This document shows, piece after piece, positions 1 through 35,550 of a DNA stretch of 35,550 nucleotides. Both the position numbers and the translations under genes were made by a program. This DNA is from Nitrospiraceae bacterium (GTDB lineage: Bacteria; Nitrospirota; Nitrospiria; Nitrospirales; Nitrospiraceae): assembly GCA_900299245.1 (NCBI GenBank), contig OMJA01000065.1:1-35550 (forward strand), written 5' to 3'. The notes under the pieces are model-generated. The model worked only from the letters and a program-made list of their open reading frames with translations, was not told where the DNA came from and did not search any database. Every line of letters starts with the position of its first letter. The stretch's first letter is position 1.

Positions 1-101
1 CCAGGCCATAAGCGGTTCCCGCCATTTCCCTTCCGGCCGCCCTGCATGATACGGGGGGCGGCGATAACTCCTATCGCACGGTGTGACTGTTTAGCGATGA
101 G

Positions 102-135
102 GGGAAGACGGGCGCGCACGTCCTTCCCTTTTTCT
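102..135 (+). terminator. Possible terminator of a gene left of the window
   Basis: GGGAAGAC (102-109) can pair, with one bulged base, with GTCCTTCCC (120-128) across a GC-rich loop, and TTTTTCTC follows. This resembles a rho-independent terminator for a plus-strand gene ending before the window. The stem is short and imperfect. Confidence 0.35.
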
Positions 136-210
136 CACAGGTGTAAGACTCACCGCAACAATGCGACTATCTCAACGTGGAACGCATTGACAGTTACGCA
201 GGGAGCACCC

Positions 211-945
211 ATGATACGATCCGAAGACGCTATGACCAGCCCAGCACCGACCACGACACCGGCTCAGCCTCCTCTCGGGAGTAAGATTGCCATTCTGCTC
301 GGCGTGGGGGCGGCGGTCGGCCTGTTTTTCTATTTCGACCTCGGACAGTTCCTCTCGCTGGAGGCCTTGAAGCAAAATCGCGATCAGTTGCTGGCGTTTA
401 CAGAGGCCCACTACGCGTTGGCGGTCGGCCTCTTTATCCTTGCCTACATCGTGGTGACAGGCTTGTCACTGCCCGGGGCGGTCATCCTCACATTGGCCGG
501 CGGGTTTTTATTCGGCAGCGTGCTGGGCACGCTGTTCGTCAATGTGGGTGCGACGACTGGGGCGACACTCGCGTTCCTGGCGGCCCGCTATCTCTTGCGC
601 GACTGGGTGGAGCGGAAGTTCGGGAAGTGGCTGGAGCCTGTCCAGCAAGGATTTGCCGAGAATGCCTTCAACTACCTGATGACGTTGCGGCTGATTCCCC
701 TGTTTCCGTTTTTTGTGATCAATCTTGTCTCCGGGCTGACCCGCATGAGTGTCGGGACGTACGTCGCCGCGACCGCATTGGGCATCATTCCCGGCTCCTT
801 TGTGTATGCCTATGCCGGCCGGCAGTTGGGGACGATCAATTCCCTCAAGGAAATCGCCTCGCCGAATGTGATCGGCGCCTTTGTGTTGTTGGGGCTCTTG
901 GCCCTGGTCCCGACGGTCTATAAGAGAGTCAGAGGAGCGCAGTGA
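211..945 (+). CDS. TVP38/TMEM64 family (SNARE-associated, DedA-like) membrane protein
   Basis: A 244-residue inner-membrane protein. The start at 211 is chosen because GGGAG lies 6 nt upstream; the frame is open further upstream to 46, but that part has no membrane or family character. A short polar N-terminus is followed by hydrophobic segments at about residues 25-45, 70-95 and 98-120 and more toward the C-terminus. The FGSVLGTLFVNVGATTGA stretch followed by FLAARYLLRDWVERKFG is typical of the SNARE_assoc domain (PF09335). Family members are thought to be scramblase- or transporter-like; the substrate here is unknown. The stop codon overlaps the start of the next gene (TGATG), so the two are translationally coupled. 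TVP38 proteins next to mercuric-reductase-like flavoproteins are a recurrent pairing, which suggests a joint envelope or redox role. Confidence 0.88.
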   Translation: MIRSEDAMTSPAPTTTPAQPPLGSKIAILLGVGAAVGLFFYFDLGQFLSLEALKQNRDQLLAFTEAHYALAVGLFILAYIVVTGLSLPGAVILTLAGGFLFGSVLGTLFVNVGATTGATLAFLAARYLLRDWVERKFGKWLEPVQQGFAENAFNYLMTLRLIPLFPFFVINLVSGLTRMSVGTYVAATALGIIPGSFVYAYAGRQLGTINSLKEIASPNVIGAFVLLGLLALVPTVYKRVRGAQ

Positions 946-2498
946 TGAGTCAGTATGAAGAAAGCCTGGTGCTGCCGGACGATGCGCATAATCAGCAGCT
1001 GGTTGCGAATGTTCATCCGTCCGACTGGGTCAATCCGGAACTGTCCGGTCGCTATAACATCGTGGTCATCGGGGCCGGAACAGCCGGGTTGATCACGGCG
1101 GTCATTGCTGCCGGTTTAGGTGCGAAGGTGGCGCTGATCGAGAAACATTTAATGGGCGGAGATTGTCTGAACGTCGGTTGTGTGCCGTCGAAAGGCGTGA
1201 TTCGGGCCGCGCGGGCCTGGGCTGATCTGCGGAGGGCTGAAGAGTTCGGCGTGCACATTCCCGCGGGTGTGACCTATGACTTCGGTGCGGCGATGTCGCG
1301 CATGCGCAAGCTGCGGGCGAAGATCAGCCGCAACGATTCGGCGCAGCGCTATCGGAATCTGGGCGTCGATGTGTTTATCGGCACCGCGAGGTTTGCAGGG
1401 GCTGATACAGTTGTGGTCGAGGGGCCTGCAGGCAATCGAACCCTGGACTTCACGAAAGCGGCGATTTGCACCGGAGCCCGTGCCGCTGCTCCGCCGATCC
1501 CCGGACTGACAGAAGCCGGGTATCTCACCAACGAAACGGTATTTTCGCTCACGGAGTTGCCGCCGCGCCTCGGCGTGATCGGTGCGGGGCCGGTCGGGTG
1601 CGAACTGGCGCAGGCATTTGCCCGTTTCGGCAGCCGGGTATGTTTGATTGAAGCGCAGCACGGCATCCTGCCGAAGGAAGATCGCGATGCGGCGCAGATC
1701 GTGGAACGACAACTGGTGAAAGACGGCGTGCACCTGCTCTGCTGCGGACAAGATCTGACGATCAGTCGGGCGGACGGCGGGAAACGGTTGACGGTCGATT
1801 CGCATGGCCTGCGGCATGAAGTCACGGTCGATGAGATCCTCGTGGGGGTCGGTCGCACACCCAATGTCGAGGGGCTGGGGCTGGACGCGGTCGGGGTCGA
1901 ATTCGATAAAGCCGGCATCAAGGTGAACGGTAGGCTTCAGACGAGCAACCCCCGGATCTTCGCGGCCGGTGACGTCTGCTCGCGCTACAAATTTACGCAC
2001 GCGGCTGATGCGATGGCGCAGATCGTCATCCAAAACGCACTGTTCCCTCATCCGTTTGGACTCGGCTACGCCACGGTAGATTCCTTGATCATGCCCTGGT
2101 GCACGTTCACCGAGCCGGAAGTGGCCCATGTCGGCATGTATGAACAGGACGCGAAGGATAAGGGGATCGAGGTCGAAACCTACACGTTTAAGCTGGATGA
2201 GGTCGATCGCGCTATTCTTGACGGCGAGGACGAAGGGTTTGCACGGGTCCATATTCAAAAAGGTTCGGATACAATTCTGGGGGCGACGATTGTCGCGGCG
2301 CACGCCGGCGAGATGATCGGTGAGTTCTCCGTGCTGATGAAGGCCGGGGTCGGAGCGAAGGCCATCGCCGGAACCATCCATCCGTATCCCACACAGGCGG
2401 AAGTCAACAAGAAGGTGGTGAATCTTTGGCGAAAGGCGCATTTCACTCAGGCGACTAGAAACCGCCTGATGAAGCTGTTCGCCTGGATGAGGCGGTAA
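945..2498 (+). CDS. FAD-dependent pyridine nucleotide-disulfide oxidoreductase, mercuric-reductase-like
   Basis: A 517-residue cytosolic flavoprotein. ATG at 945 overlaps the previous stop by one base and has AGAGGAG 7 nt upstream. After a ~35-residue N-terminal extension come the FAD-binding VIGAGTAG (41-48) and the redox-active GGDCLNVGCVPSK with Cys74 and Cys79. A second dinucleotide-binding fold (VIGAGPVGCELA, about 210-222), the FAD motif IFAAGDVCS and a C-terminal dimerisation domain with HPYPTQAE (His479) follow. Unlike true MerA it has no N-terminal heavy-metal domain and no vicinal Cys pair at the C-terminus, which ends in LFAWMRR. Mercury reduction is therefore unlikely. Dihydrolipoamide dehydrogenase or glutathione-reductase-like activity on an unknown disulfide or quinone is possible. 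The upstream TVP38 partner suggests a membrane-linked redox function. Confidence 0.9.
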   Translation: MSQYEESLVLPDDAHNQQLVANVHPSDWVNPELSGRYNIVVIGAGTAGLITAVIAAGLGAKVALIEKHLMGGDCLNVGCVPSKGVIRAARAWADLRRAEEFGVHIPAGVTYDFGAAMSRMRKLRAKISRNDSAQRYRNLGVDVFIGTARFAGADTVVVEGPAGNRTLDFTKAAICTGARAAAPPIPGLTEAGYLTNETVFSLTELPPRLGVIGAGPVGCELAQAFARFGSRVCLIEAQHGILPKEDRDAAQIVERQLVKDGVHLLCCGQDLTISRADGGKRLTVDSHGLRHEVTVDEILVGVGRTPNVEGLGLDAVGVEFDKAGIKVNGRLQTSNPRIFAAGDVCSRYKFTHAADAMAQIVIQNALFPHPFGLGYATVDSLIMPWCTFTEPEVAHVGMYEQDAKDKGIEVETYTFKLDEVDRAILDGEDEGFARVHIQKGSDTILGATIVAAHAGEMIGEFSVLMKAGVGAKAIAGTIHPYPTQAEVNKKVVNLWRKAHFTQATRNRLMKLFAWMRR

Positions 2499-2516
2499 GG
2501 GAAAGGGGCTTGCCCG

Positions 2517-3266
2517 ATGACCTGGCGTGGAATCATCCCCCTGGCGTTGTTCCTGGCGGGAAGCCTCGGCGATCAGGTGATATCCCGGGCGCAGTCCTCG
2601 CCGTTGATCGAGGTCGGGAAGTTTTCATCCGGGCAGCCGGGGATTGCCCTCCCGCAGGGTTGGAAGCCGCTGACGTTCAAGAAGATTCCCAGACATACAG
2701 AGTATGTGCTGGTGCGGGACGGCGAGCAGGTCGTCGTTAAAGCCACCAGCGAAGCTTCAGCCTCGGGGCTCACAAAGGAAGTCAGTATCAATCCCAAAGA
2801 CTATCCGATGGTCCGCTGGCGGTGGAAGGTCGAGAATCTGCTGCAGCGCAGCGATGTCAGCCGGAAGGATGGTGATGATTACCCGGCCCGGCTCTACATT
2901 ACCTTCGCGTATGACCCGGAGCGCGTCAGCTTCGGGAGGAAATTGAAGTACAACGCAGGCCGGGCGATTTTTGGCGACATTCCCATTGCAGCCCTCAACT
3001 ATATCTGGGAGACGAAGACACCGGTCGGTACGATCATTGAGAATGCCTATACTGATTTTGCACGGATGATCGTGGTCGAAAGCGGGCCGGCGAAAGTCGG
3101 GATATGGGTGGAGGAAGAGCGGAACATCTATGAAGACTATAAAAAGGCGTTTGGCGAAGAGCCGCCATTGATTAATGGCGTAGCGATTATGAGTGATACG
3201 GATAACACGAGCGATCGAGCGATCGCGTTCTACGGAGATATTGAGTTCAGGACGGCGACGAAGTAA
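2517..3266 (+). CDS. DUF3047 domain-containing exported protein
   Basis: A 249-residue protein starting 18 nt after the flavoprotein stop, preceded by AAAGGGG, so probably cotranscribed with it. Residues 1-26 form a hydrophobic signal peptide ending near SRAQS. The rest matches the DUF3047 pattern as I know it: an early GWKPLTFKKI, then PMVRWRWKVENLL, the aspartate-rich KDGDDYPARLYI, LNYIWETKTPVGTI and a late DNTSDRAIAFYGDIEF. DUF3047 proteins are periplasmic and uncharacterised; the fold is thought to be a beta-sandwich that may bind ligands. The gene ends opposite a minus-strand gene, with a terminator hairpin between them. Confidence 0.85.
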   Translation: MTWRGIIPLALFLAGSLGDQVISRAQSSPLIEVGKFSSGQPGIALPQGWKPLTFKKIPRHTEYVLVRDGEQVVVKATSEASASGLTKEVSINPKDYPMVRWRWKVENLLQRSDVSRKDGDDYPARLYITFAYDPERVSFGRKLKYNAGRAIFGDIPIAALNYIWETKTPVGTIIENAYTDFARMIVVESGPAKVGIWVEEERNIYEDYKKAFGEEPPLINGVAIMSDTDNTSDRAIAFYGDIEFRTATK

Positions 3267-3285
3267 TGAATCGCCGGTTCTGGAG

Positions 3286-3321
3286 AAAACAAAAGGGGCC
3301 GGCCTGTACAGGGCCGGCCCC
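3286..3321 (-). terminator. Rho-independent terminator of the 3372-3782 gene
   Basis: GGGGCCGGCC (3295-3304) and GGCCGGCCCC (3312-3321) form a perfect 10-bp stem with a 7-nt loop. Read on the minus strand the stem is followed by TTTTGTTTTC. It lies 50 bp beyond the stop of the minus-strand gene and also separates it from the convergent DUF3047 gene. Confidence 0.85.
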
Positions 3322-3371
3322 CTCAAGGACCGCTCCGCACCCGGGCGGGTGCGCGGATTCAATACGAGGGG

Positions 3372-3782
3372 TTACTGGACGGAATTCGCGAAGCCACCCC
3401 GTGTGATTTCGGCGCGGACCGTGTCCCCGACCTTCTTCTGCTTGATGACTTTCGTGCCCTGGCCGACATAGAGCTTCACCTGATTACCTTCATAGTCTTC
3501 GACGATGTAGGCGTTGCCATCAACCTGCTTCAGCGTGCCGCCCACGGTCTTCCAGGCCGGACCCGGCTTCGAGTCATGCTCCCCGCGCTTCGGCGCCTGG
3601 CCGACTTCGGGGACATGGCCGGCGCTGGAGGCCGCTGCCGCCGCGGACGAATGGTGCATGCCGGACGACTTCTTCTTCGCCTCTTTATCCTTGGCCAACG
3701 CCGGCGCAGCAGCCAGCGCCACCACGGCGAGGGCGGCAACAGCGATCGTCATCATTCGGTTCTTCATCATCTGGCTCTTCAT
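3372..3782 (-). CDS. Small secreted hypothetical protein
   Basis: A 136-residue precursor with a textbook signal peptide: basic MKSQMMKNR, a hydrophobic run of Ala/Val/Leu, cleavage after APALA near residue 30. The mature N-terminus is Lys-rich (KDKEAKKKSSG), then comes an Ala/Ser/His-rich linker. A C-terminal ~55-residue segment (GGTLKQVDGNAYIVEDYEGN and KVIKQKKVGDTVRAEI) looks like a small beta-barrel or SH3/OB-like fold. AAGGAGGT 5 nt before ATG is a near-perfect ribosome site, implying strong expression. It has its own promoter candidate and terminator, so it is monocistronic. I do not recognise a named family. Confidence 0.82.
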   Translation of the reverse strand: MKSQMMKNRMMTIAVAALAVVALAAAPALAKDKEAKKKSSGMHHSSAAAAASSAGHVPEVGQAPKRGEHDSKPGPAWKTVGGTLKQVDGNAYIVEDYEGNQVKLYVGQGTKVIKQKKVGDTVRAEITRGGFANSVQ

Positions 3783-3806
3783 CGACTACCTCCTTGAAAT
3801 GAACGG

Positions 3807-3836
3807 TTCATAGCTCTTGGCTTGCAAACACAGCAA
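3807..3836 (-). promoter_or_regulatory. Candidate sigma70 promoter for the 3372-3782 gene
   Basis: On the minus strand TTGCTG (3836-3831), an 18-nt spacer and TATGAA (3812-3807) resemble -35 and -10 boxes. Initiation near 3800 would leave a short leader that contains the AAGGAGGT ribosome site. Confidence 0.35.
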
Positions 3837-4135
3837 GGCACATGCCGACTAGCCATGAAAGTGGTTGTGCTTGAAAAAACCAGAGCTTAGAGGCGGCGGC
3901 CTAAGGTCGCACACGTAGAGGGTCTGTGGAGTGGAAAAAAACGGCATGCCGCCGTGCAAATCTGCCCAGGCAGGATCAGCACCCTAAAAACCGAGCATTC
4001 AATAGAAAAGCCGGTGGCTCGGCGCTTCCGCTTAGGAGACAGGGCGGATGTCCGTCGATTCTTTTCGTGTCCGTTCATTTACCTTTCTTTCGGCACTGCG
4101 TCTAATTCATCAGGCAGGGTCGGAAGGAGGGTGTT
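3837..4135. other. Intergenic spacer between divergent genes
   Basis: With the flanking leader this is a ~350-bp gap between divergently transcribed genes. Short open frames here lack ribosome sites and family character. GGAAGGAGG (4122-4130) at the right end is the ribosome site of the gene at 4136. I see no convincing RNA gene, repeat or terminator. Confidence 0.5.
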
Positions 4136-4576
4136 ATGCGACCGGTCATTTCACAATCGAGTGCGGTTCTTCTCTCTTGTGTGTTGCTGCTGTCCGGATG
4201 TACGTCGACCTTGGTTCGCGACGAGGTAAAGCGAACAGCCGGATTGGATGGACATTGTGCCGGAAGTGAGTGGGTGGACGATTCGTCGCTCGCAGTCTTG
4301 CCGGTGCCGGTTGTGGCGTTTTTCGTGCCCCACTTTGATTTACATAAGATTACAAGCGAGGGGTATCTCAACCGGTGCGGATCCTCGACGCGGGTCGTGA
4401 ATCGCGAGGTGTCAGTCAACACCGCGGCCTGCATTCCGGCCGGGCTGACCCGAATCATCACGTTAGGTATCTGGCAATGGTGTCCGGCCCATGTCGCCTG
4501 GTCGGCGGATGTATTGGCGGAGCAGACCAGGCCTGCCGCGCTGTCTCCCGAGGAGCAGAAAAGGCCGCGATCGTAA
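4136..4576 (+). CDS. Lipoprotein, possibly Bor/Iss-like
   Basis: A 146-residue lipoprotein precursor with a lipobox LLLSGC near residue 22 after a hydrophobic signal. The strong site GGAAGGAGG precedes the ATG. The C-terminal half contains LTRIITLGIWQWCPAHVAW, which resembles the FITLGIYTPLEARVYC ending of the phage-lambda Bor lipoprotein family by eye; Cys residues occur in comparable positions. The assignment is tentative. If correct, the protein would sit in the outer membrane. It starts an envelope-protein block, with the next gene 28 bp downstream. Confidence 0.75.
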   Translation: MRPVISQSSAVLLSCVLLLSGCTSTLVRDEVKRTAGLDGHCAGSEWVDDSSLAVLPVPVVAFFVPHFDLHKITSEGYLNRCGSSTRVVNREVSVNTAACIPAGLTRIITLGIWQWCPAHVAWSADVLAEQTRPAALSPEEQKRPRS

Positions 4577-4604
4577 CCAGGCAAGAACGAGGGGAGAGGT
4601 TGTT

Positions 4605-6041
4605 ATGAAAAGGATAGGGGAGTGGAAGCTGTGGACGATGGGGCTTGTAGTTGCGGGATTTCTGACCGGGTGCGGCAGCGGCGGTGGAGAGGCAACGGTG
4701 AGTACAGCCGGCAGCGGCAGCGGATCGGCGGCCGCGACGGGGACTATTACAGGGTTCGGCAGTGTGTTCGTGAATGGCAAGAGGTTCGAGACAGATCATG
4801 CATCGTTTCTCGTGGATGACCAGCCTGGGACTCAGAGCGATCTCAAGCTGGGGATGACGGTGGCGGTAACGGGCACGCTGAGCAACAATCAGCGATCGGC
4901 AACGCTGGTTCGCCAGCAGGATGCGGTCGAGGGGCTGGTGCAGTCGGTTGCTGCCGATGGCTTGAGCCTCGTCGTCATGGGGCAGACGGTCTTGGTTGAC
5001 AACACGACGATCATCGACAACAACATACCAGGGCAAAATATTCTCAACCTTCTCGCCGGGACCGATTTTGTGGAAGTGAGCGGCCATGTTCGTCCGAGCG
5101 GTGTGATCCAGGCGACATTCATCGAAAAGAAGCCGGCGGGGACGGTGACGCCGGAAGTGCGGGGATATGTCAGTGGCCAGAATGAGGCGGCGAGGACGTT
5201 CCGGATCGGAGCGCTCACGGTCAACTATGCGACGGCGGTGATCGGAGATATGCCGAATCCGGCGGGGAACGCCTGGAACGGTCTGTTGGTCGAGGCGAAA
5301 GGGACTGCTTTTACTGCGGCCACAACGACGCTCACCGCGACACAGGTGGAGCCGGAGCAGGACGGAGTCAGCGGCAATGTCGACGAGTTCGAGGTAGAGG
5401 GAATTGTAACGCAGGTCCTCGGTTCCGGAGATTTCTTTGTCGGATCAAGGCACGTGCAAACCACGGCCAGCACGGAATTTCGCGGGGGAGCGATCGACGA
5501 GATCGTCCTTGGAGCCAAGCTGTCGGTCGAGGGGCGGTTGGCCAGCGGGATTCTCATGGCGAATCACGTAAAGTTCCACGCCAGCGTGCGATTGGAGGGG
5601 AACATCGAGGTGGTCAATAGCGGCACACATACCGTCAGACTGGTTGGGCTCCCAGGAGTGACGGTGACTGCAAACAGTCAGACGACATTCGACGGTGGCG
5701 TGACCGGCGTAGCCGACCTGGTCGCGGGCCAGCACCTGCGGGTGCGTGGCCGGGTGAACGGAACGAATGGGGTCATCGCTACGCGCATCGAGCTTCGGTC
5801 TGCAAGTGACGATGTCGATCTCCAAGGGCCGGTCCAGGCAGCCGCCAATCCTGCGCTCACTATCCTCGGTGTAACCGTCAGTACCGCGGGATTGTCTGAG
5901 GATGAGTTCAAGGGAAGGAGTGACAGCAGTATCGGGCGAACCGCGTTTTTCAACGCGCTCTCGGTCGGGACTGTGGTTAAGGTCAAAGGGCGATTCAGTG
6001 GCGGGGGTGTGGTGTGGAGGGAAGCCGAATTGGAGGAGTAG
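4605..6041 (+). CDS. Lipoprotein with about six DUF5666-like repeats
   Basis: A 478-residue lipoprotein. ATG 4605 is preferred over upstream in-frame starts because GGGGAGAGG precedes it and a lipobox follows (FLTGC, Cys23), then a Gly/Ser linker. The mature part is about six tandem ~65-70-residue beta-rich units, roughly residues 46-110, 113-182, 185-255, 262-327, 330-402 and 404-476. Each opens with a G-[TNV]-[IV] strand and ends with a G..V.V.G.[LVF] motif such as LGMTVAVTGTL, LGAKLSVEGRL and VGTVVKVKGRF. The first unit (GTITGFGSVFVNGKRFETD) is typical DUF5666. The function of the domain is not known; OB-like beta folds are suggested. The protein is probably anchored at the inner face of the outer membrane or on the surface. 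Confidence 0.85.
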   Translation: MKRIGEWKLWTMGLVVAGFLTGCGSGGGEATVSTAGSGSGSAAATGTITGFGSVFVNGKRFETDHASFLVDDQPGTQSDLKLGMTVAVTGTLSNNQRSATLVRQQDAVEGLVQSVAADGLSLVVMGQTVLVDNTTIIDNNIPGQNILNLLAGTDFVEVSGHVRPSGVIQATFIEKKPAGTVTPEVRGYVSGQNEAARTFRIGALTVNYATAVIGDMPNPAGNAWNGLLVEAKGTAFTAATTTLTATQVEPEQDGVSGNVDEFEVEGIVTQVLGSGDFFVGSRHVQTTASTEFRGGAIDEIVLGAKLSVEGRLASGILMANHVKFHASVRLEGNIEVVNSGTHTVRLVGLPGVTVTANSQTTFDGGVTGVADLVAGQHLRVRGRVNGTNGVIATRIELRSASDDVDLQGPVQAAANPALTILGVTVSTAGLSEDEFKGRSDSSIGRTAFFNALSVGTVVKVKGRFSGGGVVWREAELEE

Positions 6042-6088
6042 GGAACCGTCGGGCAGGGTCAATGACAAGAGCAACTGGAGGAACAATC

Positions 6089-6652
6089 ATGACTCATGGA
6101 AAAGAAATGGTCTGGAGAGAATTGATGCTCGGTGCAGTGGCCGGTATCATTTTGGTGGTGGGCGGGCCGGTGTTTGCTCAAGATGCAGACCCAGCCGATG
6201 CACCGGCCGTGCGGACTGACAATCGTGGTCCGGGGTCACTCAATAGCGGTCCGGGGTCGCTGCATAGCGGTCGGGATCGGCAGGGAGAGCGTGGCCGTCG
6301 CGGGGGGGATGATCTTCGCGTGGCGCAGGCCGACGATGTGCGGCAGGAAGATCGTCAGCAGGACCGTCGACAGGACCGGCAAGCTGATCGGCAACAGGAT
6401 CGCCGAGAAGATCGGCGCGAAGATCCACGGGACGACCGTCGGTCGAATGCCGGGGGAGATGTGCGGGGATTGGATCGTGCGGATCAGGTGGCGGGCGAGC
6501 ACGGGCGTGAAGGTCGGGACAATGCGCGGGCCGCGCAGCTGGATCGCCCCAATCGCATCGAGCGAGCGGAACGTCCGCAACGGCCGGAGCGCCCTGAGCG
6601 GCCGCAGAGACCGGAACGGCCGGAGCGGCCTGAGAGGGCCGGACGAAATTAG
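6089..6652 (+). CDS. Secreted Arg/Asp/Gln-rich low-complexity protein
   Basis: A 187-residue precursor. ATG 6089 has CTGGAGG upstream and begins a signal peptide (hydrophobic residues about 12-28, cleavage near VFAQDA). The rest is almost entirely disordered and highly charged. It contains SGPGSL repeats, a DRQQDRR/REDRRED block (about residues 88-120) and a C-terminal array of RPQRPERPE-type repeats. No enzymatic motif is visible. A shorter protein with the same DRQQDRRED composition is encoded at 10967-11293 on the other strand. Possible roles are surface or periplasmic polyelectrolyte, metal or polymer binding, or a chaperone-like buffer; none is proven. It lies 47 bp after the DUF5666 gene in the same direction. 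Confidence 0.75.
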   Translation: MTHGKEMVWRELMLGAVAGIILVVGGPVFAQDADPADAPAVRTDNRGPGSLNSGPGSLHSGRDRQGERGRRGGDDLRVAQADDVRQEDRQQDRRQDRQADRQQDRREDRREDPRDDRRSNAGGDVRGLDRADQVAGEHGREGRDNARAAQLDRPNRIERAERPQRPERPERPQRPERPERPERAGRN

Positions 6653-6682
6653 TCCAATGCCGAATATCAGGAGCGTCTGTGG

Positions 6683-6713
6683 AGCGGCGCCGGGAGACTT
6701 GCCCGGCGCCGCT
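6683..6713 (+). terminator. Strong GC hairpin after the low-complexity gene
   Basis: AGCGGCGCCGGG (6683-6694) and CCCGGCGCCGCT (6702-6713) form a perfect 12-bp stem with a 7-nt loop. No T-run follows (ATGGTATTGA), so it may be a weak or rho-assisted terminator or an mRNA-stabilising 3' hairpin between the two genes. Confidence 0.5.
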
Positions 6714-6763
6714 ATGGTATTGAAGCTGGCGTGAAGCGTAATGAGAGAAAGGATGCCGAATCG

Positions 6764-7660
6764 ATGAGAGCGAAGAAGTGGGCCGGGATACTTGCCGGTG
6801 TGGTGGTGTTGGCGTTATGGGGAGTCGACGGACAAGCTGCAGACAAAGCCGATCAGGGTCCGGCGTCGCCGGAGCAGAATTGGCAGGTGGGCTTTACCCC
6901 GAGTTATAGCAGCGGAAAATTTGGAACGGATACGACCAGCACTTTTTTTTATGCGCCCTTATCGATTCGTCGGTTATTCAAAGATGGTGATGTGACGTTC
7001 GTCATTCCGTTCGTAACGGCAACATCCGATGGTCGAGTGACGCTGGTGGGAGGAAATCCTGTTGTGGTTCAAGACAACAGGGGAAGCAACAGTGGCTCAG
7101 GATCAAGTAGCTGCGAGCCAGGTGAAGACAAGCCATCCTGTCTCACTGGCCGAACACCAGGGAAGAAAACCACGACTGCTGGTCTTGGCGATATCATTCT
7201 CAAAGGCCGCTACTATGTCGTCGAAGAAGGTGATTTTCTGCCGCTCATTGCCGTCACAGGGCGGATGAAGCTGCCAACTGCTAGCGCTAGCCAGGGTTTG
7301 GGAACTGGGGCATTCGACTATGGGTTTGGGGTGGAGATGTCCAAGATGCTGGGGGAGAAGTGGATTGCATTTCTGGATGGAGGGTACAACATCATTGGGG
7401 ATCCGGATGGCCTCACGCTTCAGAATCAGCATTGGTATGACGTAGGAGCCGGTTACTACGTCACACGAGATCTTTTGGCAAGTGTGTACTATGAAGAGTA
7501 CCGCGCGATCACTCCCGGATTTGTGAATGCCCGTGACGTTTATTTTGCCATGAACTACACGGCTTCTGCTGCCTGGCGCTTCAGTGGCGGAGTCACGCTC
7601 GGGCTTTCCGACGGCGCTCCTGATTTTACCTTGACAATTGGAACCAGCTACCGCTTTTGA
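6764..7660 (+). CDS. Outer-membrane beta-barrel protein, phenol MetA-like transporter family
   Basis: A 298-residue precursor. ATG 6764 is chosen because AAAGGA lies 9 nt upstream and a good signal peptide follows (WAGILAGVVVLALWG, cleavage near GQAAD); a GTG at 6731 would add 11 charged residues. The mature protein is rich in alternating beta strands typical of a porin: NWQVGFTPSYSSGKF, LIAVTGRMKLPTAS, GTGAFDYGFGVEMSKM and WIAFLDGGYNIIGD. It ends with an aromatic residue (TSYRF) as outer-membrane barrels do. The GDIILKGRYYV and KLPTAS...GTGAFDYG segments recall the MetA-pathway phenol-degradation/transporter-like family. A Gly/Ser-rich loop carries two Cys (about 118-127). Substrate unknown. 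Confidence 0.72.
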   Translation: MRAKKWAGILAGVVVLALWGVDGQAADKADQGPASPEQNWQVGFTPSYSSGKFGTDTTSTFFYAPLSIRRLFKDGDVTFVIPFVTATSDGRVTLVGGNPVVVQDNRGSNSGSGSSSCEPGEDKPSCLTGRTPGKKTTTAGLGDIILKGRYYVVEEGDFLPLIAVTGRMKLPTASASQGLGTGAFDYGFGVEMSKMLGEKWIAFLDGGYNIIGDPDGLTLQNQHWYDVGAGYYVTRDLLASVYYEEYRAITPGFVNARDVYFAMNYTASAAWRFSGGVTLGLSDGAPDFTLTIGTSYRF

Positions 7661-7672
7661 GAGGCGGTGTTG

Positions 7673-7701
7673 TTTACGAATCGAGGGATGGTGCGTCTAA
7701 T
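7673..7701 (+). promoter_or_regulatory. Candidate sigma70 promoter of the ECF sigma operon
   Basis: TTTACG (7673-7678), a 17-nt spacer and TCTAAT (7696-7701) resemble -35 and -10 boxes in the only sizeable gap before the sigma gene. Initiation near 7708 would give a ~55-nt leader. Confidence 0.42.
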
Positions 7702-7762
7702 GAATCAGATAGGCCAAAGCAGACCGTGTGGTGGCAACGAGCCAGAGTGAGCGGAGCGGTCG

Positions 7763-8344
7763 ATGCCACTGGAACAGCGAGAAGGCCCTGACGATGCGCA
7801 GCTTGTGGCGCGCAGCCTCAAGCAGGATCATGAGGCTTTCGGCCAACTGATCGACCGGCATGCCACAGTGATCGTCAATCTGGCCTATCGGATGGTCGGG
7901 AATCGGGCCGAAGCCGAGGATCTGGCCCAGGAGACGTTTCTCTCGGCGTTCAAGGCCTTGTCAACCTTTCGGGCGGACTCAAAGTTTTCGACCTGGCTGT
8001 ACCGGATTGCATCAAACAAGTGCAAAGACTGGTTACGCGTCAAGCACCCCGGACAGGCGCAGCAGGATGTCGATGTGGAGGAGATGCTGGATGTTCATGT
8101 GGCGGAGGAGCGGACGCCCGAGCAGCTGCTCTCTCAGCAACAGGTGGCGCTGGAATTGGAACGGGCGATCCAGCGATTGCCGCCTCTGTACCGGGAAGCG
8201 TTTATCTTGAAGCATGTCGAAGGGTTGAGTTACGAAGAAATGCAGGAGATTCTGGGTGTGAACGGCGATACCTTGAAGATGCGAGTCTATAAGGGGCGGG
8301 TGCAGCTCAGTCGAGAACTGGCGGAACTGAATCCGACGCGATAA
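7763..8344 (+). CDS. ECF-type RNA polymerase sigma factor (RpoE-like)
   Basis: A 193-residue sigma-70 family factor. Region 2 spans about 22-92 with the core-binding DLAQETFL (53-60) and the -10 recognition segment FSTWLYRIASNKCKDWL (75-91). After an acidic linker, region 4 (about 128-185) contains RLPPLYREAFILKHVEGLSYEEMQEILG, a helix-turn-helix that would read the -35 element. There is no region 1.1 or 3, as expected for ECF factors. GCGGAG lies upstream of the ATG. The next gene encodes a single-pass membrane protein shaped like an anti-sigma factor, so this sigma is probably held inactive at the membrane. It likely transcribes its own operon and other envelope genes. Confidence 0.93.
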   Translation: MPLEQREGPDDAQLVARSLKQDHEAFGQLIDRHATVIVNLAYRMVGNRAEAEDLAQETFLSAFKALSTFRADSKFSTWLYRIASNKCKDWLRVKHPGQAQQDVDVEEMLDVHVAEERTPEQLLSQQQVALELERAIQRLPPLYREAFILKHVEGLSYEEMQEILGVNGDTLKMRVYKGRVQLSRELAELNPTR

Positions 8345-8373
8345 GGTCCGGCGATTGATGTAGGGTGACGGCC

Positions 8374-9054
8374 ATGGATGAACAGGAACTGATGGTGCAA
8401 CGGTTTCTTGATCAAGATCTGACGCCGGAGGAGCGCGTGGTGTTTCTCCGGTCTGTGGATATCGATCCTGCGTTGCGCCGGACCTGGCTCAATCTTGAGA
8501 TGGTGGTGGCCGAGGCGGCGCAACTTCCGAGAATGACTCCGTCGGCCAAGTTCCTTAGCCAATTGAAAGCCAAAGTGGCGTCTCCTCCTGTTCGTCTCTG
8601 GGATCGAGTGCGAATGGCGATCACCATGCCGCATACACTGGAATTGAATCTGGCCGGAGCGATGGCCGCAGCCTGCGTGGCGGTGGTGGCGATGGCGGGG
8701 GTGCTGCGGATGATGCAGGAGCGGATCGTGGAGGTGCCGGTGGGTCAGGCGCCCGTGCAAACGATTGCCTCCCCGGCGAATCCGGAACCCAAAGTCTTTG
8801 TCCGGCTGGTGTTGCTGCAACCGGGGGCACAATCGGTCTCGGTCGCAGGAGATTTCAATGGGTGGAATCCAGGGCAAACCAAGCTGCAGCGATCGGAGGG
8901 AGGGATGTGGACGGCCACCATTCCTCTCAAACCCGGGCGGTATCAATATATGTTTGTCATCGACGGCAAGCAATGGATTGCCGATCCGCTGGCCGGCGAA
9001 GCGTCCGGCGATGGATTCGGATCAGAAAATGCGGTGCTCGATGTCAGTATCTAA
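8374..9054 (+). CDS. Membrane anti-sigma-like protein with periplasmic glycogen-binding (CBM48/E-set) domain
   Basis: A 226-residue protein; ATG 8374 is preferred to a GTG three codons earlier. Residues 1-90 are a helical cytoplasmic segment of the kind found in anti-sigma factors (DEQELMVQRFLDQDLTPEER, then ALRRTWLNLEMVVAEA). They lack the HxxxCxxC zinc motif of ZAS proteins. A single membrane helix spans about 91-113. After a Pro/Val/Ala linker, residues 139-226 form an AMPK-beta/isoamylase-N-like domain. Its conserved marks are VSVAGDFNGWNP (Trp164), GMWTATIPLKPGRYQYMFVIDG (Trp179) and QWIADP (Trp201). With the sigma gene 29 bp upstream, the arrangement predicts an anti-sigma whose outer domain senses an alpha-glucan or a protein. 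That sensing role is an inference. Confidence 0.85.
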   Translation: MDEQELMVQRFLDQDLTPEERVVFLRSVDIDPALRRTWLNLEMVVAEAAQLPRMTPSAKFLSQLKAKVASPPVRLWDRVRMAITMPHTLELNLAGAMAAACVAVVAMAGVLRMMQERIVEVPVGQAPVQTIASPANPEPKVFVRLVLLQPGAQSVSVAGDFNGWNPGQTKLQRSEGGMWTATIPLKPGRYQYMFVIDGKQWIADPLAGEASGDGFGSENAVLDVSI

Positions 9055-9107
9055 ACCTAGGATCCGTTCCCTTGCATCGAAGCGGGCCGTCAGTTACTCT
9101 TCGGTCC

Positions 9108-9470
9108 ATGATGAGCGGAATCAGAGCTGCGATTCTCGTAATGGTATTCGCCGGGATGCTGAGCGGGTGCGTGTCGGCGATCAAGCCGGATTTCCCCAGG
9201 CCGGTCACGGGCGGCGTGCGGTTTACGCATCTGGCGCCTTCGGCCCACACCGTGTACGTCGTGGGTTCGTTCAATGGATGGGTCAAGGGTGCGACACAGA
9301 TGAAACAAGCAGGGAAGACCGGGGTGTGGACCGCCGAGGTGCTCATGCAGCCGGGGGAATATACGTTCATGTACCTGGTTGACGGGAAAGAGTGGGTCGT
9401 GCCGCCGCTGGCGGAGGATTTTGTGACGGATGGATTTGGACAGACCAACGGAGTCGTGATCGTTCGGTAA
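9108..9470 (+). CDS. CBM48/E-set (isoamylase early-set) lipoprotein
   Basis: A 120-residue lipoprotein with signal peptide and lipobox MLSGC (Cys21). Adjacent ATGs at 9108 and 9111 are both possible starts. Almost the whole mature protein is one glycogen-binding-type domain. It contains HTVYVVGSFNGWVKG (Trp58), GVWTAEVLMQPGEYTFMYLVDG (Trp74) and EWVVPP (Trp96), ending in GFGQTNGVVIV. It is clearly homologous to the C-terminal domain of the preceding anti-sigma-like protein (DGFGSENAVLDV end). It lies 53 bp after that gene and 4 bp before the next one. A lipid-anchored copy of the sensor domain suggests a soluble or outer-membrane partner binding the same ligand, or a competitor for it. Confidence 0.85.
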   Translation: MMSGIRAAILVMVFAGMLSGCVSAIKPDFPRPVTGGVRFTHLAPSAHTVYVVGSFNGWVKGATQMKQAGKTGVWTAEVLMQPGEYTFMYLVDGKEWVVPPLAEDFVTDGFGQTNGVVIVR

Positions 9471-9474
9471 CGCG

Positions 9475-10359
9475 ATGCGCAGGACCACGAACATACAGAT
9501 ATATCTGGTCGGGCTGGTGATGTGTCTGGGCACGTCGCCCGCACTGGCGGACTCCCTCTCGACGCAGGATCGGGAGGAGATCAATCGGCTGCGCTCGGCT
9601 CAAGGCCATTCCGCTGAAGAAGTGAACGGCCTTCTAGAGCAGGTGATCAAAGCCGGTGAGAAGGGGCTGCCGACCGAACCGCTGGCAAACAAAGTTAAAG
9701 AAGGCCTGGCCAAAGGCGTCGAGCCGAAACGCATCGATCCGGTCGTGCGCCAGCTGGTCACGCACTTTGAATCGGCACAGGAAATTCTGCAAGAGTCGAC
9801 AGCCAAGGGAATGGTTGATGCATTGCAAGGCAATCGCCAACGGGCGCTCGAAGGGTTGGCCGAGGCGTTGAGCCGCGGCACAACAGCCGAAGAGGTGCGG
9901 GAGCTGGCGAAGACCTCGCAAGGGGGAGGGGGCAAGGTTTCGCAAGAGTCGCTAGCCTCCGGTGCGAAGAGTCTGGCGATTCTCAAAGAAGCTAGAATTC
10001 CCTCGAAGGATGGCACGGCGCTGGTCGCGGAAGGCATCCGGCAGGGCTACCGGTCGGCTGAGTTGGCCGATCTTGCCCGCGAACTCAAGCGGCGGGGTTC
10101 CGATATTCAGCAGGGCCGGGTCAATCTCCAGAACATCAAAGACCAGGTGTCGAAAGGTCAGCGTGCAGATCGGATCTTCCGCGACAGCGATCAAGGGGGA
10201 TCCGGGAGTGGCGAGCGGATGGACCGCAGCGGCAGCTCAGACCGCGGTGGCCGGGATGATCGCGGCGGTCATGATGACCGCAGTGGCAGCGGCGGCCGCG
10301 ATGACCGGGGCAGCCGGCCAGACCGGAGCGGGAGCGGTCATGGCGGACGCGATCACTAA
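9475..10359 (+). CDS. Secreted helical protein with Gly/Asp/Arg-rich tail
   Basis: A 294-residue precursor starting 4 nt after the lipoprotein stop, hence the same operon. The signal peptide cleaves near SPALADS (residue ~26). Residues 27-235 are strongly helical with a loose repeat: short helices separated by G[LVI].P or G.[TS].EE turns (GEKGLPTEPLANKVKEGLAK, GVEPKRIDPVVRQLV, SRGTTAEEVRELA, GYRSAELADLARELK). The last ~60 residues are low complexity, with RDDRGG, HDDRSGSG and GGRDH. I do not recognise a characterised family. Context suggests an envelope component controlled by, or working with, the CBM48 sensor proteins. Confidence 0.82.
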   Translation: MRRTTNIQIYLVGLVMCLGTSPALADSLSTQDREEINRLRSAQGHSAEEVNGLLEQVIKAGEKGLPTEPLANKVKEGLAKGVEPKRIDPVVRQLVTHFESAQEILQESTAKGMVDALQGNRQRALEGLAEALSRGTTAEEVRELAKTSQGGGGKVSQESLASGAKSLAILKEARIPSKDGTALVAEGIRQGYRSAELADLARELKRRGSDIQQGRVNLQNIKDQVSKGQRADRIFRDSDQGGSGSGERMDRSGSSDRGGRDDRGGHDDRSGSGGRDDRGSRPDRSGSGHGGRDH

Positions 10360-10484
10360 CGCGACGTTTGGCGGTATGGTCACCCCGTTCCGCGTGCCGT
10401 CTTACTTCTGTTCGTGCATCCTCTGAATTTCTGGACAGCTTTCTCACCTCCTGCTACACAAGCCTATGCAGTATTTCCCGGGTT

Positions 10485-10505
10485 CAGATCCTGTCAACGG
10501 ATCTG
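10485..10505. promoter_or_regulatory. Perfect inverted repeat upstream of a secreted-protein gene
   Basis: CAGATCC (10485-10491) and GGATCTG (10499-10505) form a perfect 7-bp inverted repeat with a 7-nt spacer, 56 nt before the ATG at 10562. It could be a dimeric regulator site or a small RNA hairpin. No clear -35/-10 pair is seen beside it. Confidence 0.3.
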
Positions 10506-10561
10506 ACGGCCGCGCGTTGAGTCAAACACGGGATATCACCTTTTATCCTACGGAGGTACCG

Positions 10562-10888
10562 ATGAAGACGATCGTATTGGCTGTTCTTGCGGTGACGCTC
10601 GGTATGAGCGGGACGGTCTTTGCCCAGGCTGAAACGCCGGTCATTGATCAGCGCCAGGCGAACCAGGAGAAGCGGATCGATCAGGGCATTGCCAGCGGCC
10701 AGTTGAATCAGCGGGAGGCCAACCGCCTGGACCGCGAGCAGAACCGGATCGACCGTATGGAGAATCGGGCGAAGGCCGACGGGGTCGTGACGGATAAAGA
10801 ACGGGCTCGAATCGGTGCTGCTCAGAATCGCGCTTCGCGCCATATCGCGCGTGAAAAACACGATGCCCAGGGAGCCCGGCATCGGTAG
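10562..10888 (+). CDS. Small secreted helical protein
   Basis: A 108-residue precursor with GGAGG 6 nt before the ATG. The signal peptide (residues 1-21) ends in TVFAQA. The mature part is charged and helical with a visible motif pair: IDQGIASGQLNQREANRLDREQ and, about 30 residues later, KADGVVTDKERARIGAAQ. Each has the G.[LV]...E...[LI] pattern common in small secreted proteins of Gram-negatives. No enzymatic residues are seen. It has its own terminator 25 bp after the stop, so it is likely monocistronic. Function unknown. Confidence 0.83.
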   Translation: MKTIVLAVLAVTLGMSGTVFAQAETPVIDQRQANQEKRIDQGIASGQLNQREANRLDREQNRIDRMENRAKADGVVTDKERARIGAAQNRASRHIAREKHDAQGARHR

Positions 10889-10912
10889 TTCGGACATGGG
10901 GGATGAACGAAG

Positions 10913-10950
10913 ACGGCGCCAGGAAGATAGTCCTGGCGCCGTTTCTGTTT
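10913..10950 (+). terminator. Rho-independent terminator of the 10562 gene
   Basis: ACGGCGCCAGGA (10913-10924) and TCCTGGCGCCGT (10931-10942) form a perfect 12-bp stem with a 6-nt loop, followed by TTCTGTTT. Confidence 0.88.
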
Positions 10951-10966
10951 GATGAGTGAGATAAAC

Positions 10967-11293
10967 CTATCGGCCGCGGCCGCCACGATCGGCGCGGCGG
11001 TCTTCCCGACGATCCTGCTGCCGATCCATTTGACGATCTTGCTGGCGATCCTGCTGCCGGTCCATTTGACGGTCCTGCTGCCGGTCTTCGCGTCGATCTT
11101 CCCGACGATCATTCTGCCGGTCTTCCCGGCGGTCCTGCTGCCGATCCTGTTGCCGATCCGCGCGCCGATCTTCCTGGCGAACATCGGCCTGTGCAGAGGC
11201 GAGGCTGGGGTTCAAGACCCCGGCCACCGGCAGAGCAGAGAGGATGGCGAGACCCATCAGAATGCTGGTTTTCACAATGGCGGTTGGCTTCAT
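10967..11293 (-). CDS. Secreted DRQQDRRED-repeat protein
   Basis: A 108-residue precursor; GGAGG lies 8 nt before the ATG. The signal peptide (hydrophobic residues about 8-30) cleaves near SLASAQA. The mature ~70 residues are almost only Asp, Arg and Gln with a few Met, Glu and Asn, in units such as DRQQDRR, EDRQNDRR and DRQMDRQQ. It ends in RGGRGR. The polymer is near charge-balanced and probably disordered. The coding DNA is a degenerate tandem repeat, which also leaves a long spurious open frame on the opposite strand. It shares composition with the protein at 6089-6652. Function unknown; proteins of this type are frequent in Nitrospira-like genomes to my knowledge. Confidence 0.75.
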   Translation of the reverse strand: MKPTAIVKTSILMGLAILSALPVAGVLNPSLASAQADVRQEDRRADRQQDRQQDRREDRQNDRREDRREDRQQDRQMDRQQDRQQDRQMDRQQDRREDRRADRGGRGR

Positions 11294-11441
11294 AAGAAAT
11301 CCTCCGTGAGAGCGTAAGAATGGGTGCAGTGTGTTGGCGAGTGAGGGGCCGCTTCTCTGCTCTCTGGAGGAAGGCCTCTCAATGCCGTTCTATGGGTTAG
11401 ACGGGGGGTGCAGAAAAATGTAAACGCACGGTCAATGCAGA

Positions 11442-11478
11442 GAAAATAAAAAGCCCGCCACGGGAGGGTGGCGGGCTT
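11442..11478 (-). terminator. Rho-independent terminator of the 11504-11908 gene
   Basis: AAGCCCGCCA (11451-11460) and TGGCGGGCTT (11469-11478) form a perfect 10-bp stem with an 8-nt loop. On the minus strand it is followed by TTTATTTTC. It lies 25 bp after the stop of the minus-strand gene. Confidence 0.9.
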
Positions 11479-11503
11479 GATGGAGCGCACAGCAGCGGAA
11501 GTG

Positions 11504-11908
11504 TTACCGGAACACGCCGGCCAGCACGGCCGGGCTAAATCCGACGCTCACCGTATCTCCACTCCGGACTTGTGGAACAACTTGTCCATCCTGGGAATTC
11601 AGTTCCATTTCGCCGCAAAGGAGTTGCGTGGCCGGCGCCGGACAGGCCACCAGAACCATCGTGCCGACGGAGACGCCATTGATAAAGACATTCTGGGGAG
11701 AAATCGTGGAGCCGGCCAGATCTTCGGCCTGGACGTTCAGGCGTTTCCGATTGCCGCGCTCACGGTATTCGGCCTTGCCGGATGCCGCGCCGCTGACCAT
11801 GCTGGCCTTTAAGCGGACCTCTGCCGATTGGGCCTGGGCCGGCAGGGTTGATGCGACCATTACGCCGACGAATGCAACGAGAGAAAGAGACAGTCCGATC
11901 TTTGTCAT
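11504..11908 (-). CDS. Secreted hypothetical protein
   Basis: A 134-residue precursor. ATG at 11908 has CTGGAGG just upstream and starts a clear signal peptide (LSLSLVAFVGVMVASTLPAQAQS); the frame continues 30 codons upstream without signal character. The mature protein begins EVRLKASMVSGAASGKAEYRE and appears all-beta. It contains QNVFINGVSVGTMV, a CPAPATQLLCGEM segment with two Cys that could form a disulfide, and SGDTVSVGFSPAVLAGVF. The GKAEYRERGNRKRLNVQAEDL motif resembles small secreted proteins annotated as hypothetical in environmental genomes. No catalytic residues are recognised. Confidence 0.8.
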   Translation of the reverse strand: MTKIGLSLSLVAFVGVMVASTLPAQAQSAEVRLKASMVSGAASGKAEYRERGNRKRLNVQAEDLAGSTISPQNVFINGVSVGTMVLVACPAPATQLLCGEMELNSQDGQVVPQVRSGDTVSVGFSPAVLAGVFR

Positions 11909-12193
11909 AGTGACCTCCAGATTGAATATATGGCCACGGCCTTGCCGCACATTCTCCTGTGGCCTCCCCCACGGCACGATGGGTGGAGAATGGAGCACAG
12001 AAGGACACGTGGCCTCCTGAAGAGTCAGACGAGGGAAATGCCAATTCGTAAATAGAACATCCTAGTGGGATGACATTTGTTTCAGTAAAAGGCCGTGTGT
12101 GTAGGCTATAGGAGGCAGGTGAAGATGAGCAGCGCAAGGGGGGGGAGAGCGAGGCCGCGGATAGAAAGGCTGGTTTCGTGGATGGAATGACCC
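11909..12193. other. Divergent intergenic region
   Basis: The ~285-bp spacer separates a minus-strand secreted protein from the plus-strand tRNA-nucleotidyltransferase fusion. The left edge holds the ribosome site of the minus gene and, at 11929-11934, a possible minus -10 (TATATT). I see no RNA gene or repeat. The right end contains the promoter described next. Confidence 0.45.
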
Positions 12194-12202
12194 TGCTAGA
12201 AT
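12194..12202 (+). promoter_or_regulatory. Extended -10 promoter, leaderless start for 12209
   Basis: TGCTAGAAT (12194-12202) is an extended -10 element. It ends 6 nt before the ATG, so transcription would begin at the start codon itself. There is no Shine-Dalgarno sequence. Confidence 0.5.
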
Positions 12203-12208
12203 GCCGCT

Positions 12209-14857
12209 ATGCAAGTCGTGACGACCCACCACAATGCGGATTTCGACGGCCTGGCCTCGATGGTCGCTGTACGGAAATTGTACCCCGATGTACGATTGGT
12301 GCTGTCCGGCGGGGCGCAGGAGACCGTGCACGCCTTTCTCTCAGCACATGATCTGAATCTCACCAAGCTCAAAGATCTCGATCTCGCGCAAGTGTCAACG
12401 TTGATTCTGGTCGATACCCATGAGCCGGAGCGCATCGGCCTGTTCAAGCAATGCTGGCTGGATCCGAAGGTCGAGGTGCAGGTGTTCGATCACCATGGAG
12501 CAGATTCCTGCCGGACCGGGATACCGGTGCCCGGGAAAACCATCAGCCAGGTCATTGAGACGGTCGGCGCGACGGTGACGATGCTGATTGAACGGGTACG
12601 GGATGCCGGTGTGCCGGTTACGCCGCTCGAAGCGACTGTGTTGGCGCTCGGCCTCTACGATGAAACCGGGTCGTTCTCCTATTCCTCCACTACTCCGCGC
12701 GATCTGCAGGCCGCGGCGTTCCTTCTTGGCACAGGGGCGGATTTGAAACTGGTGATGCAGACGTTGCGTCGGCCGCTCGACCCGAACATCGTCGCGTTGC
12801 TGAACGATTTGCTGCAGCATAGCGATGTGCACTATCTGGAAGGCCGGAAGGTGCTGGTGGCGACGAGCACCTTCGACCGCGATCGCGTGGAAGCGGCGGA
12901 AGCGGTGCATCAACTGGCCGAGCTTGAGGGCGTGGATGCGGTCGTGGTTGCCGTGGTGAACGAGGAGCATGTGGAAGTCATCGGGCGCAGCCGTGTGCCG
13001 GAGATCGATGTCGGATGGATCGCGCAGGAGTTCGGCGGCGGCGGGCATGCGGTCGCGGCTGCCGCGATCGTCAAAGGGCAGACACTCACGGAGGTGAAGG
13101 AGCGACTCGTCCAGTTACTGACGGAGCGGTATCGGCCGACGCTGTTGGCGAAAGATGTCATGACCAAGCCGGTCAAGACGATCGGCGGAGACGCCACGGT
13201 CGGCGAGACGGAACAACGGATGACCAATTATGGCGTGAACGTGCTGCCGGTGTTGGACGGCAAAGATCGCTACGCCGGGCTGGTGAGCCGGGAACAGATC
13301 CAGAAGGCGCTCTTTCACCGGTTGGACAAGCTGACGGCGGCCGATATTCTCCAGGCTGATCAGTTCACCGCTCATCCGGACACCGATTTCTATACGATCG
13401 AGCAGGCGATGCTGGAGCGTAATCAGCGGTTTGTTCCGATTCTTGAGGGCACGAGAGTCGTCGGGGTGATCACGCGCACGGATTTGCTCCGGGCCTGGCA
13501 TAACGATGTCCTGCGTTCCGTGAGGCTTCGCCCCAAACTGGCGGACCCTACCGGCGTGCCCGGGCTGCTGCATCACCGTACGCTCAAGCGACAATTACAG
13601 GACAAGCTGCCGCCGCGTCTGTTTACGCTGCTCAAGGAGGCCGGCCAGCTGGCTGACCGGCTGGACCTGCCGCTCTATGTGGTGGGCGGCTGTGTGCGGG
13701 ATCTGTTGCTCGGGATCCAAAACCTTGATCTCGACCTGGTGGTTGAAGGCGACGGGATTGCATTTGCGCGCAAGCTCGCGGCGGAACAGTCGGGACGCGT
13801 CAAGGTGCATGACCGATTCGGCACCGCGGTGATCGTGCTGCCGGACGGGTTCAAGCTCGACGTGGCCACTGCCCGCACCGAATATTACGAATATCCGACC
13901 GCGCTTCCGACCGTCGAGCAAAGCTCGATCAAAAAAGATCTGTACCGCCGTGATTTCACAATCAATGCCCTGGCGGTCCGCCTCAACGGCCGTGGATTCG
14001 GGGAGGTGCTTGATTTTTATGGCGGTCAGCGGGATCTGAAGAATCAGGTCATCCGCGTGCTCCATAGTCTGAGTTTCGTCGAAGATCCGACCCGGGTGTT
14101 CCGCGCGATCCGGTTCGAGACGCGGTTCGGGTTTCATCTCGGCAAAGACACCGTGGCGCTGATCAAGGCGGCGGTGAGAATGGCGCTCTTTAAGAAACTC
14201 TCCGGCCACCGGCTCTTAGAGGAGTTGAAGGCCCTCTGTTCGGAGCGGGAGCCGAAGTCCGGGGTGAAGCGGCTGGCCGAGCTCGACCTCCTCCGATTCA
14301 TTCATCCGAAGCTCGTCTGGACGTCACGGTTGGAGAAGTTGCTCCTCGCCGTCGAAGAAACCCTCGATTGGTATCGGCTGCTCTACTTGGATCACAGGCT
14401 GGAGTCCTGGCTGGTGTACATGATGGCGATTGCGGCGGTGTTGCCGGATCGCGGGGTGTCGGATCTCTTGAAGCGGTTTCCTTTCAGTGAGCGTGAAGCC
14501 ACGACATTGAAAGCGATGCGGGGCGGAGCCCACCGTTTGCTGCGGCAGCTGAGCAAGCAGCCGCCATTGAAGCCGTCCGGAGTCTTCCGGGCATTGGAAG
14601 GAGTGCCGGATGAAGCGCTCCTGGCCATCATGGCCCAGAGCCCATCCGACCGGGTGAAACGGCAGGTGTCGGCCTATCTCACCTCCTGGAGGCAGGCGAA
14701 ACCGTTGCTTACGGGGAAGGATCTTCAAGCCATGGGTATCAAGCCGGGGCCGATCTACAGCCAGGTGCTGAGCCGTCTTCGTGACGCGCATCTGGACGGG
14801 CTCGTCAAGACAGAGTCAGACGAGCGGACGTTCATCGAGAGCCTCATCCGCCGTTGA
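12209..14857 (+). CDS. DHH phosphoesterase / CBS pair / tRNA nucleotidyltransferase (poly(A) polymerase family) fusion
   Basis: An 882-residue three-part protein. Residues 1-305 are a DHH/DHHA1 phosphoesterase: HHNADFDGLAS (7-17), VDTHE, FDHH (93-96) and the DHHA1 GGGGHAVAAAA (about 276-286). Two CBS domains follow, about 314-372 (AKDVMTKPVKTI) and 377-437 (RFVPILEGTRVVGVITR). Residues ~485-880 are a class II nucleotidyltransferase: VVGGCVRDLLLG, the metal-binding LDLDLVVEGD, RRDFTINALAV and EDPTRVFRAIRFETRFGF. Such fusions are known in several phyla and some act as A-adding tRNA nucleotidyltransferases. The DHH part could be a nanoRNase or pAp phosphatase, and the CBS pair an adenylate sensor. 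Whether this one adds A only or CCA cannot be read here. No ribosome site precedes it. Confidence 0.93.
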   Translation: MQVVTTHHNADFDGLASMVAVRKLYPDVRLVLSGGAQETVHAFLSAHDLNLTKLKDLDLAQVSTLILVDTHEPERIGLFKQCWLDPKVEVQVFDHHGADSCRTGIPVPGKTISQVIETVGATVTMLIERVRDAGVPVTPLEATVLALGLYDETGSFSYSSTTPRDLQAAAFLLGTGADLKLVMQTLRRPLDPNIVALLNDLLQHSDVHYLEGRKVLVATSTFDRDRVEAAEAVHQLAELEGVDAVVVAVVNEEHVEVIGRSRVPEIDVGWIAQEFGGGGHAVAAAAIVKGQTLTEVKERLVQLLTERYRPTLLAKDVMTKPVKTIGGDATVGETEQRMTNYGVNVLPVLDGKDRYAGLVSREQIQKALFHRLDKLTAADILQADQFTAHPDTDFYTIEQAMLERNQRFVPILEGTRVVGVITRTDLLRAWHNDVLRSVRLRPKLADPTGVPGLLHHRTLKRQLQDKLPPRLFTLLKEAGQLADRLDLPLYVVGGCVRDLLLGIQNLDLDLVVEGDGIAFARKLAAEQSGRVKVHDRFGTAVIVLPDGFKLDVATARTEYYEYPTALPTVEQSSIKKDLYRRDFTINALAVRLNGRGFGEVLDFYGGQRDLKNQVIRVLHSLSFVEDPTRVFRAIRFETRFGFHLGKDTVALIKAAVRMALFKKLSGHRLLEELKALCSEREPKSGVKRLAELDLLRFIHPKLVWTSRLEKLLLAVEETLDWYRLLYLDHRLESWLVYMMAIAAVLPDRGVSDLLKRFPFSEREATTLKAMRGGAHRLLRQLSKQPPLKPSGVFRALEGVPDEALLAIMAQSPSDRVKRQVSAYLTSWRQAKPLLTGKDLQAMGIKPGPIYSQVLSRLRDAHLDGLVKTESDERTFIESLIRR

Positions 14858-14870
14858 TGGCGGGAAGAGA

Positions 14871-15551
14871 TTAGTTCGACGGTGAAATCGTCAGCGAGAC
14901 TTCATTCGGAAGCAGCAGCGTCACATTGGCCTGGTTGCTGCCATCCGGTTGAATCAGCGCGAACAGCGGGACGGGCTGCGGGACGGTGGCCGGCGGCATA
15001 GTCAACAGGGCCGGAAAGTCGATCAACGGCGAGATCGTGGCAAGGCTCGCAAGTCTCAACCTGAATGCCATCAGGATGTCGCGAAGCCGTGCGGACTGCT
15101 CGTCCTGTGAGAGGGATTGATTCGTGACAATCCCGATCTCCCATAGCGGCTTGGTGATGGTGACGGGAAATGTGAGCCCGACCTGCCTGGCCGCCGGCGT
15201 CACGTCGATCAAAATCCCGGACTGAATGGCTTCCTCCCGGTCTCTGATGACCGGGGTATCCGCGTTTGCCGCGGGGTTTCCCGCCGCATCGTTCTGCGTC
15301 GGAGTTATCTCTCCGGCAGGCCCTTCGTGTGAGGGGGGAGCGGCGAGCGATGCGGGCTCCATGTCGGCGAGCACGGCCTCGATTTCCGGCACAGCCGGAA
15401 CGAGTTCTTTCGGCAGTGCATTCACGATCCCCTCATAGACGGCCCGTGCGGAGGCCGACCAGGCATCGTTGAACGGGCGCCCGGCGAATGCGGCGTCCGC
15501 CGCCTTCTTTTCATCGTGTGTCAGTGCTTTGGGAGCGGTGTTGTGTGTCAT
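14871..15551 (-). CDS. Hypothetical cytosolic protein
   Basis: A 226-residue protein without signal peptide or membrane helix. The N-terminus is charged and helical (LTHDEKKAADAAFAGRPFND, then SARAVYEGIVNALPKELVP). A low-complexity Ala/Pro/Glu/Asn linker occupies about 70-105. The C-terminal half contains DVTPAARQVGLTFPVTITKPLWEIGIV, SLSQDEQSARLRDILMAFRLRLAS and a beta-rich end. Its stop lies 13 bp from the stop of the convergent nucleotidyltransferase gene, and its start is divergent from the J-domain gene with 89 bp between. No Shine-Dalgarno site is visible before the ATG. No family recognised. Confidence 0.7.
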   Translation of the reverse strand: MTHNTAPKALTHDEKKAADAAFAGRPFNDAWSASARAVYEGIVNALPKELVPAVPEIEAVLADMEPASLAAPPSHEGPAGEITPTQNDAAGNPAANADTPVIRDREEAIQSGILIDVTPAARQVGLTFPVTITKPLWEIGIVTNQSLSQDEQSARLRDILMAFRLRLASLATISPLIDFPALLTMPPATVPQPVPLFALIQPDGSNQANVTLLLPNEVSLTISPSN

Positions 15552-15624
15552 GGTTGATGAGATAAGCCGGATCAGACGAAGGTCAAGGGCCAGGGGAGTC
15601 GAGGTGAAGCGCGCGGAAGTCCCG

Positions 15625-15633
15625 TGCTATAGT
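15625..15633 (+). promoter_or_regulatory. Extended -10 promoter, leaderless start for 15641
   Basis: TGCTATAGT (15625-15633) matches an extended -10 and ends 7 nt before ATG 15641. No ribosome site is present, so the J-domain gene mRNA probably starts at or next to the ATG. Confidence 0.55.
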
Positions 15634-15640
15634 TTCCAGC

Positions 15641-16279
15641 ATGGCTCGAATGGACTATTATCAAGTGTTGGGCGTTTCGCGCGAAGCGTCCGATGAAGAG
15701 ATCAAAAAGGCCTATCGCAAGCTGGTCTTCCAGCACCATCCCGACAGGAATCCCAACGGCAAAGACGCGGAAGCGAAGATTCGCGAGATCAACGCGGCCT
15801 ACGAAATCGTGGGCGATGCCGAGAAGCGGCGGAGCTATGACCGGCTCTATTGGGGCGACGAGCCGCGCGCGGATGTGGTGGATGTATCGGTCATTCTCCA
15901 CGAGATGGAGCAGAAGCTTTTTGATGAGGGCCGGAAAGAACTCTTCGCGCTCTTGGTAAAGGATGTGAAGCGGGTGAAGGCGGAGTTGGCTGTCTTGCGA
16001 GCGCGGACCGTGGCGGCGCAGGGCTACGATACGTTCAAGGAAGATCTGGTGGCAGAGCGGGGTGCGGAAGTCATGGATGACTTTCTCACTGACGAGATGG
16101 AAGCGCGCAAGGGCCGGCTAGTCGAGGTGGCCGCCGAGATGATGGTGTCCCAAGGGGTCGTGAAAAAAAATGACGAAGGCGGCTTCCGAGCGCTGCGGGG
16201 ACAACTGGAAGACAGTTTCAGAAAAGGCCGTATCCACGGCTATGCCTCGGCGCTGGAATTGTTCTATGAAAGACGGTAA
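15641..16279 (+). CDS. J-domain (DnaJ-like) protein
   Basis: A 212-residue protein. Residues 5-69 form a J domain: [21 protein letters not shown], the essential HPD (33-35) in [11 protein letters not shown], and [18 protein letters not shown]. It would stimulate the ATPase of an Hsp70 (DnaK). It lacks the Gly/Phe linker, zinc fingers and C-terminal substrate domains of DnaJ. The ~140-residue C-terminal part is helical and charged ([40 protein letters not shown]) and unlike known client domains, so it is a specialised type III co-chaperone with an unknown client. Transcribed from its own promoter. Confidence 0.9.
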
Positions 16280-16321
16280 GCGGAAAAGGTAAACCGTCGG
16301 AGGGCTGACTCCAGGAACGGT

Positions 16322-17530
16322 TCACGCCATCGCCAGCGGTCCTGCCACAAATTTCCCTGCCTGCATCACGCCCATGATTTTGCTGCGGTCCCGCAGGATC
16401 TCAATCTGTTTCAGCGGATTCCCATCCAGAATGACCAGATCCGCCTGCCGGCCTCTCGTGAGGGTGCCGACCGTGTCGTGGATGCCGATCAAGCGCGCCG
16501 CGGCGGCGGTGGAGGCCAGGATTGCCTCCATCGGATTCATGCCGAAGGCGACCATCCGCTCTAATTCCTGCGCGTTCTCGCCGTGATAATTGAAGGGGGT
16601 TCCTGCGTCGGTGCCCATGGCGATGCAGAGTCCGCTCTGGTGGGCTTTCTTGAAACTGGCTTGATGGCGTTTTGTCATGGCCCGGGCTTTGTCCAGAGCG
16701 CTGGCGGGAATCCCGCAGCCGGGCCGTCCTGCCGCGGTGGTGGAGAGCGCGGAGAGCGTCGGGACCATGTAGACGCCGTGTTGTTTCATCAATTCGCCGG
16801 CTTCATCGTCGAGCAGCGTGGCATGTTCGATAGAGTGGACGCCGGCGCGAATCGCGTTTTTCATGCCGGTCGCGCCGTGGGCGTGGGCGGCAACTTTTTT
16901 CTGCGCCCGGCGGGCGGTCGCGACGGCGGCGGTCAGTTCATCCATGGTCATCTGCGCCTGATCCGGTGACGTGCCGGGAGTGAGGACGCCGCCTGAGGCG
17001 ATGACTTTGATCACCCCGGCGCCTGCGGCCAACTGCGCGTCGACGGCCCGTTGGACCTGCTCGACTCCCTCGACTTCCTGGCCGATGAAACGGGCATGGC
17101 CGCCGATCATGCAGATGGCGAGTCCGGCGCCGACAATGCGGGGACCGGGCAGGATGCCGGCCTCAATCGCCGCTTTTAATACGAAGATAGAATGATCGCG
17201 GGAGCCGACGTCGCGGATGGTCGTGAAGCCCGACTCCACCGTCTGCCTGGCATGCCGGGCCGATTTCAAGAGTGTCATCGAGGGGGATTCCGATTCGACG
17301 GTCGCGACGACGTCCGGTTCTCCGCCCAGACAGAGGTGCACGTGACAATCGATCAACCCGGGAATGACGGTCAGGCCGCGACCGTTCAGGCGAGTGACCC
17401 CTTTCGGGATCGTCGTCGTGCGGCTCGATCCTGCGGCGACGATCTTGCTGCCGCGAATCAGAATGGTGGCGCGTTCGATCGTGTGGCCGGTTCCGTCAAT
17501 GAGACGCACATGCTGAATGGCGATGGCCAT
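16322..17530 (-). CDS. Amidohydrolase family protein (imidazolonepropionase/prolidase-like)
   Basis: A 402-residue metal-dependent hydrolase. ATG 17530 lies 4 nt after the stop of the upstream cytochrome gene, with GGAG 9 nt before it; a TTG five codons earlier is less likely. An N-terminal beta-sandwich carries the composite barrel. Metal ligands by pattern: His63 and His65 (PGLIDCHVHL), a lysine that is carboxylated in the family (Lys175, GVIKVIASGG), His216/His218 (AAHAHG), His236 (SIEHATLL) and Asp308 (GTDAGTPFN). The pattern fits subfamilies annotated as Xaa-Pro dipeptidase or imidazolonepropionase-related amidohydrolase. The substrate cannot be read. No signal peptide, so cytosolic. It is the last gene of a three-gene operon. 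Confidence 0.9.
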   Translation of the reverse strand: MAIAIQHVRLIDGTGHTIERATILIRGSKIVAAGSSRTTTIPKGVTRLNGRGLTVIPGLIDCHVHLCLGGEPDVVATVESESPSMTLLKSARHARQTVESGFTTIRDVGSRDHSIFVLKAAIEAGILPGPRIVGAGLAICMIGGHARFIGQEVEGVEQVQRAVDAQLAAGAGVIKVIASGGVLTPGTSPDQAQMTMDELTAAVATARRAQKKVAAHAHGATGMKNAIRAGVHSIEHATLLDDEAGELMKQHGVYMVPTLSALSTTAAGRPGCGIPASALDKARAMTKRHQASFKKAHQSGLCIAMGTDAGTPFNYHGENAQELERMVAFGMNPMEAILASTAAAARLIGIHDTVGTLTRGRQADLVILDGNPLKQIEILRDRSKIMGVMQAGKFVAGPLAMA

Positions 17531-17534
17531 GGGA

Positions 17535-18128
17535 CTATTCTCCAACCGGGAAGGTGATCACGATACCGCCCATCACGTCGTTCAACTTGAAGTCGCGGCG
17601 CGGGCTGTTGGGGTGCTGGTTGTGGCAGTCGACGCAGGCTTGCGAACCGGCCCGGTCGGCATAAATGGCCTGGAAGTAGCGTGTGCCGCCTTTGGTGATA
17701 AAGCCGTAGTGCGGCTTGTCGGGGTTTTTGTCCACGGCGGCGAGGCCGAGCCGTTCGAAGTCGCTGTTGGGCCCGTTCCACACGTAGATCGGAGTCAGGC
17801 TGGCCAGGCGAAATGAGAACTTTAAATCTTTCATCGACACGAGCCGGCCGGACTCCATAAGGTACTGGGCGGGCAGGGCGACGCCGCGTTCGTCTTTCCA
17901 GTGTTCATGCGCCTGGATGCCTTCCTTCTGCAGTTTCACGACGACGTTGTCTGTGTAGTTGTTGCGGTTGGCTTCGAGCAGGGCCTGGATAAAAGCCGCG
18001 ACTTTTTCCGGCGACACCATATCCGTCTTCATGGAATTGGCCATCGTCAGTTTGAAGACCCAGAAAAAGACTACGCTCATCAGCGCAAAGGTGATGGCGC
18101 CCAATACCACCAGCAGGGGACGGTTCAT
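17535..18128 (-). CDS. Tll0287-like (DUF3365) monoheme c-type cytochrome
   Basis: A 197-residue protein with ATG at 18128 (AAGGAG about 10 nt upstream; a TTG at 18134 is also in frame). An N-terminal membrane anchor spans about 5-29 (LVVLGAITFALMSVVFFWVF). A helical DUF3365/Tll0287 sensor fold follows, including FSFRLASLTPIYVWNGPNSDFE. A single heme-binding CVDCH (165-169) lies near the C-terminus, ahead of RRDFKLNDVMGGIVITFPV, a motif usual in the family. The heme domain should be periplasmic. Members are small cytochromes or the sensor part of kinases and may sense redox or small ligands. It sits between the aminotransferase (14 bp) and amidohydrolase (4 bp) genes, an unexpected combination. 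Confidence 0.9.
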   Translation of the reverse strand: MNRPLLVVLGAITFALMSVVFFWVFKLTMANSMKTDMVSPEKVAAFIQALLEANRNNYTDNVVVKLQKEGIQAHEHWKDERGVALPAQYLMESGRLVSMKDLKFSFRLASLTPIYVWNGPNSDFERLGLAAVDKNPDKPHYGFITKGGTRYFQAIYADRAGSQACVDCHNQHPNSPRRDFKLNDVMGGIVITFPVGE

Positions 18129-18142
18129 GTGCAAAACTCCTT

Positions 18143-19321
18143 CTACATTGCCCGGCTATAGATGCGCGCGGCCGCTTGCAGCGCAACGCCCGGCGTCGAC
18201 AGCCATCCGTATCGAATAAATATCTCTTCGAGCGCATTGAGAAAGGTCAGAACATTTGCTTCCGTGCAGGACTCGCCCATCAATCCGATGCGCCAGACCT
18301 TGCCTTTGAGCGGGCCCAGTCCTCCGCCGATCTCGATGCCGAATTGCTGCAGAAGTTGCTGCCTCACCGCTCCTTCGTCGAGATGCGGCGGGACCGTCAC
18401 GCAGCTCAGCATCGGCAGCCGATGTTCGGCTGACGGAAGCGGCGTCAGTTCGAGTTCCATCAGGCCGGCCACTAACGCGTCGCTGTTGAGCTGGTGCCGC
18501 GCAAATCGAGCGGGCAATCCTTCCTGCTCGATCAATCCCAGCGACTCTCGTAAGGCATAGAGCATCGAGACCGGCGCGGTGTGATGATAGGCGCGCGAGC
18601 CCTCGGCCCAGTAGTCCGCCACCAGCCCCATGTCGAGATACCAGCTTTGGCAGGGGGTGCGGCGGCTTTTGATGACGGAGAGGGCTTGCGGGCTCAGTGT
18701 GAGAGGCGCCAGACCCGGCGGGCAGCTCAGACATTTCTGCGTGGCGCTGTAACAGACATCGATGCCCCAGCGGTCGACGTCCACGGGAACCCCGCCCAGC
18801 GACGTGACCGCATCGACGATGAGCAACGCCTGGTGATTTCTGCACATCGCCCCGACCGGTTCGAGCGGTTGCCATGCGCCGGTGGATGTTTCGGCGTGGA
18901 CGAGCACCACCGCTTTCACCGGACTCGAACGGCGTAACGCGGTTTCGATCATGTCGGGGGGAATCACTTGGCCCCAGGGTACGTCCAGCTTGATGGCTTT
19001 GCCGCCGCATCGTTCGACCACGGTCGCGAGGCGGGTGCCGAAGACTCCGTTGACGCCGACGATCACCGCGTCTCCCGGTTCGACTATGTTGACGATCGCC
19101 GCTTCCATTCCGGCTGATCCGGTTCCGGACACGGCGATCGTGAACGGGTTGGTCGTGGCGAACAACGGCCGGAGCGACTGCTGAATATCGTTCATGACGG
19201 TCAGAAACGCAGGGTCGAGATGTCCAAGCAGCGGCGCAGAAAGGGCCTGCAGCACGCGGGGGGGCACCATGCTGGGGCCGGGACCCAGCAGGAGGCGCCG
19301 GGGAGGGAAAAAGTCGCGCAT
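18143..19321 (-). CDS. Class V PLP-dependent aminotransferase (alanine-glyoxylate / serine-pyruvate type)
   Basis: A 392-residue cytosolic enzyme of fold type I. It shows LLGPGPSMVPPRVL (11-24), GTGSAGMEAAI for phosphate binding (67-77), HAETSTG (142-148), the PLP-pyridine Asp170 in LIVDAVTSLGG, and Lys196 in YSATQKCLSCPPGL as Schiff-base lysine. These marks match alanine-glyoxylate/serine-glyoxylate aminotransferases, which interconvert glyoxylate and glycine with alanine or serine as donor. The C-terminal domain has IEIGGGLGPLKGKVWRIGLMG, as in family members. GGAG precedes the ATG by 11 nt. It is the first gene of the operon with a cytochrome and an amidohydrolase. Likely role: photorespiration-like glyoxylate or amino-acid metabolism. 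Confidence 0.93.
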   Translation of the reverse strand: MRDFFPPRRLLLGPGPSMVPPRVLQALSAPLLGHLDPAFLTVMNDIQQSLRPLFATTNPFTIAVSGTGSAGMEAAIVNIVEPGDAVIVGVNGVFGTRLATVVERCGGKAIKLDVPWGQVIPPDMIETALRRSSPVKAVVLVHAETSTGAWQPLEPVGAMCRNHQALLIVDAVTSLGGVPVDVDRWGIDVCYSATQKCLSCPPGLAPLTLSPQALSVIKSRRTPCQSWYLDMGLVADYWAEGSRAYHHTAPVSMLYALRESLGLIEQEGLPARFARHQLNSDALVAGLMELELTPLPSAEHRLPMLSCVTVPPHLDEGAVRQQLLQQFGIEIGGGLGPLKGKVWRIGLMGESCTEANVLTFLNALEEIFIRYGWLSTPGVALQAAARIYSRAM

Positions 19322-19354
19322 CGAACGAAAGTCTCCGAAAGGTTTTGCGGGGTT

Positions 19355-19360
19355 AGTATA
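19355..19360 (-). promoter_or_regulatory. Candidate -10 box of the aminotransferase operon
   Basis: On the minus strand TATACT (19360-19355) would place initiation near 19348 and give a ~27-nt leader carrying the GGAG ribosome site. No convincing -35 is seen. Confidence 0.35.
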
Positions 19361-19452
19361 GCCAAGTCCGGCCTAAGAGGCCACGTGAATAGTGGCGGCC
19401 TGTTGCAGATCCCTCTAGCCATTTCGAGGGATAGGTGACGGCAAGGCCCCGA

Positions 19453-19461
19453 TGGTATAGT
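19453..19461 (+). promoter_or_regulatory. Extended -10 promoter, leaderless start for 19469
   Basis: TGGTATAGT (19453-19461) is an extended -10 ending 7 nt before ATG 19469. Only a run of C separates them and no ribosome site exists, which fits a leaderless mRNA. Confidence 0.55.
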
Positions 19462-19468
19462 CCCCCCT

Positions 19469-20965
19469 ATGCATGATGTCCTGAGGCCAGATGGCGACCG
19501 GTCTGAGTTGACCGAACAGAGGGGTGCGGCGGGTCGTTCACCGTTTGCCGGCCCGGATCGGCCGCGTTTTTCGTTGTCGGTAAGTCTGTTCGCCGCCACA
19601 CTTCTGATCTCAGCGTTGGGAGCCTTGCTGTGGCTCTCGTCCCACTCATCCAGGCTGGAGCGTTTTGACGACCCCGAACGGGCGCTCGATTTGATGGTCA
19701 GCCGGACCATGGAGGCACAGGACGGGCTTCTTCTGGCTCCGGACTGGCAGAAGCGGGTGACCGAGTGGACCGCCGGCAGCAACGATGCAGAGCGCCTGCA
19801 GGCGATCACCTGGTATCAGGAACTTGTCCGGGAGACGGATTCCCCTTCGGCGAAGTTACGCCTGGCGATTTTGCAGGCGGAATCAGGACGGAAACCCGAA
19901 GCCCTTGCCATGGCAAAGACCTGGCTCGGCGAAGAGGAGCCGCTTTCCCTCTATGGATCACTGATCGATGCGGCTTATGGCGACGATCCGCTGACGGGCG
20001 ACTACGAACAGCAGTTGCAATCGGCTCTGGCCGAGGTTCTGCCGGCCGGATGGTTTTACAATCACCTTGCCTCGGCATTAGCGGAGCGAGCGGACGATAT
20101 CCGGCTCGGCATCGCGATCAACCAACAGATTCACGATCGGGGCAAGCGGCTGCAAGTCCGTGCCCAAGTGCTGACCGGAGCCGAACTGCTGTGCCTCATC
20201 GGCGGGTCCGTCCTGTTGCTCCGGTATGCCTGGCAGACTATCCGACGGGAAGATGGATTGAGAGTGCATCGGCCCGGGATGCCGCCGCCCTGGCCGGGAG
20301 GCATCGGCACCGCGGTGTTGCTCCGCGGCGGCGCACTGGGGGCAGTGCTCTCGCTTGCCTTTATCTCCATGGCGCCGTCGGAGAATGTCTCGTTGCGCGC
20401 CGTCGCGATTCCAGTGGCCAATCTGCCGCTGTTGGCGATGGCGTACTACTACCTGCTCAGACCGGCGGGATTGAATGTCCTGACCGGATTCGGTTTGCAG
20501 ATTCCCTGGCAGCGGGTCGGACGTCTGGCCGGTGCGGTGCTGGCGTTGGTTGCGGCCGGGTTTTGGGGCGAGTGGGTGATGGGGCGGGTGGCGGAATCGC
20601 TCCAGTTGGCCAATCACTGGACAGAGTGGTTCGATCCCGATCTGGTCTGGGCATCAGGGCCGGTGCTGACGATCAGTCTGCTCGAGTATGTTGTTTTCGC
20701 TCCGATCTTCGAGGAACTGGCGTTTCGTGGAATTCTGTATGCAATCCTGCGCCGCCGGCTGTCACCCATGCCGGCGGCGATGATCAGCGCCTGCATCTTT
20801 GCCGCGGCGCACGGATACGGCCTCATCGGGTTCATCAGCGTGTTCTGGAGCGGTCTGCTCTGGGCCTGGTTGTACGAGCGAACCGGCAGCCTGATTCCGG
20901 GCATGATCGCGCATGCGATGAATAATTTGCTGGTGTGTCTGACCGTCATGGCTCTGCTTCGCTAG
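19469..20965 (+). CDS. CPBP family intramembrane glutamic endopeptidase
   Basis: A 498-residue membrane protein. A first membrane helix (about 37-57) is followed by a ~160-residue extracytoplasmic helical region that looks like a TPR-type hairpin array (AERLQAITWYQELVRETDS, KLRLAILQAESGRKPEALAMAK). Several transmembrane helices follow (from about 232). The C-terminal CPBP/Abi protease core has motif 1 FEELAFRG (Glu415, Glu416, Arg420), motif 2 FAAAHG (about 444-449) and motif 3 HAMNN (482-486). Related proteases process prenylated proteins in eukaryotes; bacterial members act in membrane protein quality control, bacteriocin self-immunity or anti-sigma cleavage. The long N-terminal domain is larger than in most members and may recruit substrates. 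Confidence 0.9.
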   Translation: MHDVLRPDGDRSELTEQRGAAGRSPFAGPDRPRFSLSVSLFAATLLISALGALLWLSSHSSRLERFDDPERALDLMVSRTMEAQDGLLLAPDWQKRVTEWTAGSNDAERLQAITWYQELVRETDSPSAKLRLAILQAESGRKPEALAMAKTWLGEEEPLSLYGSLIDAAYGDDPLTGDYEQQLQSALAEVLPAGWFYNHLASALAERADDIRLGIAINQQIHDRGKRLQVRAQVLTGAELLCLIGGSVLLLRYAWQTIRREDGLRVHRPGMPPPWPGGIGTAVLLRGGALGAVLSLAFISMAPSENVSLRAVAIPVANLPLLAMAYYYLLRPAGLNVLTGFGLQIPWQRVGRLAGAVLALVAAGFWGEWVMGRVAESLQLANHWTEWFDPDLVWASGPVLTISLLEYVVFAPIFEELAFRGILYAILRRRLSPMPAAMISACIFAAAHGYGLIGFISVFWSGLLWAWLYERTGSLIPGMIAHAMNNLLVCLTVMALLR

Positions 20966-21090
20966 GAGGACGGTGAAACTGCCTTCCAGCGGCGTTCTCG
21001 CTTCGTCAAAATCCTCAATGTACCCCTGAGGGTACACCTCCGGTTTTGACTCAGTTGCGGCCTTGCTGGAAGATCAGTTTGACCGTCCTC
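20966..21090. repeat. Interspersed inverted-repeat element, copy A
   Basis: A 125-bp element starting on the base after the CPBP stop codon. Outer arms GAGGACGGTGAAACTG (20966-20981) and CAGTTTGACCGTCCTC (21075-21090) pair at 15 of 16 positions. An inner palindrome TGTACCC/GGGTACA (21019-21036) has a 4-nt loop. Its reverse complement aligns along its length with the element at 30155-30277, sharing CCAGCAAGGCCGCA, the GTACCC/GGGTAC core and GCGAGAACG. It lies between convergent genes and could fold as a long bidirectional terminator hairpin. It encodes no protein. Confidence 0.7.
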
Positions 21091-21100
21091 GGTGACGCGA

Positions 21101-21898
21101 CTATCGGAGAGCCGGCTCGATCAAGCTCAGTGCAGAGAAAAGATCGTGGTGGCGAATCGTGTAGCCGAGTTGCTGTGTGAGCTTAGTGGTGGAGATGCGC
21201 TTTCCCGGGTCTTGTGTGACGGCGGTCTGGACGGGTTGGATATCCCATTGCTGTGCCGCCGTCTTGCAGAGAGCGTCCCATGTGCGGGGTTGGCCGTCAC
21301 TCACGTTATAGGCTTCGCCGGGAGTCCCTCGTTCGAGGGCGGCAAGACAGATCGCCGCGAGATCTTCGACATGGATCAGGTTGACGAATTTTGGTGAAGG
21401 GCCGACGCGGCCTGTTCTGATCCAATCGAGGGGATTGCGTCCGGGTCCATAGATGCCGGCCACACGTAGAACGACGGCGCCGCAGTCCTTGCGGAGGAAT
21501 TCTTCCCCCTGGACGCGAGGCTTCGTAAGATCGACCGGAGCCGCTTCATCGATCCAGGGTGGCGGGTATTGCCGATCGCTCTCAAGGTCGTAGGCGGAGG
21601 TGCTGCCGAGTACCACCAGTCGGCCGATCGAGCCTCTTCGGGATTCGATAAATTCCCGGACGAGGTCGAGCGGCATTGCAGGAAAGCACCAGATAAGATC
21701 GGCATCGGGCGGGAAGCGCGCCCACGTGTCAGGTCGGGATAAGTCGAACCGGAGGCGTTGGCCTTCCGGCAGATGGCCAAGGTGCCGTTCAGGGGTTCGG
21801 CTGGTGGCGACGACACTCGGTGAACGCTCTAATGCGAGATGCAGGAGAAAGCGGGCGGTGTAGCCTGAGCCGAGGATAACGAGGGGATTGTGTGGCAC
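21101..21898 (-). CDS. Atypical SDR / NAD-dependent epimerase-dehydratase family protein (YeeZ-like)
   Basis: A 265-residue protein if it starts at the GTG at 21898, which has GGAGA about 10 nt upstream and leads directly into the Rossmann strand NPLVILGSGYTARFLL. An ATG at 21997 would add a 33-residue basic, non-conserved extension overlapping the divergent promoter. The NAD(P) motif is the altered LGSGYTARF. Other family marks are RLVVLGSTSAYD, VVLRVAGIYGPGRNPLDWI, FVNLIHVEDLAAICLAAL and GEAYNVSDGQPRTW. The catalytic YxxxK of classical SDRs is not evident, so it resembles YeeZ-type atypical members. Substrate unknown. Its stop is 10 bp from repeat copy A. Confidence 0.82.
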   Translation of the reverse strand: MPHNPLVILGSGYTARFLLHLALERSPSVVATSRTPERHLGHLPEGQRLRFDLSRPDTWARFPPDADLIWCFPAMPLDLVREFIESRRGSIGRLVVLGSTSAYDLESDRQYPPPWIDEAAPVDLTKPRVQGEEFLRKDCGAVVLRVAGIYGPGRNPLDWIRTGRVGPSPKFVNLIHVEDLAAICLAALERGTPGEAYNVSDGQPRTWDALCKTAAQQWDIQPVQTAVTQDPGKRISTTKLTQQLGYTIRHHDLFSALSLIEPALR

Positions 21899-21979
21899 AA
21901 TAAGTGGTCTCCGTCTGTAAATGGAGACAGTGTGCCAGCGGTGCTTCACGAGAGTCCATTGAAATCCCTGCGGATTGTG

Positions 21980-22008
21980 TTGGCACATGTTTTTCATGGT
22001 GATATAAA
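21980..22008 (+). promoter_or_regulatory. Strong sigma70 promoter of the beta-propeller lipoprotein
   Basis: TTGGCA (21980-21985), a 17-nt spacer and TATAAA (22003-22008) make the best canonical promoter in the window. Initiation near 22015 leaves a ~40-nt leader with AAAGGA before the ATG. Confidence 0.65.
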
Positions 22009-22053
22009 TTGAGCAGGGATCGTGTTACGGGATACGAACCAAAGGATTTGCAT

Positions 22054-23160
22054 ATGAACATGAACGTTCGAATGATGTCAGGCCTGATGGTGCCGATGCT
22101 GCTCCTGTTGAGCGGGTGCACGGGAGGCGATGGCGGGAGTGGGGGAGCAAGAGAGGGTACTGTTGGTTCAACTGCCCTGGTCTATGTCGCGAATGGAAGC
22201 GACAATACTGTATCTGCCTATACGATTGGAGCAGGTGGGGTGTTAACACCCACTTCCCCGGCAACCTATGGAACGGGGGTAAGTCCTCGCGGGGTGACGG
22301 TGTCAACTAATGGGACGTTTGTTTATGTGACGAATGGTACTCCTAACAATGTATCCGGCTATACAATAGGAGCCGGCGGAGTCTTGACCGCAACATCGCC
22401 GGCGACTTTTACAACGGGAAATTCTCCTCGCGGGGCGACGGTGTCGCCGAATGGCCAATTTCTTTATGTGGCGAACAATACAGGAAACACGGTGTCGGCC
22501 TTTACAATAGGAGCTGGTGGCACCCTCACTCCTACCTCACCCTCAACGTTTGCAAGTACGGCTCCTCTTCGTGTCACGGTAACCCCGGACGGGCAATTTC
22601 TCTACGTGACGAATCCAACTGCCAATACCGTGTCTGGATTCCTCATAGGGGCCGGAGGAGTGCTGACTCCAACGACACCTGCCACGTTCGCGACTGGAGC
22701 AAGTCCGCAGTGGGTGGCTGCATCGCCCAATAGTCAATTCCTATATGTGACGAACAATGGCGGAAATACTGTATCGTCATTTACCATTGGAGCAGGAGGA
22801 GTGCTTACTCCAACTTCCCCGGCTACCGTTGCAACTGGCTTATCGCCGCAAGGGGTAGTCGTGACGCCAAACGGGCAGAATGTCTATGTGGTGAACAGTG
22901 GGGGAGATACGGTTTCAGGTTATGCTATTGGGGGAGGTGGGGTGCTCACACCTACTGCGACAGCGACGTTCGCTACTGACTCAAACCCCAACGGGATTAC
23001 CTTGTCATCAGATGGGCAGTATGTGTATGTGGCGAATGGTAGTAGCAACACAATATCCGGATTTACAGTCGGGGCGGGGGGAGTTCTCTCTGCCACTTCG
23101 CCGGCTACGTTTGGGACAGGATCAGGTCCAGTTGCGATTGCAAGTCCCGGCCGCCCGTAA
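22054..23160 (+). CDS. Seven-repeat beta-propeller lipoprotein (lactonase/YVTN-like)
   Basis: A 368-residue lipoprotein; AAAGGA lies 7 nt before ATG 22054. The lipobox LLLLSGC ends at residue 27 and a Gly-rich linker follows. The rest is seven near-identical 46-47-residue repeats of the type [VL]YV.N....TVS.[YF].IGAGGVLTPTSPATF.TG.SP..V.VSPNGQF, as in YVTN/lactonase propellers. Seven units are just enough to close a seven-bladed propeller. The lactonase-family repeat is common in secreted environmental proteins; catalytic residues for 6-phosphogluconolactonase are not evident, so a structural, binding or electron-transfer-associated surface role is more likely. It is followed by a good terminator. 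Confidence 0.88.
   Translation: MNMNVRMMSGLMVPMLLLLSGCTGGDGGSGGAREGTVGSTALVYVANGSDNTVSAYTIGAGGVLTPTSPATYGTGVSPRGVTVSTNGTFVYVTNGTPNNVSGYTIGAGGVLTATSPATFTTGNSPRGATVSPNGQFLYVANNTGNTVSAFTIGAGGTLTPTSPSTFASTAPLRVTVTPDGQFLYVTNPTANTVSGFLIGAGGVLTPTTPATFATGASPQWVAASPNSQFLYVTNNGGNTVSSFTIGAGGVLTPTSPATVATGLSPQGVVVTPNGQNVYVVNSGGDTVSGYAIGGGGVLTPTATATFATDSNPNGITLSSDGQYVYVANGSSNTISGFTVGAGGVLSATSPATFGTGSGPVAIASPGRP
22180..23157 (+). repeat. 141-bp tandem repeat encoding propeller blades
   Basis: Repeat units begin at 22180, 22321, 22462, 22600, 22741, 22882 and 23023. The period is 141 bp except for one 138-bp unit. Conservation at DNA level suggests recent duplication or gene conversion within the array. Confidence 0.85.
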
Positions 23161-23188
23161 TTGAGTTTGTCGATCATTCGATCCTAAG

Positions 23189-23224
23189 GCCCGTGGTGCA
23201 TTCTCGCGCCACGGGCTTTTTCTT
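23189..23224 (+). terminator. Rho-independent terminator of the propeller gene
   Basis: GCCCGTGGTGC (23189-23199) pairs with GCGCCACGGGC (23206-23216) with one G-T pair and a 6-nt loop, followed by TTTTTCTT. It lies 28 bp after the stop. Confidence 0.9.
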
Positions 23225-23276
23225 GTGCTGGTCGCTCCCTTATAAAGTGGCTTTCCTGGTCATAGAGTCCCTTCTT

Positions 23277-23301
23277 ATGGCGTGGTAAGATTTCACGCCA
23301 T
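23277..23301 (+). promoter_or_regulatory. -10 element inside an 8-bp inverted repeat at the lhr start
   Basis: ATGGCGTG (23277-23284) and CACGCCAT (23294-23301) form a perfect inverted repeat with a 9-nt spacer. Between the arms lies TAAGAT (23286-23291), preceded by TGG (extended -10). The right arm overlaps the ATG at 23300. There is no ribosome site. This could be a leaderless promoter with an operator placed over it, or an RNA hairpin if transcription starts upstream. Confidence 0.45.
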
Positions 23302-26300
23302 GCCGCTCTCTTCTTTTCATCCTCTCATCGCCGAATGGTTCCGGTCGCAGGTTGGGCAGCCGACGGATGTGCAGCGGCAGGCCTGGCCGGCGATTCAGTC
23401 CGGTGCCGATGCGCTGATCGCCGCGCCGACCGGGTCGGGCAAAACGCTTGCGGCGTTTCTCTCCTGCATCGACAGTCTGTTCAAACAAGCTGTCGCTCGT
23501 GAACTCGACGAACACACACAGGTCCTCTACATCTCGCCGCTCAAGGCGCTGAGCAACGATGTCCAGAAAAACCTCCAAAAGCCGCTGGCTGAGATCGGGC
23601 AGCTGGCATTGCAGGCGGGCTTGCTGCTCCCGGAACTGCGGGTGCTGGTACGTACCGGCGATACGCCGATGGCGGACCGGCAGCAGATGCTGAAACGCCC
23701 GCCGCATATCCTCGTGACCACGCCGGAATCCCTCTTCATCCTGCTGACGGCGGAGAAAAGCCGCCGGATGCTGCAGACGGTCCGGACCGTCATCGTCGAC
23801 GAAATTCATGCGCTGGCGCCGAACAAGCGCGGCGCGCATGTGGCGCTGTCGCTGGAACGGCTTGAAGCGCTCACGTTGGTCAAGCCCCAGCATATCGGTT
23901 TATCGGCGACCCAGCGGCCGATCGAACTGGTTGCGGAGTTTCTTGTCGGGGCTCGTCCGCGTCCGGCGATCATCGACGTCGGCCACCGCCGCGAGTTGGA
24001 TCTGGCTGTTGAAGCGCCGAGGGATGAATTGAGCGCCGTGGCGACGAACGCCATCTGGGCCGATGTCTATGATCGTGTCGCTGAGCTCGTTCGGCAGCAT
24101 CGCTCGACGCTGGTGTTTGTGAATACGCGACGCCTGGCCGAGCGGGTTTCGCACTATCTTGAAGAGCGGCTTCAGGATCTCGGCCCTGACGCCGTGGCGG
24201 CGCACCATGGCAGTTTGTCTCGGCAGATCCGTCTGTCGGCGGAAGAGCGATTGAAGACCGGCAAGACGCGCGTCGTGATTGCCACGGCTTCGCTGGAATT
24301 GGGTATCGATGTCGGCACGGTCGATCTCGTGTGCCAGATCGGCTCGCCGCGCGCGATCGCGACCGGGTTGCAGCGAATCGGCCGCGCGGGCCATTGGATC
24401 AGCGCAGTTCCCAAAGGCCGGATCTTTGCCATGACGCGCGATGAATTGCTGGAGTGCGCGGCGCTCGTGCGCGCGATTCGCCGGGGGATGCTGGACCGGA
24501 TCGAGATTCCGTCCGCCCCGCTCGATATTCTGTCCCAGCAGATTGTCGCCGCGGCGGCGAGCCAGGCCTGGACGGAAGACGAGTTGTTTGCACTGTGCCG
24601 CCGGGCCTACTCCTACCGGGATCTTTCCCGGTCCGAGTTCGACGCGGTGCTGCAGATGCTGGCCGACGGGATCGCCACGCAACGGGGGCGGGGGCTGGCC
24701 TATCTGTTTCACGACCGGATCAACCGCCGGATCAAGGGGCGGCGAGGAGCGAGGCTCGCGGCGATCACGTCCGGGGGCGCGATTCCCGATACGGCGAATT
24801 ATGCAGTGGTGGCGGAACCCGATGGCACGGTCGTGGGGTCGGTCGACGAAGACTTTGCCGTCGAGAGTCTGGCCGGGGATATCATGCTGCTGGGCAATAC
24901 GTCCTGGCGCATCAAAGGCATCGAGGCGGGAAAAGTTCGCGTGGAAGATGCGCAGGGAGCGCCGCCCAACATTCCGTTCTGGCGAGGGGAGGCGCCGTCG
25001 CGGACAGCCGAACTATCGTCCGAGGTGGCGGAAATACGGCAGGAGATTGCCGCGCGCGTCTCTTCCTCAGGGACGGCAGTCAGCCATCAGCAGTCAGCCA
25101 TCAGCTGGCTGAAACAGGAATGCGCGCTGGATCAGCGGGGCGCGGAGCAGGCGGTGGCCTATGTGACGACGGGGATCGCCATGCTGGGAACTGTGCCGAC
25201 ACAAGACACGATTATTGCCGAACGGTTTTTTGACGAAAGCGGCGGGATGCAGCTGGTGTTGCATGCCCCGTTCGGCGGCCGGATCAATCGCGCCTGGGGT
25301 CTGGCGCTACGCAAGCGCTTCTGCGTCACCTTCGATTTCGAGTTGCAGGCGGCGGCGACGGATAACGGCCTGGTGATCTCGCTGGGAGAGAAGCACAGTT
25401 TCCCGCTGGAGTCGGTCTTCAGCTATCTCCACTCGAAGTCCGTGCGCGAGGTTTTGATTCAAGCGGTGCTGCTGGCGCCGATGTTCACGACTCGCTGGCG
25501 CTGGAATGCCTCGCGGTCGCTGGCGCTCCTGAGATTTATCCATGGCAAGAAAGTTCCGCCGCAGATCCAACGCATGAAAGCCGAGGACCTGCTGGCCGCC
25601 GTGTTTCCCGATGCGATCGCCTGTCAGGAGAATCTGACCGGGGAGCGGGCCGCGCGGCAGATTCCCGATCATCCGCTGGTGAAAGAGACGCTCCGGGATT
25701 GTCTCACGGAAGCCATGGACCTTGAAGGGCTCACGGCGGTGCTGCAGCGCATCGAGTCCGGGCAGATTCGCTGCATCGCGGTCGATAGTCCGGCGCCTTC
25801 GCCGTTCTCGCACGAAATTCTCAACGCCAATCCCTATGCCTTTCTCGATGATGCGCCGCTGGAAGAGCGCCGTGCGCGTGCAGTGGAGATGCGGCGGACC
25901 CTGCCTCCGGAATTGCTCGGCCAGGTCGGGGCATTGGATCCGGCGGCGATCGAAGAAGTGGAACGGGAGGCCTGGCCGGTCGTGCGTGAGGCCGATGAGT
26001 TGCACGATGCGCTGTTGACCCTCGTGTGGGTTCCCGGCGCGGTCATGGAAAGTTGGTCGTCTCTGCTGCCTCGACTGGTGCAGGATGGGCGCGTGGTTGA
26101 GTTGCCGGCAAGCAGCGCAGCAGGGAACGTCAGAGGATGGGTGGCAGCGGAGAATCGGGAGCGGGTGGCACGATTGCTTGCGGCGGGGGATGACGAAACT
26201 CTCGCCGACGTGGTGCAGGGCTGGATGGAGAGCATCGGCCCGACGACGGTGCCGCAGCTGGCTGATCGACTGCATCTTCCTTTCGAGGGCGTCATGACGG

Positions 26301-27610
26301 CGATGCTGAAATTAGAGTCGCAGGGTCAGGTCCTCCGCGGCCAGTTCAGAGCGCATGCGGGACCCGGCGCCCCGGACTCCTCGCTTTCCGGCATCTCCTC
26401 GTCCGAGTGGTGCCACCGCCGGCTTCTGGCGAGGATTCACCGGTTGACGATCGGCCGGTTACGCAAGGAGATCGAGCCGGTCTCCGCCGCCGAATTCATG
26501 CGGTTTCTGTTCCAGTGGCACCATGTCGCGCCCGGTTCCCGCCAACACGGGGAGGCCGGTCTGACGCAGGTCATCGCCCAACTGGCCGGATTTGAAGCAG
26601 CGGCGTCAGCCTGGGAGCCGCAACTCTTGCGGCTGCGCCTGGCAAAGTATGAACCTGAGTTGCTGGATCGCCTCTGTTTGAGCGGCGCGGTGAGTTGGGG
26701 CCGGCTCTCGCCGCATCCACGGCTGGCCGCCTCGGGTGAGTCCGACAAGGCACGGCGCATCGTACCGACCAGTGTGGCCCCGGTTAGTCTGTTTCCGCGT
26801 GAAGACGGAGACTGGTTGATGGCGGCCTTCGCGGAAGACGGGGCGCAGGCTGGTCCCGATCCCTACGGCCAGCTGAGTACTGTGGCTCAGGATCTCCGCC
26901 GGGCATTGCAGGAGCGTGGCGCCAGCTTCTTTGCGGATCTCGTGAGACTGACCGGTCATTTGCCGGCTGAAGTTGAAACCGGGCTGTGGGAACTTGTCGC
27001 GGCCGGTCTGGTGACGGCCGACGGGTTCGACAACCTTCGCGCACTCATGGATCCGCGCCGCCGCCGTGCCGAAGGACGGGAGCGGGCGCGCCGGCCTCGA
27101 CATACAGCGGGCCGCTGGTCGCTGCTCCGCAACGCCGCGCAGCATTCAGCGCCCGCCACTCGGCGTGTTTCGGCCGAGGCTGTCGCACGCCAGCTCTTGC
27201 GGCGGTACGGGGTGGTCTTTCGCGACTTGCTGGTGCGTGAGTCGTTGGTGCAGTCATGGCGGGATCTGGCCGTGGTGTACCGGAAGTTGGAACTGCAAGG
27301 GGAACTGCGCGGCGGGCGGTTTGTCTCGGGATTTGTCGGCGAGCAGTTTGCGTTGCCGGAAGCCGTCGAAGCGTTGCGGGCGCTACGCAAGTCTGTGAAC
27401 GGTTCTGCGGCGGGGCATGAGATCAAAGTGTCAGCGTCAGATCCGTTGAATCTCCTCGGAATCGTGCTCCCCGGCCCGCGTGTTCCCGCCGTGCCGTCCA
27501 ATTTCATCGTGTTCCGCGACGGCGTGGCGGTGCGCACGGTCACGGCAAAAGATACGTCAGAGATGCCTGCTCACGCGGTGAGCCGCTTAGGCCGGACTCC
27601 GCTCGGATAA
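23300..27610 (+). CDS. lhr: Large ATP-dependent helicase Lhr
   Basis: A 1436-residue superfamily 2 helicase, close to the ~1500 residues of bacterial Lhr. It has Walker A APTGSGKT (42-49), motif Ia YISPLKALSNDVQ, motif II DEIH (167-170), motif III GLSATQRP, motif V TASLELGIDVGTVDLV and motif VI ATGLQRIGRAGH. Winged-helix and Lhr-core domains follow, with the family segments NTSWRIKGIEAGKVRVEDAQG, PFWRGEAPSRTAEL and FGGRINRAWGLAL. The ~500-residue Lhr C-terminal part continues to the end (LDPAAIEEVEREAWPVVREADEL and on). Bacterial Lhr is a 3'-5' single-stranded DNA translocase that prefers RNA:DNA hybrids, linked to DNA repair. A short repeat-derived insertion lies in the linker near residue 594. 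Expressed alone, apparently leaderless. Confidence 0.95.
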   Translation: MPLSSFHPLIAEWFRSQVGQPTDVQRQAWPAIQSGADALIAAPTGSGKTLAAFLSCIDSLFKQAVARELDEHTQVLYISPLKALSNDVQKNLQKPLAEIGQLALQAGLLLPELRVLVRTGDTPMADRQQMLKRPPHILVTTPESLFILLTAEKSRRMLQTVRTVIVDEIHALAPNKRGAHVALSLERLEALTLVKPQHIGLSATQRPIELVAEFLVGARPRPAIIDVGHRRELDLAVEAPRDELSAVATNAIWADVYDRVAELVRQHRSTLVFVNTRRLAERVSHYLEERLQDLGPDAVAAHHGSLSRQIRLSAEERLKTGKTRVVIATASLELGIDVGTVDLVCQIGSPRAIATGLQRIGRAGHWISAVPKGRIFAMTRDELLECAALVRAIRRGMLDRIEIPSAPLDILSQQIVAAAASQAWTEDELFALCRRAYSYRDLSRSEFDAVLQMLADGIATQRGRGLAYLFHDRINRRIKGRRGARLAAITSGGAIPDTANYAVVAEPDGTVVGSVDEDFAVESLAGDIMLLGNTSWRIKGIEAGKVRVEDAQGAPPNIPFWRGEAPSRTAELSSEVAEIRQEIAARVSSSGTAVSHQQSAISWLKQECALDQRGAEQAVAYVTTGIAMLGTVPTQDTIIAERFFDESGGMQLVLHAPFGGRINRAWGLALRKRFCVTFDFELQAAATDNGLVISLGEKHSFPLESVFSYLHSKSVREVLIQAVLLAPMFTTRWRWNASRSLALLRFIHGKKVPPQIQRMKAEDLLAAVFPDAIACQENLTGERAARQIPDHPLVKETLRDCLTEAMDLEGLTAVLQRIESGQIRCIAVDSPAPSPFSHEILNANPYAFLDDAPLEERRARAVEMRRTLPPELLGQVGALDPAAIEEVEREAWPVVREADELHDALLTLVWVPGAVMESWSSLLPRLVQDGRVVELPASSAAGNVRGWVAAENRERVARLLAAGDDETLADVVQGWMESIGPTTVPQLADRLHLPFEGVMTAMLKLESQGQVLRGQFRAHAGPGAPDSSLSGISSSEWCHRRLLARIHRLTIGRLRKEIEPVSAAEFMRFLFQWHHVAPGSRQHGEAGLTQVIAQLAGFEAAASAWEPQLLRLRLAKYEPELLDRLCLSGAVSWGRLSPHPRLAASGESDKARRIVPTSVAPVSLFPREDGDWLMAAFAEDGAQAGPDPYGQLSTVAQDLRRALQERGASFFADLVRLTGHLPAEVETGLWELVAAGLVTADGFDNLRALMDPRRRRAEGRERARRPRHTAGRWSLLRNAAQHSAPATRRVSAEAVARQLLRRYGVVFRDLLVRESLVQSWRDLAVVYRKLELQGELRGGRFVSGFVGEQFALPEAVEALRALRKSVNGSAAGHEIKVSASDPLNLLGIVLPGPRVPAVPSNFIVFRDGVAVRTVTAKDTSEMPAHAVSRLGRTPLG
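25077..25106 (+). repeat. Short direct repeat in the Lhr linker
   Basis: The 14-mer CAGTCAGCCATCAG is present twice in tandem (about 25077-25104), encoding a low-conservation TAVSHQQSAIS stretch between the Lhr core segments. CAGTCAGCCATCAG-type arrays are scattered simple repeats in many genomes. Confidence 0.6.
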
Positions 27611-27660
27611 ATCCCCAGGATGGAGCCGCATCCCGGGAGTAAGGAATGAAAAAACGGCGG

Positions 27661-28515
27661 CTAGGGTGGAATGGCGAGCAGGGGCGAGCGGGCGCCGCGC
27701 AGCACACGTTCGGTTACGCTGCCTCGCATCAAGTCGAGCAGAGAATGCTGCTTGGCCGTGGTCATCACGATCAGATCGACGTCGAAGTCCGCACCCATCC
27801 CGAGAATGACATCCACGACATTGCCCCGGCAGGTCATCGTGTGCCAGAGCCAGCCGTTCCGGCTGGGGTATTTGATGGACTGCAGCGTTTCGTCTTCCCC
27901 GACATGCACGACGACGACCGTCAGATTGTCGCAGCCTAACGCCGCCGCCAGTTGTGCGGTGGTGTCGATGGCGAGCTGCGGGTTGGATTCGGCGCTGAGG
28001 GGAACCAGGACGCGGCGGAGTTTCGGTTGACCGGAGTCTTTGACCACGAACCCCTCGACATGCGTCGGGACGAACAACGTGGCCGCGTGACTCTCGCGGG
28101 CGACCGGCTCTGCCACAGTCTGATGCTGCCAGCGAGCCAGCCCCTCATGTTGGTTGGTCGACATCACGAGCAGATCGGCCGGATGTTTGCTGAGATATTG
28201 CAGAATCCCTTCCGTCGGGTTCTTGGCCACTGTGCGGGTCTTCTTAATGGTGATGCCGAGTTCGCTGACCTGGGTCCTGGGACTTCCCTGGGGCAGGAGC
28301 CCCCATTGCTCGAGAATGGGGCGGACTTTGGGGAAGTCTTCGAAGTTCTTGCGGGCAACATCGGGATCGACATGCATGATGGACAGCTCGCTGTGCAGCG
28401 CGAGGGCCAGCTTCACGGCATGGACCAGAGCGGTATGACTGTCATCGGAGAAATCCGATGGATGGATGATCCGTCGATAGGCGAGTGTGGCTGCCGGTGC
28501 CGTCGAGGTCGTCAT
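27661..28515 (-). CDS. Universal stress protein with two tandem UspA domains
   Basis: A 284-residue cytosolic protein. Domain 1 spans about 12-155, with RRIIHPSDFSDDSHTALVHAV and the nucleotide-binding-like ILQYLSKHPADLLVMST. Domain 2 spans about 165-283, with LRRVLVPLSAESNPQLAID, DVDLIVMTTAKQHSLLDLMRGSVTERVLR and a final SPLLAIP. The family binds ATP or other ligands in many members, but the canonical G-2x-G-9x-G(S/T) loop is altered in both halves here. Its ATG overlaps the stop of the upstream lipoprotein gene (TAATG), so the two are translationally coupled. Role probably in stress or energy-limitation response. Confidence 0.92.
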   Translation of the reverse strand: MTTSTAPAATLAYRRIIHPSDFSDDSHTALVHAVKLALALHSELSIMHVDPDVARKNFEDFPKVRPILEQWGLLPQGSPRTQVSELGITIKKTRTVAKNPTEGILQYLSKHPADLLVMSTNQHEGLARWQHQTVAEPVARESHAATLFVPTHVEGFVVKDSGQPKLRRVLVPLSAESNPQLAIDTTAQLAAALGCDNLTVVVVHVGEDETLQSIKYPSRNGWLWHTMTCRGNVVDVILGMGADFDVDLIVMTTAKQHSLLDLMRGSVTERVLRGARSPLLAIPP

Positions 28516-28958
28516 TATCGTTCCAGGGCCAGATCTGCCGCGTCGGACCGGAACGGCCGGGCGGTTTCATTGAGTACGGACAGCCAGGCTGCGGGCGTGT
28601 GCGCGGCTCCGTCCAGATCGCGCGCGTAGCGTGATTGAGCGGCTTCGCCGTAGGCGGGTTGCTGATGCGCCGGCACCCCCAGGAGCGTGCCGAGCGAAGT
28701 CAGATATTCGCCGTGTCCCGCCGCCAGATCCCGCTGCAGGTTGCTCTGATTATCGGTCACAAAGGCGATGGCTTTATATTGGGGCTTGAGCAGCCCGTCT
28801 TCCGTCACCCAGCTATGAGCGGAGGAGGTCGTGCCGGTCATATTCGACGTGGTATCGGTTGTCTGCTGAAGAGTCGCTTTGAGGGTGCATCCGCCGGTCG
28901 CCAGAAGCACAGCCAGGCCGGCGGCGGCGAAGGCTGCGGAGGAGGACCATGTGCGCAT
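28515..28958 (-). CDS. DUF3015-like lipoprotein
   Basis: A 147-residue lipoprotein; AAGGAG precedes the ATG. The signal ends in the lipobox LATGGC (Cys24). The mature protein has TTDTTSNMTGTTSS followed by KAIAFVTDNQSNLQRDLAAG, HGEYLTSLGTLLGV and the C-terminal YGEAAQSRYARDL. The order of a Thr/Ser-rich strand, a FV..N...L..D.A.G.GE.L..L core and a late helix resembles DUF3015 as I know it from proteobacteria. It lacks the Cys residues of the typical N-terminal part, so it is a divergent member or a look-alike. Coupled to the UspA gene. Confidence 0.75.
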   Translation of the reverse strand: MRTWSSSAAFAAAGLAVLLATGGCTLKATLQQTTDTTSNMTGTTSSAHSWVTEDGLLKPQYKAIAFVTDNQSNLQRDLAAGHGEYLTSLGTLLGVPAHQQPAYGEAAQSRYARDLDGAAHTPAAWLSVLNETARPFRSDAADLALER

Positions 28959-29019
28959 CGCGTGTCTCCTTGGGGTATTCGTCGGTTAACGGCCGGGGTA
29001 TCGCGAATATTTCAGTCGA

Positions 29020-29028
29020 ATATAGCAT
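29020..29028 (-). promoter_or_regulatory. Candidate extended -10 for the lipoprotein-usp operon
   Basis: On the minus strand TGCTATATT (29028-29020) is an extended -10. Initiation near 29013 would give a ~55-nt leader that contains AAGGAG. Confidence 0.4.
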
Positions 29029-29110
29029 AGCCCCACTAAAGATAATCTAGTACTCGCCGATAAGGGGGCCAAGACCAGACGCACTTCACTCCGGGACTCA
29101 GGAGCATTCT

Positions 29111-30151
29111 ATGTCAGTTGCCGCCGTTACCCAACCGAATCCGTCGAATCTGTTTCAAACTCCGGTATCCACTGCGGCCGGTACGCAGCGGCTGGATACG
29201 AAGGTGTCGGCGATTACGGCGGCGGCCGACCTGACCGGCCGGCTGAGCGTCACGACGGCCGAGGGCGATAAGATTACGCTGACGGCCGACTTTGAAGCCC
29301 GCTTTCAGGCCTTGAATTACCAGGGGCAGATCCAGACCGATGCCGGCACGGCGCAGGTCAGCGCCAAAAGTATCGAAGCCTCGTTGAGCAAGCAATATGG
29401 CGTGACGGTCGAGGGCGATCTCAACGAGCAGGAACTGAATGATCTCGAAAAACTCTTCCGCAAGGTAAGCGGCATTTTCAATAAGTATTTCCGCGGGCAG
29501 GACGATGAGGCGCTGGCTAAGACGGCGAAGCTGGCCGACAAGTTCGGAGGGTTGTCCTCGCTGTCCAGCCTGGATTTAAGCGTCAGTGTTGAGCGGTCTG
29601 TGACGGTCGTCGCGGCTCAAATCGCGTCCGATGTCACCGGACAACCGGCGGTGCCGGCGAATTCCGCAACGCCATCAGCGGTGGAAGCTACCCCGGGTGC
29701 GGCGTCTTCGACGACTGCGGCGATCCCGCCGTCGTCAACCGATACCACGGCGCCCACCCAGCCTTCGACCGATGCGGCGGCTTCGGCAGCGGATTCGACC
29801 GTCCATCTCGTGGCGCCGGCGCCGGACGCGTCGCAGCCGAAGTCGCTGGTGCAGCAGGTATTGGATGCGCTCGAAGAGACGAAGGTGGAGTCGCAGAAGG
29901 TCCGCAAGTATCTGCCGGACTTCCTCAAGCGGCTGCGCGAGGATCTGAGCAAAGAGTTGAGCGGTGATCGTGCCCAGAATCCTCAGGCGTCCCCTGCCGG
30001 ACAGCCGGACGCTCCGGCAGCCGCTCCTGCGACACCGGCTGTGGGTCAACCGGAGTCTCCGTCTGGCACTCCAGCTTCGACCGTAAGCAGTCTGGTGTTT
30101 GCGTACCAGTCCGTGCGACAGACGTCATTCTCCCTTTCCATCAGGAGTTAG
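29111..30151 (+). CDS. Hypothetical protein with Ala/Pro/Ser/Thr-rich central region
   Basis: A 346-residue protein with no signal peptide or membrane helix; AGGAG lies 6 nt before the ATG. An N-terminal ~160 residues are folded-looking: LTGRLSVTTAEGDKITLTADF, then a helical VEGDLNEQELNDLEKLFRKV, SGIFNKYFRGQDDEALAKTA and LSSLDLSVSVERSVTV. A low-complexity Ala/Pro/Ser/Thr stretch covers about 180-245. A helical segment (LVQQVLDALEETKVESQKVR, YLPDFLKRLREDLSKEL) and a second Pro/Ala-rich tail follow. It ends VFAYQSVRQTSFSLSIRS. Similar SVTTxxGDxVTL plus helix architectures occur in uncharacterised proteins of proteobacteria, sometimes beside motility genes, but I cannot name the family. Repeat copy B begins 4 bp after its stop. 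Confidence 0.8.
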   Translation: MSVAAVTQPNPSNLFQTPVSTAAGTQRLDTKVSAITAAADLTGRLSVTTAEGDKITLTADFEARFQALNYQGQIQTDAGTAQVSAKSIEASLSKQYGVTVEGDLNEQELNDLEKLFRKVSGIFNKYFRGQDDEALAKTAKLADKFGGLSSLSSLDLSVSVERSVTVVAAQIASDVTGQPAVPANSATPSAVEATPGAASSTTAAIPPSSTDTTAPTQPSTDAAASAADSTVHLVAPAPDASQPKSLVQQVLDALEETKVESQKVRKYLPDFLKRLREDLSKELSGDRAQNPQASPAGQPDAPAAAPATPAVGQPESPSGTPASTVSSLVFAYQSVRQTSFSLSIRS

Positions 30152-30154
30152 TCG

Positions 30155-30277
30155 CAGGATGCTCAAAAAGGCTGTCCAGCAAGGCCGCAGCGAGTGAAGG
30201 CCCGAGGCGTACCCAGTGGGTACGTGGAGAGTCTGAACGATGCGAGAACGAAGCTGGCAGACTTTTTCAGCATTCTG
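30155..30277. repeat. Interspersed inverted-repeat element, copy B
   Basis: A 123-bp element 4 bp after the preceding stop. Arms CAGGATGCTCAAAAAG (30155-30170) and CTTTTTCAGCATTCTG (30262-30277) pair at 14 of 16 positions. An inner palindrome CGTACCC/GGGTACG (30208-30224) has a 3-nt loop. It shares its whole plan with the reverse complement of copy A at 20966-21090: CCAGCAAGGCCGCA, the palindrome, GCGAGAACG, then GCTGG. Like copy A it sits between convergent genes. Confidence 0.72.
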
Positions 30278-30321
30278 CTAGGGCAAGAAGCGTCAGCCTT
30301 CGGGTTGGCGTTAGGCGAGAC

Positions 30322-30354
30322 ACGGCGCGGCTTGGTGATCCCAGGCCGCGCCGT
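30322..30354. terminator. Hairpin between convergent genes
   Basis: ACGGCGCGGCTTGG (30322-30335) pairs with CCAGGCCGCGCCGT (30341-30354), 14 bp with one G-T pair and a 5-nt loop. No T-run follows on either strand, so it is at best a weak terminator. It ends 18 bp before the stop of the minus-strand fusion gene. Confidence 0.45.
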
Positions 30355-30372
30355 TGTCGTGTGCGGCGGGTA

Positions 30373-31722
30373 TTAGTTCGCCCACAACTGCTGATACCAC
30401 TTTTTCCCGTCGCCGGCCGGCACTGCGGTGATGTGCATCTGTTTGCGGATTTCTCCGATATTCCAGCCCGTCAACGTCGCCAGCGTCTGCGCTTCCTTCT
30501 CATAGCGATCGCGGAGCTGCTGCCGGTACGCAGTCGCCGCCGGACACTCGTCCATCCCCGTCCAGGGGTGGCGAAGGATGTAGCGGGCCTGGAAGTTCGA
30601 CCGGTCAGGAGTTTCCTGGAACATCAGGTCTTCGGGAAAGTGCGCCGCATCGTAGCGGACATGCAGCCGGGTAAGAAACACGTTCTGCGCCATCGGCAGG
30701 CTCAGCCCTTTTCCAGCCCGTACATTCTGATCCTGCCAGAACACGCCGAGCCCGCGCAGCTCGTCGGCGGAGAGGGGATTCGCCGCGCAGGGATCGCACC
30801 AGTTCATGTCCCAGGCATATTCCAGAAACACGCCGCGCTCGCTCTCGCGCTTCACCTGTTGCGTGAAGAGGTCGCGGTAAAAGTCTCCGAACTTGTCCTT
30901 CACGTAGAGAGGGATCTCCTGCGCTTCCGGCAAGCGGACCGTGCGGTAGTTCGTGGTCTCGACGCGGCCCTGCTTGGTCAGGAAGTAGATAAAGAGCTCC
31001 TGCGCCCCGTCGGCATTCACCGTACCGAGGCGAATCGGCAGCATAAATCTCGGCGACTCGAAGGCGATCTGCAGCGGCCGCAGATGCGTGAGGCCCAGCC
31101 TGGCCTGCTCGCCCAGGTTGACCTTGGCCACGAAGAACTTGAGATTCTGTTTCAGGTAGCTGTGCAGGACGGCCGAAGCCCCGGCGGGAATTTTGTAGCC
31201 GTTCTCCGCCAGCCAGGTTTCAAGCCCGGCGCTCTCCTTTGCGGATAGAATCAGAATGTCGTATTCGCCGATGAGATACTGCGCCTCAACCGTGACGCCC
31301 AACACCTGATCCCGATCGCGTTTGGCTTCGGCGGCAGGGGCCATGCTTTTCATGGCGCCCAGCCGGTCCTGGAACATATCGTAGCGCCGGCAGGGATTCT
31401 CGTCGAAGTATTCCACCAGCCGGGGGGCCGAATAGTCGGCCAGATGTTTGAGCACGGCCGGATCGCCGATGTGGATCTGTTCTTTTTCCAGCACCACCGG
31501 CACCGGCACGACCATCGCAAATTCCTTCACATCGCCTTTGAAGTCGTTGGCCATCGTGATGACCGTCTTGTTGTCATGGCGGGCGATGGCGACTTCCGAC
31601 GCTTTATTGAACAGCTTCGTATCGGCTTTGCCGACATAGAAACCGCAAAACGCCGAGGCGTCGCTGCTCCAGAGCAGCAGCCCGAACAGGAGCGTGAAGA
31701 GCGAACCGGTAACACGTCGCAT
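30373..31722 (-). CDS. DUF2330 exported protein, internal start within the fused frame
   Basis: A 449-residue protein starting at an internal ATG (31722) with AAGGAGG 5 nt upstream, one of the best ribosome sites in the window. A signal peptide (MRRVTGSLFTLLFGLLLWSS, cleavage near DASAF) precedes the DUF2330 domain. Its marks are FCGFYVGKADTKLFNKASEV, TVITMANDFKGDVKEFAMVV and VPVVLEKEQIHIGD. Further pairs are LIGEYDILILSAKESAGLETW and FESPRFMLPIRLG. Near the C-terminus lies a CDPC motif in WDMNWCDPCAANPLS. DUF2330 proteins are exported and uncharacterised. Independent translation is the likely main product, since the signal peptide needs a free N-terminus for normal export. Confidence 0.85.
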   Translation of the reverse strand: MRRVTGSLFTLLFGLLLWSSDASAFCGFYVGKADTKLFNKASEVAIARHDNKTVITMANDFKGDVKEFAMVVPVPVVLEKEQIHIGDPAVLKHLADYSAPRLVEYFDENPCRRYDMFQDRLGAMKSMAPAAEAKRDRDQVLGVTVEAQYLIGEYDILILSAKESAGLETWLAENGYKIPAGASAVLHSYLKQNLKFFVAKVNLGEQARLGLTHLRPLQIAFESPRFMLPIRLGTVNADGAQELFIYFLTKQGRVETTNYRTVRLPEAQEIPLYVKDKFGDFYRDLFTQQVKRESERGVFLEYAWDMNWCDPCAANPLSADELRGLGVFWQDQNVRAGKGLSLPMAQNVFLTRLHVRYDAAHFPEDLMFQETPDRSNFQARYILRHPWTGMDECPAATAYRQQLRDRYEKEAQTLATLTGWNIGEIRKQMHITAVPAGDGKKWYQQLWAN

Positions 31723-32622
31723 GAGAACCTCCTTGGTTGATGAATGGACAGGGGCGGGAACGGGTACAGGGCGCTTGCGGATCGATGCGGGGCAGACCCG
31801 CGCATGCCCGGTCGTCGGGGACGACCACTTGAACTGGAGCCCCGGCAAACGCCGATCGATCACCGGCACGAACGGCGAACACACGATGAGCCCCCAGAGG
31901 GGGCCGTTCGGTTTGAAGAGACCGAATTGGACATAAAGCGCGATGATCGCCACGAGGAACGCGAAGACTATCCGGCCCGCGCGGGAGTCCGGCGTGGTCT
32001 TGGGGTCGGAAATCATGAAGAACGAGAAAATCAGCAGGGTGACGCTCTCGATTTGATGCAGCGGGATCGTCAGCGGGTCACCGAGCCAGAGCGCTCGCGT
32101 GATGAGCAGACCGACGTAGAATCCGAGAAAGCTCAGGGTCAAATCCGCGCGCGCCGCCCGCGTCACGACGAGGCTTCCCATCCCGGCGATGAGCAAGCCG
32201 AGCCAGACGACCTGTCCCCACTGCCCCGGCGAGATCCACCCGAGACCGGCGGCGATCATCACGACCAACGCGAGATTCGTTGGGTTGAAGACGTGCTTCT
32301 TGCGCCATCGGATGAGGAACTTGCTGGCAATGGCAACGAAGGCCGTCAGTGCGACGACTAGCAGATCGTCTGCGCGGAGGAAGATGCACAGTCCTACGGC
32401 CGATACCAGAGCGCTGAGAGGATCGAACCCGGGCAGCTTGTAGAAGCGTGTGCCGGCATATTGCGTGAGCAGCGCCGTGCCGAGCGTGACGGCGATCTGG
32501 GCGACGGAGACATCGAAGTGCAGCCAGCCGAGGCCATAGAGCAGCAGAGTGCTCAAACTGGCGATCTGATAGAGGCGGGGATCCAACGCGAACAGCTGAG
32601 TCTTGAGTCGATCTAGGCCCAT
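30373..32622 (-). CDS. In-frame fusion: RnfD/NqrB-like membrane protein + DUF2330 protein
   Basis: One uninterrupted 749-codon frame. Residues 1-~270 are a polytopic membrane domain with about nine helices and the RnfD/NqrB-family segments AGTRFYKLPGFDPLSALVSA, RKKHVFNPTNLALV and FFMISDPKTTPDSRAGRI. Standalone relatives have no known flavin-linking Thr motif here, so ion pumping is uncertain. Residues ~271-300 are a Pro/Arg-rich tail. Residue 301 is a Met that opens a complete signal peptide and DUF2330 protein. GAGGTGA precedes the ATG at 32622. Normally these are two genes; the stop of the first is absent and its frame runs into the second. Readthrough product, a natural fusion or a base error are all possible. 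Confidence 0.8.
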   Translation of the reverse strand: MGLDRLKTQLFALDPRLYQIASLSTLLLYGLGWLHFDVSVAQIAVTLGTALLTQYAGTRFYKLPGFDPLSALVSAVGLCIFLRADDLLVVALTAFVAIASKFLIRWRKKHVFNPTNLALVVMIAAGLGWISPGQWGQVVWLGLLIAGMGSLVVTRAARADLTLSFLGFYVGLLITRALWLGDPLTIPLHQIESVTLLIFSFFMISDPKTTPDSRAGRIVFAFLVAIIALYVQFGLFKPNGPLWGLIVCSPFVPVIDRRLPGLQFKWSSPTTGHARVCPASIRKRPVPVPAPVHSSTKEVLMRRVTGSLFTLLFGLLLWSSDASAFCGFYVGKADTKLFNKASEVAIARHDNKTVITMANDFKGDVKEFAMVVPVPVVLEKEQIHIGDPAVLKHLADYSAPRLVEYFDENPCRRYDMFQDRLGAMKSMAPAAEAKRDRDQVLGVTVEAQYLIGEYDILILSAKESAGLETWLAENGYKIPAGASAVLHSYLKQNLKFFVAKVNLGEQARLGLTHLRPLQIAFESPRFMLPIRLGTVNADGAQELFIYFLTKQGRVETTNYRTVRLPEAQEIPLYVKDKFGDFYRDLFTQQVKRESERGVFLEYAWDMNWCDPCAANPLSADELRGLGVFWQDQNVRAGKGLSLPMAQNVFLTRLHVRYDAAHFPEDLMFQETPDRSNFQARYILRHPWTGMDECPAATAYRQQLRDRYEKEAQTLATLTGWNIGEIRKQMHITAVPAGDGKKWYQQLWAN

Positions 32623-32814
32623 CGGTCACCTCGTGGATAGAGTGGCGTTGCCTCCTACCCACGATATGGCGCGAGGGATAGAATCCTTTCATTGGGGAGG
32701 ACGGAGGTGATCCAGTTGCTGGAATGGCGAGCTGAATCTCAATAAAACTGCCTAGTTGGAGGAATGGCCTTGCATCTGCGAATTTGACCGCGATTGTACA
32801 GAGAGGGGGAGTGA

Positions 32815-32843
32815 TTGACAGGCAGGAATCGTATCGTTAGGGT
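32815..32843 (+). promoter_or_regulatory. Candidate promoter of the SpoIIAA-like gene
   Basis: A consensus TTGACA (32815-32820) is followed after 17 nt by TAGGGT (32838-32843), a weak -10. It lies in the ~290-bp spacer 32623-32911 between divergent genes, where I see no other feature. Confidence 0.42.
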
Positions 32844-32911
32844 TCCGTGAAGCCTAGGGAGGTATTGGCCTGTCGATAGGCCTGGTCGGTTTGCCTCAAA
32901 TGGGAGGAACG

Positions 32912-33331
32912 ATGCCTCATCGCTATGTGGTGCTGAATGACGGCCACGTGGTAGTGGAATTCTGGACAGGGCAGGTTACGCACGACGAACTGCTGGCCCA
33001 CGAGCATCGGCATCTGAGCGATCCATCCATCAAAGCCGGTGCGGCGGTCCTGGTCGATGCTGAGCGGGCTCAGTTCGGCACCACGACCGACGAGATCAAA
33101 GACGTTGTCGCACTGTATGGCCAGGTCGTCGGCAGGCTCAAGGTCGGAAGGATGGCGCTTCTGGTGAACAAAGAGACGTACCAGCGGGCACTGATCTTTC
33201 TGAAAGAAGTCGAGGGCTATGGGGTGAAGGTTATTGTCTTCAGCACACTGGACGTCGCCTGCACCTGGCTGGGCCTCGATGTCGAAGTTGTGCGGAATGA
33301 GCTAGTCATGCTTCGGGAGAAAGTCGGGTAG
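32912..33331 (+). CDS. SpoIIAA-like (STAS-fold) small protein
   Basis: A 139-residue cytosolic protein; GGGAGGAAC precedes ATG 32912 (an earlier in-frame ATG at 32891 has no site). Alternating beta strands and helices are evident: HRYVVLNDGHVVVEFWTGQVTHDELLAHE, AAVLVDAERAQFGTTTDEI, RMALLVNKETYQRALIFLKE and VKVIVFSTLDVACTWLGL. This layout resembles the STAS/SpoIIAA-like domain of small bacterial proteins. No phosphorylatable Ser in the classical DSSG loop is seen. Role unknown; it may be a small regulatory or lipid-binding protein. Confidence 0.75.
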   Translation: MPHRYVVLNDGHVVVEFWTGQVTHDELLAHEHRHLSDPSIKAGAAVLVDAERAQFGTTTDEIKDVVALYGQVVGRLKVGRMALLVNKETYQRALIFLKEVEGYGVKVIVFSTLDVACTWLGLDVEVVRNELVMLREKVG

Positions 33332-33379
33332 TACAGGATAAAAGGTTTCAGAAATCATTGATGCCCCTGTCACGTGCCC

Positions 33380-33730
33380 ATGCTGAGTTGTCGTATACTC
33401 ATCTTTCTTGCTCTGGTCTTTGAGCTGGTTGGTTGTTCCCGCGAGACGGGGCTAACGGTCGCCAATCATTCATCCGGCGTGATCACCAATATCATTGTCT
33501 CTGGTTCAGGATTTTCCGAGCGCATTGACCGTCTTGCAGCTGGGGCGGAGCATCGTCTGGCAGTTCATCCTCGAGGCGAGTCAGGGGCTCGCGTGGCATT
33601 CGATGCAGGCGGTCGACATATTGATATCGGCGAGCAGGGCTACTTCGAGGGTGGTGGAAGCTATCGGGTTGCGGTTATCATCGAACCGGATCTGAAGGTG
33701 ACCGTGTCATCGGAGTTGGAGCCATACTGA
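33380..33730 (+). CDS. Small lipoprotein, hypothetical
   Basis: A 116-residue lipoprotein precursor with lipobox ELVGC (Cys19). The start is ATG 33380 or the GTG two codons upstream at 33374; neither has a good ribosome site. The mature part is beta-rich (GLTVANHSSGVITNIIVSG, YRVAVIIEPDLKVTVSSEL). Its GTG-starting neighbour follows after 1 bp, so the two are coupled. No family recognised. Confidence 0.72.
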   Translation: MLSCRILIFLALVFELVGCSRETGLTVANHSSGVITNIIVSGSGFSERIDRLAAGAEHRLAVHPRGESGARVAFDAGGRHIDIGEQGYFEGGGSYRVAVIIEPDLKVTVSSELEPY

Positions 33731-33731
33731 C

Positions 33732-34265
33732 GTGACTGTGGAAACAGCAAAAAGAGTTCATATTGTATTGATAGTTCTCCGGGCTGTGACAAGCGTCGGG
33801 GCCGGAGTGCTGATCCTGTTCGGGCAGGTCGGGGATGGTTCTGTCGTCAGGGCTCAGTTCTCTGCCGACATCGTTCCCCGCCAGTCCGAAAAAGACCTGG
33901 GGCTTGCCGCTCAGCCTCTGGCGGAAGCCGGTGACGCGAATGCGCAATGGATGGCGGGGCAGGGGTTCTTATCCCCTCCGGATGCCGATCCCGCCGCCGC
34001 GCTGAAATGGTTTCTCCGGGCTGCGGATCAGGGGCACGGGTTGGCGCAGCGTGATCTGGGCCTCTTGTATGAAGCAGGCTGGGGTGTGGAGCAAAGTTTA
34101 GAGGAGGCGTACTTCTGGTATTCGCTCGCCGCCCTGCACGACAGCGGTCGAGCTGCATTGCGCCGCGATGCGCTCGCAACGGGGTTGAGCCCGGAGCAGC
34201 GTGACAGTGCCGATCGGCGATTGCGTTCATGGCGGCCCTGGAAGGAATCGCCTATCGCGAAGTAA
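33732..34265 (+). CDS. Sel1-repeat protein
   Basis: A 177-residue protein beginning with GTG 1 bp after the lipoprotein stop. A hydrophobic segment (about 10-32, VHIVLIVLRAVTSVGAGVLILF) is a membrane anchor or signal. Two Sel1-like repeats follow: GDANAQWMAGQGFLSPPDADPAAALKWFLRAADQ in outline (about 67-100, with AALKWFLRAADQGHGLAQRD) and LGLLYEAGWGVEQSLEEAY (109-127). The end is helical and charged. Sel1 repeats mediate protein interactions in the envelope or cytoplasm. Partner unknown; the adjacent lipoprotein is a candidate. Confidence 0.85.
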   Translation: MTVETAKRVHIVLIVLRAVTSVGAGVLILFGQVGDGSVVRAQFSADIVPRQSEKDLGLAAQPLAEAGDANAQWMAGQGFLSPPDADPAAALKWFLRAADQGHGLAQRDLGLLYEAGWGVEQSLEEAYFWYSLAALHDSGRAALRRDALATGLSPEQRDSADRRLRSWRPWKESPIAK

Positions 34266-34348
34266 ATCAGCGAAGGCATTCGAGGGAGCGGAACAGGGCT
34301 CAGGTTTCAGTGATTGGACGCGATCGATAGCGAGGACATTGATACGCC

Positions 34349-34657
34349 ATGCTTGAACTCCGACCGACCTGTGAACATTGCAATAAGGCGCTGCCGCCCG
34401 AGTCGCTTGACGCGCGGATTTGTTCCTATGAATGTACGTTCTGCGTGACGTGCGTCGAACGGGTGCTGGAAAATGTCTGTCCCAACTGCGGCGGCGGGTT
34501 CGCTCCCCGGCCGATCAGGCCCGCGACGAATTGGCACGGCGATAACTTCCTGGGGAAGGATCCGGCGAGTACGACGATCAAGCACCGGCCGGTCGATCCG
34601 ACTTCACATGCTCGGTTTTTAGCCAGGCTCAAGTCGATCCCGCCGGATAAGCGCTAG
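34349..34657 (+). CDS. DUF1272 domain zinc-ribbon protein
   Basis: A 102-residue protein. The N-terminal ~55 residues match DUF1272: MLELRPTCEHCNKALPPES, RICSYECTFCVTCVERVL and CPNCGGGFAPRPIRP. Cysteines 8, 11, 25, 29, 32, 35, 44 and 47 could bind two zinc ions in cross-brace fashion. After the domain, residues 56-102 are a polar tail (WHGDNFLGKDPAS). The family is small and widespread with no assigned function; a DNA, RNA or protein contact role is possible. GAGG lies 13 nt before the ATG. Confidence 0.9.
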   Translation: MLELRPTCEHCNKALPPESLDARICSYECTFCVTCVERVLENVCPNCGGGFAPRPIRPATNWHGDNFLGKDPASTTIKHRPVDPTSHARFLARLKSIPPDKR

Positions 34658-34708
34658 GGCAGAGTCTTCCCGTTTACGCGACTCTTCTCCATTCCCGTTC
34701 CCTTCCGG

Positions 34709-34714
34709 TACAAT
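34709..34714 (+). promoter_or_regulatory. -10 box, leaderless start for 34723
   Basis: TACAAT (34709-34714) ends 8 nt before ATG 34723. There is no ribosome site, and a plain -10 (CGG rather than TGn before it) would place initiation at about the start codon. Confidence 0.45.
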
Positions 34715-34722
34715 CCATTCCA

Positions 34723-35085
34723 ATGCATGAGTTTCTGCTGGTGCTTGTCAGTATGGCCGGGGTGGCGGTGATCGGCTTCATTGCGAAGGCGATCACGCCG
34801 GAGATTATGATCGAGTTCGGGCTCTGGATCCTCGCCGGCGGTTTGCTCATCGGAATTCCGTCAGGAGTCTGGTATCACGTGGTGCTCTATCGGGCGTTGA
34901 GGCGGCGGATGACCCCGCCTGCGGGCTGGTGGCGTGCTCCGGCCAAGCTGCACGCGAAGCTGACGCCACTGGAATTCAAGCCCGTCCGTCCCTGGTTTGT
35001 GGCCGGTGCGGCCGGGTTTGTCCTGTGCTGTGTGGGAGGCCTGGCGGCGATTGCGGGACTGTCGGTCGGACAGTTCTATCCCTAG
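34723..35085 (+). CDS. Small hypothetical membrane protein
   Basis: A 120-residue protein with three hydrophobic segments: about 3-22 (EFLLVLVSMAGVAVIGFIA), 29-50 (IEFGLWILAGGLLIGIPSG) and 91-113 (WFVAGAAGFVLCCVGGLAAI). Between the second and third lies a basic, cytoplasmic-looking loop (RALRRRMTPPAGWWRAPAKL). It converges with the NnrS fragment 49 bp downstream. No family recognised. Confidence 0.75.
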   Translation: MHEFLLVLVSMAGVAVIGFIAKAITPEIMIEFGLWILAGGLLIGIPSGVWYHVVLYRALRRRMTPPAGWWRAPAKLHAKLTPLEFKPVRPWFVAGAAGFVLCCVGGLAAIAGLSVGQFYP

Positions 35086-35134
35086 CACCGATTTCTTGAA
35101 CTCGTGACGGTGTGTGGTTGTATCCGGAGGGGCC

Positions 35135-35485
35135 TTACTCGTCGAGAGCCGGGCGAATGAGATAAGGGCCGTACCGCGCGGCAAAGAGCAGATAGGCGCC
35201 GCTCCAGGCCGCCGCTGCCATGCCGAATATGAGAGCTGTCGGGAGTCCGATGGCCGGTCCGAAGACCCGCAGCAGGGCGCCCAGGTTGACCAGGATATAG
35301 ATCGTGACCGTCAGGCGGTCCGCCTGCTTTGGACGCCCCGTGTGCCCTAGGCTGGCGCGGGTCATCACCGCGAAGGTCATCGCGCCGACCGCGCCGGTCG
35401 TGAGGGCATGGACGGCATCGGCGGGGTTTAGTCCGAAGCCGAGCGGCGCCCCCCCCATACTCCGTAGGGAGAAAGCAAACCAACC
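35135..35485 (-). CDS. nnrS: NnrS family protein, C-terminal fragment (gene truncated at window edge)
   Basis: The open frame covers the last ~117 residues of an NnrS protein: GWFAFSLRSMGGAPLGFGLN, DAVHALTTGAVGAMTFAVMT, RASLGHTGRP, a further membrane helix (TVTIYILVNLGALLRVFGPA) and a final FAARYGPYLIRP. NnrS is a heme- and copper-containing polytopic inner-membrane protein involved in responses to nitric oxide. The reading frame is lost at a stop at 35486-35488, upstream of which the sequence is rich in C/G homopolymers. The missing N-terminal part probably lies beyond the window, with sequencing errors at the edge rather than a true pseudogene. A full-length NnrS would be roughly 380-400 residues. 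Confidence 0.82.
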   Translation of the reverse strand, partial: GWFAFSLRSMGGAPLGFGLNPADAVHALTTGAVGAMTFAVMTRASLGHTGRPKQADRLTVTIYILVNLGALLRVFGPAIGLPTALIFGMAAAAWSGAYLLFAARYGPYLIRPALDE

Positions 35486-35550
35486 CTAACCCCCCTGTTG
35501 AATTAACACGAGCCGGCCCGGCCAAGGGAGGCACCCCCCCCACCCAGGAA

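Follow-up and report, generated by a model that had tools for sequence, protein, structure and literature searches.

Four open reading frames lie on the forward strand between positions 7763 and 10359 of the window (the whole 35,550-nucleotide stretch of DNA analyzed, from a draft genome whose nearest relatives are Nitrospira), separated by gaps of 29, 53, and 4 nt. They encode an ECF sigma factor, a membrane protein in which an anti-sigma-type N-terminal domain is followed by a transmembrane (TM) helix and a CBM48 domain, a CBM48 lipoprotein, and an exported helical protein, hereafter hel; their coordinates and those of the associated features are given in table 1. A preliminary description of this DNA, made from the sequence alone, had delimited the same four genes and placed them in one tight operon. 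The open reading frame listing bears out all of its coordinates, and the same gene order is kept in 49 Nitrospira loci.

Table 1. Genes and promoter-like sites of the locus (positions in the window)
Feature	Position	Strand	Basis or remark
Promoter-like site ATTTAC-N16-CGTCTA before small lipoprotein gene	4077–4104	+	One mismatch
Small predicted lipoprotein (LLLSGC), predicted regulon member	4136–4576	+	No Pfam family
DUF5666-repeat protein	4491–6041	+	Likely start 4606; predicted downstream of the 4077 site
Predicted outer-membrane barrel (Phenol_MetA_deg)	6731–7660	+	Pfam; conserved ahead of the sigma gene in Nitrospira
Promoter-like site GTTTAC-N16-CGTCTA upstream of sigma	7672–7699	+	
ECF sigma factor	7763–8344	+	Sigma70_r2 and Sigma70_r4_2 above cut-off; conserved in 49 Nitrospira loci
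Membrane protein: anti-sigma-type N-terminal domain, TM helix, CBM48	8374–9054	+	Pfam, structure model, profile alignment
CBM48 lipoprotein, lipobox LSGC	9108–9470	+	Pfam; conserved lipobox
hel, exported helical protein with Nitrospira-type Arg/Asp/Gly-rich tail	9475–10359	+	Linkage across phyla
Secreted Arg/Asp/Gln-repeat protein, predicted regulon member	10967–11293	-	
Promoter-like site GTTTAC-N16-CGTCTA before repeat protein	11398–11425	-	
Small secreted protein, predicted regulon member	11504–11908	-	No Pfam family
Promoter-like site ATTTAC-N16-CGTCTG	12026–12053	-	Two mismatches

The 193-residue product of the first gene matches Sigma70_r2 (7.4e-22) and Sigma70_r4_2 (1.6e-14), both above the Pfam cut-offs, and thus shows the regions 2 and 4 without region 3 that define ECF sigma factors, as the preliminary description had proposed. 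Searching with the membrane protein, we identified 49 Nitrospira-type loci (L033–L081), all of which keep the order sigma factor, membrane protein, lipoprotein; hel comes next wherever the contig reaches far enough, and the predicted outer-membrane barrel lies upstream in almost all of them. The system is absent from some Nitrospira genomes, and in one Nitrospira metagenome-assembled genome (MAG; L081, 5349–8360) frameshifts interrupt the sigma, membrane protein, and hel genes, reflecting either decay or assembly error. Another constant neighbor of the cluster in Nitrospira is a gene for an A-adding tRNA nucleotidyltransferase-type protein (12209–14857 in the window), preceded by DHH, DHHA1, and CBS domains. 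Arg and Asp are unusually abundant in several of the cluster's exported proteins, with repeats such as DRQQDRRED (6014–6652, 10559–10888, and 10967–11293), and the end of hel (about 10180–10359) is of the same kind.

The membrane protein carries a TM helix at about residues 93–112. In its AlphaFold model, the N-terminal part forms helices 3–12, 18–30, 32–49, and 58–68, followed by a long helix (75–113) that includes the membrane segment; a linker modeled with low confidence then leads to a beta-sandwich. The relative placing of these domains is unreliable because of a pTM of 0.39. A fold search with the whole model returned lists filled by CBM48 matches. Judged by sequence profiles, the N-terminal domain is related to the zf-HC2 domains of class I anti-sigma factors: four of the membrane protein's homologs in other phyla score above the cut-off for zf-HC2, and a profile built from the Nitrospira N-terminus can be aligned with the zinc-type homologs at an E-value of 2e-11. 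Against PDB sequences, the same profile retrieved the anti-sigma factor RsiW with an E-value of 0.12, ranked behind pyridoxine 5'-phosphate synthases, which we take to be chance matches. These profiles and the TM helix agree with the anti-sigma-like N-terminus and single membrane pass first proposed, and the window protein does lack the HxxxCxxC zinc motif, as had been noted, whereas homologs in other phyla carry it. Its absence does not bar membership of class I, because zinc and non-zinc types are intermixed in a survey of these domains (PMC7406223). A different reading would make the membrane protein a coexpressed envelope protein rather than an anti-sigma factor, with the sigma factor under other control. 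We regard this as unlikely: the short N-termini of some Gemmatimonadota members would fit it, but the zf-HC2 homology, the tight coupling to the sigma gene, and the layout with one membrane helix all point to an anti-sigma factor.

The beta-sandwich corresponds to a CBM48 domain (residues 137–226, about 8782–9051). As the preliminary description had recognized, a glycogen-binding-type domain occurs twice in the locus: AMPK1_CBM and CBM_48 both score above the Pfam cut-offs in the membrane protein (1.1e-10 and 1.4e-10) and in the lipoprotein (2.1e-9 and 1.8e-8), and AMPK1_CBM has no further match in the draft genome. Fold agrees with profile, since the structural alignment that had been suggested as a check superimposes the modeled sandwich on AMPK-beta glycogen-binding domains with a Z-score of 13.5 and an rmsd of 1.4 over 81 residues, structures with bound cyclodextrin being among the nearest folds. 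The three aromatic positions reported in each domain, Trp164/179/201 in the membrane protein and Trp58/74/96 in the lipoprotein, are indeed present. In the lipoprotein, they are invariant, along with the lipobox Cys, across 50 sequences including that of the window. The preliminary description had also presented CBM48 beyond the inner membrane as an oddity; this location is not in itself unusual, being already familiar from pullulanases, but its attachment to an ECF anti-sigma-type protein is.

Among 103 anti-sigma-type CBM48 domains compared, Trp stands at the position of AMPK W100 in every one and at the W133 position in 78, while 29 of the 30 domains of a barrel-like class keep both; a "small" class, some members of which have Tyr instead of the first Trp, was left out of these figures because it contains truncated anti-sigma ORFs besides genuine small proteins. 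Such retention favors an aromatic ligand contact, and does not indicate which ligand is bound. An alpha-glucan is plausible. The CBM48 domain may recognize an alpha-glucan or similar glycan of the envelope, an exopolymer, or the environment, the whole acting as a carbohydrate sensor in the manner of RsgI/SigI, a reading to which we give somewhat less than even odds. The two Trp positions speak for it, as does the closeness to AMPK-beta domains, cyclodextrin-bound ones included; on the other hand, the W133 position is lost in a quarter of the homologs, the position of AMPK K126 is a Met in the window protein, no glucan-processing gene was recognized among the predicted regulon members described below, and Nitrospira are not known to live on external glucans.

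An argument for a functional unit also comes from other phyla. We found hel beside a sigma/CBM48 pair in four distant genomes, namely an Atribacteria MAG, an Elusimicrobia MAG, a Gemmatimonadaceae MAG, and a bacterium of an unnamed phylum. A hel profile was seeded with four distant sigma-linked sequences, and its hundreds of new matches were picked blind to their neighbors. Its matches came from 161/298 genomes of the Gemmatimonadota phylum, 10/295 of Elusimicrobia, 4/4 of the unnamed phylum, 51/296 of the window's own phylum, 30/50 of the phylum of the Atribacteria MAG, and 29/297 of the phylum of a Deltaproteobacteria MAG. Both partners lay on the same strand within 4.5 kb in 90 of the 99 hel loci tallied, ten of which were re-fetched places; with each place counted once, a sigma factor and a TM-CBM48 protein accompany hel in 82 of 89 distinct loci. 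Most of the seven exceptions are cut by contig ends; among them, L215 lacks a CBM48 protein and L295 has no recognizable sigma factor. For comparison, two unrelated sigma matches turn up in these extended loci over a total of 505 kb. In nearly all hel loci, a strong membrane helix precedes the domain of the sigma-adjacent CBM48 protein. The trio of sigma factor, TM-CBM48 protein, and hel can therefore be followed through about six bacterial phyla, and hel, going beyond the preliminary description, is a near-constant partner of the sigma/CBM48 pair. The search across genomes that this description had proposed thus finds the pairing again and again, and one of its own grounds for abandoning the idea, a chance pairing in this genome only, is contradicted. 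That the neighborhood is fortuitous or lineage-specific, with no joint function, is extremely improbable given the order kept in 49 Nitrospira loci, and we reject it on the linkage across phyla.

hel itself belongs to no Pfam family, and fold searches gave weak scores, the matches being for the most part designed or repeat helical proteins; its Arg/Asp/Gly-rich tail is found in Nitrospira and is absent from hel of other phyla. Other components vary. A second small exported CBM48 protein occurs in several loci from the phylum of the Deltaproteobacteria MAG and in all five loci examined from other Nitrospirota families, and many Gemmatimonadota have an additional barrel-like protein with a C-terminal CBM48 domain. 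Gemmatimonadota often show two to four hel loci per genome; because a second hel locus of one such genome (L150 in G064) also adjoins a sigma factor and a CBM48 protein, the module itself has been multiplied in this phylum. In a quick tree, the module sigma factors of Nitrospirota and Gemmatimonadota grouped with two from the phylum of the Deltaproteobacteria MAG (support 96) and the remaining ones formed separate groups among unrelated ECFs, so that a single clade uniting all module sigma factors was not seen in this tree. Two loci stand apart in composition: one combines hel and a sigma factor with an adjoining Lgt-like gene and no CBM48 protein (L215, 3241–5420), possibly through loss of the anti-sigma gene, and the other (L090, 3580–8836) is a run of CBM48 proteins with no sigma factor, in which one protein couples two CBM48 domains to a long barrel-like part, another is a CBM48 lipoprotein, and a third combines its CBM48 domain with a part resembling a glycoside hydrolase.

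The composition of these loci also bears on the ligand. The CBM48 domain could be a protein-binding E-set domain that watches the outer membrane through hel, the lipoprotein, or the barrel, and reports damage or misassembly. Its partners are exported and envelope-located, the barrel-like protein of Gemmatimonadota has a CBM48 domain of its own, and no glycan-related gene is as constant as hel; the strong retention of exposed aromatic positions, however, better suits ligand stacking, and we consider a protein ligand possible, though distinctly short of probable.

An alignment of the upstream regions of the Nitrospira loci revealed a promoter-like motif, GTTTAC-N16-CGTCTA, conserved upstream of the sigma gene amid otherwise diverged DNA; chance alone should yield about 1.2 exact matches with a spacer of 15–17 across the loci, which total 570 kb. 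When GTTTAC may differ at one position and the spacer is 16–17, each of the 49 loci with a recognized sigma gene, window included, has a copy no more than 450 nt upstream of that gene. The same relaxed motif precedes the small lipoprotein gene, which is followed by the DUF5666 gene, in 30 loci, the secreted Arg/Asp/Gln-repeat gene in 13 of 13, and another small secreted protein gene in 6 of 7, denominators that are approximate because genes were recognized by short peptide patterns. Pattern searches of genomes found one to three copies of the exact N16 motif with CGTCTA in eight system-bearing genomes, and none or one in eight relatives without the system. The motif thus stands before the sigma operon and three other units encoding exported proteins, which we therefore predict to form a small local regulon; both motif and predicted regulon are additions to the preliminary description. 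A dyad search upstream of the sigma genes of other phyla found no shared promoter motif above shuffled sequences.

Taken together, these data suggest, with a probability that we put at roughly three in four, that the locus encodes a transmembrane ECF sigma/anti-sigma signaling system with a periplasmic CBM48 sensor. The N-terminal domain would hold the sigma factor at the membrane, and CBM48 would bind a periplasmic ligand, a glycan being the somewhat likelier kind, that hel, the lipoprotein, and the barrel would present or gate. A change of ligand state would then inactivate the anti-sigma factor, probably by regulated proteolysis, and the freed sigma factor would amplify its own operon and induce the secreted proteins. 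The envelope signaling system of the preliminary description is in this respect strengthened by the cross-phylum linkage, the zf-HC2 homology, and the conserved promoter-like motif; its further proposal, a sigma factor freed by an alpha-glucan or a protein, is less well served, the glucan-stacking positions being kept in most, but not all, homologs.

A single operon is thereby extended to a recurring signaling module that comprises the near-constant, unnamed family of hel, a defined promoter-like motif, and, by prediction, a local regulon; its carriers include bacteria of ecological weight, the nitrifying Nitrospira and the Gemmatimonadota. Tentatively, and as a conjecture that we would not call probable, the anti-sigma CBM48 together with hel and the CBM48 lipoprotein or barrel partners would read an alpha-glucan-like polymer of the envelope or environment across phyla and induce secreted proteins, even in nitrifiers that are not known to subsist on glucans. 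The module may represent a widespread means, so far unstudied, by which bacteria sense their envelope or the sugars around them. If CBM48 binds a protein instead, the domain would have been reused as an envelope-integrity sensor.

We found no description of CBM48 linked to an ECF anti-sigma factor in the literature searched, most subscription titles lying outside this search. With the glycogen-binding (CBM48) domain of AMPK beta, the domain shares its fold and the two stacking tryptophan positions, but here it is predicted to be extracytoplasmic and borne by a transcriptional regulator, with Met at the K126 position. The FecI/FecR/FecA type can be rejected, as the partner has no FecR match and the adjacent barrel is a Phenol_MetA_deg protein, not a TonB-dependent receptor. 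The class I anti-sigma factors RsiW, RskA, and RseA (PMC7406223) have in common with the membrane protein a zf-HC2-related helical N-terminus, a membrane anchor, and a neighboring ECF sigma factor; the sensor, here CBM48, is different, and the zinc motif is absent in Nitrospira as it is in RskA and RseA. In Streptomyces ECF52 (SCO4117; PMC8999054), an extracytoplasmic carbohydrate-binding domain is likewise tied to an ECF sigma factor, but fused to the sigma factor itself, whereas sigma factor and sensor are encoded here by separate genes (7763–8344 and 8374–9054), which excludes membership. The SigI/RsgI systems of Clostridium thermocellum (PMC4711584) resemble the locus in the adjacency of sigma and anti-sigma genes and in autoregulation, predicted in our case. 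They differ in having a SigI-type sigma factor and CBM3, CBM42, or PA14 sensors, while the present system, found in diderm bacteria, has an ECF sigma factor, CBM48, and the extra partner hel, and no polysaccharide-degrading genes were recognized in its predicted regulon. Because the sigma factor has ECF domains and is a separate protein, and the Pfam matches of its partner include no RsgI domain, the system belongs neither to SigI/RsgI nor to ECF52; should its CBM48 domain bind a glycan, it would be an ECF counterpart, in diderm bacteria, of carbohydrate sensing by RsgI.
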